Part shown: one piece after another, positions 1 to 64,000 of the stretch
How the letters are laid out: the number at the start of each line of letters is the position of its first letter
How positions within the stretch are numbered: position 1 is the stretch's first letter
Assembly: GCA_902552805.1 (NCBI GenBank)
Contig: CACDIC010000001.1
Coordinates: forward strand, 1 to 64,000
Length of the DNA stretch: 64,000 bases
Direction: 5' to 3'
From: an uncultured Pelagibacteraceae bacterium
Lineage (GTDB): Bacteria; Pseudomonadota; Alphaproteobacteria; Pelagibacterales; Pelagibacteraceae
Notes under the pieces: model-generated
What the model was told of the DNA's origin: nothing
Seen by the model: only the letters and a program-made list of their open reading frames with translations
Database searches by the model: none
Made by a program: the position numbers and the translations under genes

Positions 1-9
1 CTCGATTCA

Positions 10-852
10 TTATGTTAAATAGAAGTAATGATGTCGAACTCGATTTTGATTAAGATTCTTGATGGTATTACTTATTAAATCTTTGATCATTAAGTCAATT
101 GAGTCTCTTATAATTTGGTAAGTTGCAATTTTGTAATTTTTTTTGTTAATCTTTTTTTTATATTTTCTATAAATATTTTTAAAAAAATCTATTTCTACTA
201 ATTCTTCTAGTCTAAATAAGTTTGCTTTAATGCCATCTTGTATATCATGGTTATTATAAGCAATATCATCAGATATAGATGAAATTTGGGCCTCTAGTGA
301 AGGAAAGGTATTAAAATTAATCATGTTTTTAAATTTTTTAACACCTATCAATTCATCAACTAAATGAAAATCTTCAACTGGACCATTGTGTTTTAAAAGT
401 CCTTCTAATGTTTCAACAGAGAGATTTAAGCCACTAAATTTTAAATACTTATTTTCTAAAAACATAACAATTCTTAATGTTTGTAAATTGTGATCAAATC
501 CTCCATGAATGCTCATACATTCATTTAAAGCATCTTCACCTGCATGGCCAAAAGGAGTGTGGCCCAAATCGTGCGCTAAACTGAGTGTTTCTGCTAAGTC
601 CTCGTTCAAACTGAAATATCTAGCGATGGATCTTGCTATTTGAGCAACCTCCATAGAATGAGTAATTCGAGTTCTATAATGATCCCCTTCAGTATTAACA
701 AATACCTGCGTTTTATGTTTCAATCTTCTAAATGAAGCACTATGAATAATACGATCTCTATCTCTTTGATAAGGTGATCTATATTTTGACAAAGATTCCT
801 TAAATATCCTACCTTTACTTTTGAATTGACCTATCTTTGAGTATTTTTTCAT
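10..852 (-). CDS. dgt: dGTPase-like dNTP triphosphohydrolase (C-terminus apparently short)
   Basis: HD-domain hydrolase of the dGTPase/dNTPase family, expected to cleave dNTPs to nucleosides plus triphosphate. H65 in RITHSMEV, the H94-D95 pair in [17 protein letters not shown] and a later SDDIAY aspartate give the family's metal site. At 280 residues it is about 100 shorter than most relatives of this subtype. The last dozen residues ([11 protein letters not shown]) do not resemble the family, while another frame on the same strand stays open to the window edge, so a frameshift near base 50 is possible. It diverges from the Fe-S carrier gene across 50 bases. The family call is firm; whether the end is real is not. 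Confidence 0.85.
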
Positions 853-902
853 GCTTTAAATTAAAATATTAAGTATTATATTACTAATACCAGTGATCAA
901 TT

Positions 903-1220
903 ATGATTAAAGAAATTAAATTTACTGATAAAGCACTAAAACAGATCAATGTTTTGCTGTCTAAAAAAGATAAAGGGTCTTTTTTTAGAATCGCTATCAA
1001 AGGTGGTGGTTGCTCAGGATTTCAATACGAATTCACTTTTGATAAAGAAAAATCAAAAGATGATTTAAACTTTGAAAATATTTTAATTGATAAAACTTCA
1101 GCAGATTTATTAAAAGGCTCTGAAGTTGATTATGTTTCAGAATTAATTGGTGAACAATTTAAGATAACAAATCCACAAACTAAGTCATCTTGTGGTTGTG
1201 GTGTTTCTTTTTCTCTTTAA
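903..1220 (+). CDS. erpA: A-type iron-sulfur cluster carrier/insertion protein (ErpA/IscA family)
   Basis: Small cytoplasmic Fe-S carrier of 105 residues that receives clusters from the assembly machinery and delivers them to apo-enzymes. The three cluster cysteines are visible: C37 in GGGCSGFQY and C97/C99 in the C-terminal SCGCG motif. Length matches the family. The stop overlaps the next gene's start by one base (TAATG), so it is probably co-transcribed with xthA. The sequence cannot separate ErpA from IscA or SufA; no isc or suf genes lie in the window. Confidence 0.85.
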   Translation: MIKEIKFTDKALKQINVLLSKKDKGSFFRIAIKGGGCSGFQYEFTFDKEKSKDDLNFENILIDKTSADLLKGSEVDYVSELIGEQFKITNPQTKSSCGCGVSFSL

Positions 1221-1996
1221 TGATTATTTCTTCATGGAATGTAAATTCTGTGAGAGCTCGTATAGATAATATCAAAAGTTATATCTTAAAATATAAACCA
1301 GATATTCTAATGATGCAGGAAATCAAAACAGAGGATGTAAACTTTCCCTATGATGATTTTTCAGCAATGGATTACGAAAGTCACGTATTCGGTCAAAAAA
1401 GTTATAATGGGGTTGCAATTGTATCTAAAGGCAAATTAAAAAATATTAAAACTGACTTAATTAAAGATAAACTAAAGCAATCGAGAATAATTTCAGCTGA
1501 AGTGGAGTATAAAAAGAAAAATATTCAAATAATAAACATTTATACACCTAATGGAAATCCTGTAGATACGGATAAATATAAATACAAAAAACAATGGTTG
1601 GATGATTTAATTAAACAATTAAAGAGTTTAAGTAAAAAAAATTCAAATATTATTCTTGCTGGAGATTTTAATATTATTCCAGCAGCTGAAGATGTTTATA
1701 ATCCAAAAAGTTTTGAGGATGATGCTTTGTTTAGATTGGAAATCAGAAAAAAATTAAGAGAAATGATCAACCTTGGTTTTAGTGATGTCTATAGACATTT
1801 TAATGAAACTAAGGAAGGTTATACCTTTTGGGACTACATGAGAGGTGCTTGGCAAAAAAATAATGGAATGCGAATTGATCACTTCCTAGTTTCAAATTCT
1901 TTAATTGATCAAATTAAAGGTATAAATATTAATAAAGATCCAAGAGGTCGTGAAAAACCTTCAGATCATACACCAATTGAAATTACTTTAGCTTAG
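1220..1996 (+). CDS. xthA: Exodeoxyribonuclease III
   Basis: Base-excision repair AP endonuclease and 3'-5' exonuclease of the EEP (endonuclease/exonuclease/phosphatase) superfamily. The N-terminus carries SWNVNSVRAR, then the metal-binding MMQEIKTED, then GDFNIIP, and the C-terminal catalytic SDHTPI histidine. An upstream in-frame ATG at 1190 lies inside erpA and adds ten residues unlike the family, so the ATG at 1220, which overlaps the erpA stop, is chosen; this gives 258 residues. The 3' end overlaps the convergent dehydrogenase gene by 9 bases. Confidence 0.92.
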   Translation: MIISSWNVNSVRARIDNIKSYILKYKPDILMMQEIKTEDVNFPYDDFSAMDYESHVFGQKSYNGVAIVSKGKLKNIKTDLIKDKLKQSRIISAEVEYKKKNIQIINIYTPNGNPVDTDKYKYKKQWLDDLIKQLKSLSKKNSNIILAGDFNIIPAAEDVYNPKSFEDDALFRLEIRKKLREMINLGFSDVYRHFNETKEGYTFWDYMRGAWQKNNGMRIDHFLVSNSLIDQIKGININKDPRGREKPSDHTPIEITLA

Positions 1997-2986
1997 AGAT
2001 TTTATTTTATTAACCAAGTCTTCATTAATATTTCGAGGGCCTTTATCTAATCTATTTTTGTGTCTTCTTTCACCTGGAAGTCTAACTCCATCAAAAGATT
2101 TCATTTTATCAAAAAATTCATCTGCATGTTTTTGCCAATTTGTTCCTGAAGTTTTGTCAGGTGAAATTGCAATGATAAATTCTCCCCCACTAGGTGGTCC
2201 ACCATCATTATTATCTTTAGCCGCTGTTTCAAAACTAAAATTATCACCAACCAAAGCACCAGCCATTAACTCAACCATCATTGCTATTGCTGAACCTTTG
2301 TAACCTCCAAAAGGAAGTAATACGCCACCATCTGCAATTGCGCCTGGATCAGTAGTTTCTTTACCATCTTTAGTTAAACCAGTTCCAAGTGGAACCTTGT
2401 GTCCTTCTCTTTTAGCAACTTGGACTTCCCCCATCGCCATTGATGCTGTGGCCATATCATAAACAACTGGAGTTTTACCAGGTCGTGGCCAAGCAAATGA
2501 AATTGGATTGGTTCCAAACAATGGTTTGATTGCACCAGCAGGTGCTACAGCAGGTTTGTAAGATGTGCAAGCAAAGGCAACCAAACCTTCCTCTGCTAAC
2601 TTTTCTGTTTCAGGCCACATCGCTGCCATGTGATGAGAATTATTTATTGCTAGCACTGCTACGCCATTTTCTTTTGCGGCCTTAGCTAATTCAGGCAATC
2701 CTTTATTTAAAACTACTGGTGCTAAACAATTATTCCCTTGGACTTTTATAACTGATGAAGAAATTTTTTTAATTTCAGGCTTTCCTTTACCATTAATTTT
2801 TCCACTTTTTAAACCACTTACATATGCAGGTAATCTAAACAAACCATGAGATAAAGATCCATCCCTTTCGGCATTTCTAATTAGGTCAGACAAAATAGAA
2901 GCTGTTTCATCATCACAACCATTAGCTAGTAAAGTTTTTTTAGCTAAATCAAAAATTTCATCTAAAGTTAGGGAAACTGTACTCAT
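1988..2986 (-). CDS. Ldh family oxidoreductase (malate/L-lactate dehydrogenase, LDH2/MDH2 fold)
   Basis: NAD(P)H-dependent 2-oxoacid or imino-acid reductase of the Ldh family that also contains YlbC, YiaK and delta-1-piperideine-2-carboxylate reductase, unrelated to Rossmann-fold lactate dehydrogenase. Family traits include the early RDGSLSHGLFRLPAY stretch, the substrate-site NNSHHMAAM histidines, GTNPISFAWPRP, and the late GVLLPFGGYKGSAIAM block. At 332 residues it is a normal length. It stands alone between convergent xthA and znuA with no operon partner, so the substrate (malate, ureidoglycolate, a keto sugar acid or cyclic imine) cannot be assigned. Confidence 0.85.
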   Translation of the reverse strand: MSTVSLTLDEIFDLAKKTLLANGCDDETASILSDLIRNAERDGSLSHGLFRLPAYVSGLKSGKINGKGKPEIKKISSSVIKVQGNNCLAPVVLNKGLPELAKAAKENGVAVLAINNSHHMAAMWPETEKLAEEGLVAFACTSYKPAVAPAGAIKPLFGTNPISFAWPRPGKTPVVYDMATASMAMGEVQVAKREGHKVPLGTGLTKDGKETTDPGAIADGGVLLPFGGYKGSAIAMMVELMAGALVGDNFSFETAAKDNNDGGPPSGGEFIIAISPDKTSGTNWQKHADEFFDKMKSFDGVRLPGERRHKNRLDKGPRNINEDLVNKIKSLS

Positions 2987-3028
2987 CCCATTATTAGATA
3001 TTATTTATAACTAAAGATCAATTTCTAA

Positions 3029-4081
3029 TTAACAACCTTTGAAAGATTTTGACATATTACCAATTAAATCAAAATATAAATCCTTACCTGGATCAAGTGT
3101 AGCTCCTAATGGATCGATTACACCTGTTGCAACATTAGTATCTTTTGCTACAGCTTTAATAATTTCAGGATTAAATTGAGGCTCTGAAAATATACAACTA
3201 ACTTTATCATGCTCAATTACCTCTCTGATTTCAGCTAATTGCTCAGCACCTGGCATAACGTCTGTATTTACTGTAAATGCTCCAAGAATATTTATACCAA
3301 ATCTTTTTTCAAAGTATTGATAGGCATCATGGAAGACTACTGATTTAAAATCCTTATTTAATTCAGATTTAACTTTCTTAGTTAATTTATCTAAATCTTT
3401 ATGAGCTTTTTTTAAATTTGCTTTATACTTTGCCTCATTTTTTTGATCATTTTCAATTAAATGCTCTACCATTTCACTTAAAATTACTTTTGCATTCATT
3501 GGATCCAACCAAATATGTGGATCAAATTCACCATGCGCGTGTCCTTCATGACCGTGATCATCGTGACCTTCCTTTTTATGATCATCGTCATGTCCGTGTT
3601 CATCATGACCATGTTCTTTTTCCTTTTTATCATGGTCGTGATCATCGTGGTCATCCTCTTTTTTTGCATGATCATCATGATCGTCTTCTTTATGACCATG
3701 GTCATGTTCTTCAAAAATATTTCTTTCTCTAAATTTTAGTTTGGTTAAACCTTTAATTTCCATTAATTCAATTTTTTCAGCTTTTTTTGCAATAGTTTTT
3801 AATGGTTTCTCTAAAAAACTTTCTATGTCTTCACCTACCCAAAATATAATATCAGCATTTTGTATCATTTTTGCATGTGATGGCTTAAGTGCAAACCCAT
3901 GTGGTGAAGCATAACCATCAACGATTAAATCTGGTTTACCAACGCCGTCCATAAGATAACTTGCAAGAGAATGAATTGGTTTAATTGTTGCTACTACTTT
4001 TATTTCGGCATTAGCAGGCGTAAAAATTGTTAGGAATGATAATAATGATAATATCAAGGGTAGTTTTTTTATTGTTTTCAT
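3029..4081 (-). CDS. znuA: Zinc ABC transporter, periplasmic zinc-binding protein
   Basis: Cluster A-I solute-binding protein that captures Zn(II) in the periplasm for ZnuBC. An N-terminal signal peptide (KKLPLILSLLSFLTIFTPANA) is followed by the metal-site histidines in TIKPIHSLAS, FDPHIWLDP and VVFHDAYQYF. Between about residues 122 and 187 is a loop made almost wholly of His, Asp, Glu and Lys, with about 18 histidines, a typical but here very long ZnuA zinc-trapping loop. It diverges from znuC over 71 bases holding two Zur-box-like palindromes, so zinc-repressed expression is expected. Confidence 0.95.
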   Translation of the reverse strand: MKTIKKLPLILSLLSFLTIFTPANAEIKVVATIKPIHSLASYLMDGVGKPDLIVDGYASPHGFALKPSHAKMIQNADIIFWVGEDIESFLEKPLKTIAKKAEKIELMEIKGLTKLKFRERNIFEEHDHGHKEDDHDDHAKKEDDHDDHDHDKKEKEHGHDEHGHDDDHKKEGHDDHGHEGHAHGEFDPHIWLDPMNAKVILSEMVEHLIENDQKNEAKYKANLKKAHKDLDKLTKKVKSELNKDFKSVVFHDAYQYFEKRFGINILGAFTVNTDVMPGAEQLAEIREVIEHDKVSCIFSEPQFNPEIIKAVAKDTNVATGVIDPLGATLDPGKDLYFDLIGNMSKSFKGC

Positions 4082-4100
4082 AGTTTTATTAATTAAAATT

Positions 4101-4113
4101 GTTATAATATAAC
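4101..4113. promoter_or_regulatory. Zur box 1
   Basis: The 13-base GTTATAATATAAC is a perfect odd-length palindrome in the znuA/znuC divergent promoter. It matches the core of the Zur operator known from alphaproteobacteria, recalled as GTTAT-N3-ATAAC with flanking ATG/CAT. zur itself is three genes downstream, so autoregulation fits. Confidence 0.75.
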
Positions 4114-4118
4114 ATTAT

Positions 4119-4131
4119 GTAATAATATAAC
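4119..4131. promoter_or_regulatory. Zur box 2 (one mismatch)
   Basis: GTAATAATATAAC differs from box 1 by one base and starts exactly 18 bases after it. Two near-identical palindromes between divergent znuA and znuC suggest one for each promoter, or two cooperating Zur dimers. Confidence 0.6.
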
Positions 4132-4152
4132 AATTATTAGTCAAGAAAAAAA

Positions 4153-4899
4153 ATGAGGTCTAATCAAAATATATTGGTAAAATTAAATGATGCTGGTCTA
4201 CAGATTAATGATAAATGGTTAGTCAAAGGGGTCTCACTACAAGTTGAAAAAGGTAAAATAGTTACACTCATTGGACCTAATGGATCAGGTAAAAGTACTA
4301 CAGCAAAAATTGCCTTAGGAATTTATAAAAAAATTGAGGGAGAGGTTGAAAAATATACTAATAAAGTAGGATATGTTCCCCAAAAAATCTCCATTGATTG
4401 GACTTTACCGCTAAGGGTAAATGATTTTATGGTGTTAACTGAAAATCTAAATAATGAGACAATAGACGAAGCTTTGTCTTTAACTGGTGTAGTTCATTTA
4501 AAAGATAAAAATTTAGGAGATTTATCTGGTGGTGAGTTTCAAAGAGTGCTGCTTGCTAGAGCTATATCAAAAAAACCTGATCTATTAGTGCTTGATGAAC
4601 CAGTGCAAGGAGTAGATTTTACTGGTGAAATTGCTTTATATGAACTAATTAAGAAAATTTCTGATGAATTAAATTGTGGCATTCTATTAATTTCTCATGA
4701 TTTACATACTGTGATGAGTGCAACAGACCATGTCGTTTGTTTAAACGGCCATGTCTGTTGCTCAGGATCTCCATTAGATGTTGCAAAAAACAATGAGTAT
4801 AAAGCTTTATTCGGTGAACAAGCTTCACAAATATTGTCAAGATATGAACATAAGCACGACCATATTCATACAGATGAGGGTGAAATTAAAAAAAATTAA
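4153..4899 (+). CDS. znuC: Zinc ABC transporter, ATP-binding protein
   Basis: ATPase subunit of the zinc importer. Walker A is GPNGSGKST, the Q-loop lies in GYVPQK, the signature is LSGGEFQR, Walker B is LLVLDEP, and the switch histidine is in LLISHDL. The C-terminus ends in a short His-rich tail (YEHKHDHIHTDEGE), as in many ZnuC proteins. The stop abuts the znuB start with no gap, so the two are translationally coupled. At 248 residues it is a normal length. Confidence 0.95.
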   Translation: MRSNQNILVKLNDAGLQINDKWLVKGVSLQVEKGKIVTLIGPNGSGKSTTAKIALGIYKKIEGEVEKYTNKVGYVPQKISIDWTLPLRVNDFMVLTENLNNETIDEALSLTGVVHLKDKNLGDLSGGEFQRVLLARAISKKPDLLVLDEPVQGVDFTGEIALYELIKKISDELNCGILLISHDLHTVMSATDHVVCLNGHVCCSGSPLDVAKNNEYKALFGEQASQILSRYEHKHDHIHTDEGEIKKN

Positions 4900-5703
4900 A
4901 TGTTTGATGATTTTTTTATAAGAGCTTTGATAGCTGGAATTGGAGTTGCTTTAGTAACGGGACCTCTTGGTTGTTTTGTGATTTGGAGAAGATTATCTTA
5001 TTTTGGGGATACATTGGCTCACTCCGCATTATTAGGTGTCACATTAGCTTTTACAATGGAATTTAATATTGCATTATCAGTATTTATTATTTCATCACTG
5101 ATAGCACTTATTTTAATTCAACTACAAAAAAAAACCAATCTACCAGGTGATGCTTTGTTGGGCCTTCTAGCTCATTCATCTCTAGCCGTTGGACTTGTTG
5201 TTATAGGTTTTTTGACATTTATCAGATTTGACATTATGGGATTATTATTTGGAGATATTTTAGCAGTTTCAGTAGACGACTTATTAATTATCTGGATAGG
5301 AGGTGCATTGATTCTATTAACTTTAAAATTCATTTGGAAACCTTTATTTGCCTCAACGGTAAATTATGAACTAGCAGAAGCCGAAGGTCTAAACCCTGAT
5401 AGAGCTAAAGCAATATTTACAATTCTAATGGCAGCGATCATTGCGATTTCAATAAAAATGGTAGGATTGTTATTAATAACAGGGATGTTAATTATACCAG
5501 CTGCAATGGCTAGAAATATCTCAACTAGTCCGCAGAAAATGGTTATCTACTCAATTATAGGAGGATTATTATCTGTCATTATAGGTTTGTTCACATCTTT
5601 AGAATTTAATACATCCTCAGGTCCATCAATTATAACTGCAGCCTTATTATTATTTATACTTTCATTATTCAAAATTAAACAATCAATTAAATTGAAAAAT
5701 TAG
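4900..5703 (+). CDS. znuB: Zinc ABC transporter, permease
   Basis: Polytopic ABC-3 family membrane protein of 267 residues that forms the zinc channel with ZnuC. The N-terminal GPLGCFVIWRRLSYFGDTLAHSA segment and the central EAEGLNPDRAK coupling region are typical of ZnuB/MntB permeases. About eight hydrophobic segments are visible. It sits between znuC and zur in one forward run. Confidence 0.94.
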   Translation: MFDDFFIRALIAGIGVALVTGPLGCFVIWRRLSYFGDTLAHSALLGVTLAFTMEFNIALSVFIISSLIALILIQLQKKTNLPGDALLGLLAHSSLAVGLVVIGFLTFIRFDIMGLLFGDILAVSVDDLLIIWIGGALILLTLKFIWKPLFASTVNYELAEAEGLNPDRAKAIFTILMAAIIAISIKMVGLLLITGMLIIPAAMARNISTSPQKMVIYSIIGGLLSVIIGLFTSLEFNTSSGPSIITAALLLFILSLFKIKQSIKLKN

Positions 5704-5718
5704 TGAGGAATTGGTAAA

Positions 5719-6117
5719 ATGGGAAAAATGCAAACCCTTTCAAAAAATCAGCAAATTATTTTTGATTTGATTAACAAATCACCTGAGCCACTTAAAGCTT
5801 ACACGATACTTTATAATGTTCAAAAAAAAGGTATTAAAGCTCCTCTACAAGTTTATCGAGCGTTAGATAAGTTGGTTGAAATAGGAAAAATCCACAAAAT
5901 TGAAAGTCGCAATGCCTTTATCGCATGTCATAATTCAAGTTGTCAGGTAGCTAAAGCCACTGCATTTTCAATTTGTGAAATTTGTGAAAAAGTAACAGAA
6001 ATAAGTAGTGATAGTCTCTCAAAATATTTAGCTAATTTTAAGGATAAAGATGGCATGAAATACATTAAATATAATCTTGAATTTTTTGGATTATGTAAAA
6101 AATGTAAAGTTAAATAA
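5719..6117 (+). CDS. zur: Fur-family transcriptional regulator, zinc uptake repressor
   Basis: Winged-helix repressor of the Fur family, 132 residues. The N-terminal DNA-binding half (LSKNQQIIFDLI, LQVYRALDKLVEIGKIHKI) is followed by a dimer/metal half with CHNSSC, CEIC and a terminal CKKC. The CxxC pairs are the structural zinc site of Fur/Zur proteins. Placement directly after znuCB and the boxes upstream of znuC argue for Zur over Fur. A GAGG eleven bases ahead favours ATG 5719 over the in-frame ATG at 5728. Confidence 0.9.
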   Translation: MGKMQTLSKNQQIIFDLINKSPEPLKAYTILYNVQKKGIKAPLQVYRALDKLVEIGKIHKIESRNAFIACHNSSCQVAKATAFSICEICEKVTEISSDSLSKYLANFKDKDGMKYIKYNLEFFGLCKKCKVK

Positions 6118-6124
6118 AATACTT

Positions 6125-7567
6125 CTATTCAACAATCAAAGTGTCTTTTGAACCACCACCCTGGGAACTATTGACAATAGTACTTCCTTTTCTGAGTGCA
6201 ACTCTAGTCAGTCCACCAGTGGTAACATAATTAGTTTTACCACTTAAAACAAATGGTCTTAAGTCTAGATGCCTTGGTTCTATATCTTTATCAGTAATTG
6301 TTGGAGCAGTAGACAAAGTTTCTAGAGGTTGCGCAATATATTCTCGAGGACACTTTTTAATTTTTTCTGCGACTTCCTCTCTTTCTTTAGTTGAGGCTTT
6401 AGGACCTATCATAATTCCATAACCACCTGAAGCATTTGCAGGTTTAACTACTAGTTTAGATAAATTTTCTAAAACATACTTTTTTTGATTTTCGTCATGA
6501 CACAAATATGTCTCAACTTGATTTAAAATAGGTTGTTCGCCTAAATAATAAACTATCATCTTATTTACATATGAATAAACTACCTTATCGTCAGCAACAC
6601 CTGTACCAATAGCATTTATTATACCTACATTCTTTTTTAACCAGCATTTGAATAATCCAGGAACACCAATGAGAGAATCTTTATTAAAAGCTTTGGGATC
6701 TAAGAAATTATCGTCTAATCTTCTGTATATGCAATCAACTTTCAAAGGACCTTTTACAGTTTTCATATAAACATTATCATTTTCAACAAATAAATCTTTT
6801 CCCTCTACCAATGCAATTCCCATTTGCTCTGCTAAAAAAGAATGTTCAAAGTAAGCAGAATTATAAATACCTGGTGTCAAAACTACCATATGTGGATGAG
6901 CAGTTTTTTTAGGAATACATTCATTCATACAATTAAAAAGTTTGTTGGTGTATTGATGTATTGATGCAACTTTATATCTCGTAAAAAGTTCAGGAAAAAC
7001 ATCTCTCATTACCATTCTGTTCTCAAGCATATAAGAAACCCCAGATGGCACTCTTAAATTATCCTCTAAAACTAGATAATCTCCGTTTTTATTTCTGATT
7101 AAATCTACTCCAGATATGTTTGCCCAAGATTTATATTTAGGTGAAAACCCTTCACATTCTTTTACATAGTAAGGTGAATTAAAAATAATTTCTCGAGGAA
7201 TAACGTTATCTTTAAAAATTTTCTTTTGATTATAGACATCATCAATAAATAAATTTAAAGCCTTTACTCTTTGCTTTAAACCTTTGGTCACCTTATTCCA
7301 TTGTGATTTAGGAATTATTCTTGGAATAATATCTAACGGCCATTTCTTTTCCTCTGCTCTGTTATTAGCAGCATAAACTCTAAAATTTATTCCTCTAGCG
7401 CTGATAGTACTTTGACAATTTTTTTCAATTTCTTGAAGTTTTTCTTTTCCATATCTTTCTAATATACTTGAAATTATAACGGCATGTTTTCTTAATTTGT
7501 TCTCATTAGTAAAATAACCATCATATGCTTTAGTGGCATTATAATTATCCCAGAGTTTACCGCTCAT
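6125..7567 (-). CDS. Circularly permuted ATP-grasp protein (DUF404/DUF407 type)
   Basis: A 480-residue protein of the circularly permuted ATP-grasp family, thought to form amide bonds on an unknown peptide or protein. Recognisable blocks are the VLEDNLRVPSGVSYMLENR centre, HMVVLTPGIYNSAYFEHSFL, the KPANASGGYGIMIGP segment and the conserved C-terminal SSQGGGSKDT. Elsewhere this family is encoded with an alpha-E (DUF403) protein, a transglutaminase-like protease and the Anbu proteasome homologue. Here only Anbu is next door, divergent across 108 bases, and alpha-E and transglutaminase are absent from the window. The reaction and substrate are unknown. Confidence 0.88.
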   Translation of the reverse strand: MSGKLWDNYNATKAYDGYFTNENKLRKHAVIISSILERYGKEKLQEIEKNCQSTISARGINFRVYAANNRAEEKKWPLDIIPRIIPKSQWNKVTKGLKQRVKALNLFIDDVYNQKKIFKDNVIPREIIFNSPYYVKECEGFSPKYKSWANISGVDLIRNKNGDYLVLEDNLRVPSGVSYMLENRMVMRDVFPELFTRYKVASIHQYTNKLFNCMNECIPKKTAHPHMVVLTPGIYNSAYFEHSFLAEQMGIALVEGKDLFVENDNVYMKTVKGPLKVDCIYRRLDDNFLDPKAFNKDSLIGVPGLFKCWLKKNVGIINAIGTGVADDKVVYSYVNKMIVYYLGEQPILNQVETYLCHDENQKKYVLENLSKLVVKPANASGGYGIMIGPKASTKEREEVAEKIKKCPREYIAQPLETLSTAPTITDKDIEPRHLDLRPFVLSGKTNYVTTGGLTRVALRKGSTIVNSSQGGGSKDTLIVE

Positions 7568-7572
7568 TATAA

Positions 7573-7600
7573 GATTGTTTAATAATTAGATTAAACAATC
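7573..7600. repeat. Inverted repeat in the ATP-grasp leader
   Basis: GATTGTTTAA at 7573-7582 and its exact reverse complement at 7591-7600 flank an 8-base spacer. The repeat lies 5 bases before the ATP-grasp start codon on the divergent side. It could be an operator or an RNA hairpin over the ribosome-binding region. Confidence 0.6.
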
Positions 7601-7606
7601 AATTGC

Positions 7607-7620
7607 GATATAGTTATATC
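7607..7620. repeat. Short palindrome between the ATP-grasp and Anbu genes
   Basis: GATATA-GT-TATATC is a perfect 6-bp inverted repeat with a 2-base centre, in the middle of the divergent promoter region. It is AT-rich, so chance is possible; a shared operator is the alternative. Confidence 0.35.
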
Positions 7621-7675
7621 AGCTATGCTTGAATTTAATTATATGTTAATTAATTAATAAATATTAATAGTACTT

Positions 7676-8407
7676 ATGACTTATTGTGTTGGCATTAAAG
7701 CTCAAGACGGAATAGTTTTTGCCTCAGACTCTAGAACAAATGCAGGGTTAGATAATGTCAATATATACTCAAAAATGTTTGTTCATGATGTTGGTGATAG
7801 AAGTGTCATTATAGTCACCTCTGGAAACTTAGGTACATCTCAAGCAGTATACAAGTCTATTGAAAAAGACCTTAAAGGCGAAAGTGGAATAATGAATTTA
7901 AATACCTGTAAAGATTTTGATCAAATTGCATCCTACATTGGATCATTAAATATTGAACATTCAGCACCTAGGGGAATAAACACAGATACTGTTTTATTAG
8001 GTTCGTCATTTTTAGTTGGTGGTCAGATCAAAGGTCAACCTTTAGAATTGTATTTAGTGTACTCTCAAGGAAATTATATTAAACCAGCTGATAGCAAACC
8101 TTATCTAGTTATTGGAGAAGTAAAATACGGTAAACCTATTTTAGATAGAGTTATAAAACCTAGCGTATCTATTGGTGATGCATCACGTTGTGCTCTAATT
8201 TCAATGGACTCAACATTAAAAAGTGATTTAACAGTTGGCCCTCCTATTGATTTTGCTGTCTATAAAAAAGATGAATATAAAATTGCCTCACAAAAATGCT
8301 TAAATATCACTGATACTGAATATTCTAAGGTCTGTGATCAATGGTCGGATGGCATATTTAAAATTTTTGATTCTTTTCCAAGATTTGATTGGGAAGAAAC
8401 AAAATAA
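7676..8407 (+). CDS. Anbu (bacterial proteasome-like) peptidase homologue
   Basis: N-terminal-nucleophile hydrolase of the Anbu family, distinct from HslV. The start MTYCVGIKAQDGIVFASDSR with NAGLDNVNIYSKMF is the family's hallmark; the likely nucleophile is Thr2, exposed once Met1 is removed. The 243-residue length fits. It diverges from the circularly permuted ATP-grasp gene, its usual genomic partner. No ATPase ring partner such as HslU is nearby. Anbu substrates and physiology are unsettled; a link to a peptide made or tagged by the ATP-grasp enzyme is inference. Confidence 0.88.
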   Translation: MTYCVGIKAQDGIVFASDSRTNAGLDNVNIYSKMFVHDVGDRSVIIVTSGNLGTSQAVYKSIEKDLKGESGIMNLNTCKDFDQIASYIGSLNIEHSAPRGINTDTVLLGSSFLVGGQIKGQPLELYLVYSQGNYIKPADSKPYLVIGEVKYGKPILDRVIKPSVSIGDASRCALISMDSTLKSDLTVGPPIDFAVYKKDEYKIASQKCLNITDTEYSKVCDQWSDGIFKIFDSFPRFDWEETK

Positions 8408-8476
8408 AATTATTTTTCCTATAAACTGTAATAAATTCTTAACATAACTGAAATAATAACAACGGAAGGGGATTTT

Positions 8477-8698
8477 ATGTTTATAAAAAAATATCTAAAG
8501 TGGATCAGTACGTTTCTAGTTTTAGTAGGAATACTTCTTACAAATTTAAATATATATCCATTAAATATATATTTTCATGGATTAGGAGTTGTTGGATGGA
8601 CTATAGCTGGATTTATGAGCAAAGATAAAGCGATACTAACAAACTTTGGATTACAAATTCCATTATTTGTTATTGGAGTTTATAAGATTATTTTTTAA
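8477..8698 (+). CDS. Small inner-membrane protein of unknown function
   Basis: A 73-residue protein with two or three hydrophobic segments (WISTFLVLVGILLTNLNI, YFHGLGVVGWTIAGFM and the C-terminal LQIPLFVIGVYKIIF). I do not recognise a functional family; the sequence has the look of a conserved marine alphaproteobacterial small membrane protein. A strong AAGGGGA ribosome site lies 5 bases ahead of the ATG. Its stop abuts the start of the arsenate reductase gene, so it is first in a run with arsC, the aquaporin and the Nudix gene. Confidence 0.7.
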   Translation: MFIKKYLKWISTFLVLVGILLTNLNIYPLNIYFHGLGVVGWTIAGFMSKDKAILTNFGLQIPLFVIGVYKIIF

Positions 8699-9130
8699 AT
8701 GAAGAATATATTGTTTGTTTGCACAGGTAATTCAGCAAGAAGTATTATTGCTGAAAGTATTATAAATAATGAGTATGACGATTTGTACAAAGGTTTTAGT
8801 GCTGGGAGTAATCCAACAGGAAAAATAAATGATGATGTGAAGAATTATTTATTATCAAAACATTATGATCTTTCAAATTATAGATCTAAAAATTTTGATG
8901 AGTTTATTAATGGTCAAATTAAAATGGATTATGTGATTACAGTTTGTAATAATGCCAATAACGAAGTCTGTCCTATTTGGCCAAATAAAGATCAGATAAT
9001 TCATTGGGACATAGAGGATCCTGTTAAATTACTTAATGAAACAAACGACTTAAATAAAAAAGATGAAATAATAGAAAAAGTTTACAATAATATTCATAAA
9101 AGAATAAAGGAACTGCTTTATGAAAAATAA
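8699..9130 (+). CDS. arsC: Arsenate reductase, low-molecular-weight phosphatase family
   Basis: Member of the LMW protein-tyrosine-phosphatase fold (143 residues). The N-terminal FVCTGNSARS is the phosphate-binding loop with catalytic Cys8, and YVITVCNNANNEVCPIWP holds the two further cysteines used in the ArsC thiol relay. WDIEDP gives the acid aspartate. It reduces arsenate to arsenite in the cytoplasm. The last 11 bases overlap the aquaporin gene, an ArsC-aquaporin pairing that in rhizobia exports arsenite through an aquaglyceroporin. A tyrosine-phosphatase role is unlikely given the extra cysteines. Confidence 0.88.
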   Translation: MKNILFVCTGNSARSIIAESIINNEYDDLYKGFSAGSNPTGKINDDVKNYLLSKHYDLSNYRSKNFDEFINGQIKMDYVITVCNNANNEVCPIWPNKDQIIHWDIEDPVKLLNETNDLNKKDEIIEKVYNNIHKRIKELLYEK

Positions 9131-9779
9131 AAGCCGCTATTTTCTTGCTGAATTATTAGGCAGTTGTTTTTTAGTGATGATTATTGTTGGCTCAGGTTTA
9201 ATGGCTGAAAACTTAACTAATGATGTTGCTGTGATGTTAATAGCTAATACTATAGCAACAGGAGCAGGTTTATTTGTGCTCATTACAGTATTTGCTGATG
9301 TATCAGGAGCTCACTTTAATCCATTTGTAAGTATCGCAATGACAATAACAGGTAAATTAAAAAAGAAACTATTACCCTTTTATATTATTGCTCAATTAGT
9401 TGGTTGCTTAATTGGTGTTGGTTTAGCTAATTTCTTTTTTGAACATGAGATTTATGAATTATCTACTAAGTCAAGAGATGGGGTTTATATATTCACATCT
9501 GAGGTAATAGCAACATTAGGGCTTATAACAATAATTTTTGGTTCAATGAAGTCAGGCAAAATTGCTACTGCAGCTAGTGTTGGTCTTTATATTACTGCTG
9601 GTTATTGGTTTACTTCCTCAACTTCATTTGCAAATCCAGCTGTTGCAATTGCTAGAACATTTACAGAGTCTTTTACTGGTATTAGTTATTTAAATACTCC
9701 TTATTATATTTTAGCTGAGCTTATTGGAATGTTAATTGCTGTACTTATTGTTAAAAAGTTATTTTTAGAAAAAAATTGA
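9120..9779 (+). CDS. Aquaporin/MIP-family channel, possible arsenite exit channel
   Basis: A 219-residue membrane channel of the major intrinsic protein family with six hydrophobic segments. The two pore loops are GAHFNPFVSIAM (NPF at 67-69, where NPA is usual) and FANPAVAIART (NPA at 172-174, with R179 after it). The 11-base overlap with arsC strongly suggests that arsenite leaves the cell through it, as proposed for rhizobial AqpS. No ArsB or Acr3 pump is in the window. Glycerol or water transport remains possible; selectivity cannot be read with certainty. Confidence 0.82.
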   Translation: MKNKSRYFLAELLGSCFLVMIIVGSGLMAENLTNDVAVMLIANTIATGAGLFVLITVFADVSGAHFNPFVSIAMTITGKLKKKLLPFYIIAQLVGCLIGVGLANFFFEHEIYELSTKSRDGVYIFTSEVIATLGLITIIFGSMKSGKIATAASVGLYITAGYWFTSSTSFANPAVAIARTFTESFTGISYLNTPYYILAELIGMLIAVLIVKKLFLEKN

Positions 9780-10267
9780 AAAATATAAAACTTACCAATC
9801 GAATAAGTTTAATTAACAAAAAATTTAAAAAAAAAGAGTTTTATCATTATCTTAAAACTTCTAATCTTTCATTAGTAATACCTAAGATTAAAGACAAATA
9901 TGTAGTAGTTTCCCAAAAAAGAGTTCCAATTAATAAAATTAATTACGAGTTTCCTTCTGGCATAGTGGAAAAAAAGGAAACAACTCTGCAATCAGCATAT
10001 AAGGAATTAAGAGAAGAAACAGGATATAGATCAAGATCAAAATTGAGTAAAATAATAACTTTTTATACTGAACCTGGAAGACTAACTACTAAAATTACTG
10101 GTTATTACACAGAAGACTTAATTAAAATTTCGAAACCAGAACAAGGTATTAGAATTCATCTTTTTAATCAAAGAGAGATATTTAAATTAATATTAAATCA
10201 AAAATTCAATAATAGTTCTCATATAGCAATGTTTTTTTATTTAATAACAGGTCTTAAAAAACTATAA
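9776..10267 (+). CDS. Nudix hydrolase (ADP-ribose pyrophosphatase-like)
   Basis: Nudix family pyrophosphohydrolase, 163 residues. The Nudix box runs from G62 to Y84: G-x5-E68, then KELREETGY, with Lys replacing the usual first Arg. The YEFPSGIVE segment before it resembles ADP-ribose/NADH pyrophosphatases, so a nucleoside diphosphate-linked substrate is likely. It appears to start with TTG at 9776, which overlaps the aquaporin stop (TTGA), so it is translationally coupled to the arsenic genes. Why a Nudix enzyme belongs here is not evident. Confidence 0.82.
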   Translation: MKNIKLTNRISLINKKFKKKEFYHYLKTSNLSLVIPKIKDKYVVVSQKRVPINKINYEFPSGIVEKKETTLQSAYKELREETGYRSRSKLSKIITFYTEPGRLTTKITGYYTEDLIKISKPEQGIRIHLFNQREIFKLILNQKFNNSSHIAMFFYLITGLKKL

Positions 10268-10346
10268 ACTATAGGTTGTAACAAAATATCCTTTTTATTT
10301 TAGGATTATATGATTAAATTAAGTATCAAATAATTCGGAGGCAGTA

Positions 10347-10556
10347 ATGAGAAAAAAACTAAAAAAGAATGAAAAGAAAAAAACAAAAATATTAAAATCA
10401 ATTGATAAACTTAAAAATAAAATTACAGCTAAAGAAAAAAAATTATCAAGCCTTAATATTAAAATTGCTGGACTAGAAAAAAAGGTTGCTGAAAAAAAAG
10501 CAAAAAAACTTGCTAAGAAGAATGCAGAGCAGTCTCCTGCATCTATAAATAATTAA
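10347..10556 (+). CDS. Small lysine-rich coiled-coil protein
   Basis: A 69-residue, very basic protein: 24 lysines, mostly in KK or KKK pairs, with leucine/isoleucine spacing that suggests a helical coiled coil over residues 10-60. No family recognised. Lys-rich, Ala-containing small proteins of this kind include histone-H1-like nucleoid proteins, so RNA or DNA binding is a guess. A consensus GGAGG lies 5 bases before the ATG, unusually strong for this window, so the gene is probably real and well expressed. A perfect 15-bp hairpin follows the stop. Confidence 0.65.
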   Translation: MRKKLKKNEKKKTKILKSIDKLKNKITAKEKKLSSLNIKIAGLEKKVAEKKAKKLAKKNAEQSPASINN

Positions 10557-10566
10557 TTCCAAATTG

Positions 10567-10602
10567 TCTTTCTTCCTTCTCTTAAATGAGAAGGAAGAAA
10601 GA
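10567..10602 (+). terminator. Perfect 15-bp hairpin after the Lys-rich gene
   Basis: The arms at 10567-10581 and 10588-10602 are exact reverse complements around a 6-base loop (TTAAAT). One arm is all pyrimidine and the other all purine. No T-run follows, so it is not a textbook intrinsic terminator; it may protect the 3' end of the mRNA or belong to a small RNA. The rest of 10557-10721 shows no clear feature. Confidence 0.6.
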
Positions 10603-10721
10603 AGCTAATTAACAAAATTTAACAGGGGAAAAAATAATGAATATTTAAATTTTATAAATTATCTTAAAAAGATTAAGTTACAGAAATATTTACTTATTAT
10701 TAAAGTTTAATTAATTTAAGT

Positions 10722-12233
10722 TTATTTTGAATTATTTGAATAAATTACTCTTGGCTCTAAAAATAATTCTCTAGCAAGAGCTTTAAATCTTTTGGTAACT
10801 TGTTTTGAAATTATTTCTTGATGTTGTGATGAAATTTTTAAAAATACAGCATTACCTCTTTTATACAATTTAAACTCTTCAAGAAATATCGTAGATATCG
10901 AGGTCAATGATTGTGAAAATCTCAATGCTGCACCAACTTGTTTGCTTGAAAAAATTTCATTATTATTCAAAAAAGTTAAATACTCGATCTTTGGATTATA
11001 CTTGATACTACAGTACCGCCAATAGCATGACAAAGCTAATTGTATTCTTTCTTTATGAGTCAATCTAAGTAAAGGAGTATTTATCGTTTCTTGAAATACC
11101 AATTCAGCTTTTTGAAATGCTCCCAATCCCCAATCCATATGACTTAATACACATGCCAGATATAATAATTTCTTATTAAAGTGCTCATTACCTTCAAAAA
11201 CTGGATGAATAAAATCATAATATTTTTTATAATTTGACCCTAAATCACCTCTTTTTTGCGCAACCTTCTCAATTGCTTTGTAAAAAATTTCAGATTCTTT
11301 TACATCTTTAAAATGGTCAATTGATAAAGATCCTTCACGCAAACCACTGATAGAACAAATAATTTTTTTTGGATTTGAAACTTTCATAATTTCATCAAGT
11401 ATAATACAGCTATAAGGTAAATATGGTGTTCTAGATTTTGAAATATACTCAACTGTTTTAAGTTTGGATTTATTAAAAGAAGAAATTTTTTCAACAAACT
11501 TAGATAAAACATTATTATCAATACTATATTGATGAATTATGTGTACTGGATGATTATTTTGAAAAAGATGTAATTTAAATAATGCACGCCAAGTACCTCC
11601 AACTAAATATAAATTATTAAATTTCTTTTTTGAGAGCCATTTTTCATCTCTTAATAATTTTTTAATATATTTTGCTAAATTTCTTTTTTTAACTATAGGA
11701 TTATTCATTAATCTTAAAACACCAACAGGTAATGAGGTTTTATTGGTTACTATATTGTTTTCAACTCGGGCTAACTCCAAACTACCACCGCCAAGGTCAG
11801 CAACTAATCCATCAACATTTTCAAAACCTATTTTTACTCCCTCAGCTGTGCATTTAGCTTCTTCTTCGCCTGATAATATATTAATCTTAGTTTTAAAAAG
11901 TTTTTCAACTTCATCAATAAAAGGTTTTGTATCAGTTGCTTCTCTTATAACTGCTGTTGCAATAATCTTTAGATTTGTGATTTTTGAAACATTTAAAATT
12001 TCAGAAAATCTTTTTAAAACTTTTAAAGCATATTCAGTACCAGATCTGTGAAGTTTTTTCGATTTATCTAAATTTTTTCCAAGTTCACAAACTGCTTTTT
12101 CATTAAAAAAAGGCACACGAGAAGAACTGAAATCTTCATAAATTAGCATTCTTATAGAGTTTGATCCAATGTCTATTATAGCTAATTTAGCCTGATTTAA
12201 TTTTAAACTATTTTTACTTTTAATTACTTCCAC
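10722..12233 (-). CDS. ppx: Exopolyphosphatase (Ppx/GppA family)
   Basis: ASKHA-fold phosphatase of 503 residues that removes phosphate from polyphosphate or pppGpp. IDIGSNSIRMLIYE is the first phosphate loop, LSGEEEAKCTAEG and VADLGGGSLEL are the second and third motifs, and a C-terminal HD-like domain follows (HMDWGLG, LACVLS). It overlaps the upstream ppk by 14 bases on the same strand, so polyphosphate synthesis and breakdown are encoded together. Ppx versus GppA cannot be decided by sequence, but the ppk partner favours Ppx. Confidence 0.92.
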   Translation of the reverse strand: MEVIKSKNSLKLNQAKLAIIDIGSNSIRMLIYEDFSSSRVPFFNEKAVCELGKNLDKSKKLHRSGTEYALKVLKRFSEILNVSKITNLKIIATAVIREATDTKPFIDEVEKLFKTKINILSGEEEAKCTAEGVKIGFENVDGLVADLGGGSLELARVENNIVTNKTSLPVGVLRLMNNPIVKKRNLAKYIKKLLRDEKWLSKKKFNNLYLVGGTWRALFKLHLFQNNHPVHIIHQYSIDNNVLSKFVEKISSFNKSKLKTVEYISKSRTPYLPYSCIILDEIMKVSNPKKIICSISGLREGSLSIDHFKDVKESEIFYKAIEKVAQKRGDLGSNYKKYYDFIHPVFEGNEHFNKKLLYLACVLSHMDWGLGAFQKAELVFQETINTPLLRLTHKERIQLALSCYWRYCSIKYNPKIEYLTFLNNNEIFSSKQVGAALRFSQSLTSISTIFLEEFKLYKRGNAVFLKISSQHQEIISKQVTKRFKALARELFLEPRVIYSNNSK

Positions 12234-14376
12234 TTTTAATCAATCTTAAGTGCAGTTGTTTAGGCTGCATTCTTAGTTTAGCTTTACCTCTTCCAGATAA
12301 GCTCGGATTATTCATAAAATATTCATGAGCTGAAAAGGAATCGCTCTTACTATATTTAATTTTTTTATAATTACCATCAGCTTCAAGTTCCCAGCTCTGA
12401 TTAGTATCAAGATAATTTGCCAACATTATTTGATCTAAGATCTGTTCATGAACAGTCTCATTTTCAATTGGGACTAAAAGTTCTACCCTTCGATTTAAAT
12501 TTCTCGGCATTAAATCAGCTGACGAAATATATACTTTTGCATTTCTATTAGGCATTTTTTTTGTACCATTACTAAAACAATAAATTCTAGAATGCTCTAA
12601 AAATCTTCCTATGATACTTTTTACAAATATGTTTTCTGATCTATCTTTTACTCCTGGTCTTAAACAACAAACACCCCTTACAAATAAATGAATTTTTACA
12701 CCAGCATTCGAAGCTTCATAAAATTTATCAATAATTTCTGGATCTACTAAAGAGTTCATTTTTGCCCAAATAGCTGCAAATTTTCCATTTTTAGAATTTT
12801 TAATTTCAGCATCAATATTTTCATTTAAGGTTTGCCTCATATTTACTGGCGAAATAGAAATTTTATTTAAATTTTTTGGTTTTGCGTATCCTGTCACATA
12901 ATTGAAAAACTTTTCAACATCTGATGCCATTTTCTTATCACAACTAAATAAAGACAAATCAGTATAAATTTTAGCATTTACTGGATGATAATTGCCAGTT
13001 CCTAAATGAAAATAAGTTTGTATTTTACCCTGTTCTCTTCTTAAAACTAATGATGATTTTGCATGAGTTTTATATTTAGCAAAACCATAAACAATTTGAA
13101 CACCTACTTTTTCTAAACTTCTTGATAGTTGAATATTAGCTTCCTCATCAAATCTAGCTTTAATTTCAATTAAAGCGGTAACTGTTTTTCCGTTTTCTGC
13201 AGCTGTTATTAAAGCTTTAACAATAGGTGAGTCTAGAGTTGTTCTATATAGAGTTTGTTTTATAGCTATAACTTTTTTATCATTTGCTGCTTGGTTTAAA
13301 AATTCAATTACTGAGTCAAATGTTTCAAAAGGATGATGAACAACTAAATCTTTCTTTTTAATAGTTTCAAAAAAATTATCATTATATTCTTTTAATCTTT
13401 CAACTTCTCTAGGTGTAAAATGTTTAAATCTTAATTTTGGATTTTTTACTTTACATATTTGATCTATATCTTGAATTCCAACAAGGCCAGCAACATCATA
13501 AATATAGTCAGGATTTATATCTAATTTATTAATTATAAATCTTATCAATTCGTTATCACTATTTTCAAGAACCTCTAAACGAACAATATCACCCGTTCTA
13601 CGTCTTTTTAAAGCCAATTCAAAAGATCTAACCAAATCTTCTGCTTCCTCTTGAATCTCTACATCGCTGTCTCTTATTACTCTAAAAATCATTTTCTTTT
13701 CTAAATCATGATCTGGAAAAATTTCATTAGCAAAAAAACTTATTACATCATCTAAAATCACAAATTTCTTATGATTTTTTGAAGACTCAATTTCAATAAA
13801 TCTAGATAATGCTTTTGGTATTACTATTATTGAGTTCAAAATCCTTTTTTTATTTTTTTTTCTTAACTTCATTACAATTGCTCTTCCTTGATTGATTATA
13901 AATGGAAATGGATGTGCAGGATCAATTGCTGATGGTGTTAATAAAGGGTAAATCTCTTCTTTAAATATTTCTAAAAGTTTTTTTTTATCCTTAGTATTTA
14001 AATTAACTGGTTTAACTAAATTGATATTATTTTTTTTTAATTCCATAATCAGTTGAATAAAAATTTTGTTCTGTTTTTTTAATAGATTCTTAGTTTCAAG
14101 CACTACCTCATCCATTTGCTCTTCAGGTGTCAAACCATCAGAGCTTAGTGAGTCAACTTCTTGTTTTATTTGACTATATAACCCAGCTACACGGACCATA
14201 AAAAATTCATCTAGATTAGACCCAGCAATTGATAAAAACTTTACTCTTTCATAAAGAGGATTTTCGATATTTTGCGCCTCTAAAAGTACTCTATCGTTGA
14301 ATTTTAACCAAGAAAGCTCTCTATTTATATATTTAGATTTCAACTCTTCTTTATGTTGTTTTTTTAAAGCAGTCAT
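12220..14376 (-). CDS. ppk1: Polyphosphate kinase 1
   Basis: Transfers the gamma phosphate of ATP to growing polyphosphate (718 residues, typical length). The N-domain YINRELSWLKFNDRVL, the ATP-site ALIEIKARFDEEANIQLSR, the catalytic-histidine region KTHAKSSLVLRREQ, the HLGTGNYHPVNAKIYTDLS block and the C-terminal RRVELLVPI all fit. Its start codon lies only 13 bases from the start of the divergent SixA-like gene. It shares a transcript with ppx and borders the Pho regulon, as expected for phosphate storage. Confidence 0.95.
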   Translation of the reverse strand: MTALKKQHKEELKSKYINRELSWLKFNDRVLLEAQNIENPLYERVKFLSIAGSNLDEFFMVRVAGLYSQIKQEVDSLSSDGLTPEEQMDEVVLETKNLLKKQNKIFIQLIMELKKNNINLVKPVNLNTKDKKKLLEIFKEEIYPLLTPSAIDPAHPFPFIINQGRAIVMKLRKKNKKRILNSIIVIPKALSRFIEIESSKNHKKFVILDDVISFFANEIFPDHDLEKKMIFRVIRDSDVEIQEEAEDLVRSFELALKRRRTGDIVRLEVLENSDNELIRFIINKLDINPDYIYDVAGLVGIQDIDQICKVKNPKLRFKHFTPREVERLKEYNDNFFETIKKKDLVVHHPFETFDSVIEFLNQAANDKKVIAIKQTLYRTTLDSPIVKALITAAENGKTVTALIEIKARFDEEANIQLSRSLEKVGVQIVYGFAKYKTHAKSSLVLRREQGKIQTYFHLGTGNYHPVNAKIYTDLSLFSCDKKMASDVEKFFNYVTGYAKPKNLNKISISPVNMRQTLNENIDAEIKNSKNGKFAAIWAKMNSLVDPEIIDKFYEASNAGVKIHLFVRGVCCLRPGVKDRSENIFVKSIIGRFLEHSRIYCFSNGTKKMPNRNAKVYISSADLMPRNLNRRVELLVPIENETVHEQILDQIMLANYLDTNQSWELEADGNYKKIKYSKSDSFSAHEYFMNNPSLSGRGKAKLRMQPKQLHLRLIKSGSN

Positions 14377-14389
14377 ATATTTAGATTTT

Positions 14390-14914
14390 ATGTATCAATT
14401 ATACGTCATGAGACACGCAAAATCTAGTTGGGATGATTTAAGTATTAATGATTTTGATAGACCACTTACTAAAAGAGGCAAGAAAAATGCAAAAATGATT
14501 TGTGAATTTTTTGTTAAAAAAAAATTTGAATTTGATTATGCATTAATTTCATCATCAAAAAGAACAAAAAAAACTTTTCAAATTTTATCCAAGAAAATTA
14601 ATAAGCCAAAAAAAGTTAATTTTTCAAAAGATTTATATTTAGTTGATGAGAATGCAATTGTAAAAAAAATTAAAGAAATATCCAGTGAATATAAATCAAT
14701 TTTGATTATAAACCATGAACCATCAGTGAAAAATTTAGTACGAAATCTTACAAAAAATCATAATACGAATAATTTTAAACTAATGAATTATAAATTCCCA
14801 ACAGCAGCATTTGCAAAAATTGAGTTTGATATTAAATCCTGGAATGAAGTTGAGAAAAAGGGAGTATTAAAAAAATTTATAAGACCCAAAGATCTTCAAG
14901 ATTCTAAAGAATAA
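14390..14914 (+). CDS. Histidine phosphatase superfamily protein, SixA-like
   Basis: Phosphoglycerate-mutase-fold phosphatase of about 174 residues. LYVMRHAKSSW carries the RH catalytic motif, ISSSKRTKKTFQIL the second Arg, and LIINHEPSVKNLV the second His. It resembles SixA, a phosphohistidine phosphatase. The frame is open upstream to an ATG at 14297 inside ppk, but the family begins about residue 32 of that frame, so ATG 14390 is chosen. Convergent overlap with phoB is 19 bases. The target is unknown. Confidence 0.8.
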   Translation: MYQLYVMRHAKSSWDDLSINDFDRPLTKRGKKNAKMICEFFVKKKFEFDYALISSSKRTKKTFQILSKKINKPKKVNFSKDLYLVDENAIVKKIKEISSEYKSILIINHEPSVKNLVRNLTKNHNTNNFKLMNYKFPTAAFAKIEFDIKSWNEVEKKGVLKKFIRPKDLQDSKE

Positions 14915-15579
14915 CCAGCTGATCTTACTGTTCTAATTAAAGGTTTTGTATTTTGTATGTTAATTGCTTGTCTTAATCTTCTAATATGAACATCAACTGT
15001 TCTAGACTCAACATATATATTTTCTCCCCAAACATTGTTTAAGAGTTGTTCTCTTGAATAAACTCTTTTTGGATTTTTGATAAAAAAATCTAAGAGTTTA
15101 AATTCAGTTGGACCCAAAGTAATTTCTTTATCTTTTCTATAAACTCTTTTTGTAATCCGATCTATTTTTAAATCAGTAAATTCTACAATGTCTGATGATG
15201 ATTGAGGTTTAGATCTTCTCAATAAAGATTTAATTCTAGCATTCAATTCTTTTTGACTAAAAGGTTTAGTTACATAATCATCTGCACCTGTATCAAATGC
15301 TTTTAATTTGTCTTCTTCCTCCCCTTTTGCAGTTAACATAATGACAGGAATATCATTAAACTTATTATCTTTTTTTAAGTTTTTACAAATTTCAACACCA
15401 GATAATTCTGGTAACATCCAATCCATTAATATTAAATCTGGCTGTTTTAATTTTATTTGTTTAAGAGCATCTTCTCCATTTTCTGAATGACTGACTTTAT
15501 AACCTTCTTTTTCAAGATTGTACTTTAACAAACTAACAATTGATGCTTCATCTTCAGCTATGAAAACATGAGCTGACAT
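14896..15579 (-). CDS. phoB: Phosphate regulon response regulator
   Basis: OmpR/PhoB-class two-component regulator, 227 residues. The receiver has the acidic EDEAS pocket, phospho-acceptor Asp in LILMDWMLP, and the LTAKG and DDYVTKPF switch residues; the winged helix ends with ESRTVDVHIRRLRQAI and the RSAGYSL wing. It is the last gene of the reverse-strand run phoR-hyp-pstSCAB-phoU-phoB, 3 bases after phoU. It activates phosphate-starvation genes from Pho boxes. Confidence 0.93.
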   Translation of the reverse strand: MSAHVFIAEDEASIVSLLKYNLEKEGYKVSHSENGEDALKQIKLKQPDLILMDWMLPELSGVEICKNLKKDNKFNDIPVIMLTAKGEEEDKLKAFDTGADDYVTKPFSQKELNARIKSLLRRSKPQSSSDIVEFTDLKIDRITKRVYRKDKEITLGPTEFKLLDFFIKNPKRVYSREQLLNNVWGENIYVESRTVDVHIRRLRQAINIQNTKPLIRTVRSAGYSLES

Positions 15580-15582
15580 AAA

Positions 15583-16290
15583 TCATTTTTCTCCGGTTAC
15601 AATTGGCTCTGTTCCCTTGGGTCTATCACCTTCTAAATATTCGCCTTTAACTAAATAATAAACTTGTTCTGCAACATTTGTAGTATGATCACCAATACGC
15701 TCTATGTTTTTAGTTACAAACAATAAATGGGTTCCATCTTCTAAATTTTTTTCATTTTCTTTAAGATATTTTATAACTTCTTGCATACAAAGATTTGTTA
15801 GATCATCTATTTGCTCATCACCTTCCCAAACATTTACTGCCATTGGCGCAGATCTTTCTAGATAAGCATCTAATATTGATTTTAATTGTTTTTGAACATT
15901 GGTAGATACTCTATTCAATGAGTCTACCAAGTTCTTTGGAAGATTTTCGTTAAGCAAAAGTGTTCTCTTGGATATATTTTTTGCTAAATCACCTATTCTT
16001 TCTAAATCTGAAGACATTTTCAAAGCCGTTACTGTCTCTCTTAAATCAATTGCCATAGGTTGTCTTAAAGCAATTAAATTCACAACTTGCTGTTCAATTA
16101 AAGTCTCATATTTATCTATTTTTTCATCTTCTTGAATAACAGCTTCTGCAATATTGTTATCTCTTGTTGTAATGGCTTGAATTGCTTTTCCTAAAGAATC
16201 TTCACATGCACTTCCCATTTTAATTATATTAGCATTAAGATTTTTTAGTTCTTCTTCGTAAGATTTGACTGTATGTGGTGCTTCAGACAT
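15583..16290 (-). CDS. phoU: Phosphate signalling protein
   Basis: PhoU links PstSCAB activity to PhoR and restrains phosphate uptake. The 235-residue protein has two repeated three-helix PhoU domains, each with the metal-binding E/D-x3-D signatures, seen as SSDLERIGDLAKNI in the first and TKNIERIGDHTTNV in the second. The start overlaps the pstB stop by one base (TAATG type). Confidence 0.94.
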   Translation of the reverse strand: MSEAPHTVKSYEEELKNLNANIIKMGSACEDSLGKAIQAITTRDNNIAEAVIQEDEKIDKYETLIEQQVVNLIALRQPMAIDLRETVTALKMSSDLERIGDLAKNISKRTLLLNENLPKNLVDSLNRVSTNVQKQLKSILDAYLERSAPMAVNVWEGDEQIDDLTNLCMQEVIKYLKENEKNLEDGTHLLFVTKNIERIGDHTTNVAEQVYYLVKGEYLEGDRPKGTEPIVTGEK

Positions 16291-17045
16291 TATCCAAACC
16301 TCCCTGTTATATAATCTTGCGTTTTTTTATTATCAGGATTCTTAAATATTTTATCAGTAGATCCATGTTCAATCAATTGTCCTAAATGAAAAAAACCTGT
16401 ATTTTGAGAAACACGTGCTGCTTGAGCCATAGAATGAGTTACAATTATTATTGTGTGCTCTTTTTTTAACTCATCAATCAATTCTTCAATTTGTGCTGTT
16501 GCTATTGGATCTAATGCTGAACAAGGTTCATCCATTAATATAACTTCAGGTCTTACAGAAATCGCTCTAGCAATACAAAGTCTTTGCTGTTGTCCTCCAG
16601 ATAATCCAGTTCCAGGTTCATGCAACCTATCTTTTACCTCTTCCCATAATGCAGCCTTTTTCAAACTAGTTTCAACAATTTCATCCATTTCTTGTTTTGA
16701 TTGAGCCATACCATGAATTGTTGGACCGTAAGATACATTTTCATATAAAGTTTTTGGGAAAGGATTGGGTTTTTGAAAAACCATACCAATTTTTTCTCTT
16801 AGTCTTACGACATCACAACTTTTATCATTGATATTAAAATCATTAATTAAAATTTCTCCTTTAACACTACAGATATCAATTACATCATTCATTCTATTAA
16901 GACATCTTAGGAAAGTTGATTTACCACAACCAGATGGACCAATTAATGCCGTTACTTGATTTTCCTCAATATCTAAACTTATATTAAAGAGCGCTTGTTT
17001 TTTTCCATAAAAAACATCAACATCTTTTGCTTTAATCTTAATCAT
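16290..17045 (-). CDS. pstB: Phosphate ABC transporter, ATP-binding protein
   Basis: ATPase of the high-affinity phosphate importer. Walker A is GPSGCGKST, the Q-loop is [12 protein letters not shown], the signature [14 protein letters not shown], Walker [13 protein letters not shown], and the switch histidine in IIVTHSM. A longer frame opens with TTG at 17066 inside pstA, but GGAG sits 5 bases before the ATG at 17045 and the family start [11 protein letters not shown] follows, so ATG 17045 is preferred (251 residues). Confidence 0.95.
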
Positions 17046-17046
17046 T

Positions 17047-18315
17047 TTAACTCCATTTTTTCTCAAACTTATGTCTTATTATTTGGGCAAATAAATTCAT
17101 TATTATTAAAAAGCCAAGTAAGACCATTATACATGCCGAAACTTTTTCTACAAATCCCCTTTCGGCACTTTCAGCCCAAATATAAATTTGAACTGGTAAG
17201 CTTGCAGCAGGATCCATGGGTGATCCAGGTATCGTGTTAACAAAAGCAACCATTCCAATTAAAATTAAGGGTGCAGTTTCTCCTAAAGCTTGAGCTAAAC
17301 CAATTATTGTTCCTGATAACGTGCCAGGCATAGAGAGAGGAACTGTATGATGCATTGTGGTTTGCATTCGACTTGCTCCCATAGCAAGTGCTGCCTCTCT
17401 TATACTTGGTGGAACTGCTTTTAAAGATGCTCTAGCAGCTATAATTATTGTTGGTAGGGTCATTAAGGACAAAGTGATACCTCCAACTAATGGGGTAGAC
17501 CTTGGTAATTGAAATATAGCCAATAAAACTCCTAACCCTAATAGACCAAAAACTATAGATGGAACCGCTGCTAAGTTGTTTATATTAACTTCAATAAAAT
17601 CAGTAAATCTATTTTTAGGGGCAAATTCTTCAAGATAGATTGCAGCTAGAACCGCAACAGGAAAAGCTATCATTAAACAAACAAGTATAGAAAAAATTGA
17701 GCCCATAAATGAACTTGCTATTCCAGCTAGCTCAGCTTCTCTTGAGTCAGCATTTGTAAAAAAACTTATATTAAATTTACTTTCAACCTTACCATTTGCA
17801 ACAAGTTGATCAAAAATTTTTAATTGATAATCGCTTACTCTTCTTTGGTCTTCAGGTAAATCTCTTGGATAATTTCCTTTAAAGACTTGGTCTAAATCAT
17901 CTGAAGCAGTTAGATAAACTTCCTTTGTTTTTCCTATTAAATTAGGGTCATTTAAAAGTTCATTTTTAATTTCTTTTTCAAAAAAATAAGACACCATTCT
18001 CTTCAATTCATTTTCTTGATCTTCATTGGCGTTTGGATCTAAATCAGCCATTGATTTTAATGCTATATCGTAATAATCAGCGTCCTGTAAATCTTCTTTA
18101 GAAGGATTTTGGTCTAACATCATTAATTCAGCATCGAAAGTTACTGGAACAATAAGCCATGTTTTTTGAAAAGCTGAATAGCCAGTTGAAAAAATTTTAA
18201 AAATAAAGATTGTTAAAAATAAAAGTGCCATAAAAATTGCACTCAGACCGTATAAGCGAAATCGCTGTTCAGCTTTATATCTTTTATTTAATAATTGTTC
18301 TTTATTTTTATTCAT
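17047..18315 (-). CDS. pstA: Phosphate ABC transporter, permease PstA
   Basis: Inner-membrane permease of 422 residues. An N-terminal membrane anchor and a roughly 160-residue extracytoplasmic insert precede the usual five to six membrane helices; the [20 protein letters not shown] segment is the cytoplasmic coupling loop that docks on PstB. The extra N-terminal domain is common in alphaproteobacterial PstA. It overlaps pstC by 8 bases. Confidence 0.93.
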
Positions 18316-19693
18316 ATTTTTCTCTATATTTTTTAACTACTCTCAAGGCCACAATATTTAAACAAAGTGTTACTAAAAATAATGACATACCTAAAGCAAA
18401 AGCAGCTTGCGTTTTTGGGTCGCCAAAAGCTTGGTCACCAATTAGAATAACTACAATTTGAGCTGTAATCGTTGAAGTAGACTCTAAAGGATTTAAAGTT
18501 AAATTAGCAGCTAAACCAGAGGCCATAACAACTATCATTGTTTCTCCAATAGCTCTTGAAACACCAAGTAAAATAGATCCAACTATCCCCGGCAATGCCG
18601 CGGGAAAAATAACTCTCTTAATTGTTTCTGATTTAGTTGCTCCCATAGCGTAACTTCCATCTCTTAAACTTTGAGGCACACTTGTAATTACATCGTCACT
18701 TAAACTTGAAATAAATGGTATAATCATAATACCCATTACCCCTCCTGCTGCTAAAGCACTTTCAGCTGAAACTTCAAGACCCATTGAAGTTCCTAATTCT
18801 TTCAAAAATGGTCCAACAGTTAGGGCAGCAAAAAAACCATAAACAACTGTTGGTATACCAGCTAAAATTTCAATTAATGGTTTTGCATATTGTCTAACTT
18901 TAGTTGATGCATATTCAGCTAAATAAATTCCACTCATTAATCCAATTGGGATAGCAACGCACATAGCAATAAATGCAATAAAAAAAGTACCTGCAAAAAT
19001 AGGGACTGCTCCAAAAGTATCTGAATACATTGTCGGATCTAAAGCCTCAGAAGAATCTCTAACAAAAGCTTTTGCTGGATACCAGTGAGTTCCAAAGACA
19101 AAATCAAATAATGGAATTACTTTAAAAAAATCTATAGTTTGAAATATAAGTGAGAAAACTATTCCAACAGTAGTTAATATTGCAGCTAAAGAAGCTGTAA
19201 ATAAAACTGCGTTCAAAAATTTTTCAACTGGTTCTCTTGTTCTAGAATTAGATGAAATTCTTTTATACGCATAAGCAACAGAGGCAATAATTGCAGATAA
19301 TACTATAACAACTTTTGAACTTTGAGCTATTGATCGAAGACTTAAATATTTTTCAGCTGAAGCTTCAATAAAAGGTGTAATTTCTCCAGTGAATTGCCCT
19401 CGAGACAATGCTTTTGATTTTTCGTATAATAAATTTAATTCATCATCAAGATAACCTTGATTTGAATAATCACTTAAGATTAATAGTTTTACAATTGTGG
19501 GCTCAAAAATTGCCCATAATGAAAAAATTATAAAGGCTGGTATTGCACACCAGATTGCAAGATAATAACCATAAAATTGTGGTAATGCGGTTAATCTTTT
19601 TTTTGTAGATTGAATTGTATATGCTTTTTTGCGTCCAAAATAATAGCTTGTGAAACCTAGAAGAACAATAAATGTAAATAATATTAAGTTCAC
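18308..19693 (-). CDS. pstC: Phosphate ABC transporter, permease PstC
   Basis: Second permease of the importer, 461 residues, with an extended N-terminal region of several hydrophobic segments and an acidic periplasmic stretch before the core. DGSYAMGATKSETIKRVIFPAALP is split here as the coupling loop (SYAMGATKSETIKRV then IFPAALP). It is separated from pstS by an intrinsic terminator, so it is likely expressed by read-through at a lower level than pstS. Confidence 0.93.
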   Translation of the reverse strand: MNLILFTFIVLLGFTSYYFGRKKAYTIQSTKKRLTALPQFYGYYLAIWCAIPAFIIFSLWAIFEPTIVKLLILSDYSNQGYLDDELNLLYEKSKALSRGQFTGEITPFIEASAEKYLSLRSIAQSSKVVIVLSAIIASVAYAYKRISSNSRTREPVEKFLNAVLFTASLAAILTTVGIVFSLIFQTIDFFKVIPLFDFVFGTHWYPAKAFVRDSSEALDPTMYSDTFGAVPIFAGTFFIAFIAMCVAIPIGLMSGIYLAEYASTKVRQYAKPLIEILAGIPTVVYGFFAALTVGPFLKELGTSMGLEVSAESALAAGGVMGIMIIPFISSLSDDVITSVPQSLRDGSYAMGATKSETIKRVIFPAALPGIVGSILLGVSRAIGETMIVVMASGLAANLTLNPLESTSTITAQIVVILIGDQAFGDPKTQAAFALGMSLFLVTLCLNIVALRVVKKYREKYE

Positions 19694-19728
19694 AGAATCT
19701 CCTTAAGTGAGGACTTTACTCTTTTTTT

Positions 19729-19760
19729 AAAAAAAAGGGGTCTAAAAAGACCCCCTTTTT
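19729..19760 (-). terminator. Intrinsic terminator between pstS and pstC
   Basis: Read on the minus strand: GGGGGTCT, loop TTTT, AGACCCC, then eight T. One C is bulged or unpaired. Sitting between pstS and pstC, it would let most transcripts stop after the abundant binding protein while some read through to pstCAB-phoU-phoB. Confidence 0.85.
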
Positions 19761-19784
19761 AATCATTTGTTAACTGAGGAATAA

Positions 19785-20816
19785 TTAATTACCCATAGCA
19801 ACAAGCTTCGTAGCATTAGTTCTAGTTGTTTTATACAACTTAGAGTCTAATGGTACTAAACCAATGTCTGCTAAGTAACCACCTTTTCCAATAGCTTTCT
19901 TAGTTGTGAATTCTTTCACAAACTCATGTAAGCCTGGAATTACTCCAACGTGTGCTTTTTTCACGTAGAAGAATAAAGGTCTAGCAACAGCATAACTGTA
20001 GTCTTGAATAGACTTTAATGACGGTTGTCCACCATCAATACTTGCTGCTTGCAATTTATCTTTTGCAGCTAAGAAATAACTGAAACCAAAGAAACCAAAC
20101 ATTTCTTTATCTTGAGTTAACTTTTGGATGATTAAACTATCGTTTTCTCCAACTTCAATAGCAGCACCATCTTCTCTGTAAAGTTTTTGAGGTTTTTTGT
20201 ATTTTTTATTTCCAGCTTCAAAACCAGCTTTATAAAGAGCTTTAGCTTCTTTAGTCATACCTTTTTTCATTACTAAAGAATTCCAAGCATCTCTAGTTCC
20301 TGATGTTCCTGGTGGGATCATCACTGAAATTTTTTGTTTTGGTAAGCTAGGGTCAATTTGGTCCCAAGTTTTATAAATATTTGGAACTAATTTACCATCA
20401 ACAACTGTATGAGCAGCAAGTGCTAAATATAATTGTTCTTTAGTAAAGTTTACTGGTTTTGCATCTTTGCTGTAAGCTAATGTAATACCATCGTTACCAA
20501 TTACGATCTCAACGATATCATTAACACCATTTTTCTTACATAGAGCTTTTTCTTTATCTTTCATAGCTCTTGATGCATTTGTAATATCTGGATGTTGTTC
20601 ACCTACACCAGCACAGAATAGTTTAGCTCCACCACCAGTACCAGTAGACTCGATTACAGGAGTTTTAAATCCTGAACCACCAAATCTTTCAGCAACAACT
20701 GTTGCATAAGGGAATACTGTAGAAGAACCAACTATCTTAATTTGATCTCTTGCTTGAGCAACAGTTGCAATTGAAAGTGCAACTAAAGAAGCAATTACTA
20801 TAGTTAGTTTTTTCAT
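19785..20816 (-). CDS. pstS: Phosphate ABC transporter, phosphate-binding protein
   Basis: Periplasmic phosphate-binding protein, 343 residues, with a signal peptide (LTIVIASLVALSIATVAQA). The phosphate-contact motifs are GSSTVFPY near residue 31, STGTGGGAKLF, and PPGTSGTRDAWN. In SAR11-type oligotrophs this is usually among the most abundant proteins under phosphate limitation. A Pho-box-like direct repeat lies about 70-87 bases upstream and a terminator follows the gene. Confidence 0.96.
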   Translation of the reverse strand: MKKLTIVIASLVALSIATVAQARDQIKIVGSSTVFPYATVVAERFGGSGFKTPVIESTGTGGGAKLFCAGVGEQHPDITNASRAMKDKEKALCKKNGVNDIVEIVIGNDGITLAYSKDAKPVNFTKEQLYLALAAHTVVDGKLVPNIYKTWDQIDPSLPKQKISVMIPPGTSGTRDAWNSLVMKKGMTKEAKALYKAGFEAGNKKYKKPQKLYREDGAAIEVGENDSLIIQKLTQDKEMFGFFGFSYFLAAKDKLQAASIDGGQPSLKSIQDYSYAVARPLFFYVKKAHVGVIPGLHEFVKEFTTKKAIGKGGYLADIGLVPLDSKLYKTTRTNATKLVAMGN

Positions 20817-20885
20817 TATCTTAATCCTTTCGTTATTTATTAATTAAAAGATGATTGACTCGTATAAATTTATTGAATCTTTAAT

Positions 20886-20903
20886 ATTACAGAATTGTTA
20901 CAC
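20886..20903 (-). promoter_or_regulatory. Pho box upstream of pstS
   Basis: On the minus strand GTGTAAC-AATT-CTGTAAT is a 7-base direct repeat with a 4-base spacer, giving the 11-base period of PhoB half-sites (consensus CTGTCAT-N4-CTGTCAT). It lies 70-87 bases ahead of the pstS start. Confidence 0.7.
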
Positions 20904-20924
20904 TTTTATTAAAAAGGTAACTTT

Positions 20925-21533
20925 TTAGTTGTATTTTTTTGATATAATTATTTGATCAATATCAGTTTCTAAGCCACCAATACATGAAACAGGGTATACC
21001 TGTTCATTAAGAGCTAGTTCTTTGGTTGGACGTAAAGTTATTTCTAGTTTTACTAAGTTTACTAATTCCTCTCTAATTTCTTCATCATATCTCCAGCTTG
21101 GCCATGAACTTGGGGTTGAAAATATAGAGGTTAAATAGCTTGTAGCCATAGTATATCTATAATTACTCAAATTTTCATTCCTCAATAAAAAATCTCTTAC
21201 AGAATTAAAAATATTCCTACATCTAAAAGAATCTGAAAAATAATTTTCCTTCTTGAGATTTCTATTCATAGGAACAGAAACAATTAAATCAATTGAATTT
21301 TTAGAATACGAGGTAACTACGTCTGTATAAAATTCAGCTTCAGTAACTTCTAAATGATCTTTAATAGAAGGATATGAAGTTTTCAAATCTGCCTCTAATC
21401 TAAAAATTCCAATATCAAAAACTGTAAGTTGCTGATTTCTTAATAATGTTGTGATATCTTTAGAAAAAACACTTGTTGTTATAGAGCTTAATAAAAAAGC
21501 AAAAATCAAAATATTTTTGAATATTTTAACCAT
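20925..21533 (-). CDS. Secreted protein of unknown function in the Pho operon
   Basis: No family recognised. The 202-residue product begins with a clear signal peptide (FKNILIFAFLLSSITTSVFS) and the mature part has just two cysteines, C105 and C184, which could form a disulfide. No lipobox is seen, so a soluble periplasmic protein is likely. It lies between phoR and pstS on the same strand, about 90 bases after phoR and 108 before pstS, which suggests a part in phosphate sensing or uptake; this is inference from position only. Confidence 0.72.
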   Translation of the reverse strand: MVKIFKNILIFAFLLSSITTSVFSKDITTLLRNQQLTVFDIGIFRLEADLKTSYPSIKDHLEVTEAEFYTDVVTSYSKNSIDLIVSVPMNRNLKKENYFSDSFRCRNIFNSVRDFLLRNENLSNYRYTMATSYLTSIFSTPSSWPSWRYDEEIREELVNLVKLEITLRPTKELALNEQVYPVSCIGGLETDIDQIIISKKYN

Positions 21534-21623
21534 ATAAAAAAATTAATTAAAAGATTAACATTAATCAAGTAAAGAATTGTTAAAAAAACCTTCTAAAACT
21601 ATTACAATATAATATTTTTTAAT

Positions 21624-22769
21624 TTAAATTTTCGCTGGTAAATAAATTTGAATTTCAGTTCCTTGGTTTTCCTCACTTAGAATCTCATAGTGTCCACGAT
21701 GTTGAGTAACTATATGTTTAACAATAGCTAATCCTAAACCGGTTCCACCAACCTTGTTACTTTGTTCAAGATCTACCCTAAAAAATCTTTCTGTAATTCT
21801 AGAAATATATCTTTGAGGAATGCCAACACCTTCGTCTTTAATACTGATCATAAAATTTTTTTCTAACAATTTACCATCGCTAATTTTGCTTGATATAAAA
21901 ATAGACTTATTTTCCTTTGAATACTTAATTGCATTATCTAAAAGATTAGAAAAAACAGTTTGTAATTTTTTTTCATCTCCAATAACAACTGTTGGATTGG
22001 CGAGAGATAAATTAATATTTAATTTCTTTCTTTTTAAAACAATCTCAAAATTACTGATGATTGTTTTGAAAAGATCATTTATATCAACTAAAGAGTTTGG
22101 CCTTATGTGTTCTTCTAATTCAATTCTTGTTAGTATTAAAAGATCATTAATTAAATTTTCCATTCTATTTGATTGATCAGTCATTATTTTCATAAATTTT
22201 TTTTTAGCCTTTTCATCATCAGACGCTGGGCCCTCAATTGTTTCTAGTGATCCTTTGATTGCCATTAAAGGTGTTCTTAATTCATGGCTTACATTTGCTA
22301 CGAAATCAGTTTTAAATTTTTGTGCTTTTGTAATTTCAGTAAAATCTTTTAAAAATAACACAACAGAATCTGGTTCAGTAAATAAATGAGTTGGACCAGG
22401 AATAATATAAATTTTATAAAACTGATATGATGGCAGGTCTATTTCAACATCAATATTTTTGGTTTTATTTTCTAAGATAGTTTTTTCAATATTATCTATT
22501 AATTCTGGTTTTCGAATTACAGAGGATATGTTTTTATCAATTAAATTACTTCCAAATCTTTTTAATGCACTTGGATTAGCATATTTAATTATGTTAAATT
22601 TATTTAATGCAAAAAACTGATCCTCAAGTTCATCAATAATTACTCTTTTGGTTTTTTCCTCTCTTTTATTAATTATTGTAGCAGTATTTATTGATTTGTT
22701 TTTTTTTTGATTAAGTAAATAGAGGAGATAAATTATAACAACTATAAGTAGAATGATGAAATATTCCAT
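21624..22769 (-). CDS. phoR: Phosphate regulon sensor histidine kinase
   Basis: Membrane histidine kinase of 381 residues. One N-terminal hydrophobic helix (FIILLIVVIIYLLYLL) is followed by a PAS-like domain, the HisKA box VANVSHELRTPLMAIKGS with the phospho-histidine, and the HATPase motifs DNAIKYSKE, DEGVGIP and GGTGLGLAIV. There is almost no periplasmic domain, as in classic PhoR, which senses through PhoU/Pst. It heads the reverse-strand run ending in phoB. Confidence 0.9.
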   Translation of the reverse strand: MEYFIILLIVVIIYLLYLLNQKKNKSINTATIINKREEKTKRVIIDELEDQFFALNKFNIIKYANPSALKRFGSNLIDKNISSVIRKPELIDNIEKTILENKTKNIDVEIDLPSYQFYKIYIIPGPTHLFTEPDSVVLFLKDFTEITKAQKFKTDFVANVSHELRTPLMAIKGSLETIEGPASDDEKAKKKFMKIMTDQSNRMENLINDLLILTRIELEEHIRPNSLVDINDLFKTIISNFEIVLKRKKLNINLSLANPTVVIGDEKKLQTVFSNLLDNAIKYSKENKSIFISSKISDGKLLEKNFMISIKDEGVGIPQRYISRITERFFRVDLEQSNKVGGTGLGLAIVKHIVTQHRGHYEILSEENQGTEIQIYLPAKI

Positions 22770-22834
22770 AAATTTAGACGGCTTAATTTTGCATCATTAC
22801 ACTTTTTAATGCAAATAAATTAAGGAAAAATTAA

Positions 22835-23842
22835 CTAATGATTTGGTGAAATATTGTTAAAAAATATTTTTGCTGTTTCTTCCCAAGTGAATTTTTTTGC
22901 AAATTCAAGACAATCATTTCTATTAACTTTCAAAGCTTTATGAGCTGAAACTTTAAGATCATTATCTAAACAATTTATTTTGGAACCCTCAAATATATCT
23001 TTAGGACCTGGAACAGGATAAGCAGCTACAGGTGTTCCGCAATTTAAAGACTCACAAACTACAATTCCAAATGTATCTGTTTTACTTGGAAATACAAAAA
23101 CATCGGAAGATGCAAAATGAGACGCTAATTCACCGTTTGTTTTTTCTCCTAAAAAAATATCTTTAGGAAATTCTTTTTTTAATTTTTTTAAATCAGGTCC
23201 CTTTCCTATTATCATTTTTGTACCCTCTAAATCACATTCTAAAAAAGCTCTTATGTTTTTTTCAACTGCAACTCTTCCAACATAAATCCAAATTGGTCTT
23301 TTATGTGGTAAATCAATTTTTTTCGGACTCTTAAAAGCTCCATGATTGCCTCCTCTTGTCCAAGTAATCATTTTATTATTATCTATACCTATATCGATTA
23401 ATTCTTTTCTCATAGATTCTGTTGTTACTAAGATTCTCTCAGCCTTGTTATGAAAGTTTGCTAAGAATTTTTCAGCCCATTTTGCAGGTATAATAGGAAA
23501 GTAAAGCTTAAGATATTTATCAAATCTTGTATGAAAACTTGTGGTAAACTTTAGTTTATTCTTCAAACAATATCTTCTTGCCATAGTCCCTATAGGACCT
23601 TCAGTAGCTATATGAATTGCATCAGGTTTTATTTTCTTTATTAAGCTACCAACTCTTGGCCAAACATTAATAGATATTCTAATTTCATTATATTTTGGCA
23701 TCGGAAAAGTTAAAAATAATTCTGGTGTGATATATTCTATTCTATGACCTTGTTCTTTTAAAATTTTACCTGTTTCATGCAAGGTTCTTACAACACCATT
23801 TACTTGTGGAAAATATGCATCTGTTGCGATTAAAATTTTCAT
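22835..23842 (-). CDS. agt: GT4-family glycosyltransferase, probable glycolipid synthase
   Basis: GT-B glycosyltransferase of 335 residues. FPQVNGVVRTL at the N-terminus, the sugar-nucleotide domain starting at IWIYVGRVAVEKN, and the E-x7-E region SKTDTFGIVVCES are typical of family GT4 enzymes that glycosylate diacylglycerol. It lies 3 bases after plcP on the same strand, the arrangement described for lipid renovation in phosphate-starved SAR11: PlcP makes diacylglycerol from phospholipid and this enzyme adds a sugar. The sugar (glucose or glucuronate) cannot be read from the sequence. Confidence 0.87.
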   Translation of the reverse strand: MKILIATDAYFPQVNGVVRTLHETGKILKEQGHRIEYITPELFLTFPMPKYNEIRISINVWPRVGSLIKKIKPDAIHIATEGPIGTMARRYCLKNKLKFTTSFHTRFDKYLKLYFPIIPAKWAEKFLANFHNKAERILVTTESMRKELIDIGIDNNKMITWTRGGNHGAFKSPKKIDLPHKRPIWIYVGRVAVEKNIRAFLECDLEGTKMIIGKGPDLKKLKKEFPKDIFLGEKTNGELASHFASSDVFVFPSKTDTFGIVVCESLNCGTPVAAYPVPGPKDIFEGSKINCLDNDLKVSAHKALKVNRNDCLEFAKKFTWEETAKIFFNNISPNH

Positions 23843-23845
23843 TAA

Positions 23846-24658
23846 TTACGAAGCTTTTTTTAAGTCTTCATTTTTAATAGGTTTAATTATTTCTTGAGTG
23901 TCTAAATATTGTTCTCTTATTTTATCCCAATATAATATTTCAAAGCTACCATCGTAATTTTCGGCTAATGCAGTGCAAGATTCTACCCAGTCTCCACAAT
24001 TTAAATAATTGACCCCATTAAAATCTCTATCCTCAGCATGATGGATATGGCCACAAATTATTCCATCAAATTTTTTTCTTTTTGCATAATCTGAGAGTGT
24101 TTTTTCATATTCACCAATATATTTGACGGCGTTCTTAACCTTATATTTTAAATATTTTGCAAGAGACCAATATTCTTTTCCTCTCAAACTTCTAAAGAAA
24201 TTAATTATTACATTTATTTGTAACAATAAATTGTAAGCTATTGATCCAAGTTTAGATAGCCATTTAGCATGTTTCATAACACCATCCCAAGCATCACCAT
24301 GAACAACAACATATTTTTTTCCAGCATTTGTCTCATGAATAACTCTATTAACCATATGGATGTCACCAAAATTCATTGGAATAAATTTTCTTAACATTTC
24401 ATCATGGTTGCCCATAATATAGAAAACTTTAGTGCCATGTCTTGCTTTTCTTAAAATTTTTTGGATTACATCATTATGTTCTTGAGGCCAAAAAAAACTT
24501 TTTTGCATTTCCCAGACATCTATAATGTCTCCTACAAGATAAAGATTTTCAGATCTTGAGTTTTTAAAAAACTCTAAAAGTTTTTTCGCCTGACAACCCT
24601 TGGTACCCAAATGCACATCAGAAATAAAAATGCTTTTGTATTTAAGTATGTTAGGCAT
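23846..24658 (-). CDS. plcP: Metallophosphoesterase, PlcP-type phospholipase C
   Basis: Calcineurin-like phosphoesterase of 270 residues. The metal motifs come in order: ISDVHLG, LVGDIIDVW, MGNHDE, VVHGDAWD and GHIHHAE. It belongs to the LpxH-like group that includes the rhizobial and marine PlcP, which strips the phosphate head group from phospholipids when phosphate is scarce. The 3-base gap to the glycosyltransferase and the Pho-box-like repeat upstream support PlcP over LpxH. It diverges from a diacylglycerol-kinase-family gene. Confidence 0.87.
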   Translation of the reverse strand: MPNILKYKSIFISDVHLGTKGCQAKKLLEFFKNSRSENLYLVGDIIDVWEMQKSFFWPQEHNDVIQKILRKARHGTKVFYIMGNHDEMLRKFIPMNFGDIHMVNRVIHETNAGKKYVVVHGDAWDGVMKHAKWLSKLGSIAYNLLLQINVIINFFRSLRGKEYWSLAKYLKYKVKNAVKYIGEYEKTLSDYAKRKKFDGIICGHIHHAEDRDFNGVNYLNCGDWVESCTALAENYDGSFEILYWDKIREQYLDTQEIIKPIKNEDLKKAS

Positions 24659-24719
24659 TTAAAGACCTATATTTTAATACAACTGTAACACGAATCATGT
24701 ATTTCTTATTTCATTTAAA

Positions 24720-24737
24720 TGTTACAAATTTGTTAAA
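24720..24737. promoter_or_regulatory. Pho-box-like repeat between plcP and the lipid kinase gene
   Basis: On the minus strand TTTAACA-AATT-TGTAACA, two 7-base half-sites 11 bases apart, very like the pstS box. It is about 62 bases from the plcP start and 20 bases from the lipid kinase start. PhoB control of plcP-agt, and perhaps of the divergent gene, is inferred. Confidence 0.55.
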
Positions 24738-24756
24738 AATTTTTTAAGGATTAATT

Positions 24757-25641
24757 ATGTTGTATTGTTTAATTTACAATCAAAACTCTTCCTCTGGAAG
24801 AAAATCAAAATTCATAAATAGGGTTTTATCTAAGTTAAAAGAAAATAATTCAGTAGAATACTTTGAGACCAAAACAATAAATCAAGCTAAGAAAATTTTT
24901 AAAAACTTTAATCAAAAAAATTATGATCGATTAATAGTTGCTGGTGGAGATGGATCTGTTTCTTTTGCAATTAATGAATTAATAAAGAATGATTTTAATT
25001 TTAAAGACGATTTTGCTATAGGCTATATACCTGCTGGGACTGCAAATTTACTGCAAGCTGAATTATCAATGAATAAAAAGATTGATGATATAGTCAATGT
25101 ATTGATTTCTAATAATTATAAATCCTCTAATCTTGTAAAAATTAACGAGAATTATTTCTTTTTAATGGCTGGTATAGGGTGGGATGCAAAAATTGTTCAT
25201 TCAATTAATTCAAAAATTAAAAAAATTCTTGGAAAAGTGATATTTGGTATCAAGGGTTTTCAATATTTCTTATTTATGAATAATAAAAAATTAAATGTTA
25301 CTTTTGATGGACAATTTTATCAAGCAGACTGGATATTATCCTCAAATACCAAATATTACGCTGGACATCATAAAATAAATAAAACAAATATTTTTGAAAA
25401 TAAAATAGTCACATATATATTTAAGGATTTAACTAGGATCAATTTATTATATTCTATATTTTTAATAATTCTTAATGGTGATTTAAGTAAAAATAAAAAT
25501 GTTATTACTACTTATTCACAAAACATTACTATTGATGGAAATGATTTGATACCAGTTCAAATTGATGGAGATAATTTTGGTTCATATAAAAAAATCCAAT
25601 TAAATCTAACAAATAAAAAAGTCAATTTTCTTGTGAAATAA
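24757..25641 (+). CDS. Diacylglycerol kinase family lipid kinase
   Basis: DagK catalytic-domain protein of 294 residues. The nucleotide-binding VAGGDGSVSFAINEL, the GTANLLQAEL substrate motif and the C-terminal VQIDGDNFGSY agree with DgkB/YegS enzymes. It would phosphorylate diacylglycerol or a related lipid, letting diacylglycerol released by PlcP return to phospholipid synthesis. It diverges from plcP across 98 bases and converges with the phosphonate cluster with no gap. The lipid substrate is not certain. Confidence 0.85.
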   Translation: MLYCLIYNQNSSSGRKSKFINRVLSKLKENNSVEYFETKTINQAKKIFKNFNQKNYDRLIVAGGDGSVSFAINELIKNDFNFKDDFAIGYIPAGTANLLQAELSMNKKIDDIVNVLISNNYKSSNLVKINENYFFLMAGIGWDAKIVHSINSKIKKILGKVIFGIKGFQYFLFMNNKKLNVTFDGQFYQADWILSSNTKYYAGHHKINKTNIFENKIVTYIFKDLTRINLLYSIFLIILNGDLSKNKNVITTYSQNITIDGNDLIPVQIDGDNFGSYKKIQLNLTNKKVNFLVK

Positions 25642-26739
25642 TTACTGCGAAATAATATTATAAATATCTTTTTCTCCAATTTTTACAGGATTATTACCAA
25701 GTCTTAATAAATTTATACCTTTTATAATATCATCTGAGCTTTGTTTAATATTGATATTTAGTGTTTGAAGATTATCCTCTAATTTAGCTTGTTTTTTTAT
25801 TAATGATATTTTGGAACTAAAATCATTAATTCCTTGAACATCAAACAGATTAAATATTAAATCAAATCTTTTTTTTAAGTCAAAAGAAGTTTCTGATTTA
25901 TCTTTGTTTTCGTAACTAAATTTAAAAAAACTCTCAAAAAATAAGCCTACAGCGTGACCATGGCTTACATTAAATAAAGAGGTAAAAGGATATGAAACAG
26001 CATGAGGTGCAGTAGTTTTTGATATGTTGATTGCCTTACCAGCTAAATTTGATGCAATAGCCATTTCAGTTGCATTCTTTAAGTTAGGATCATTTAAAAA
26101 AGATATATAACTATTTATTGATACTCTTAAAGATTTAGAAGCATAGTCAACACTTTGATCATTTGATTTTTTAGAAACTAAAGACTCTAAAGCTTGCGCG
26201 ATAGCATCAAAACCTGCTGATGCTTTAATCTTTTCAGGTGCAGAAATCAAAAATTCAGGAATTAAAAAAAAATTATCTGGTATTAATAATTGGCTTTCAA
26301 AAGAATGTTTAATTCCATCGACATAAATAACTGCATTTGAGGTTACTTCAGCTCCAGAACCAGCGGTAGTGGGTATGACAGCTAATTTAGTATATTTATT
26401 TTTAAACGGATAAGAATAATTAACAATTAAATCTGCTAAATCAGATCTTATTTCAACAACATTAGCTATCTTGGCATAGTCAATTACTGCACCACCGCCT
26501 ATCGCAAGAATTAAATTTGGTTTAAAATTTCTTATTTCTTTAATTATTTCGATAAGTTCTTCTAAGATTGGAAGATCAGAATTTTTATAAAAAAATCTTA
26601 TTTCTTTGTTATTTGTATCTTTTTTAAAAAATTTTTCAGCACCAGATGTTATAAAAGATTTTTTTCCACATATAATAAATATTCTTTTAAAGCTAGTATC
26701 ACTAATAAATTTTTTAATATCTTCAATAGAATTAACCAT
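25642..26739 (-). CDS. Iron-type alcohol dehydrogenase, probable phosphonoacetaldehyde reductase
   Basis: Group III (Fe-dependent) alcohol dehydrogenase of 365 residues. The GGGAVIDYAKI nucleotide loop, IPTTAGSGAE and the metal site in FDAIAQALES and VSHGHAVGL are seen. The first metal histidine of the usual D-x3-H is Gln here. Being last in an operon with PEP mutase and phosphonopyruvate decarboxylase, it most likely reduces phosphonoacetaldehyde to 2-hydroxyethylphosphonate, the substrate of methylphosphonate synthase. It overlaps ppd by one base. Confidence 0.83.
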   Translation of the reverse strand: MVNSIEDIKKFISDTSFKRIFIICGKKSFITSGAEKFFKKDTNNKEIRFFYKNSDLPILEELIEIIKEIRNFKPNLILAIGGGAVIDYAKIANVVEIRSDLADLIVNYSYPFKNKYTKLAVIPTTAGSGAEVTSNAVIYVDGIKHSFESQLLIPDNFFLIPEFLISAPEKIKASAGFDAIAQALESLVSKKSNDQSVDYASKSLRVSINSYISFLNDPNLKNATEMAIASNLAGKAINISKTTAPHAVSYPFTSLFNVSHGHAVGLFFESFFKFSYENKDKSETSFDLKKRFDLIFNLFDVQGINDFSSKISLIKKQAKLEDNLQTLNINIKQSSDDIIKGINLLRLGNNPVKIGEKDIYNIISQ

Positions 26740-27839
26740 TATTTCATAAATTCGTTTTTAATATAAATCAGATTTTCGGGTCTTGGTAAATTTTTAATTT
26801 TACTATTTGTGACCTTAACTTCTAAAAAATTTAAACTATTCCCAGATAGAAACTTTTTAAGACTTTTTCTTAAATTTTTATTATCTTTAATGCTATAAAA
26901 TTTTTTAAACCCCAGACTTTTAGATAACTTTTCGAGATCTATGTTTTTAACATAGGTGCTTTGACCACCTACTGAGTCATGAGTATTGTTATTTAATAAT
27001 ATATATTTAAAGTTTTTATTTGCAAAATTACCAGCTGTTTTAATAGAGCCTAAATGCATCAAAAATGAACCATCCCCATCAATACAAATCGTTTTTTTAT
27101 TGGTTGATAAAGAGTATCCTAGAGCTACAGAAGAGGTGTGACCCATACCACCAACCATATAAAAATCTTTGGATTTCTTAAGTTGATATTTGTTCCTTAT
27201 GTACATTATTTCTCTAGAATTATATCCAGTACTAGAAACAATTTTTGATTTATTATCTAAAATTTCAAGTAGAGTTTTAAAAAAGTTTTCTTTATCGATT
27301 TTAAAAAAATCTTTTTTGTTAATTTTTTTGTTATTTTTTTCTAAAGTACCTTGTTCGATTAAACACGCTACAATAACTTTATTTTTTTTTGCATTTTTTA
27401 TTTGTTTATCAAATTTTTTAAGATCTTTATTATTTCTAATAATTGTGTATTTGATATTCAAAAGCTTAAGAAGCTTTTCTGTAATTTTACCCTTCACATT
27501 GTGTTGTGGTTCATCTTTAATTTTTGGTGATCCCCTCCATCCGATTATCAAAATTAATGGGATTGCGTAAACTTTTGGATGAGCTATAGAAATCAAAGGA
27601 TTTAATGCATTTGATAAGCCAGAATTCTGCATATAAATACATGGAATTTTTTTAGTAGATAAATAATGACCAATACCAATTGATACAGCAGATCCTTCAT
27701 TCGATGCTATGATATGACTTTTTTTACTTTTACTTTGTAATTCAAATGAAAGTTCTTTGAGCACACTATCAGGAACACCAGTAAAAAAATTACTATTATT
27801 TTTCTTTAATACACTAATTAAAGAACTAATTTTAATCAT
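26739..27839 (-). CDS. ppd: Phosphonopyruvate decarboxylase
   Basis: Thiamine-diphosphate enzyme of 366 residues that pulls the unfavourable PEP mutase reaction forward by making phosphonoacetaldehyde. FFTGVPDSVLK, the catalytic glutamate in ASNEGSAVSIGIG, the GWRGSP and EPQHNVKG segments, and the ThDP-Mg motif GDGSFLMHLG ending in NNNTH are characteristic. The 8-base overlap with pepM couples the two. Sulfopyruvate decarboxylase is the main look-alike, but the neighbours settle it. Confidence 0.93.
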   Translation of the reverse strand: MIKISSLISVLKKNNSNFFTGVPDSVLKELSFELQSKSKKSHIIASNEGSAVSIGIGHYLSTKKIPCIYMQNSGLSNALNPLISIAHPKVYAIPLILIIGWRGSPKIKDEPQHNVKGKITEKLLKLLNIKYTIIRNNKDLKKFDKQIKNAKKNKVIVACLIEQGTLEKNNKKINKKDFFKIDKENFFKTLLEILDNKSKIVSSTGYNSREIMYIRNKYQLKKSKDFYMVGGMGHTSSVALGYSLSTNKKTICIDGDGSFLMHLGSIKTAGNFANKNFKYILLNNNTHDSVGGQSTYVKNIDLEKLSKSLGFKKFYSIKDNKNLRKSLKKFLSGNSLNFLEVKVTNSKIKNLPRPENLIYIKNEFMK

Positions 27840-29133
27840 TTTTAATCAAATTGATGATTTCTTTAATTGGAATTATCTTTTTATCAACTTCAAGAGCTCT
27901 TCCTTTTTGTAAAATAGTTTTTGCAACATTTTGCATAGCAGGATAAGCAGCCCTTAAAAGTTGATTTGCATAAATCACCAATTTAAAACCATTTTTAATT
28001 AAATCTTTTTCATAAACTTTTGAATAAGTTGATGGAACTGAAACTAAAGGAATATAGTTTCTGCTTTTTTTAAATGCTTTTGCAAAAGTAAAAATTTCAG
28101 ATGGAGTTTTCTCTTTACTGTGAATTAATATAGCATCAGCTCCTGCTTTTGAATAGATTTCAGCTCTATTTAATGCATCTTTTAATCCTTTGCCAACAAT
28201 AAAACTTTCTATTCTTGCTATTACAAGAAAATCTTTTGATCGTCTTGATGAACAAATTCTTTTAATCTTGTTTGCAAAAGTTTTTGGTTTATCTTGTTGA
28301 GTACCAGATTGATCTTTGAATAGTGAATTTTTCTTTAATCCAATTTTATCTTCCATTATAATTGCAGAAACGCCAGATCTTTCCAATGATCTAATCAAAA
28401 AAGATAAATGCTCGATTTGACCTCCGTTATCAGCATCAAAAACTAAAGGTTTAGTTGTTACATCCATCATGTCATTTAAAGACGAAATTCGAGATGAAAA
28501 ATCTAATGAAGAATTATCAGGCTTACCCTTAGTAGCAGAGTCCGTCAAACTTGACGACCACATACCATCAAATTCCAGAAATTTATTTTTATCATAAACT
28601 TTAAGATTTTCAATGATAAGACCTGTCAATGAATTGTGGGACTCTAAAATTCTAACTATCTTTTTAGAAGATAATAATCTTTTTAATCTTGAAACCCGAT
28701 TTTCAGGTAAAGAAGCTAATTCTAAAATCTTTTTTTTAATTTTAAAAGAAGAGATATCTTTTGTGTATTTTGGTTCAATTAACTTCCCAGACCATTTTTT
28801 TAACGTTTTAATAACTTTAGCTCTAGTTTTTTTTCTGTTATCATATTTCCAATCATCACCATGTACGAAAAAATTTGGTTTAATCTTGTTTAAATTATTA
28901 CTGTAGTCCTCTGTTTTTTGAGGAACAACTTTTGACACATATTTTAAATTTTTAACCAATAACTCTCTATTTTTATAATCAAGTAAAGGAATAGATTTAT
29001 AATTGGATATAGCTTCATCAGTTAAAAGCCCGACTATGACATCACCGTACTTTTTTGCTATTCTAAGTATATTAATGTGACCTTCGTGTAAAAAATCTAC
29101 AGCCAGAGGAACGTAAACTATTATTTTTTTCAT
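27832..29133 (-). CDS. pepM: Phosphoenolpyruvate mutase with N-terminal nucleotidyltransferase domain
   Basis: First enzyme of phosphonate biosynthesis; converts PEP to phosphonopyruvate. Residues 1-135 form a cytidylyltransferase-like domain with the HEGH motif and ISS end; residues about 150-433 form the isocitrate-lyase-like mutase with the diagnostic EDKIGLKKNS (261-270, pattern EDK-x3-K-x-NS) that separates it from other family members. The fused transferase suggests the phosphonate ends up activated with CMP. It overlaps the upstream stand-alone nucleotidyltransferase by 4 bases. Confidence 0.95.
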   Translation of the reverse strand: MKKIIVYVPLAVDFLHEGHINILRIAKKYGDVIVGLLTDEAISNYKSIPLLDYKNRELLVKNLKYVSKVVPQKTEDYSNNLNKIKPNFFVHGDDWKYDNRKKTRAKVIKTLKKWSGKLIEPKYTKDISSFKIKKKILELASLPENRVSRLKRLLSSKKIVRILESHNSLTGLIIENLKVYDKNKFLEFDGMWSSSLTDSATKGKPDNSSLDFSSRISSLNDMMDVTTKPLVFDADNGGQIEHLSFLIRSLERSGVSAIIMEDKIGLKKNSLFKDQSGTQQDKPKTFANKIKRICSSRRSKDFLVIARIESFIVGKGLKDALNRAEIYSKAGADAILIHSKEKTPSEIFTFAKAFKKSRNYIPLVSVPSTYSKVYEKDLIKNGFKLVIYANQLLRAAYPAMQNVAKTILQKGRALEVDKKIIPIKEIINLIKND

Positions 29134-29570
29134 ATTTTGTTAAGTAATGATTTTATTTTTGACGAAGAAATATTTTTTGTATATTCAAATTCCAATACTT
29201 TACCATTCCATTTTTTCATAGTTTTAATCAAATCACTTCTAACTTTAGATTGAATATTTTTTTTCCAATCATCACCATGAACAAAGTATTCAAATTTATA
29301 CTTTTTTGCAAATTCAACATATTTTAAACCATTTAATGGAATAATCTTTTTAATACATTTTATTTGATCTAAAACCCTTTTTCTATTTTTATAATTAACA
29401 ATCGGTTTTTTTCTTTTATAACTTTTTATGCCAGAGTCAGTCATTAAGCCAACTATTACATTACCGTGTCTATTTGCTTTTAGTAAAATATTTATATGAC
29501 CATAATGTAATATATCAGCAGCCATTGGTACAAATACTAATGGTCTATATTTGTTCAATGATAAATACAT
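29130..29570 (-). CDS. Adenylyl/cytidylyltransferase family protein of the phosphonate cluster
   Basis: Small nucleotidyltransferase, 146 residues. HYGHINIL is the HxGH nucleotide motif, and ISSSKI is the usual C-terminal ISS. It is a clear paralogue of the N-terminal domain of PepM next to it: both have LxxGHINIL, FVHGDDWK and a KKW-x-GK stretch. It probably makes a CMP-phosphonate for transfer to a lipid or glycan, like PntC and related enzymes. It is the first gene of the reverse-strand phosphonate operon. Confidence 0.82.
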   Translation of the reverse strand: MYLSLNKYRPLVFVPMAADILHYGHINILLKANRHGNVIVGLMTDSGIKSYKRKKPIVNYKNRKRVLDQIKCIKKIIPLNGLKYVEFAKKYKFEYFVHGDDWKKNIQSKVRSDLIKTMKKWNGKVLEFEYTKNISSSKIKSLLNKI

Positions 29571-29634
29571 TTGTTGAAGTTATAATTTTTATATATATAT
29601 GTTAATTTATAACTGTTCATAATACGTAAATTAT

Positions 29635-30936
29635 ATGATTTCAAATATTAAATTTAGGAAATTACTAAATGATCTAAAGAGAAGACCTGAGGATGCAGCA
29701 AAAGATCTTAATATTACTAAAAAAGAAATTCTAAAATTTTTAAATAATAAAAAAGAAATATCTCATAAGATACTAAATCAAGCTACAAAAGTTTGGCCAG
29801 TTAATCATGGAGATTTTTTTTCATTTTCTGATGATACTCAAAATGGTTTCAAAATAATGAGATCAGATAAATCTAACAAATCTAAAAGAATAATGATTAG
29901 AGGAAAAAAACCATATTATCTTTACAAAGATACAGTAATGAGCAAAGTCTCACCTTTTAAACCTGAGCTAATTACAGAATTAGTTGTTGTTGAAAATGAT
30001 AATCCAAATAATCCTAAAGTAAAATTTAATAATGGACATTTTCTACACCAATTTACATACTTTATTGGACCCGTTAATTTTTACTATCTAAAAAATAATA
30101 AAAAAAAAATAGCTAGGATGAATACTGGTGACTCCATGTATATATCACCTTATGTTCCTCATTCATTTACAACAAGAAAAAATAAAAAAAATGAATTAGG
30201 TAAGATTTTAGCTCTTACATATTCTGACCAAATCGATAATGAAACATTAAATGAATTAAATGTATTAGGTTTTGATATCGCAAATAAGTATAGAATTGAT
30301 CTTACGAATGAAAATAGAGCTTTCTGGGGAAATTTAGATATTTTTTTTAATAATTCATCTATTTCTTTAGATGAATTTAAAAAAAAAACTAACATAGATT
30401 TAAACAAACTAAGAAAAAAAAAAAATGTTCCAAATTTAAATACTCTAAAAAAAATATCTAATTTTTTAAATATTGGTTTAAGAGATTTGCTACCTCCAAA
30501 AGAAAAAATTGAAGTAAAAATTCAAAAATATTCTCAAAATAGAAACTGGTATTTTCCTTCTAATAAAAAAAAGGATTATCTATTTGTTGAATTAACAAAT
30601 ATTCCCCAATTACCTTATTCTAGAGGTTATGAATTCCATATTTTAAGTAATCATAAAATAAATCGAACTTTAGAGGTTCCATCACATCAATATATTTACA
30701 ATATTGGACATACGAATGTTCAAGCAATTATAAACAAAAAAAAAATAAAAATTTACCCAGGTGACTCATTATATATAAAGCCAAATTTAAAACATTATTT
30801 CAATCAAAAAGGGAAATTACTTATATTAAGACTAGGGGGAAGAATATCGGGTGATAGACTTTATCAACTTTCAATGCTTTCAAAACAAAATTTGTTTAAA
30901 ACTATAGATGATATTAAACCTTGGTTTAATAAATAA
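29635..30936 (+). CDS. mpnS: Methylphosphonate synthase (HEPD/MPnS family iron oxygenase)
   Basis: Non-haem iron oxygenase of 433 residues that splits 2-hydroxyethylphosphonate to methylphosphonate. An N-terminal helix-turn-helix-like segment (residues 5-40) precedes a double cupin. The iron site reads H135-x3-Q139 and H176, the unusual 2-His-1-Gln triad reported for MPnS; F140 follows the Gln, and I170, six before H176, replaces the Glu of classical HEPD. From memory these neighbours distinguish MPnS from HEPD. A second cupin lies at about residues 340-420. It diverges from the pepM operon across 64 bases. Confidence 0.87.
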   Translation: MISNIKFRKLLNDLKRRPEDAAKDLNITKKEILKFLNNKKEISHKILNQATKVWPVNHGDFFSFSDDTQNGFKIMRSDKSNKSKRIMIRGKKPYYLYKDTVMSKVSPFKPELITELVVVENDNPNNPKVKFNNGHFLHQFTYFIGPVNFYYLKNNKKKIARMNTGDSMYISPYVPHSFTTRKNKKNELGKILALTYSDQIDNETLNELNVLGFDIANKYRIDLTNENRAFWGNLDIFFNNSSISLDEFKKKTNIDLNKLRKKKNVPNLNTLKKISNFLNIGLRDLLPPKEKIEVKIQKYSQNRNWYFPSNKKKDYLFVELTNIPQLPYSRGYEFHILSNHKINRTLEVPSHQYIYNIGHTNVQAIINKKKIKIYPGDSLYIKPNLKHYFNQKGKLLILRLGGRISGDRLYQLSMLSKQNLFKTIDDIKPWFNK

Positions 30937-31013
30937 ATTATTATCTATTAACAACTATACTTTGAATTTTTTTTATTACTTTTTTTGGTAATTCTTCAGT
31001 AGTTAAATTTAAA

Positions 31014-32225
31014 TTATTTTGACTTAACCCTTCCATATATATCTTTATATCTAACAATGTCAGTTTCTTTTAATATAGAACCAACCTGAGCTTCAATAAT
31101 TTTTACTGGTTTCTTGTATGGGTTTTCAATTCTATGAACAGATCCTAGAGGTATAAAAATAGTTTCGTCAGGTTTCATATTAAAATATTTTTTATTCAAG
31201 GTAATTTTTGGTTTGCCTTGAGTAACTACCCAATGTTCAGCTCTATGATGATGTTTCTGTAGACTTAGTATACCTTTTGATTTTACATACAATTCTTTAA
31301 TTAAGAATTCCTTACCATTAAATAAATTAACATAGCTGCCCCAAGGTCTATGAAATACATTCTTCTTTTTAAAATAATGTCTCTTATTTCGTCCATACAT
31401 TTTACAAATCTCTTTCCATGATCCTAAATCAGACCAAGGAATATCTAACTTGATAGCATTTATATCTTTGGTTTTTTCTAAGATTGCATAATCAAATGAC
31501 TTTGCAGTGGCTTTAACAAAAGAAGGTTTGTTTAGATAATACACATTACTTTTATATTTTGCTTTTGTTACAGCTTTGATGCAGTTTCGGTAAATATTTG
31601 GCTGGTATTTCTTAAAATTATTAATAATAGAATCTTTTCTAAGATAAAACATTCCTGAATTCCAGTAACCTTTTTTTTGAATAATTTTTTTTGCTTTAGT
31701 TTCGTTAGGTTTTTCTAGAAATCTTGATACTTTATTGATATTTCCTTTAATCTTTTTAGATAAAAAATATCCAAATTCACTAGATGGTACTGTAGGTTTA
31801 ATACCAAATATAAAGATATTGTTTTCAGTTAAATTTTTTTGATTTTTTTTGATAGCTTTATTGAATAAACCAACCTTTTCTATCAAATGATCAGCAGCCA
31901 AGAACATTAAAGGTTGTTCATTTGGAATATCTTTGATCAATGCAGTGCTTAATATTGCTGGAGCTGTATTTCTTTTTGCAGGCTCTAAAACTACCTTGAA
32001 TTTTTTTATTCTATGTTTCTTTAAATGCTGTTTAACTTGTTTAAGATATTTTGTGTTAGTACTTATAACTGGAGTATCAAATATAGATGTTTTAACTCTT
32101 TCAAGTGTTTTACCTAATAAAGTCCAATTACCAAAGTCAATGAATTGTTTAGCCTGATGATTTTTTGAGTTAGGCCAAAGCCTTGTACCTGCACCACCAC
32201 ATAAAATAACTGGGCGAATTTTCAT
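31014..32225 (-). CDS. manC: Mannose-1-phosphate guanylyltransferase with cupin domain (ManC/AlgA type)
   Basis: Makes GDP-mannose from GTP and mannose 1-phosphate. The nucleotidyltransferase signature ILCGGAGTRLWPNSKNHQAKQ opens the protein, EKPNETKAKK and NSGMFYLR follow, and residues about 290-403 form the mannose-6-phosphate isomerase type II cupin (HRPWGSY, LQKHHHRAEHW). At 403 residues it is shorter than AlgA (about 480). It overlaps the ilvD stop by one base and lies next to the phosphonate cluster, so its sugar could feed a phosphonate-decorated glycan; that link is conjecture. Confidence 0.87.
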   Translation of the reverse strand: MKIRPVILCGGAGTRLWPNSKNHQAKQFIDFGNWTLLGKTLERVKTSIFDTPVISTNTKYLKQVKQHLKKHRIKKFKVVLEPAKRNTAPAILSTALIKDIPNEQPLMFLAADHLIEKVGLFNKAIKKNQKNLTENNIFIFGIKPTVPSSEFGYFLSKKIKGNINKVSRFLEKPNETKAKKIIQKKGYWNSGMFYLRKDSIINNFKKYQPNIYRNCIKAVTKAKYKSNVYYLNKPSFVKATAKSFDYAILEKTKDINAIKLDIPWSDLGSWKEICKMYGRNKRHYFKKKNVFHRPWGSYVNLFNGKEFLIKELYVKSKGILSLQKHHHRAEHWVVTQGKPKITLNKKYFNMKPDETIFIPLGSVHRIENPYKKPVKIIEAQVGSILKETDIVRYKDIYGRVKSK

Positions 32226-33943
32226 TAAATTTTTGAATAATCCTTAACTTCTTTTTTCTTACCAGGGTGTGTTGGGGCCCCTAAATATGCTGGTCCAACT
32301 GTTTGTGCGTATTTCCAAAGTGTCCCTGATCCAAAATCAGATTTTCGAGCTTTCCATTTCTTTTTTCTTGTGGCTAGTTGTGCTCTAGTTAATCGAACAT
32401 TAATTGTTCCTTTTTTTGCATCAATATCAATTACATCTCCATTACGCAAAAGAGCAATAGGACCACCTAATGCAGCTTCTGGTCCAACGTGACCTACACA
32501 AAATCCTCTTGTCGCTCCTGAAAATCTTCCATCAGTTATTAAAGCAACCTTCTCTCCTTTACCTTGGCCATAAATTGCGCCAGTTGTTGAAAGCATTTCT
32601 CTCATACCTGGCCCTCCTACTGGTCCTTCGTATCTAATAATAATTACATCACCATCTTTGTATTTTCTGCTTTGAACTGCTTTCATTGCACTTTCTTCAT
32701 TATCAAAACATCTTGCTCTTCCAGTAAATTGTAATTTTTTAAGCCCAGCAATTTTTACTATTCCTCCTTCTGGAGCTAAATTTCCTTTTAATCCTACAAC
32801 ACCACCATCAGGTGATAAGGGTCTATTATAAGCTCTTAAAACTTTTTGTTTTGGATTAAATTTAATTCTTTTTAAATTTTCTTTCATCGTTTTACCTGTA
32901 ACTGTCATACAGTCACCATGAATATAACCACCATCATAAAGAGTTTTTAAAAGCATCGGTACACCACCTGCTAACCACATATCTTTAGCAACATATCTTC
33001 CACCTGGTTTTAAATCAGCAAGATATGGAGTTCTTTTAAATATTTTTGCAACATCCATTAGATCAAATTTTATTCCAGCTTCATTTGCAATTGCTGGTAA
33101 ATGTAATGCTGCATTAGTTGAACCTCCAGTTGCAGCAACAATTGTTGCGGCATTTTCTAATGCTTTTCTTGTAACGATATCTCTTGGTTTAATTTTTTTT
33201 GCTAATAATTCCATAACCATTCGGCCACTTGCTTTTGCATATTTATCTCTCTCTTCATAAGGAGCTGGTGTTCCTGCAGAATAAGGTAATGCTAAACCTA
33301 TTGCTTCTGAAACACATGCCATAGTATTAGCTGTAAACTGACCACCACACGCACCCGCTGTAGGACACGCTACTAATTCTAATTTTCTTAATTCTTTTGC
33401 AGACATTTGACCTGATGAATGTTTTCCAACCGCTTCAAAAACATCAACTACAGTTACATCTTTACCTTTATATTTTCCCGGAAGGATTGAGCCGCCATAT
33501 ATAAATACACTTGGTACATTTAATCTAACCATGGACATCATTAATCCTGGTAAAGATTTATCACAACCTGCGATACCTACTAATGCATCATAACAATGAC
33601 CCCTTACTGTTAATTCAGCACTATCAGCTATAACTTCTCTAGAAATTAAAGACGATTTCATTCCTTCATGACCCATGGCAATACCATCAGTAACAGTAAT
33701 TGTGCAAAATTCTCTTGGTGTCCCTCCTGATGCTCTAACCCCCTTTTTCACTGATTGCGCTTGTCGCATAAGGGCAATGTTGCAAGGAGCAGCTTCATTC
33801 CAAGTTGATACAACTCCTATAAATGGTTTTGATACATCTTTTTCAGTTTCACCCATTGCATAATAAAAAGATCTATGAGGTGCTCTATCTGGACCTAAGG
33901 ATGTATGTCTACTAGGTAATTTTTTTTTATTAAATTTCCGCAT
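32225..33943 (-). CDS. ilvD: Dihydroxy-acid dehydratase
   Basis: Branched-chain amino-acid and pantothenate synthesis: dehydrates 2,3-dihydroxy-3-methyl acids to 2-oxo acids. The 572-residue protein has the Fe-S cluster cysteines in [11 protein letters not shown] and [16 protein letters not shown], and the C-terminal [11 protein letters not shown] catalytic serine region. The start overlaps the valS stop by one base, so valine synthesis and valine charging are co-transcribed. Confidence 0.95.
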
Positions 33944-36570
33944 TATAAACTCTCAATAGTTAAAGATATTTTTTTGATATTATCTTTAAGACTACTATAG
34001 TTAGTTTTTTCTTGTTCAACAATATTTTTTGGTGCTCTATCTGTAAAGCCTTTATTAGATAATCGTTGAGAAATCTTATCTAGTTCGTCTTGATATTTGT
34101 TCTGACGTTTTTGTAAGTTTTCTTTAATCAAATTAAGATCAACATTTTCATCAAAATAAATCTTAAAAATATCACCAGAAATGACAAGTGTTGCAGAGGG
34201 TTTATCCTGTTCTTTATCAAAAAAATTATTGATACGACCCAGTTTTTTCAAAATAACATCATTATTATTTACTAATAATTTGTTTTTTTTGGCAATTTTA
34301 TTTATTGCAACATCAACAAATGAACCAGGGCTGACATTTAACTCATTTTTAAATGATCTTAATTCAGAGATAATTTTAATAATTTTTTCAACTTCTTTGA
34401 GAGATTGGTCTTTTTTGATTTTTCCAGTAGGCCAATTTTTATACATAAGGAAATTTTTATTAGACTCATCAAATTTGTTCTTTAACCATATTTCCTCAGT
34501 TACAAATGGTATGAAAGGATGAAGCATAACCAATATTTGCTTAAAAACATAAGCAGAAACTTCTTTTACCTCTGTTTTTGCCTTTTTATCCTCAGAGTAA
34601 AGAATTGTTTTAGACAGCTCAATATACCAGTCACAATATGAGTGCCATGCAAATTGATAGGCATTTTTTGCTGCTTCATCAAATCGATAATCTTCAATAT
34701 TTTTTTGAATTTTATTTTTAGTTTCTATTAACTCCGAATAGATCCATTTATTGATATTTAATGAGATTTTTGGAACTTTATTGGTTTTTTTAAAATCACA
34801 TTTATTAGTAATTAAAAAATTATTAGCATTCCATAATTTATTTAAGAAGTTTCTATATCCTTTAACTCTATCTTCTGAAAGTTTAACATCAGTTCCTGGG
34901 GACGCCATAGAAAGCAAAGTAAAACGTAATGCATCAGCGCTATATTTTTCAATGAGATCTAATGGATCAATAACATTCCCTTTTGACTTAGACATTTTTT
35001 GTCCTTTTTCATCTCTTACTAGCGCGTGTACATAAATATCTTTGAATGGTTCTTTATTCAAAAATTCCATACCAAACATAATCATTCTAGCTACCCAGAA
35101 AAAAATAATATCAAAACCTGTTACTAAAACTGTTGTTGGATAAAATTTCTTTATATAATCTTTTTTATCAGGCCAACCTAAAGTTGCGAATGGCCATAAT
35201 CCTGAAGAAAACCATGTATCTAAAACATCAGGATCTCTAGTAAGTTTTACATCTTTTTTATAATGTTTTTTCGCTTGTTTAATTGCATGATTTTCATTGA
35301 TCGCAACAAAAATTTTTTGATCAGGTCCATACCAAGCTGGTATTTGATGGCCCCACCATAATTGTCGTGAAATACACCATGGCTCAATATTATTCATCCA
35401 CTGGAAATAAGTTTTAGACCAGTTAGTTGGAAAGAAATTTGTTTTTTTTGTCTTCACAATTTTTTTAGCTTTGATCGCTAATTTCTTTGCATCAACGAAC
35501 CATTGTTCTGTTAAAAAAGGTTCAATTACTGAATTTGATCTATCGCCATATGGAACTTTATTTTTGATATTTTCCTCTTTTACAAAAAAATCTTTTTCTT
35601 TTAGTTCATTTAATATTTTTTTACGGGCATCAAACCTATCTAAGCCAATATAATCTTTTGGAGCATTATCATTTATTTTTCCCTCTTCCGTAAAAACATT
35701 AATTATTTCTAATTTATTTCTTTGACCAACATCATAGTCATTAAAATCATGCGCTGGCGTGATCTTAAGTGCTCCAGTTCCTTGATCAGGATCAGCATAA
35801 TCATCTTTAATAATTTTTATTTTTCTACCTACGATTGGTATTGCGACAGTTTTGCCAACATGATTTTTATATCTTTTATCCTTTGGATTTACCGCAATCG
35901 CGGTATCCCCTAGCATTGTCTCAGGCCTCGTTGTGGCAATAGTGATAAATTCTGACGAATTGTCTATTGGGTATCTTATATAGTAAATCTTAGAATTCAT
36001 CTCTCTTTGATCTACTTCCAAATCTGAAATCGCAGTTTTTAAAACAGTGTCCCAATTAACAAGTTTTTCAGCTTTATAAATCAATTTTTTTTTATGTAAT
36101 TCTACAAAAACTTTAATGACTGATTTTGATAAATTTTCATCCATAGTGAATGCATTTCTTGACCAATCACATGAACATCCTAATTTTTTTAGTTGGTTGA
36201 TAATAATGTCCCCATATTCATTTTTCCATTCCCATACTTTTTCTATAAATTTTTCTCTACCAAGGTCAATTTTACTTAAATTTTCTTTTTCTAATTTTTT
36301 CTCTACGAGTGCTTGGGTGGCTATACCTGCATGATCAGTTCCAGGTTGCCATAATGTTTCGTAATTATTCATACGATAATAACGAACTAATAAATCTTGA
36401 ATTGAATTATTTAAAGCATGACCCATATGTAAGCTTCCAGTTACATTGGGTGGTGGAATTACAATTGAAAATTTTTTTGAATTTTTTTGCGGTTTAAATA
36501 ATTTATTTTTCTCCCAATAACCATAAATTTTATCTTCAACTTTTGAATGTATATATTTATCGCTTATCAT
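33943..36570 (-). CDS. valS: Valyl-tRNA synthetase
   Basis: Class I aminoacyl-tRNA synthetase, 875 residues. The HIGH motif is HMGH in [16 protein letters not shown], the KMSKS motif is in [10 protein letters not shown], the editing domain has [15 protein letters not shown], and a C-terminal coiled coil of about 60 residues carries the usual ValS tRNA-binding arm. It heads the run valS-ilvD-manC. Confidence 0.96.
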
Positions 36571-36691
36571 GGGTGTTATTAGTTTATAATTTAATAATCT
36601 AAATTAACAATAATCAAATTGGAACGTTATTTAATAGACTAATTGCAAATATTTTATATAAAACTCAGTGTAGCTATCTTCTAAAACATAT

Positions 36692-36765
36692 GGCAACGTG
36701 GCGGAATGGTTACGCAGAGGATTGCAAATCCTTGTATCCCGGTTCGATTCCGGGCGTTGCCTCCA
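36692..36765 (+). tRNA. tRNA-Cys (GCA)
   Basis: Acceptor arms GGCAACG and CGTTGCC pair fully. The anticodon loop reads TTGCAAA with anticodon GCA, the T-arm has GGTTCGATTCC, the discriminator is T as expected for Cys, and CCA is encoded. The gene is 74 bases long including CCA. Confidence 0.96.
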
Positions 36766-36815
36766 AAAAAAATCTTGTTTTAGTGAAAAAAAAAAGTAAG
36801 TTGAGATTTTAATAT

Positions 36816-36891
36816 TCCTCGGTAGCTCAGTTGGTAGAGCAGTTGACTGTTAATCAATTGGTCGCAGGTTCGAGTCCTGCCCGAGGAGCCA
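36816..36891 (+). tRNA. tRNA-Asn (GTT)
   Basis: Acceptor arms TCCTCGG and CCGAGGA pair fully. The anticodon loop CTGTTAA gives GTT. The D-arm TAGCTCAGTTGGTAGAGCA and T-arm GGTTCGAGTCC are canonical, with discriminator G and an encoded CCA. It follows tRNA-Cys by 50 bases and ends 4 bases before the convergent XRE gene. Confidence 0.97.
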
Positions 36892-36895
36892 GAAA

Positions 36896-37264
36896 TTAAA
36901 CGACTTTTGAAATATTACCTGCTACCTGTAATGATTTATTAAACTTTAACTTTTGATCAGCATTTAACTCAGAATATAATTTCACTAAAAAATTATAATT
37001 TACATTCATATGCCCTTCTTGTGATTTTTCTAAATTTATAAGATATTCTGAAAAATCCTCAAAAAAATAATTTATTGGCACTTTAAGATAATTTGATAAT
37101 TGTAATAATCTTATTGAACTTACTCCATTAGTGCCTTTTTCATATTTTTGGATTTGTTGAAATGTTACGTTAATTGCTTTTGCTACTTTAGTTTGAGTTA
37201 AACCTAGTGCTAGTCTTCTAAGCTTAAGCTTGTTGCCTAAATGCTTATTAAAATTATCTTCCAT
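36896..37264 (-). CDS. XRE-family transcriptional regulator
   Basis: Small DNA-binding protein, 122 residues. Residues 8-70 form a Cro/C1-type helix-turn-helix (LKLRRLALGLTQTKVAKAI then FQQIQKYEKG), followed by an acidic helix-rich tail of no recognised domain. Similar short XRE proteins occur widely in alphaproteobacteria, some controlled by cell cycle or stress. An inverted repeat just upstream could be its own operator. Targets unknown. Next to it are two tRNA genes and the aap transporter, but the sequence does not show that it regulates them. Confidence 0.85.
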   Translation of the reverse strand: MEDNFNKHLGNKLKLRRLALGLTQTKVAKAINVTFQQIQKYEKGTNGVSSIRLLQLSNYLKVPINYFFEDFSEYLINLEKSQEGHMNVNYNFLVKLYSELNADQKLKFNKSLQVAGNISKVV

Positions 37265-37286
37265 TAAGACCCCTCTTAATTTTTAT

Positions 37287-37309
37287 AAAAACTAATTCAA
37301 CTAGTTTTT
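37287..37309. promoter_or_regulatory. Inverted repeat ahead of the XRE gene (possible operator)
   Basis: AAAAACTA at 37287-37294 and TAGTTTTT at 37302-37309 are exact reverse complements with a 7-base spacer. The arms lie 23 bases upstream of the XRE start codon. Size and position suit a Cro/C1-type dimer site for autoregulation. The rest of 37265-37426 shows no clear feature. Confidence 0.45.
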
Positions 37310-37426
37310 AATACCTACTGCAACAATAAATTTTTATTTTTTTTGCCTAAAAACCCGTATTAAGGGAAATGTGTCAAGCATTACTTCAACTATAATTTGA
37401 GAAATATTTCTTGAAATTAGCTTAAA

Positions 37427-38161
37427 CTATAGTATCTGGCTGAGGAAAAGTTTTGTTCTATCGCTCTTTGGATTATCAAAAAATTCTTTGGTATCAGCTT
37501 TCTCTACTATCATTCCTTCATCCATAAATATCATTTGATCTGCAACTTCTTTTGCAAAACCCATTTCATGAGTAACTACAATCATAGTCATTCCTTGTTT
37601 TGCTAAATTTACCATAACATCTAATACTTCTTTAATCATTTCAGGATCTAAAGCTGATGTAGGTTCATCAAAAAGCATTATCTTTGGCTCCATACATAAA
37701 GCTCTTGCTATTGCAGCTCTTTGTTGTTGTCCCCCAGATAATTGTCCTGGATATTTTTGTGCTTGATCAAGAATTTGCACTCTTTCTAGATGTTTTAATG
37801 CTAATTCTTCTGCCTCTTTTTTGGGCATTTTTTTAACCCAAATTGGAGCTAATGAGCAATTATCTAAAATAGATAAATGAGGAAATAAATTAAATTGTTG
37901 AAATACCATTCCAACTTCAGCTCTAATTTGTTCAATATTTTTTGTATCCTCTGTTAATTCAGTTCCATCCACGACAATATTACCTTCTTGATGCTCTTCT
38001 AATCTATTAATACATCTAATTAATGTAGACTTTCCTGATCCAGATGGACCACAAACAACAATTTTTTCTTTTGGTTTAACTTCTAAATTTATTCCTTTTA
38101 AAACTTGGAAATCACCAAACCACTTATTCATATTACTTATTTGGATAATACTATCTGACAT
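37427..38161 (-). CDS. aapP: Amino-acid ABC transporter, ATP-binding protein
   Basis: PAAT-type ATPase, 244 residues. Walker [11 protein letters not shown]-loop [10 protein letters not shown], signature [15 protein letters not shown], Walker [13 protein letters not shown], and switch TMIVVTHEM. It energises the AapQM permeases. It is last of the reverse-strand order aapJ-aapQ-aapM-aapP, 6 bases after aapM. Confidence 0.95.
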
Positions 38162-38167
38162 AAATCT

Positions 38168-39610
38168 TTATCTATCGGTTTTATATTTTTGTTCTAGATT
38201 ATAACTATATTTACTCATTGCATAACAAATAATCCAGAAAATTATAGCAGCAAATACATACCCTTCCATAGCAAATCCTAACCATTTCGGATTTGTTTTA
38301 GCTAAATTTAACATTCCAACTATTTCTAATAATCCGACAACAAATATTAATGGAGTGTCTTTTACTAATGCTAAGAAAGTATTTGCTATTCCTGGTATTA
38401 CTAATTTAAGAGCTTGAGGTAAAATTACAAAAATATGCATTTTCCAATAACCCATACCTAATGATTTTGCAGCTTCATATTGGCCTCTTGGTAAAGCTTG
38501 TAAGCCACCTCTGATAACTTCTGCAACGTATGCAGCCTCAAATAAAGAAATTGCAATTATGGCTCTTACTAGTTTATCAATGAAAAAGTCCTCTGGTAAA
38601 AACATCGGAAACATTACAGCAGACATGAATAAAACTGTTATTAATGGAACCCCTCTCCAAAATTCAATGAAGCCAACTGATATATATCTAATTAATGGAA
38701 ATTCTGATCTTCTTCCAAGAGCAAAAGCCATTCCAATTGGAAAACAGAATATAAGACAGAAAAAAGAAATTATAAATGTTAGCGACAGACCTCCCCATGC
38801 ACCTGTTTCAACCCAATTTAAACCATCTAATTTTCCAAGCTCAATGTATTCTTCAAAAAAAAGAAAATATTTCAAAATAATATAAAGCGCTAAAGGAACT
38901 ATTAAAAAGTAATAAAACTTAAATTTACTTGGAATAAAAAAACCAATAATGATAGATAAAATTGCAGCAATAATCCCATAAGAAAAGTCAAAAAATACCG
39001 GGCCACCAGAAATAAAAAAGAAGATAAACAAAAATGCAATTAAAGGATAAATAACTACATAATAAAGTGTTAAATATTTCTTAAATTTATCAGTCGCAAA
39101 ATATCCAACAGAGCCGAGTAATACTAAAGCTACAAATGATAGATTAATTCTCCATTGTTCTGCATTTGGATACATTCCATACATAAATCTTCTTATCCAA
39201 ACCTTAATATATGTCCAGCATGCACCAGAACCCGTACAAACATCTTTTGTATCTCCTGCAAAACTAGCATCAATAACAAACCAGCTTAATATAGGTGGTA
39301 TTGATTTAATGATTATGAATATTATCAATAATGATAAAACAGCATTAAAATTATTTGTATTAATATGTTTGTTTAAGAGGTCTAAATTTTTAATTCCACT
39401 ATACTCTATTCGAATGAAATAAAGACCCACAAAACCAAGTATTAGAGGTAGTAAGAAACTTAAAAAATTTGGTAAAAAACCAGTTAAATTTAATCTAAAA
39501 AAAGAGTTTAGAAAAACATCTAAAATACTGATAAAAAACAAAAAAGAACCAAGATACAAAAAGGTATTAAGATTAGTTCTATCAGGTTTTAAAAAATTAA
39601 TACTCGACAT
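38168..39610 (-). CDS. aapM: General amino-acid ABC transporter, permease AapM
   Basis: Large PAAT permease (480 residues) with many extra N-terminal membrane helices, the trait of AapM/YhdY. The C-terminal EFWRGVPLITVLFMSAVMFP and the EAAKSLGMGYWKMHIFVILPQ coupling loop mark the core HisM/GlnP-like permease. Its start overlaps the stop of aapQ by one base. Expected substrates are L-amino acids of broad range. Confidence 0.93.
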   Translation of the reverse strand: MSSINFLKPDRTNLNTFLYLGSFLFFISILDVFLNSFFRLNLTGFLPNFLSFLLPLILGFVGLYFIRIEYSGIKNLDLLNKHINTNNFNAVLSLLIIFIIIKSIPPILSWFVIDASFAGDTKDVCTGSGACWTYIKVWIRRFMYGMYPNAEQWRINLSFVALVLLGSVGYFATDKFKKYLTLYYVVIYPLIAFLFIFFFISGGPVFFDFSYGIIAAILSIIIGFFIPSKFKFYYFLIVPLALYIILKYFLFFEEYIELGKLDGLNWVETGAWGGLSLTFIISFFCLIFCFPIGMAFALGRRSEFPLIRYISVGFIEFWRGVPLITVLFMSAVMFPMFLPEDFFIDKLVRAIIAISLFEAAYVAEVIRGGLQALPRGQYEAAKSLGMGYWKMHIFVILPQALKLVIPGIANTFLALVKDTPLIFVVGLLEIVGMLNLAKTNPKWLGFAMEGYVFAAIIFWIICYAMSKYSYNLEQKYKTDR

Positions 39611-40761
39611 TATTTCTCCTGAATAGCTATTTTCTTATTATACCAGTTCATTAAAATGGAGATTGAAATACTCAAAGTTAAATAAGTAAACATGGTGATT
39701 GATACTATTTCAATTGCCTTACCTGTTTGCATTAATGCTGTTCCAGCAAAGACTAATACTAAATCTGGATATGCTATCGCTGCCGCTAAAGATGAATTTT
39801 TAGTTAAATTTAAGTATTGGTTTGTTGTTGGTGGAATTATTATTCTCAATGCTTGAGGCATAATTACTAATTTAAGTACTTGATTTGGAGTAAGTCCAAT
39901 TGATGCTGCTGCCTCTTTTTGACCTTTACCGACACCTTGAATTCCAGCTCTAACACATTCTGCGATAAATGTTGCTGTATATAAAGATAAAGATAATGTT
40001 AATGCTATTAATTCTGGGGGTAAACTAACTCCTCCCTCATAAATAAATGATGTTGTTGCCAATTGTTTTAAAACAGGAACTTCAAAAGAAAGTCTTACGC
40101 CACCGATTAAAAAACTTAAAAGTGGAAGAATAAATATCAGTCCTATAGAAATTAAAAAAACTGGAATTTGTTTACCTTGATTTTCCTGAACTTTTTTAGC
40201 ATGCGCTCGTATAACAATGATAGCTATGATTGCAGCTATAATTGAATAAAAGAAAATATTAAAATTTTGCCAAATAAATGCTGGGACGTATAACCCTTTT
40301 ATAGTTAGAAAAAAAACTCCAAACATTGCTTCAGCATCTTGTGGAAGTGGTAATGCACGTAATGCAGCAAAATACCAAAAGAAAATTTGAAGTAATAATG
40401 GAATATTTCTAAAAAACTCAACATAGAAAGCAGCAAATTTATTAATTAGATAATTAGGTGATAATCTTGCTATACCAACTATTACTCCTAAGATTGTTGC
40501 AATAATTATTCCAATGACTGAAACAAGAATTGTATTCAAAAGGCCAACTAAATAGGCTCTGAAATATGAGTGTGATCCATCATATTCAATTAGTGAAAAC
40601 TGAACATCAAAAGATGATTCTTGAGATAGAAAACCATAACCAAAATCAATACCTCTATTTTCCATATTGATTTGGGCGTTATAAGTAAAAAAACCGAAAA
40701 CTAAAACTACAGCTAAAACTGTAATTAATTGTGGGACTATATCTTTAAGTTTAAAATTCAC
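39610..40761 (-). CDS. aapQ: General amino-acid ABC transporter, permease AapQ
   Basis: Second permease of the importer, 383 residues. FFRNIPLLLQIFFWYFAALRALP and the coupling loop QKEAAASIGLTPNQVLKLVIMPQ are typical of AapQ/YhdX, together with a long central insertion of hydrophobic segments. It is separated from aapJ by a strong terminator, so its expression probably depends on read-through. Confidence 0.93.
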   Translation of the reverse strand: MNFKLKDIVPQLITVLAVVLVFGFFTYNAQINMENRGIDFGYGFLSQESSFDVQFSLIEYDGSHSYFRAYLVGLLNTILVSVIGIIIATILGVIVGIARLSPNYLINKFAAFYVEFFRNIPLLLQIFFWYFAALRALPLPQDAEAMFGVFFLTIKGLYVPAFIWQNFNIFFYSIIAAIIAIIVIRAHAKKVQENQGKQIPVFLISIGLIFILPLLSFLIGGVRLSFEVPVLKQLATTSFIYEGGVSLPPELIALTLSLSLYTATFIAECVRAGIQGVGKGQKEAAASIGLTPNQVLKLVIMPQALRIIIPPTTNQYLNLTKNSSLAAAIAYPDLVLVFAGTALMQTGKAIEIVSITMFTYLTLSISISILMNWYNKKIAIQEK

Positions 40762-40787
40762 TTTGCCGATAATATATGAGTTTATAA

Positions 40788-40817
40788 AAAAAGGGCTAGA
40801 AAAATCTAGCCCTTTTT
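40788..40817 (-). terminator. Intrinsic terminator between aapJ and aapQ
   Basis: Read on the minus strand: a 13-bp perfect stem (core GGGCTAGA/TCTAGCCC), TTTT loop and a T-tract of seven. It falls between the binding-protein and permease genes, the same layout as in the pst operon here. Confidence 0.9.
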
Positions 40818-40835
40818 AATTAATTTAAACTACAA

Positions 40836-41876
40836 TTATCTTGCAGGTGGAACGTAAAGTATTCCGCCTTTTGTCCATAATTGGTTTGGACCTCTGTCTG
40901 GTAAAATTCCAGTGTCAGCTATATTTCTCTTATAACTTTCACCATAATTACCAACTTGCTTGATAATTCTTAAGCTCCAGTCGTTGTCTAGACCAAAAGC
41001 AGCACCTAATTCACCTTCAGCTCCAACTAATCTTTTGATTGCTGGGTTGTCTGAAGTTTTCATCATGTCTGCATTTGCTGAAGTAATACCATATTCTTCA
41101 GCTTCGATCATAGTGTTCAAAGACCATCTAACGATATCTTCCCAAACTGCATCACCTTGTCTAACAACTGGTCCTAAAGGTTCTTTAGAAATAGTTTCTG
41201 GTAGAACAATGTGTTCATCAGGGTTTTTCATTTTTGTTCTTTGAGCAGCTAAACCAGATTTATCAGTAGTGTATGTATCACATCTACCTGCATCGTAAGC
41301 AGCAACAACTTCGTCAGCTTTTTCAAATGCAACTGGCTCATAAGAAATTCCTTTTGAATTAAAGAAGTCTCTCATGTTTAACTCAGTTGTTGTACCAATA
41401 TTTGTACAAGCTGAGATACCATCTTTGAATTGGCTAGTTGAAGTGATACCTGAGCTTTTTCTTACCATGAAGCCTTGACCATCGTAGAAGTTTACTCCAA
41501 CGAAAGTAAGTCCGATATCAGCATCTCTAGAAAGAGTCCAAGTTGTGTTTCTTGATAAGATATCAATCTCACCAGAAGTTAAAGCAGTAAATCTTTCTTT
41601 AGCACTTAGTGGTGTAAACTTAACTTTGTTTGCATCACCTAATACTGCAGCAGCTACAGCTCTACATACGTCAACGTCAACACCAGTCCAATTTCCTGCA
41701 GCATCAGCATTAGAAAATCCTGGAAGACCTTGAGATACTCCACATCTTACAAACCCTTTTTTCTGAGTGTTTTTAAGTGTTTTAGATTTTTTAGCAGCCA
41801 TAGACTCTGTTGTAAAAGTGAACAACACAGCAACCATAGCAACTAAAGAAGTTAATTGTTTTAAGTATTTAAACAT
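40836..41876 (-). CDS. aapJ: General amino-acid ABC transporter, substrate-binding protein
   Basis: Periplasmic amino-acid-binding protein of 346 residues (AapJ/YhdW type). A signal peptide (LVAMVAVLFTFTTESMAA) precedes the FVRCGVSQGLPGFS opening, the DVDVCRAVAAAVLGD and TPLSAKERFTALTSGEIDILSRN blocks, and CTNIGTTTELN. In SAR11 this transporter rises under nitrogen limitation and brings in organic nitrogen. Its leader contains two adjacent palindromes. Confidence 0.94.
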   Translation of the reverse strand: MFKYLKQLTSLVAMVAVLFTFTTESMAAKKSKTLKNTQKKGFVRCGVSQGLPGFSNADAAGNWTGVDVDVCRAVAAAVLGDANKVKFTPLSAKERFTALTSGEIDILSRNTTWTLSRDADIGLTFVGVNFYDGQGFMVRKSSGITSTSQFKDGISACTNIGTTTELNMRDFFNSKGISYEPVAFEKADEVVAAYDAGRCDTYTTDKSGLAAQRTKMKNPDEHIVLPETISKEPLGPVVRQGDAVWEDIVRWSLNTMIEAEEYGITSANADMMKTSDNPAIKRLVGAEGELGAAFGLDNDWSLRIIKQVGNYGESYKRNIADTGILPDRGPNQLWTKGGILYVPPAR

Positions 41877-41895
41877 ATTTCTTCCTATTGTTTAT

Positions 41896-41932
41896 TTATT
41901 TGTTAACAAATAATTCAAAATTACATTTTGAA
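41896..41932. promoter_or_regulatory. Tandem palindromes in the aapJ leader
   Basis: TTATTTGTTAACAAATAA (41896-41913) is a perfect 18-base palindrome. It is followed at once by TTCAAAAT-TAC-ATTTTGAA (41914-41932), an 8-bp stem with a 3-base loop. The first starts 20 bases before the aapJ start codon. They could be operators or a folded mRNA leader. No known riboswitch consensus is recognised. Confidence 0.5.
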
Positions 41933-42042
41933 TATTTTTAATTTAAGCATGATAAAAATAGGTGTTCAAGGGAAATTTAATCTCATTTCAAATTAATTGA
42001 AAATCTAGTCAAGATAAATTTTAACCAAAAATGTGCTAGTAA

Positions 42043-42119
42043 TGGCGCGCCCTGAAGGATTCGAACCTACGACCCTCGGTTTAGAAAACCGATGCTCTAT
42101 CCAGCTGAGCTAAGGGCGC
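42043..42119 (-). tRNA. tRNA-Arg (TCT)
   Basis: On the minus strand the acceptor arms GCGCCCT and AGGGCGC pair fully. The anticodon loop TTTCTAA gives TCT. The D-arm TAGCTCAGCTGGATAGAGCA and T-arm GGTTCGAATCC are canonical, and CCA is encoded. It lies between aapJ and trkH. Confidence 0.96.
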
Positions 42120-42147
42120 AAAATCATACTACATATACAATAATTAA

Positions 42148-43554
42148 TTAATTTTTAAAAAGAAATTTTTTCACAAGAAGCAAAATTGTTAATAACTCAA
42201 TTCGTCCAACAATCATGAAAAAAATAAGACAATATTTGGTAAAATATGAAAGGTTATAAAAAGTTAGATCACTTAAACCATATGAACTTGAATTGACAGT
42301 ATTCATTAATGTTAAAATAGATAACTTAAATGAATTTTCAAAGCTAAATTCGCTCACAGTCAATAATGTTGTTAAAATAAAAAGTGATAAAATAAATACG
42401 AGAACTGATAAAAAATATTTACTAATCTCATTAAAGTCAAAATTAACCTCAGAGAAAAATAACTTATTTTTATAAATATTTTTTGGTCTACTGAATGATA
42501 AAATTTGATTAACTGAATATATAAATAAAGAATAAATCTTCATAAATCTCAAACCTGAACTTGTGGAAAAAAAAGATCCTCCAATAATTACTAAAATCAA
42601 ATAAATGAAAGTCAAATTTGTATTTGAATTATCTAGTGTAAAACCAACATTAGACATACTACTTGATATTGATAAAAAATTATTCAAAAAATTTTGATTA
42701 AAACTAAAAAATAAAAAAAAGATAATTAAGACTATAACGAAGTAAATTATTAAATTGAGATCTTCATATAGAAAATTAATATTTTTTCTCTTGAAGAAAA
42801 ATAAGTTGTAACTAAAAAAAATACTAAAAAAAGACGACAACATTAAAAATGATAAAATAATAATTTGAGTATCATCTTTAATTATAGTGGACAAATTATT
42901 TGTAGGCAAAAAACCGCCTGAAGAAATTAATGAAAATGCTAAATTTAAAGAATCAAAAGTTCTTATAGAAAATATATTTAGTATTACAAAAATTACTAAA
43001 GTTATACCAGAATATATGAAAAAAACTTTTATAGCTTGTTTAAATACTTCTGAAGTATTAAATGAAAAAAAATTTGTTAAAGTTTTTTTAAAATTTTCAT
43101 CATAAATATCTATTAGATAAATTATAGAAAATAAGAAATATAATCCACCAATCCATTGAGTAGTTGACCTCCATAAAATCAAACTTTGATCTATATTTTT
43201 AATATTTTCAAAGATAGTAAAACCAGTAGATGTAAAACCTGAAACTGCTTCAAAAAAAGAATTTATAAAAGTTAAGTTATAAATACTTAGGTAAAAAGGA
43301 ATAGATAAAATTAAAGGTAGTAAAATATAACCCAGAAAAACAGTTAAAATTTTTTGAAAAATCGATGTTTTTTTAGGCGATATTTTTAATTTATAGAGAA
43401 GAATTGCTAGAATTGAAGATAAAAATAAACTTAAGTAATAAGTATCTAAGTTTAAATAAAGATTGAAATAGTAAGAATAAATTATATTAAAAAAAGATAA
43501 AATAGAAATTAATCCAAAAAAGAAACTTAGATATTTAATTTGCAATCCAAACAT
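42148..43554 (-). CDS. trkH: Potassium uptake protein TrkH
   Basis: K+ transporter of 468 residues from the Trk/Ktr superfamily. Four pore-loop signatures with central glycines are visible: SGFTSTGFTIF, SSGGFLPTN, MSNVGFTLD and NSSSYGLSD. About ten hydrophobic helices are present. It lies 4 bases after trkA on the same strand; TrkA would gate it. Confidence 0.91.
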   Translation of the reverse strand: MFGLQIKYLSFFFGLISILSFFNIIYSYYFNLYLNLDTYYLSLFLSSILAILLYKLKISPKKTSIFQKILTVFLGYILLPLILSIPFYLSIYNLTFINSFFEAVSGFTSTGFTIFENIKNIDQSLILWRSTTQWIGGLYFLFSIIYLIDIYDENFKKTLTNFFSFNTSEVFKQAIKVFFIYSGITLVIFVILNIFSIRTFDSLNLAFSLISSGGFLPTNNLSTIIKDDTQIIILSFLMLSSFFSIFFSYNLFFFKRKNINFLYEDLNLIIYFVIVLIIFFLFFSFNQNFLNNFLSISSSMSNVGFTLDNSNTNLTFIYLILVIIGGSFFSTSSGLRFMKIYSLFIYSVNQILSFSRPKNIYKNKLFFSEVNFDFNEISKYFLSVLVFILSLFILTTLLTVSEFSFENSFKLSILTLMNTVNSSSYGLSDLTFYNLSYFTKYCLIFFMIVGRIELLTILLLVKKFLFKN

Positions 43555-43558
43555 CTAA

Positions 43559-44950
43559 TTATACTGAACTTAATCTAAAGATATTTTCAACAAAAGATAT
43601 GGAGTCTTTTTTAACAATAAATACAACTCTATCATCTTTTTTAAAAACAAAATTGGATCTAGGTATAATTATTTTTTTATCTCTTAATACAGCACCAATT
43701 CTTAGTTCATGTGGTAAATTAGAATTTTTAATTTCTTTATTAATTAATTCAGAAGTTTCAATTATTTCAGCTTCAATTACCTCGTATTCACCATCTGATA
43801 AAGTATATGCATTTTCAATTGTTCCTTTGTGGATATGTTTTAAAATACTTGAAACAGTGGTCATTCTTGGATCAATTAAATCATCAATTTTTAATGATGA
43901 TTGAAGAAGTGAATAATTTGGTTTGTTAATTAATGCCATTGTTCTTTTATCATCTATATCTTTTTGATCTTTAGCAAATTTTTCAACTAAAACACTGACC
44001 ATTAAGTTGTCTTCATCATCATTTGTTAGAGCTAATACAGTTTCAGCTTCACCTAAATTTGCCTCAGTTAAAACTTCTTCATCTAGACCATCTCCATTTA
44101 TGACAATAGCATCGTTTAGTTGATTTGCTAAAAACTCTGCTCGCTCCTTATTTTTTTCAACAATTTTTACTCTCACTGTTTCTAAAGTCTCCTCAATGTT
44201 TTTAGCTAAATTGAAACCAATATTTCCTCCACCAATAATTAAAATCTTTTTTGAAATTTTTTCCTCATGTCCAAAAGCTTCGAGAGTTTCTGACATTTGT
44301 GAAGAGTTAATAATTACATAAATTTTGTCATCTTTTTTTACCGAGTCTGTCTTTTTTGGAATAAAAAATTTATTATCTCTATTTATTGCGATAATATTTG
44401 CCTCTAATTTTGGGTATTTATTTGTTAATTCATTAAACTTAATACCTATAGATTTACAATCCTCTTTAATGAATATCTCAAGTAATCTTATTTTATTATC
44501 TGCAAATGGTACACTATCTAATGCACCTGGCGCCTCCAATTTTCTTTGAATTGATTTAGAAATTTCTATCTCAGGAGAAATAATCACATCAATTGGTAAA
44601 TTTTCTTTATTATAAACTCTTGTAAATCTTGGGTTTAGATAGTCTTGTGACCTAATTCTTGCTATTTTTTTTTGAATATTAAATATTGAAAATGCTATTT
44701 GACAAATAAGCATATTAATTTCGTCATTTCTTGTAACTGCTATAATCATATCTGTTTCAGCAGCGTTGGCCTTCTCAAGAATTGATGGATATGTAGCTTT
44801 CCCAACGATTGCCTTAACATCCAAACTATCATTGATTTTTTGGATATCCTCACTTGATTGATCAATAACTGTTATCGAATGACCCTGTTCACTCAATAAC
44901 TTTGCAATAGTAAAACCTACTCTACCAGCACCACAGATGATTATGTTCAT
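43559..44950 (-). CDS. trkA: Trk potassium transporter, NAD-binding gating protein
   Basis: Cytoplasmic regulator of TrkH, 463 residues, made of two repeated RCK units. Each begins with a Rossmann loop: IICGAGRVGFTIAKLLSEQG at residue 3 and ILIIGGGNIGFNLAKNIE near 231, and each is followed by a RCK-C domain. It is one base downstream of ntrX, the ntrY-ntrX-trkA order known from other alphaproteobacteria. Confidence 0.94.
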   Translation of the reverse strand: MNIIICGAGRVGFTIAKLLSEQGHSITVIDQSSEDIQKINDSLDVKAIVGKATYPSILEKANAAETDMIIAVTRNDEINMLICQIAFSIFNIQKKIARIRSQDYLNPRFTRVYNKENLPIDVIISPEIEISKSIQRKLEAPGALDSVPFADNKIRLLEIFIKEDCKSIGIKFNELTNKYPKLEANIIAINRDNKFFIPKKTDSVKKDDKIYVIINSSQMSETLEAFGHEEKISKKILIIGGGNIGFNLAKNIEETLETVRVKIVEKNKERAEFLANQLNDAIVINGDGLDEEVLTEANLGEAETVLALTNDDEDNLMVSVLVEKFAKDQKDIDDKRTMALINKPNYSLLQSSLKIDDLIDPRMTTVSSILKHIHKGTIENAYTLSDGEYEVIEAEIIETSELINKEIKNSNLPHELRIGAVLRDKKIIIPRSNFVFKKDDRVVFIVKKDSISFVENIFRLSSV

Positions 44951-44951
44951 T

Positions 44952-46307
44952 TTAGTTAAATTCTTTTATTCCTAAGCCTTTAAGCTTTCTATGAAGAGCA
45001 CTTCTTTCCATACCAACAAAGTTAGCTGTTTTAGATATATTCCCATTAAATTTTTTGAGTTGAATAGTTAAATACTCTTTTTCAAAGTTTTCTCTAGCCT
45101 CTTTTAATGGCACAGATAAGCTATTTTCACCAATTTTATCATCATAATTGTCGCTTTTTAACGACTCTTTTACAATGTTAGAAATTTTGTCTTTTGTATC
45201 AGGTTGTAAAATTGCAATTCTTTCAATCAAATTTCTTAGTTCCCTAACATTACCTTTCCAATCATGATTCAAAATATAGGAGTCATTTTCGTCAATATCT
45301 AATTCTTTAATATTGTAATTTGTAGAAATCATCTTTGAAAAATATCTTATTAGCAAAGGTATATCTGAAATTCGTTCGTTTAAAGATTTAATGTTAATTT
45401 CAAAAACGTTTAATCTATGATAAAGGTCTTCTCTAAAATTGCCTATTTTTATTTCATCTTTTAAATCCTTACTTGATGAACAAATTAATCTAACGTCAAC
45501 ATTGATATCATTATTCCCATTTAATCTTTTAAATTTTTGATCAATAAGAACTCTTAATATTTTTGATTGAATGACAAGGGGAATTTCAGAAACTTGATCG
45601 ATTAGTAAAGTACCTTTATTAGCTTTTTCTAAAGCACCATATGAAATGGAACCATCACTCTTTTCCTCCCCAAATAATTCTAGTTCATATTTTTCTGAGT
45701 CAAGAAGTGCTCCATTAAGAATAATAAATGGATTTTTTTCTCTTTTAGAATTTTTATGAATTTTTCTTGCAATTAATTCCTTACCTGAACCTGATGGCCC
45801 ATTTATAAGAATCCTACTCTCAGTTAAGGATATCTTTTTTATTTGTTCTCGGATTGTAGATATATTTTTACTTTCACCAATTAAATCATATGAAGAAAAT
45901 AACTTATTTTCATAATCCTTATTTTGTTTTTTTAATTGAAGATTTTCAACAGCCCTGGTTATAAAGTTTAATAATCTAGCTTGGTCAAAAGGTTTTTCTA
46001 CAAATTCAAATGCACCATGTTTCAATGAATTTACTGCCATCTCAATATTAGCATGACCTGTAATAATAATTACTGGGACATCCTTATTTTTAGACTTGAT
46101 ATGAGATAATAGTTCTATTCCATCATTATCACCTTTATCTAATTTTACATCTAGGATAGCCACATCAGGCATTTTTTTGTCAATTTCTTTTAACGCTTGA
46201 TTATAATTAGCCGCTACTCTAGTTTTATAGCCAGCATCAACAATTAATTCATTTAGGATATTTCTTATATCCGCATTATCATCAACTATTAATATTTCTG
46301 TAGTCAT
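44952..46307 (-). CDS. ntrX: Nitrogen-type response regulator NtrX with degenerate AAA+ domain
   Basis: Response regulator with an NtrC-like layout, 451 residues: receiver (phospho-Asp D53 in AILDVKL), AAA+ domain (Walker A GPSGSGKE, 170-177) and Fis-type helix-turn-helix at the end (ERSALHRKLKGLGI). The GAFTGA loop that contacts sigma-54 is missing: ELFGEEK is followed by SDGSISYGALEKAN. The Walker B glutamate is Gln (LLIDQVSEIP, Q238). Activation through sigma-54 is therefore unlikely, and a role as a classical DNA-binding regulator with sigma-70 is inferred. Overlaps ntrY by 26 bases. Confidence 0.92.
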   Translation of the reverse strand: MTTEILIVDDNADIRNILNELIVDAGYKTRVAANYNQALKEIDKKMPDVAILDVKLDKGDNDGIELLSHIKSKNKDVPVIIITGHANIEMAVNSLKHGAFEFVEKPFDQARLLNFITRAVENLQLKKQNKDYENKLFSSYDLIGESKNISTIREQIKKISLTESRILINGPSGSGKELIARKIHKNSKREKNPFIILNGALLDSEKYELELFGEEKSDGSISYGALEKANKGTLLIDQVSEIPLVIQSKILRVLIDQKFKRLNGNNDINVDVRLICSSSKDLKDEIKIGNFREDLYHRLNVFEINIKSLNERISDIPLLIRYFSKMISTNYNIKELDIDENDSYILNHDWKGNVRELRNLIERIAILQPDTKDKISNIVKESLKSDNYDDKIGENSLSVPLKEARENFEKEYLTIQLKKFNGNISKTANFVGMERSALHRKLKGLGIKEFN

Positions 46308-48078
46308 TTAAATAAAATCTTATCTGTATTTTTGCACCATTAATAATTGGAATAAATTCAAGTTCACCTTTGTGATCATTTATAATTTTATTAACTATAG
46401 ATAGTCCTAGTCCAGTTCCATTTTTTTTTGTTGTGTAGTATGGATTTAAAATTTCCTTTATATTATTTTTATCAAAACCAATACCATTGTCTTCTATTGA
46501 TATTAAAATATGGTCATTATTTGATGAAATATCAATTGAAATTTTCTTTTTAAAATCAGGGTTTTTTTCAACCTTTTGTTCGATGCTCTCAATAGAGTTC
46601 TTTATAAGGTTAATGAAAACTCTTGAAATTTGCTCTTTGTCACATTCGAGTAAAATCTCCTCATCTTTTTTATTTAAATTAATTTCGATGGTTTTATTAA
46701 CTTCTGATAATAATTTGATATTTTCATTTAATAATTTTATTAAATTATTTCTCTTTAAAGTAGGTTTTGGCATTCTCGCAAAATCAGAAAATTCATTTAC
46801 TAAATTTTCTATTTGTTTTATTTGAGAGTTTATAATTTTTAAATTTTCTTTAAATGATTGCTGGTCTTCATTAGTTATTTGTCTAGAATATTTATTTCTA
46901 ATTCGATCTATTGTTAATTGTATTGGAGTAAGAGGATTTTTAATTTCATGGGCTAACTTTCTTGATAGATTTCCCCAAGCTTTATATCTCTCATTAATAA
47001 TTAATTTTTCTTGCTGGTTTTTAAGTCTACTAATCATAGAATTAAAGTTTTTATTCAATACTTCCATATCTTTGTCGGTTTTGATTTCTGGTACCTTTGT
47101 ATTTAAGTTTCCATGACCAATTTCTGTTGATGCTAGTATAAGATTATTAATAGATCTAAAAAATCTTGATGAAAATCTTATCGCTATTGTAATAGAGATA
47201 AATAATAGCAATGAAACAATTATAATATAAATGATAAAAAAGGAAATTTTTATGCCTGTGCTTCTATCTTCAACAGTATAATAAAAATTTATAGCTTCTT
47301 GAGATTCAGCTAAATAATTGGAAATATCTTTATCTAAAAATTTTACCACATAAATAAATCTATCTTTTGATGATTGTAATCTCATTATCGCAGCTGAAAT
47401 ATTTGCTTTAGTGTCAATTATCTTTAATGGTCTATCATCTTCAAGAACTAAATTAAGCGCTTTATCAACAGGAGGAATGTATTTTTCTTTTTTTTCAGTT
47501 GAGTATAATAGCTTTTTATTTTCATCAATAATATGAATTTCGTCAACATCTCTTATTAGCTTTTGTGTCCTTAAAAACCTTAAATACTCCTTTGCATTTT
47601 CATTTAAAAAATTCGCACTTTTATTAGTATCAAAAGCAATCAAAATTATATCTGATTGAATTTTATTTCTTACTTCTTCAACATAATTTTTAGCAAGTTC
47701 ATAAGAATTATTAACAACAGTTGTAACTTTCTTATCGAAGTACTTTTCTAAAGCAAAAGAAAAAAGAAATAAGGAAAAAATTGAAATTAAAATTGATGGT
47801 ATTAAAGTAAATAATGAAAAATACGTTATGTATTTTTTATTTGATGTTAAGCCATCCTTATCAATATCAATTTTAATTGAGTTTTTAACTTCTGCAAAAA
47901 TAAAAATGAATAATAAAATAAGTAAAAAAATATTTGAAATTAGTAAATATTGTAAATTTTTTTCATTTAAATCAACAAAACTTCTATCAATAAATGTCAA
48001 AAAGGTTAAAAAACCTAGGAATAGTGTGATACTAGATAGAATAATGATGATTATATTTTTTTTCAAAAATTCTAACAT
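46282..48078 (-). CDS. ntrY: Nitrogen-type sensor histidine kinase NtrY
   Basis: Membrane histidine kinase of 598 residues, partner of NtrX. Two or three N-terminal membrane helices, a periplasmic domain of about 150 residues, another helix near residue 270, a HAMP segment, then HisKA (KLAHEIKNPLTPIQLTIDRI) and HATPase (NLIKNSIES, DNGIGFD, GTGLGLSIV). The PAS domain usually found between HAMP and HisKA in NtrY is not apparent, which explains the shorter length. It is divergent from ispDF across 26 bases. Confidence 0.91.
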   Translation of the reverse strand: MLEFLKKNIIIIILSSITLFLGFLTFLTFIDRSFVDLNEKNLQYLLISNIFLLILLFIFIFAEVKNSIKIDIDKDGLTSNKKYITYFSLFTLIPSILISIFSLFLFSFALEKYFDKKVTTVVNNSYELAKNYVEEVRNKIQSDIILIAFDTNKSANFLNENAKEYLRFLRTQKLIRDVDEIHIIDENKKLLYSTEKKEKYIPPVDKALNLVLEDDRPLKIIDTKANISAAIMRLQSSKDRFIYVVKFLDKDISNYLAESQEAINFYYTVEDRSTGIKISFFIIYIIIVSLLLFISITIAIRFSSRFFRSINNLILASTEIGHGNLNTKVPEIKTDKDMEVLNKNFNSMISRLKNQQEKLIINERYKAWGNLSRKLAHEIKNPLTPIQLTIDRIRNKYSRQITNEDQQSFKENLKIINSQIKQIENLVNEFSDFARMPKPTLKRNNLIKLLNENIKLLSEVNKTIEINLNKKDEEILLECDKEQISRVFINLIKNSIESIEQKVEKNPDFKKKISIDISSNNDHILISIEDNGIGFDKNNIKEILNPYYTTKKNGTGLGLSIVNKIINDHKGELEFIPIINGAKIQIRFYLNDYRNINS

Positions 48079-48104
48079 AAATTAGAATTATAGCATTTAA
48101 ACGA

Positions 48105-49211
48105 ATGAACAACTATTTTGTAATATTAGCTGCTGGAAAAAGTAAGAGATTTAATAAAAAAATACCAAAGCAATTATTTAATTACCAAAATAAAGAAATA
48201 ATTGATCATTCCATAGAAAAATCCCTCAATTCAAAGCTATTTAAGAAAATTATAATTGTTTCAAATAATCTTAAACATTTAAAAAAAAAGAAGTATCCTA
48301 AATCAATAAGTATTATTAAAGGAGGAAGGGAAAGATCAGACTCCTCTTTTAAAGCTTTAAAATATCTTAAAAGGTATAAGCCAAAAAATGTATTTATACA
48401 TGATGCTGCTAGGCCTAATTTCTCAATTAGATTACTAAAAAATATTGCTAAAAATTTGAAAAATAACAAGGCCGTAGTTCCAATTATCAATTCAAAAGAC
48501 ACAATAAAATATAAAACTCAAAATCAAATTTTTAATCTTAACAGAAATAATTTATTATTAACACAGACCCCTCAAGCATTTAGATTTGAAGAGCTATATA
48601 AAATTGCAAAAGATCAAAAAAATAAAGTCACTGATGAAGCAACATTATTTATAAATAAAGATCTCAAAATCAAATTTATACCAGGTGAAAAAGCGAATAA
48701 TAAAATTACATATATTGATGATATAAAAACTCCCAAAACTTTTTATGGTTTAGGTTTCGATATCCACAAGTTATTAAAAAATAAGAAACTTTATCTTGGA
48801 GGATTAAAAATTCCTTTTCATTCAGGTCTTGAGGGTCATTCTGACGGAGATGTAATTTTACATGCAATTATTGATTCTATTTTAGGAGCTGTTAGAAAAA
48901 AAGATATTGGAACATATTTTCCTAATACAAAAAAATTTAAAAATATTAGATCTCCAAAAATGCTAAAACCGATTATATTTGATCTTAACAAATCTAATTT
49001 AATTATAAATAACTTGGATATAAACTTAATTTGTCAGAAACCAAGAGTTTCAAAATATAGAAACAAAATAATTAAATCAGTCTCAAAATTAACTGGTCTT
49101 AATGAAAACCAAATAAATTTAAAGGGAAAAACTGTGGAAAAATTAGGTTTAATAGGAAAAGAAAAGGCTATCGCTTGTGAAACCATAATTTCAATTACAA
49201 AATATGATTAA
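48105..49211 (+). CDS. ispDF: Bifunctional IspD/IspF isoprenoid enzyme
   Basis: Fusion of two steps of the non-mevalonate isoprenoid pathway, 368 residues. Residues 1-210 are MEP cytidylyltransferase (LAAGKSKRFNKKIPKQL, DAARPN, LLTQTPQAFRFE, TDEATL); residues about 212-368 are 2-C-methyl-D-erythritol 2,4-cyclodiphosphate synthase (GLGFDIHKL, GLEGHSDGDVILHAIIDSI). The fusion is common in alphaproteobacteria. The IspE step between them is not encoded here. It overlaps pgpA by 8 bases. Confidence 0.95.
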   Translation: MNNYFVILAAGKSKRFNKKIPKQLFNYQNKEIIDHSIEKSLNSKLFKKIIIVSNNLKHLKKKKYPKSISIIKGGRERSDSSFKALKYLKRYKPKNVFIHDAARPNFSIRLLKNIAKNLKNNKAVVPIINSKDTIKYKTQNQIFNLNRNNLLLTQTPQAFRFEELYKIAKDQKNKVTDEATLFINKDLKIKFIPGEKANNKITYIDDIKTPKTFYGLGFDIHKLLKNKKLYLGGLKIPFHSGLEGHSDGDVILHAIIDSILGAVRKKDIGTYFPNTKKFKNIRSPKMLKPIIFDLNKSNLIINNLDINLICQKPRVSKYRNKIIKSVSKLTGLNENQINLKGKTVEKLGLIGKEKAIACETIISITKYD

Positions 49212-49707
49212 AACTTTTAATTCATTATTAGCTACAATGTTTGGACTAGGAAAAATAAAGATTATTCCTGGAACTTTTGGATCCTTAGCTACAACTATTT
49301 TTCTTTATTTTTTTTTTCATATATTAAAGTTATCACCAAATATAGTCTTAATAGGTTTGCTTATTATTTTTATTTATTCATTCATAGCAGTGGCATCCCA
49401 TATTAAGGAGAAAGAAAATAAAGATCCAAAAGAAGTTATTATTGACGAGTTTATAGGTCAATCTATACCAATTTATCTCTATGAGATATCTCATGGAACA
49501 CAAAAAACATCTGATGAAGCCATAATTTTTTATGGTATTTGTTTTGTGCTTTTTAGAATTTTTGACATACTGAAACCATTTCCAGTAAATTATTTTGACA
49601 AAAATTATAAAAATAGTTTCGGTGTAATAATGGACGATGTTTGTGCAGGATTATATGTTGTTCTATCATTAATTTGTTTTATGTTATTAAGCAGTTATTT
49701 AATTTAA
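49204..49707 (+). CDS. pgpA: Phosphatidylglycerophosphatase A
   Basis: Membrane phosphatase of 167 residues, making phosphatidylglycerol from its phosphate. The N-terminal GLGKIKIIPGTFGSLATT and the DPKEVIIDEFIGQSI metal site are family hallmarks, with FRIFDILKPFPVNYFDK near the end and several hydrophobic segments. It sits between ispDF and pncC in one run. Confidence 0.92.
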   Translation: MIKTFNSLLATMFGLGKIKIIPGTFGSLATTIFLYFFFHILKLSPNIVLIGLLIIFIYSFIAVASHIKEKENKDPKEVIIDEFIGQSIPIYLYEISHGTQKTSDEAIIFYGICFVLFRIFDILKPFPVNYFDKNYKNSFGVIMDDVCAGLYVVLSLICFMLLSSYLI

Positions 49708-50168
49708 TGAAAACTTTAGTCAAACTTTTAACCAAAAAAAAATTAAAGCTTTCTGTTGCTGAATCTTGTACGGGTGGGATGTTAGCTAGTTCAATTACCT
49801 CAATAAGTGGTGCTTCAAAAATATTTAATTTAGGACTAGTCACCTACTCTAACCAAGCTAAAATTAGAATTCTTAGAGTAAATAAAAATATCATTAAAAA
49901 ATATGGTGCGGTTAGCCACCAATGTTGTTTAGCAATGGTAGATAACTTATCTAAAATATCAAAAGCCAATATTAACGTTTCTATAACTGGAATCGCAGGA
50001 CCTAAAGGTGGTACTAAACAAAAGCCTGTTGGTTTAGTTTATATCGGAGTCAAAAAAGGTAAAAAAATTCAAATAATTAAGTGCTTATTTAAAAGTAAAA
50101 AAAGATCTTCCATTCAAAAAGCCACTGTTAAAAAAGCTTTAGATTTAGTTCTTAGAATTTCCAAATAA
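49707..50168 (+). CDS. pncC: CinA-family nicotinamide-nucleotide amidase
   Basis: Stand-alone CinA C-terminal domain, 153 residues, which deamidates nicotinamide mononucleotide to recycle pyridine nucleotides. LSVAESCTGGMLASSITSI, the YSNQAK and GAVSHQC segments, and TGIAGPKGGTKQKPVGLVYI are conserved. An upstream in-frame ATG at 49641 lies inside pgpA; the ATG at 49707 overlaps the pgpA stop by one base and starts the family domain, so it is used. It overlaps the convergent coq10-like gene by 24 bases. Confidence 0.88.
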   Translation: MKTLVKLLTKKKLKLSVAESCTGGMLASSITSISGASKIFNLGLVTYSNQAKIRILRVNKNIIKKYGAVSHQCCLAMVDNLSKISKANINVSITGIAGPKGGTKQKPVGLVYIGVKKGKKIQIIKCLFKSKKRSSIQKATVKKALDLVLRISK

Positions 50169-50603
50169 TTCTTCAGCTCTTTTTTGAAAAGCATCAGCTA
50201 TTTTTTCTAAACCAAATTGAAAAGAGACTACCATTAAAGAATTTAAAAATTTATTCTTTATTTCAAAATCAATATCAAAGGTCACCTCGGTAATACCATT
50301 ATTTTTATCACTAAATGTCCAATTATTTGTTAGATGATTTAATGGACCTTCTATGTTTTTAACATAGATTGAGTCAGTTTTTTTATTAAAAGCAACATCA
50401 CTTTTGTATGTATCTTTAAATGGGCCTTTACCAATCGTTAAATCAGCAATAATTTTTTGCAAATCACCCTCTTGTTTGTTTTCATATATTTTCGCATCAA
50501 AACAAAATGGAACAAATTCAGGATATTTTTCTATATCTAAAACAAGTTCAATTAAGTCTTTTTTTTCACATTCAATTAATCGCTTAACTGAAGCTTTTGG
50601 CAT
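50145..50603 (-). CDS. Coenzyme Q-binding protein COQ10/RatA family
   Basis: START-like polyketide-cyclase fold protein, 152 residues, that binds ubiquinone and helps respiratory function (the COQ10 type); the RatA name comes from a disputed toxin role. VLDIEKYPEFVPFCFDAKIYE and the GPFKDTYKSDV, IEGPLNHLTNNWTF stretches are conserved. Its start overlaps the lipA stop by one base, ending the long reverse-strand run from tpiA. Confidence 0.85.
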   Translation of the reverse strand: MPKASVKRLIECEKKDLIELVLDIEKYPEFVPFCFDAKIYENKQEGDLQKIIADLTIGKGPFKDTYKSDVAFNKKTDSIYVKNIEGPLNHLTNNWTFSDKNNGITEVTFDIDFEIKNKFLNSLMVVSFQFGLEKIADAFQKRAEELFGNSKN

Positions 50604-51523
50604 TAATGATTGTTTATCCGATTTTGTTGTAGCTTAGCAAAATCTTCATCTGCATGATAAGAAGATCTTGTTAATGGCGATGAAGAAACTAATAAAAAAC
50701 CTTTTGCTTTCGCAATACTTCCTAATTCATCAAATTCCTCTGGTGTATAGTATCTATCAAGAGGATGATGTCTAACAGATGGTTGTAAGTATTGACCAAT
50801 AGTTAAAAAATCTACATCAGCAGCTTTTAAATCATCCATTACCTGTAAAATTTCATCTTTTTTTTCACCTAAGCCAACCATTATCCCTGATTTAGTAAAA
50901 ATTTTCTTATTTATCATTTTAGCATTTTTCAAAAGTTCTAAAGATGCAAAGTATCTAGAACCGGGTCTTACTTTAAGATAAAGACTAGGAACAGTTTCAA
51001 TATTGTGATTAAAAACATCAGGATTTGCCTCTAAAACTTTTTTATAAGCATTACCCTTTCTTAAAAAATCAGGAGTTAAAACTTCAATTGTAGTATTTGG
51101 ATTTGTTTTTCTTGTTTGGTTAATAACCTCAAAAAAATGATTTGAACCGCCATCATCTAAATCATCTCGATCAACTGATGTTATTACAACATGTTTTAAA
51201 TTCAATTTTTTTACAGCCTGAGAAATTTTTATTGGTTCAAGATTATCTAGTTTTCCTGGTTTACCAGTTTTTACATCGCAAAAAGCACATGCTCTTGTAC
51301 ATGTATCACCCATAATCATAAACGTAGCATGTCTTTTACTCCAACATTCAGTGATATTTGGGCAATTAGCTTCCTGACAAACTGTTACAAGATTATTTTT
51401 ATTTACAATTGTTTTTGTTAAAAAAAATTCTTTGCTATTTACTAATTTTGATCTTATCCAATCTGGTTTTTTTTTAATTGGATTTATCGGTTTATTCTGC
51501 TTTTCTGGATGTCTAATTTTCAT
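50603..51523 (-). CDS. lipA: Lipoyl synthase
   Basis: Radical-SAM enzyme of 306 residues that inserts two sulfurs into octanoyl-lipoyl domains. The auxiliary cluster motif is [12 protein letters not shown] and the radical-SAM motif [10 protein letters not shown]; the C-terminal [12 protein letters not shown] supplies the auxiliary-cluster serine. Its first 11 bases overlap the ftsB-like gene. Confidence 0.95.
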
Positions 51524-51815
51524 TTTTTTTAATTATATAAATTTTTTCATTTTTTTTACCAAATATGAACCTTTCTCTAATCAAAGATTCTATATAATCA
51601 AGATCTAGATTGTCACTTAACAATGAATTCTTAAATTCCAAGTCTCTTATTTGGTTAATTATTAAAGATTCTTGTTGTTTTAAGTTTTTTAAATTCTCTT
51701 TTTTTTCAAAATATGAAATTAACCCTCTTTGACCAGATAAAAGATTAAAAAAGAAATAAAGAATCAAAAAAGTAGAAACTAATAAAAGGTAATTTTTTTT
51801 TAATCTTTGAAGCAT
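51513..51815 (-). CDS. ftsB: Septum formation initiator FtsB/DivIC family
   Basis: Small bitopic membrane protein of 100 residues: one N-terminal membrane helix ([18 protein letters not shown]), then a coiled coil ([20 protein letters not shown]) and the [16 protein letters not shown] tail that typifies FtsB/DivIC. It takes part in the FtsQBL division complex. The position after eno is conserved in many proteobacteria. Its start overlaps the eno stop by one base. Confidence 0.84.
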
Positions 51816-53071
51816 TAATGAATCTTATTCATTCTAGCTTTTTTTCCAAGTTCTTCTTCTATACGAATTAATTGATTATATTTGGCCACTCTTTCAGATC
51901 TAGCTAAAGATCCTGTTTTTAATTGGTTGGAGTTAGTGCCCACTGCTAAATCCGCAATAAATGTATCTTCACTATCTCCTGATCGATGTGAAATGATAGT
52001 ATTAAACCCAATAGTTTGAGCAAATCTTATGACATCAAGTGTTTCGGTAACTGTACCAATTTGATTTAGTTTTATCAGAATTGAATTTGATGAAACATTT
52101 AAAAATCCCTTTTTCAACCTTTCTAAATTTGTAACATAGAGATCATCTCCAACTATCTGTACTTTTTTTGTAGATCTCATTAATTTACTCCAAGACGTCC
52201 AATCATTTTCAGAAAATGGATCTTCAATGGATTTAATTTTATATTTATCAATCATTTTTTTGTATTCTGAAATTGTTTTATCAACAGAAACATATTTTTT
52301 TGAGTGAATAGAATATTTACCTTTTTTAAATAATTCATTAGCTGCAACATCCAAACAAATTGAAACATCTTTACCATTTCTAAATCCTGATTTTTTAATT
52401 GATAAAACAATCAAATCTAAGGCCTGATTGTTGCTATTAATCATCGGTGCAAATCCACCTTCATCACCAACCGATGTGGCTAAACCTTTTGCTTTAATTA
52501 ATTTACTTAAGTTTTTTATTACTAAATAACATATTCTCATTGCTTCAGAAAAAGATTTTGCTTTGTCTGGTCTAATCATAAATTCTTGAATTCTAAGACC
52601 ATTATTCGCGTGTGCTCCACCATTGATAATGTTCATTAATGGATAAGGTAATTGAAAATTTTTTGTTGCATAAAAAGATTTATAAAGAGGAATTCTTTTT
52701 ACTTTTGCTGATAACTTTTTTGCAGCCATCGATACCGCTAATATTGCATTAGCTCCTAGTTTTGTTTTTTGTTTAGTGCCATCTAAATTAATAAGTATTT
52801 CATCTATTCTTTCTTGATTATGTACGTTTTTATTTCTCAGAGCTCTTGATATTTTGGAATTAATTAAATTAATTGCAGAGAAAACACTTTTGCCTAAATA
52901 TCTTTTATTATTGGTATCTCTTTTTTCGTAGGCTTCATAAGTGCCTGTAGAAGCTCCTGAGGGACAAATTGCTTTTGCACTTTTGTTTTTTACATGAACC
53001 TCTGCTTCAATAGTTGGATTTCCTCTACTATCAAAAACTTGTCTTGCTTTAACTTTTAGAATTTTACTCAC
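51815..53071 (-). CDS. eno: Enolase
   Basis: Glycolytic enzyme converting 2-phosphoglycerate to PEP (418 residues). Motifs: ARQVFDSRGNPTIEAEV at the start, GASTGTYEA mobile loop, VGDEGGFAP, the metal ligands in ICLDVAANE, SIEDPFSENDW and VGDDLYV, the catalytic lysine in ILIKLNQIGT, and SHRSGDSEDTFIADLAVG. It also supplies PEP used by kdsA next to it and by pepM in the phosphonate cluster. Confidence 0.96.
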   Translation of the reverse strand: MSKILKVKARQVFDSRGNPTIEAEVHVKNKSAKAICPSGASTGTYEAYEKRDTNNKRYLGKSVFSAINLINSKISRALRNKNVHNQERIDEILINLDGTKQKTKLGANAILAVSMAAKKLSAKVKRIPLYKSFYATKNFQLPYPLMNIINGGAHANNGLRIQEFMIRPDKAKSFSEAMRICYLVIKNLSKLIKAKGLATSVGDEGGFAPMINSNNQALDLIVLSIKKSGFRNGKDVSICLDVAANELFKKGKYSIHSKKYVSVDKTISEYKKMIDKYKIKSIEDPFSENDWTSWSKLMRSTKKVQIVGDDLYVTNLERLKKGFLNVSSNSILIKLNQIGTVTETLDVIRFAQTIGFNTIISHRSGDSEDTFIADLAVGTNSNQLKTGSLARSERVAKYNQLIRIEEELGKKARMNKIH

Positions 53072-53896
53072 TTAATTTTTAATAAGATTATCTATATCGC
53101 TTAATTGTTTTAGAAGATCTTCTAATTTATCTAATGGTACCATGTTAGGCCCATCAGATGGGGCATTATCTGGATCTTGATGGGTTTCAATAAAAACTCC
53201 TGCAACTCCAACTGCAACTGCAGCTCTTGCTAAATATTCAACAAACTCTCTTTGACCACCACTTTTTTCTCCAAGACCACCTGGTTGTTGCACTGAGTGT
53301 GTTGCATCAAAAATTACTGGATAACCATTCTTAGCCATTATTGGTAACGACCTCATGTCGGAAACTAAAGTGTTGTATCCAAAACTTGCACCTCTTTCAG
53401 TTACTAATATTTTGTCATTTCCAGATTCTGAAATTTTCTTTGTTACATTAACCATATCCCATGGTGCAAGAAATTGACCTTTTTTTACATTAATAATTTT
53501 ATTTGTTTTAGCTGCAGCAATTAACAAGTCTGTTTGTCTACATAAAAAAGCCGGGATTTGTAAAACATCAACATGTTTTGAAACGATTGCACATTGCTCA
53601 GCATTATGAATGTCTGTTAGGATAGGGACATTTAATTCTTTTTTAATTTTATCAAACACAGGCAATGAAGCTGCTAATCCAGCTCCCCTTTTGCCTTTTA
53701 AGCTTGTTCTGTTCGCTTTATCAAATGAAGTTTTGTAAATAAATCCAAGACCAAATTTTGAGGTAATTTCCTTAATTTTTCCTGCCATATCCATTGCATG
53801 TTGTTCACTTTCAAGCTGACAAGGTCCAGAAATTATACAAATCTTATCATTGTTCGAAATATCTATTTTTCCACAATTTACTTTAATGTTACTCAT
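53072..53896 (-). CDS. kdsA: 3-Deoxy-8-phosphooctulonate synthase (KDO8P synthase)
   Basis: Condenses PEP and arabinose 5-phosphate for the KDO sugar of lipopolysaccharide (274 residues). ISGPCQLESEQHAMDMA, the YKTSFDKANRTSLKG, VKKGQFLAPWDM, VTERGASFGYN and DATHSVQQPGG blocks define the family. It implies an LPS-type outer membrane. It overlaps the upstream pyrG end by 4 bases. Confidence 0.95.
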   Translation of the reverse strand: MSNIKVNCGKIDISNNDKICIISGPCQLESEQHAMDMAGKIKEITSKFGLGFIYKTSFDKANRTSLKGKRGAGLAASLPVFDKIKKELNVPILTDIHNAEQCAIVSKHVDVLQIPAFLCRQTDLLIAAAKTNKIINVKKGQFLAPWDMVNVTKKISESGNDKILVTERGASFGYNTLVSDMRSLPIMAKNGYPVIFDATHSVQQPGGLGEKSGGQREFVEYLARAAVAVGVAGVFIETHQDPDNAPSDGPNMVPLDKLEDLLKQLSDIDNLIKN

Positions 53897-55510
53897 TTAT
53901 GATTTTTTGATGCTTTGATAAAAGATGAGAATAATGGATGTGGAGCAAAAGGTCTAGATTTAAATTCTGGATGAAATTGTACTCCAATAAACCAAGGATG
54001 ATTTTTTAACTCAATGATCTCAGGTAAAAAACCATCAGGCGATAAACCAGAAAAACTCATTCCTTTTTTTTCAAATTTGTCTTTTAGATTGATATTAACT
54101 TCATATCTGTGTCGGTGTCTTTCTTTGATAATCTTTTTTCCATAAATTTTTTTAATTTTAGAATTATTTTGTAATTTCGCATCATAAGAACCTAATCTCA
54201 TTGTTCCACCTAGATTTTTATCTGTTCCTTTGATAGTTTTTCCATCTTTAATCCACTCATTTATTAATCCAATTACAGGTATGCCATTTCTATCAAATTC
54301 ACTCGAAGTTGCTTTTTTTAAATTTAATTGATTTCTAGCAAATTCTATAATTGCCATTTGCATTCCATAACATATCCCAAGAAAAGGAACTTTATTTTTT
54401 CTAGCATATTTTATTGACTCTATTTTTCCAGTTGTTCCTCGTTTACCAAAACCACCAGGTATTAATATTCCTGAAATGTGTTTAAGTTTTGATTTAATCT
54501 CAGAAACTTTTAATTTTTCAGAGTCAATTCTTACTAAATTTACCTTTACATTATTTTGAATACCTCCATGAGTAAGAGCTTCATCTAAAGATTTATAAGC
54601 ATCTTTTAACTCAACATATTTGCCAATTATTGCAATATTCACCTGTTTTTTAGTTTTTAAAATAATTTTAGTTATTTTTTTCCATGGTTTAAGGTTTGCG
54701 GGTTTTTTTGATTTAAGCTTAAAATAATTTAATACTTGAACATCGAGTTTTTCTCTAAAAAAACTTATTGGTGCTTCATAAATTGTTCTTACATCAACAG
54801 TTTCTATTACATTTTTAATATCTACGTTGCAGAAAAGTGAGATTTTTTTTACGATGTTCTAAAGGGATAGGTCTTTCTGATCTACATATTATAATGTCAG
54901 GTTGAACACCTATACTTCTCAACTCTTTAACAGAATGTTGAGTAGGTTTAGTTTTAATTTCATCTGAGGACTTTAAATAAGGTACTAAGGTAAGATGGAT
55001 AAATAATGCATTTTTTTTTCCTATATCATTTGCAAATTGTCTTATGGCCTCAATAAATGGTAGACTCTCAATATCACCAACAATTCCACCAATTTCACAA
55101 ATAACAAAATCTTCTTTCGATGAATCATTCTTTATAAACTCTTTTATTCTATCAGTTATATGTGGAATAACTTGAACAGTTTTTCCAAGATATTTTCCCT
55201 CACGTTCTTTTTTTAATACATCGTTATAAATTTTACCTGTTGTAATATTATCAGACTTCTTTGCAGATACTCCAGTAAATCTCTCATAATGCCCAAGATC
55301 CAAATCTGTTTCAGCACCATCATCAGTTACAAAAACCTCTCCGTGTTGAAATGGGCTCATTGTTCCAGGATCTACATTTAAATAAGGATCTAATTTCCTT
55401 AATCTAACTTTATACCCTCTCGATTGAAGTAAATAAGCTAGTGATGCAGAAGAAAGACCTTTTCCTAACGATGAAACCACGCCGCCCGTGACAAAAATAA
55501 ATCGCGCCAT
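53893..55510 (-). pseudogene. pyrG: CTP synthase, interrupted by a one-base frameshift
   Basis: CTP synthase in two frames. The 5' part (54815-55510) has the amidoligase P-loop [18 protein letters not shown] and breaks off after EHRKK; the 3' part (translated from 53893-54642 in another frame) has the glutaminase motifs GICYGMQMAI and GVQFHPEFKSRPFAPHPLF. Dropping one A from a run of eight A on the coding strand (54843-54850) restores [19 protein letters not shown] and a continuous 538-residue protein of normal length. All other motifs are intact. CTP synthase is essential in most bacteria, so sequencing error or slippage rescue is likelier than a dead gene. Confidence 0.9.
54843..54850 (-). 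other. Frameshift site in pyrG (A8 tract)
   Basis: Eight A on the coding strand (T8 as written), where seven would keep the reading frame. Such tracts are prone to indels in sequencing and also to RNA polymerase slippage, which could make some full-length mRNA. Confidence 0.85.
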
Positions 55511-55550
55511 GGAAGTATCTTATAGCGAATAAAAAAGAAAATTAAAAGTA

Positions 55551-55853
55551 TTAATTATTATTTTCTGGAATAGCAGGAGTATCCTCTGCTTTTTCTTCAA
55601 TAGTATCCAAAACAGATGATGTAGGTGTTAATTCTCCTCTAGACACAATTGTAAGTGCTAGACTACAAATTATAAATAAAGTGGCAACAACGGCTGTTGC
55701 TTTGGTCATAAAATTACCTGCTGATCTGGAAAACATGAAACTTTCCTGAGAAACTCCAATTCCTAAAGCACCACCCTCAGACTTTTGCATCAAAACTAGT
55801 AATACCAAAATTAAACCAAATATGATGTTCAAAATTAACAATATATTTTCCAT
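55551..55853 (-). CDS. secG: Preprotein translocase subunit SecG
   Basis: Small SecYEG subunit of 100 residues with two membrane helices (LLILNIIFGLILVLLVLMQ and ATAVVATLFIICSLALTIV) flanking the QKSEGGALG connector. The acidic Pro-containing tail is variable in the family. It lies between tpiA and pyrG, its standard alphaproteobacterial place. Confidence 0.91.
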   Translation of the reverse strand: MENILLILNIIFGLILVLLVLMQKSEGGALGIGVSQESFMFSRSAGNFMTKATAVVATLFIICSLALTIVSRGELTPTSSVLDTIEEKAEDTPAIPENNN

Positions 55854-55859
55854 GAAGGG

Positions 55860-56597
55860 TTAATTATATGTTTTTTTAATTATATCAATAAATTTTTTAG
55901 GATCTTGTGATGCCCCACCTATTAAGTAACCATCAATATTATTTATAGATTTCAATTGATGAATATTTTTTGGATTTACTGAGCCACCATAAAGAACTTT
56001 ATAATTCTTTTTTTCTTTTTTAATAAAACTGATTGTCTTAAATAAGTCATCAGATTTTGGTATAATTCCTGTACCAATTGACCAAACTGGTTCATATGCG
56101 ATAATAATTTTTTTATTATTTTTAATATTTTTCAAACCTACTTTAATCTGTTTATTTAAAACACTTTTGGTAATTTTTTTTCTTTTTGCTTTAAGCGTCT
56201 CACCAATACAAAAAATTACCCTCAGCCCAGACTTCAATGCACTTTTAATCTTTAGATTTATTAATTTATCAGTTTCACCAGCTTGTCTATTTTCAGAGTG
56301 GCCAATAATAATATATTTAGCACCAACACTTTTTAACATTGACGAATTTACTGAACCTGTAAAAGCACCATAAACATCCTGCTCATGACAATTTTGCGCA
56401 CCAACTTCAATATTTGAACCTCTCAATTTTTTTGACATTGGCTCTATTAAAGTGCTAGGTGGGCAGTAAATTATTTTCAAAGACTTTCTTTTTTTGAAGT
56501 TTTTAAAAAATTTAACAACTCTATTCAGCGTATTTAACGAATTTAAAACACCAAACATTTTCCAATTGGCAATAAAATACATATATTTATTTGTCAT
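55860..56597 (-). CDS. tpiA: Triosephosphate isomerase
   Basis: Interconverts dihydroxyacetone phosphate and glyceraldehyde 3-phosphate (245 residues). IANWKMFG at the substrate site, the catalytic His in YIIIGHSENR, the catalytic Glu in IIAYEPVWSIGTG, and LYGGSVNPKN with YLIGGASQDP are all present. It heads the reverse-strand run to coq10 and diverges from the ppiD-like gene over 54 bases. A second ATG is five codons in. Confidence 0.95.
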   Translation of the reverse strand: MTNKYMYFIANWKMFGVLNSLNTLNRVVKFFKNFKKRKSLKIIYCPPSTLIEPMSKKLRGSNIEVGAQNCHEQDVYGAFTGSVNSSMLKSVGAKYIIIGHSENRQAGETDKLINLKIKSALKSGLRVIFCIGETLKAKRKKITKSVLNKQIKVGLKNIKNNKKIIIAYEPVWSIGTGIIPKSDDLFKTISFIKKEKKNYKVLYGGSVNPKNIHQLKSINNIDGYLIGGASQDPKKFIDIIKKTYN

Positions 56598-56651
56598 GAG
56601 GCTTATTTTAATTTATAGGTTTGCTTTTTATAGATCAATAAATTTATAATA

Positions 56652-58070
56652 ATGATTAGTAGTTTAAGAAATTTCGCAAAAACAAAACTTGCTGCTGTTT
56701 TTGTAGGTATAATTATATTACCATTTGTATTTTGGGGGATGGGTGGAATGTTTAGTAGTGGTAATACTAACAATATTGCTAAAATTAATAACAATAGTAT
56801 TTCCACTGAAGATTTTATTAATTACGTAAATAAATCGGGAATACCTGAGAAAACAATTAGAGAAAACTTAGACCAAAACATAGTTGAGGAGCTTCTTTCC
56901 AGTTTAGTTTCTACAACATTACTTGACTTAGAAATAAAAGATTTCGAACTAAGTATCTCTGAAATAACGTTGTTAAAGAAGATAAAAGAAAATAAAAATT
57001 TTCTTGATGAAAATGGAGTTTTTCAAAGAATAAAGTACGAAAAATTTTTATTGGAAAATAACTTATCTGCTCCGGGTTTTGAACAAAGACTTAAATTAAG
57101 AGAATTACAAAAAAATCTTTTTGATTATATTGGTGCTGGTACAACCTCTCCTCAATTTCTTACAACAAAACTATTTAAAGAAGAAAATCAAAAACTTGAA
57201 ATAGAATTCATTGATTTAAATGATTTCTATGTAAATAAAGATGATATCACAGATAAAGAATTAGAAAATTTTATTAAGGATAATAAAGATAAATTAAAAA
57301 TAGAATACCTAGATTTCAGCTACACAATCATAAATCCTAAAAATTTAATTGGAGTAGATGATTTCAATCAATCTTTTTTTGAAAAAATTGATGAAATTGA
57401 AGTTGCAATATCCAATGAAATTGATTTTAAAACGATTACATCAAATTTTGATTTAAAATCAGTTGATATTAGTAATTTTAGATTTTCTACAGATAAAAAC
57501 GAAATTGAAAAAAAAATTTACGAATTAAGAAATAATAAATTTGATATTTTTGAAAATAAAAATGATTATATCCTATATAACATAAAAAATATTACCCAAA
57601 AATCACCAGATTTAAGTGATAAACAAATTAAAGAAGAAGTGCTCGAATTAGTTTTTCAAAAAAATAAATTTGATTATAACCAAAAATTATTAAATGAAAT
57701 AACCAACAAAAAATTTAATGACAATAATTTTTTAGAGATGGGAAAAGATAAGATCCAGGCAATAAATTTGAATTCTGTGCGAGATAATAAAAAATTTGAT
57801 ATTAATGCTGTTGAAGTTTTATATAGCTTACCTGAGAAATCATTTACTTTAATAAACGATGAAAATAACAATATTTACTTAGCGAAAGTCAAAAAATTTG
57901 AAAAACAAATCATAGATACAAATAAAGAGGAATTTAAACAATATATTGCAAAACAAAATTCTAACAACAAAAATTCATTATTAAAATCTTATGATACATT
58001 TTTAAATGACAAATATGATGTTTCTTTAAATCAACAGACTATTGAACGAGTTAAAAACTATTTTAAATGA
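56652..58070 (+). CDS. ppiD: PpiD/SurA-N-like periplasmic folding protein
   Basis: Membrane-anchored chaperone-like protein, 472 residues. An N-terminal helix (LAAVFVGIIILPFVFWGMGG) anchors a SurA-N-type domain (AKINNNSISTEDFINYV). PpiD proteins are usually over 600 residues with a parvulin domain; here no clear parvulin motif can be picked out, so isomerase activity is doubtful and a chaperone role is more likely. It precedes trpE with an ATGA overlap, a position seen in other alphaproteobacteria. Confidence 0.78.
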   Translation: MISSLRNFAKTKLAAVFVGIIILPFVFWGMGGMFSSGNTNNIAKINNNSISTEDFINYVNKSGIPEKTIRENLDQNIVEELLSSLVSTTLLDLEIKDFELSISEITLLKKIKENKNFLDENGVFQRIKYEKFLLENNLSAPGFEQRLKLRELQKNLFDYIGAGTTSPQFLTTKLFKEENQKLEIEFIDLNDFYVNKDDITDKELENFIKDNKDKLKIEYLDFSYTIINPKNLIGVDDFNQSFFEKIDEIEVAISNEIDFKTITSNFDLKSVDISNFRFSTDKNEIEKKIYELRNNKFDIFENKNDYILYNIKNITQKSPDLSDKQIKEEVLELVFQKNKFDYNQKLLNEITNKKFNDNNFLEMGKDKIQAINLNSVRDNKKFDINAVEVLYSLPEKSFTLINDENNNIYLAKVKKFEKQIIDTNKEEFKQYIAKQNSNNKNSLLKSYDTFLNDKYDVSLNQQTIERVKNYFK

Positions 58071-59527
58071 AAATTAATCGAAGCTTCAAAGAATTCAAGT
58101 TTCGACACAGAAACAACGAAAATCAAATAATCTATACATCAAAAAAAGTAAAAACTGATGAAGAAATAATTAATTTAATTGATAACTTTTTAATTGAAAA
58201 AAATAGCTTTATTTTTGAGTCAGTAGAAAAAGGTAAGATTAGAGGCAGATACACTATATTTGGTAAAAATCCTGATAAAATTTGGGAATTTAATAATAAT
58301 AATTCTTATTTAATAAAGAAAAATAAAAAAATTAAGTTAAGGGATAAACCTAAATATTTAATTGAAAAAATAATTGAAGATTTTAAGTTTAAAACTCCTA
58401 ATAAATTACCGAAAATTTGTTCTTTGATTTCAGGATATTTTTCATACGATGCAATTAGGTACATCGAAAAAATCCCTAACAATTGTATAGATGACTTAAA
58501 ATTACCTGATGTTAGATTATTACGTCCAAGAACACTTATTATTCACGACAATTTAAAAAAGGAAATATTCTTTATCAATAATATTTTTAAAGATGAAAAA
58601 ATTACGAATTACAAAAGTAAATATAAAGATATCCAATCTGAACTTTTCACGCTCTCTTTACAATCATCAGTTAAAAAAATAGATAATTTAATAAATAATA
58701 AGTCAAAAAAAATTATAATTAATTCAAATACCTCTAAAAATAAATTTTTATCTATAGTTAATAAGGCAAAAAAATACATTAAATTAGGAGATATATTTCA
58801 AGTCGTTTTAAGCCAACGTTTTGAGACTAAATTGACAAAAAAACCAATCGATATTTATAAAAAATTGAGAATAACTAATCCATCTCCATTTATGTTTTTT
58901 TTTAATTTTACTGATTTTCAAATAATAGGTGCAAGTCCCGAAATATTAGTAAGGTTAAGAGATGGCGAAATAACTGTAAGACCTATTGCCGGAACAAGAC
59001 CTCGAGGAAAAACGATTAAAGAGGATCGTTTTTATGAGAAAGATTTACTTAAAGATAAAAAAGAGCTTTCTGAACATCTAATGTTATTAGATCTTGGAAG
59101 AAATGATGCCGGAAAGGTATCTAAGACTAATTCAATTAAAGTTACTGAAAGTTTTATAATTGAAAGGTATTCACATGTAATGCATATAGTTTCGAACGTA
59201 ATAGGTAAACATGATAAAAGATTTTCTAAATTTAAGTCTCTTTTAGCGGGTTTTCCAGCTGGAACTGTCTCTGGAGCTCCCAAAATAAGAGCTATGGAAA
59301 TTATTGATGAACTAGAGTCTACAAAAAGGAAGGTTTATGCTGGTGGCATTGGGTATTTCGCGGCTAATGGAGAATTCGATACATGTATTGCTTTAAGAAC
59401 AGCTGTTGCAAAAAATAACAGATTTTATGTCCAAGCTGGAGCTGGGATTGTTGCAGATAGCAAACCATTAAAGGAATACGAAGAAACAGTAAATAAAGCA
59501 AAAGCTTTAATTAATGCGTTGAAATGA
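58067..59527 (+). CDS. trpE: Anthranilate synthase component I
   Basis: Chorismate-to-anthranilate enzyme, 486 residues. The N-terminal FIFESVEKGKIRGRYTIFG holds the tryptophan feedback site, and the catalytic half shows FQVVLSQRF, GASPEILVRL, RPIAGTRPRG, DLGRNDAGKV and AGFPAGTVSGAPKIRAME. It overlaps trpG by an ATGA junction. No leader peptide or attenuator is seen before it. Confidence 0.95.
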   Translation: MKINRSFKEFKFRHRNNENQIIYTSKKVKTDEEIINLIDNFLIEKNSFIFESVEKGKIRGRYTIFGKNPDKIWEFNNNNSYLIKKNKKIKLRDKPKYLIEKIIEDFKFKTPNKLPKICSLISGYFSYDAIRYIEKIPNNCIDDLKLPDVRLLRPRTLIIHDNLKKEIFFINNIFKDEKITNYKSKYKDIQSELFTLSLQSSVKKIDNLINNKSKKIIINSNTSKNKFLSIVNKAKKYIKLGDIFQVVLSQRFETKLTKKPIDIYKKLRITNPSPFMFFFNFTDFQIIGASPEILVRLRDGEITVRPIAGTRPRGKTIKEDRFYEKDLLKDKKELSEHLMLLDLGRNDAGKVSKTNSIKVTESFIIERYSHVMHIVSNVIGKHDKRFSKFKSLLAGFPAGTVSGAPKIRAMEIIDELESTKRKVYAGGIGYFAANGEFDTCIALRTAVAKNNRFYVQAGAGIVADSKPLKEYEETVNKAKALINALK

Positions 59528-60093
59528 AAAAGATAATTTTAATTGATAATTACGATAGTTTTACTTTTAATCTCTACCATTATCTGTCTTCATTAAAAGT
59601 GAATGTTGAAGTAATTAGAAATGATCAAATAACATCTCATGAAATTTTAAAAAAAAGATATCATAAGATCGTAATTTCACCTGGACCTGGTAACCCCAAT
59701 CAATCAGGTAATTGTCTTAAAATTGTTAAATCTTTATATGAAAAAATACCGATTCTAGGAGTTTGTTTAGGCCATCAAATTATAGGTCAAGTATTTGGCT
59801 CAAAAATTATTCAAGCTAGAAAGCTGATGCATGGAAAAACTAGTAAGATTTTTTCAAAAAAAATTGGTATTTTAAAAAATCTCCCTAAAACGTTTGAAGC
59901 CACTCGATATCACAGCTTAATCATTGATAAAAAATCATTATCTAAAGATCTTGAAATTACTGCTCAGACTCAAGATGGACTAATAATGGGAGTACAACAT
60001 AAGAAATATCATATACATGGAGTGCAATTTCACCCTGAAAGTATTAAAACTAAATTAGGAATTAAAATTTTAAAAAATTTTATAAGAATTTAG
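59524..60093 (+). CDS. trpG: Anthranilate synthase component II (glutamine amidotransferase)
   Basis: Class I glutaminase of 189 residues supplying ammonia to TrpE. IDNYDSFTFNLYHYL opens it, the nucleophile Cys is in ILGVCLGHQIIGQ, RYHSLI follows, and the His-Glu pair is in GVQFHPES. It may also serve p-aminobenzoate synthesis, as TrpG/PabA proteins are often shared. Confidence 0.95.
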   Translation: MKKIILIDNYDSFTFNLYHYLSSLKVNVEVIRNDQITSHEILKKRYHKIVISPGPGNPNQSGNCLKIVKSLYEKIPILGVCLGHQIIGQVFGSKIIQARKLMHGKTSKIFSKKIGILKNLPKTFEATRYHSLIIDKKSLSKDLEITAQTQDGLIMGVQHKKYHIHGVQFHPESIKTKLGIKILKNFIRI

Positions 60094-60098
60094 GATTA

Positions 60099-61091
60099 AT
60101 GAAACAATTCATTGAAAAAATTAAAAAAAAGGAAAATTTAACTTTTGATGAAAGTAAATCTGCTTTTGAATTACTGATGGAAGGTAAAGCAGAAGAGCAA
60201 GAAATATTTGATTTTTTGACACTTTTATCAGCAAAAGGTGAATCTTCTGATGAGGTAGCTGGTGGAGTTTTTGTTCTTAGAAACAAGTCTAAAAGAGTAA
60301 ATGTAGAAAATTGTGTTGATACTTGTGGAACTGGTGGAGATGGTATGAATACACTTAATATATCAACAGCTTCAGCATTATTACTTTCGAGTATGGGTGT
60401 TAAAATAGCTAAACATGGAAATAAAGCTGTATCCTCAAAATGTGGATCTGGTGATGTTCTAGAGGCTTTAAATATTAAAATAAATTTAGAGCCAAAAGAT
60501 ATTGAAAATCAAATTAATGATAATAATTTCGGATTCATGTTTGCACCCAACTATCACAGCGCAATGAGATTTGTGGGACCTACAAGAAAAAAAATTGGAA
60601 AAAGAACTATATTCAATATGATCGGACCTTTGAGTAGCCCTGCTCTTGTAAAAAGACAAGTTATTGGTGTTTTTGATAAAAAACTATTAAAAATATTTGC
60701 TAATGCTTTAAAAAATTTAGATATTAAATTTGCTTGGATAGTCAATAGCGAAGATGGATTAGATGAAATTTCACCTTATGCTAAAACCAATGTAATTCAA
60801 TTAAAACATGGCGTCATCTCTGAGATTATTATTGATCCGAATAAGTTAAATATAAATGCAGATAATTTTGAAAATCTCATTGGTAATGATGCAGCTTTTA
60901 ATGCAGATAGAATGATTGATATATTTAAAGGTGAGGATAATGATTTTTCTAAAGCAGTTTGTTTAAATGCTGCAGCAGGATTAGTTGTTAATGAAACCCA
61001 CCAGAATTTCGATAAAGCTTATGATGATGCCAGAAAACACATTTTATCAGGTCAAGTATTTAAACAATTAGAGAAAATTCAAAATGACTGA
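60099..61091 (+). CDS. trpD: Anthranilate phosphoribosyltransferase
   Basis: Joins anthranilate to PRPP (330 residues). The PRPP site is CGTGGDGMNTLNIST, followed by KHGNKAVSSKCGSGDVLEAL, the FAPNYHSAM segment and RTIFNMIGPLSSPA. It overlaps trpC by 8 bases. Confidence 0.95.
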   Translation: MKQFIEKIKKKENLTFDESKSAFELLMEGKAEEQEIFDFLTLLSAKGESSDEVAGGVFVLRNKSKRVNVENCVDTCGTGGDGMNTLNISTASALLLSSMGVKIAKHGNKAVSSKCGSGDVLEALNIKINLEPKDIENQINDNNFGFMFAPNYHSAMRFVGPTRKKIGKRTIFNMIGPLSSPALVKRQVIGVFDKKLLKIFANALKNLDIKFAWIVNSEDGLDEISPYAKTNVIQLKHGVISEIIIDPNKLNINADNFENLIGNDAAFNADRMIDIFKGEDNDFSKAVCLNAAAGLVVNETHQNFDKAYDDARKHILSGQVFKQLEKIQND

Positions 61092-61875
61092 AAATGTTCT
61101 TCAAAAAATAATAAATACTAAAAGTGAAAAAATTTTAGAACTTAAAAAAAGTATAAGTCTTGAGACACTCGAAGAATTAATTAAAAAAAATATTTCATAC
61201 GTTAATTTTAAAGATACAATTAAAAAGAATGTTGAAAATAAAAAATTCTCAATTATTGCTGAAATAAAAAAAGCGAGTCCCTCTGCAGGGATAATTATTA
61301 AAGACTACGATCCTGTAAAAATAGCTAATATGTATAAATCAAATAAAGCAACCTGTTTATCTGTTTTAACTGAAGAGGATTTTTTTTTAGGAAACTTGCT
61401 ACATATTAGTAAAATAAAACGAGATGTTAATTTACCGATTCTTTGTAAAGATTTTTTTATAGATAAATTTCAAATTCCTTTAGCTAAAAGTTATGGTGCT
61501 GATGCTATCTTAATTATTTTAGCTGGAGTTTCAGATAAATTGGCAGATGAATTATATGAAGAAGCTTTAAAATTGAATATGTCAGTTATTGTAGAGGTAC
61601 ATACTGTTGATGAAGCTAAACAAGCACTTAGATTTAAAGATGCTTTATTGGGTATTAACAACAGAAATTTAAAAACTCTAAAAACTGATATTAATACAAC
61701 TTATGATATCCACGATGTTTTGGTTAATCACCCTGGCCCATTGATTTCTGAAAGTGGAATTAAAACTAAAGAAGAATTGTTGGAACTATCAAATAAAACA
61801 TCCATCAAAACCTTTTTAATTGGTGAATCACTTTTAAGAAATTTAAACGATAATTCGATTTTTTCCGTTTTATAG
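61084..61875 (+). CDS. trpC: Indole-3-glycerol phosphate synthase
   Basis: TIM-barrel enzyme of 263 residues. IAEIKKASPSAGII carries the catalytic lysine, then VLTEEDFFLGN, LCKDFFID, the GINNRNLKTLKTD block and ISESGIKTKEE. It is the last trp gene here; trpF, trpB and trpA are not in the window. No clear terminator separates it from lexA. Confidence 0.95.
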   Translation: MTENVLQKIINTKSEKILELKKSISLETLEELIKKNISYVNFKDTIKKNVENKKFSIIAEIKKASPSAGIIIKDYDPVKIANMYKSNKATCLSVLTEEDFFLGNLLHISKIKRDVNLPILCKDFFIDKFQIPLAKSYGADAILIILAGVSDKLADELYEEALKLNMSVIVEVHTVDEAKQALRFKDALLGINNRNLKTLKTDINTTYDIHDVLVNHPGPLISESGIKTKEELLELSNKTSIKTFLIGESLLRNLNDNSIFSVL

Positions 61876-61924
61876 TCAAAAAAGTCAGTATTTTCATAAC
61901 TTTTTAACTATTGTTAATTTTGAA

Positions 61925-61939
61925 GAACTTTTATAGAAC
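61925..61939. promoter_or_regulatory. LexA box 1 upstream of lexA
   Basis: GAAC-TTTTATA-GAAC fits exactly the alphaproteobacterial SOS operator GAAC-N7-GAAC (GTTC-N7-GTTC on the other strand). It lies 25-39 bases before the lexA start. Confidence 0.8.
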
Positions 61940-61946
61940 ATTATTT

Positions 61947-61961
61947 GTACGATATTTGTTC
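61947..61961. promoter_or_regulatory. LexA box 2 upstream of lexA (one mismatch)
   Basis: GTAC-GATATTT-GTTC matches GTTC-N7-GTTC with one change. It is 7 bases past box 1, in the opposite orientation, and ends 3 bases before the lexA start codon. Confidence 0.5.
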
Positions 61962-61963
61962 TT

Positions 61964-62641
61964 ATGCTTACAAAAAAACAAAAAAACCTGCTTTTATTTA
62001 TCAACAAGAAGTTGAGAAGTTCTGGTGTTTCCCCTTCTTATGAAGAAATGAAGGAATCCCTAAATCTTAAATCAAAATCTGGAATTCATAGATTAATTAG
62101 CGCCTTAGAGGAAAGAGGTTTCATTAAAAGGCTTGCTCATAAAGCTAGAGCTTTGGAGGTTATAAAATTACCAGAGACTGCTTCTGCTAATGATATTTAC
62201 AATAATTTCTCCCCAAGTGTCATTAAAGGAGGCTTGGATGATGAAAAACCTTTATCCGATGATGCAGAGGTGCCAGTTTTGGGTAAAATAGCAGCTGGAA
62301 CACCTGTTGAAGCAATTCAAAATGAAGTTTCTAGAATTCCATTACCAAATAACTTAGAAAAAAATGGAGATTATTTTGGTCTTAAAGTTCAAGGAGATTC
62401 AATGATTGAAGCTGGAATTTATGAAGGTGATACAGTCATCATTAAAAGAACTGATACAGCTGATAATGGAAAAATAGTGGTGGCTTTAATTGACGAACAC
62501 GAAGCTATGCTTAAAAGGATTAGAAAAAAAGGTAAAGTAGTAGCATTGGAAAGTGCTAATAAAAACTATGAGACCAAAATTTTTGGCCCTGATAGAGTAA
62601 AAGTTCAAGGTGTTTTAGTATCTTTATATAGAAACTTCTAA
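61964..62641 (+). CDS. lexA: LexA SOS repressor
   Basis: SOS-response repressor and self-cleaving protease, 225 residues. The winged helix lies in residues 1-65 (SPSYEEMKESLNLKSKSGIH), the cleavage site is A111-G112 in GKIAAGTPVE, the catalytic Ser is S146 in QGDSMIEAGI and the Lys is K184 in AMLKR. Two LexA-box-like sites precede it, so it should repress itself and be induced by DNA damage. Confidence 0.95.
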   Translation: MLTKKQKNLLLFINKKLRSSGVSPSYEEMKESLNLKSKSGIHRLISALEERGFIKRLAHKARALEVIKLPETASANDIYNNFSPSVIKGGLDDEKPLSDDAEVPVLGKIAAGTPVEAIQNEVSRIPLPNNLEKNGDYFGLKVQGDSMIEAGIYEGDTVIIKRTDTADNGKIVVALIDEHEAMLKRIRKKGKVVALESANKNYETKIFGPDRVKVQGVLVSLYRNF

Positions 62642-62664
62642 AAAAATAGTCTAAACCATTTTTA

Positions 62665-64000
62665 ATGAAAAAAGTAGCAACTAGATTTGCTCCGTCACCT
62701 ACTGGACCTTTACATATTGGTGGGGTGAGAACAGCCTTATTTAATTGGTTATATTCAAAAAACCAAGATGGTAATTTTTATCTACGGATAGAAGATACGG
62801 ATAAAGAAAGATCAAAAGAGGAATACAAAAATCAAATTATAAAATCTCTGCAATGGATAGGTATCAATCATGATGGAACAGAATATATACAATCTCAAAA
62901 AATTGATGATCATATAAATGTTGCAAATGAACTATTAAAAAAAGGTAGTGCTTATAGATGTTATTGCTCAACTGAAGAAATTGAAGCACAAAAAAAAAGA
63001 GCTAAGCAAAAAAAAATTCCATACGTTTATGACAGAAAATGGAGAGACAAAAACGAGAATGAGGCTCCCAAAGATGTAAAACCTGTCATAAGATTTAAAA
63101 GTAAAATTGGTGGTACATCAATATTAAAAGATAAAGTTCAGGGAAATGTAGAAATTGAAAATAATACCATCGAAGATTTTGTAATATTAAGAAATGATGG
63201 CACACCAACTTATAATTTATCAGCTGCTGTTGATGATCATCAGATGAATATGACACATATTATTAGAGGTGATGATCATAAAATCAATACATTTAAACAA
63301 ATTCAAATTTATGAAGCAATGGAATGGGCTTTACCAACGTTTGCACATATACCATTAATTCATACAATGGAGGGGAAAAAATTATCCAAAAGAGATAAAG
63401 CATCGACTCTGGAGGACTATTCTAAAATAGGTATTATGCCAAATGCTTTGAGAAATTATCTTTTAAGATTGGGTTGGTCATATGAAGATAAAGAAATTTT
63501 TACTTTAGATGAGAGTATAAGGTATTTTAATCTTGAAGGTATTGGAAAATCACCATCAAAATTAGATTTAAATAGAATTCTTTCTATGAATGAACACTAT
63601 ATAAAAAGTATTGATGAAAACGAACTTTTTAATCAACTAATTGATTATTGTGAGATTTTTAAAGAAAAGATTATTGGGGAAAAAAAAGATAAAATTAAAA
63701 AATCTTTAACTTTTCTTAAGAATAAGGCTAAAACACTAGAGGATATATATAATAATAGTCAATATATTATTAACGATGAAGTTAATTTTAATAAAGAAGA
63801 TCTAAAATTAATTGATGCTAATGCACGAAAAATTATCTCTGAATTTAAAGATAATATTAAAGAAATAAGCAACTTTACAAGGGAAAATTTAGAACCGATA
63901 GTTCAGGAACTAATAAAATCTAATAACACCAATTTTAAAGGTGTTGGTCAGCCCTTAAGAGTGGCTTTAACAGGGTCAAAATTTGGTCCTGGTATTTATG
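62665..64000 (+). CDS. gltX: Glutamyl-tRNA synthetase (3' end beyond the window)
   Basis: Class I aminoacyl-tRNA synthetase. The ATG at 62665 starts VATRFAPSPTGPLHIGGVRT with the HIGG form of the HIGH motif; RIEDTDKERS and the KKLSKRDKAS (KMSKS-type) loop follow, then the anticodon-binding domain with LRVALTGSKFGPGI near the edge. The frame is open for 445 codons to base 64000, so only a short C-terminal piece is missing. It follows lexA by 23 bases. Whether it charges only tRNA-Glu or also tRNA-Gln cannot be told here. Confidence 0.94.
   Translation, partial: MKKVATRFAPSPTGPLHIGGVRTALFNWLYSKNQDGNFYLRIEDTDKERSKEEYKNQIIKSLQWIGINHDGTEYIQSQKIDDHINVANELLKKGSAYRCYCSTEEIEAQKKRAKQKKIPYVYDRKWRDKNENEAPKDVKPVIRFKSKIGGTSILKDKVQGNVEIENNTIEDFVILRNDGTPTYNLSAAVDDHQMNMTHIIRGDDHKINTFKQIQIYEAMEWALPTFAHIPLIHTMEGKKLSKRDKASTLEDYSKIGIMPNALRNYLLRLGWSYEDKEIFTLDESIRYFNLEGIGKSPSKLDLNRILSMNEHYIKSIDENELFNQLIDYCEIFKEKIIGEKKDKIKKSLTFLKNKAKTLEDIYNNSQYIINDEVNFNKEDLKLIDANARKIISEFKDNIKEISNFTRENLEPIVQELIKSNNTNFKGVGQPLRVALTGSKFGPGIY

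Follow-up and report, generated by a model that had tools for sequence, protein, structure and literature searches.

A probable methylphosphonate biosynthesis cassette inserted between a lipid-kinase gene and manC in a SAR11 genome

The stretch of DNA analysed here (the window; 64,000 nucleotides, G000:C1:1-64000) carries a gene cassette of a SAR11 bacterium that very probably directs the synthesis of methylphosphonate from PEP, with activation by CMP and attachment to the cell surface as probable later steps. The window belongs to a genome of 1.07 Mb in 22 contigs, 87% complete, absences from which are provisional. Its host is clearly to be assigned to SAR11, since a 100% identical oxygenase protein occurs in the uncultured Pelagibacteraceae isolate AG-390-M02 (L005), a published single-cell genome, and a 97% identical one in AG-908-E21. 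Five intact ORFs occupy positions 25642-30936: an Fe-type alcohol dehydrogenase (Fe-ADH), Ppd, a cytidylyltransferase-PepM fusion, a second small cytidylyltransferase and a divergently oriented oxygenase. In the proposed route PepM would convert PEP to phosphonopyruvate, Ppd would decarboxylate this to phosphonoacetaldehyde, Fe-ADH would reduce the aldehyde to 2-hydroxyethylphosphonate (2-HEP) and the oxygenase, a methylphosphonate synthase (MPnS) of the 2-His-1-Gln iron type, would use O2 to cleave 2-HEP into methylphosphonate and a one-carbon by-product. Both cytidylyltransferases, the PepM-fused and the separate one, would probably link the phosphonate to CMP, giving a conjugate from which it would pass to a glycan, glycoprotein or lipid of the cell surface. 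The gene identities, the intact catalytic motifs, the MPnS-type residues and the precise insertion are read from the DNA itself, and from these we infer the reactions, the Fe-ADH substrate, the CMP activation and the final acceptor. A previous sequence-only reading of this DNA had proposed the PEP-to-methylphosphonate route, and every gene that it named proved to be intact where it had been placed, with the PepM and Ppd cut-offs passed and an oxygenase of the MPnS type.

The four minus-strand genes overlap each other by 1 to 8 bases, an arrangement as in a tight operon, and the ORF coordinates leave 64 bp of divergent intergenic DNA (29571..29634) before mpnS, within which both promoters presumably lie. 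The fusion protein (27832..29133, minus strand) contains the PEP mutase in residues 150-432; it scores 370.4 bits against TIGR02320, over the cut-off of 319.55, its C-terminus matches 1m1b (2.1e-46) and its motif EDKIGLKKNS fits EDK(X)5NS, in agreement with the EDK-x3-K-x-NS signature read earlier. The naming of the phosphonopyruvate decarboxylase Ppd/AepY (26739..27839, minus strand) was likewise upheld by the equivalog TIGR03297, with 365.2 bits over a cut-off of 312.5. The earlier assignment of an Fe-type dehydrogenase (25642..26739, minus strand) stood at the level of the superfamily, of which the protein is a clear member (PF00465, 1.7e-25; PF25137, 6e-18); since no equivalog cut-off was reached (TIGR03405, 106 bits vs 424), its probable role as phosphonoacetaldehyde reductase (PhpC/Pdh) is assigned by synteny only, the gene adjoining ppd in SAR11 pepM clusters. 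The first metal-ligand His of this enzyme is replaced by Gln, which is not taken as a sign of decay because the solved structure 6jko has the same residue.

Three lines of evidence, namely sequence identity, the side of the tree and a discriminating residue pair, favour MPnS over HEPD as the identity of the oxygenase (29635..30936, plus strand). It matches the Nitrosopumilus maritimus MPnS (NmMPnS, 6b9s) over its full length with 383 bits (E=1.4e-113, 44% identity), against 205 bits (1.2e-59, 30% identity, nearly full length) for the Streptomyces albus HEPD (SaHEPD, 6b9r). H135, Q139 and H176, its iron ligands, correspond in the alignment to H148, Q152 and H190 of NmMPnS; the same 2-His-1-Gln triad is present in SaHEPD, being necessary for MPnS and not sufficient. 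This shared triad and the resemblance to SaHEPD, together with the occurrence of HEPD in Pelagibacterales reported in PMC9381506, would suit an oxygenase of the HEPD type, with hydroxymethylphosphonate and formate as its products from 2-HEP, but the MPnS match is better by 178 bits, and the residue pair and the tree likewise speak against this alternative, which we regard as very improbable. The diagnostic pair of class II HEPD is Tyr158-Gly179 in AlpG (PMC8976061). Its counterpart in SaHEPD, Y163/G184, was picked by the same 21-residue spacing, by differing from NmMPnS and by lying in the metal-site region, and through this spacing match we infer that F149/I170 of the present oxygenase, equivalent to F162/I184 of NmMPnS, is the published discriminating pair. 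The Tyr-Gly motif of class II HEPD is replaced here by Phe-Ile, and the alignment with MPnS and HEPD around the Gln ligand that had been suggested as a check gave the MPnS-type answer. The sequence-only reading had placed H135, Q139, H176, F140 and I170 correctly and had rightly called the protein MPnS-like; of the features that it took as the MPnS pattern, the H-x3-Q...H triad is present but common to SaHEPD, and I170 does separate the two enzymes, whereas F140 does not, as position 140 is also Phe in SaHEPD and the informative Phe is F149.

In a tree of 10 rows, weakly sampled with its single HEPD, a split with a support of 93/93 separates SaHEPD from NmMPnS and every SAR11 copy, so that the HEPD-clade placement named beforehand as the contrary outcome was not seen in this sampling; a very divergent row that had spoiled the first tree, the second copy of genome G338, was excluded. 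A constraint holding only the SAR11 mpnS copies and NmMPnS together on these 10 rows gave a p-AU of 0.136, neither rejecting nor proving the grouping. Every catalytic and marker residue of MPnS is kept across copies that are 57-97% identical. No HEPD relatives were found in plasmids, and a phylum-wide search returned, besides the window's own gene, weak partial matches and no full-length homologues. Within the SAR11 family, G338 carries two MPnS/HEPD-family genes (L048 9891-11180, minus strand, and 15108-16442, plus strand), one with a mixed Tyr/Ile marker pair and the other without the iron-binding Gln, near a CDP-alcohol phosphotransferase gene and genes that by eye are ATP-sulfurylase- and APS-kinase-like.

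The cassette is part of a 5,372-bp block lying exactly between the stop codons of a DAGK-type lipid-kinase gene (24757..25641, plus strand; PF00781, 1.2e-23) and of a gene for a ManC-type mannose-1-phosphate guanylyltransferase (31014..32225, minus strand; PF00483 and PF01050, with TIGR01479 at 365.7 bits, just below its cut-off of 372.95). These stop codons abut directly in three relatives (L077, L078 and L079), and the GC content of the block is 25% vs 28% for the window. The same gene set is found in L005, L006 and G297, G029 has a different block at this junction, and in G037 an mpnS cluster (mpnS-NT2-pepM-ppd) is located elsewhere in the genome among glycan-type genes. Because the site is empty in three relatives, holds the methylphosphonate cassette here and another block in G029, the lipid-kinase/manC junction (25641/25642 and 31013/31014; L076 1859-7483) appears to be an insertion hotspot. 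In the comparison with G297, which has the same block, the flanking DNA is ~81-98% identical and the segment from ppd through mpnS 71-87%, with the minimum in mpnS. Taken as a whole, the cassette looks like one that is gained, lost and exchanged, and a chance match is excluded by the E-values and by the recurrence of this gene order in other genomes.

Two cytidylyltransferase units that were missing from the gene list of the sequence-only reading suggest that CMP activation prepares the product for attachment to a molecule of the cell surface. The first forms the N-terminal part of the PepM protein (residues ~1-138; PF01467, 6.6e-15), a fusion of the Fom1 type with 5x3d (1.3e-39), deposited under the name of PEP mutase, as a strong solved relative. 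Among PepM proteins, 23.6% carry a fused PF01467 domain, and the corresponding domain of Fom1 makes CMP-HEP from 2-HEP (PMC6697681). The second, NT2, is a stand-alone protein (29130..29570, minus strand; PF01467, 2.2e-19) with 5x3d as its best solved relative (3.5e-33). Orthologues of NT2 with 66-73% identity adjoin the other SAR11 mpnS genes, a stand-alone cytidylyltransferase accompanying mpnS in all three distinct SAR11 loci found, and the small cytidylyltransferases of other pepM loci reach at most ~45% identity to it. It is tempting to speculate, although tentatively, that NT2 could be a dedicated CTP:methylphosphonate cytidylyltransferase and that the PepM-fused domain handles 2-HEP, in which case SAR11 would make CMP-methylphosphonate as the donor with which its surface is decorated. 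The fusion was present in all 30 of the 30 SAR11 pepM loci inspected, most of them lacking mpnS, where the main product is presumably a 2-HEP ester at the cell surface; the same could apply here, with 2-HEP or CMP-HEP as the substance attached and the MPnS homologue as a side branch or with a drifted function. The action of the Fom1 domain on 2-HEP (PMC6697681) and the divergence of Ppd, NT2 and MPnS from G297, greater than that of the flanks, would fit such an outcome, but the full retention of the MPnS residues and the co-occurrence of NT2 with mpnS, which suggests a dedicated function, make it unlikely, and methylphosphonate remains our preferred product. No LicD-type transferase was found in the host genome (87% complete). 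A 371-aa gene neighbouring mpnS in G297 was considered as a conserved transferase and rejected, having no homologue in the same 87% complete genome and no Pfam match over the cut-off. Next to mpnS, two different alphaproteobacterial genomes each encode an unnamed protein (371 aa, L046 14109-15224; 368 aa, L051 8841-9947; both minus strand) without a Pfam match over the cut-off; the two look alike by eye and are candidate phosphonate transferases.

Left of the cassette lie phoB-phoU-pstBACS, phoR, lipid-remodelling genes of the agt and plcP types and the lipid-kinase gene, and right of it manC, ilvD and valS, names that we take from the sequence and from known SAR11 gene content. An uncharacterised protein of 202 aa whose N-terminus is signal-like (20925-21533, minus strand) is encoded between pstS and phoR and is kept in the pst region of relatives with 54-97% identity. 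The proximity of the pst/pho and plcP/agt-type genes, and the discussion of storage in SAR11 in PMC9381506, raise an alternative that concerns the purpose and not the chemistry, namely that methylphosphonate is an internal phosphorus store reused under P limitation. We consider this quite unlikely: the C-P lyase gene phnJ was not found in the host genome (87% complete), which fits the published observation that a genome seldom encodes both the production and the consumption of phosphonates, the same study found no evidence that Prochlorococcus uses them for storage (PMC8931226), and no convincing PHO box was found at the divergent promoter (29571..29634), the matches to the pattern across the window being fewer than expected by chance and none of them there.

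Of 297 family genomes, 37 had a true pepM (over the cut-off), and an mpnS-family gene was present in 5 of 397. A virus-classified contig of 23.9 kb (IMGVR_UViG_3300030107_006534; L075 2921-6384; whole contig L082, L083) encodes an MPnS homologue with the H-Q-H ligands and the Phe/Ile pair, and has a cytidylyltransferase-PepM fusion, a short Fe-ADH, a LicD-like gene and many sugar-nucleotide-type genes; ten of its proteins scanned against PHROGs included no structural hallmark and its viral status is unproven, but if viral it would represent a phage-borne phosphonate pathway.

Methylphosphonate is broken down by other microbes to methane in oxygenated seawater. SAR11 are among the most abundant bacteria of the ocean, and therefore mpnS-bearing strains are plausible methylphosphonate sources feeding aerobic marine methane release, an idea that is already published. 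To this the present locus adds a complete, intact and insertable cassette and a hint that its product is activated with CMP for a surface polymer. A structural paper of 2017 on MPnS reportedly also confirmed a Pelagibacter enzyme. The locus is thus a confirmed and intact representative of a system already known, since mpnS in SAR11 was reported in 2012 (Metcalf 2012, as cited in PMC4830246) and a survey of Pelagibacterales followed in 2022 (PMC9381506). It shares order and gene with those published cases; the insertion site between dagK and manC and the second cytidylyltransferase linked to mpnS, neither described in the available portions of the two sources, are modest additions. Compared with NmMPnS (6b9s, 6b9t), the oxygenase has the same ligands, the same F/I pair and the same 2-HEP route at 44% full-length identity, but in a bacterial SAR11 host and another gene neighbourhood. 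SaHEPD and the class II HEPD AlpG belong to the same sequence family with the same iron ligands, and differ in their Tyr/Gly pair and hydroxymethylphosphonate product, with 30% identity for 6b9r. Finally, the fosfomycin protein Fom1 has its cytidylyltransferase domain N-terminal to PEP mutase in a single protein as here, whereas the cassette has mpnS in place of the genes for the Fom3 methyltransferase and the Fom4 epoxidase.
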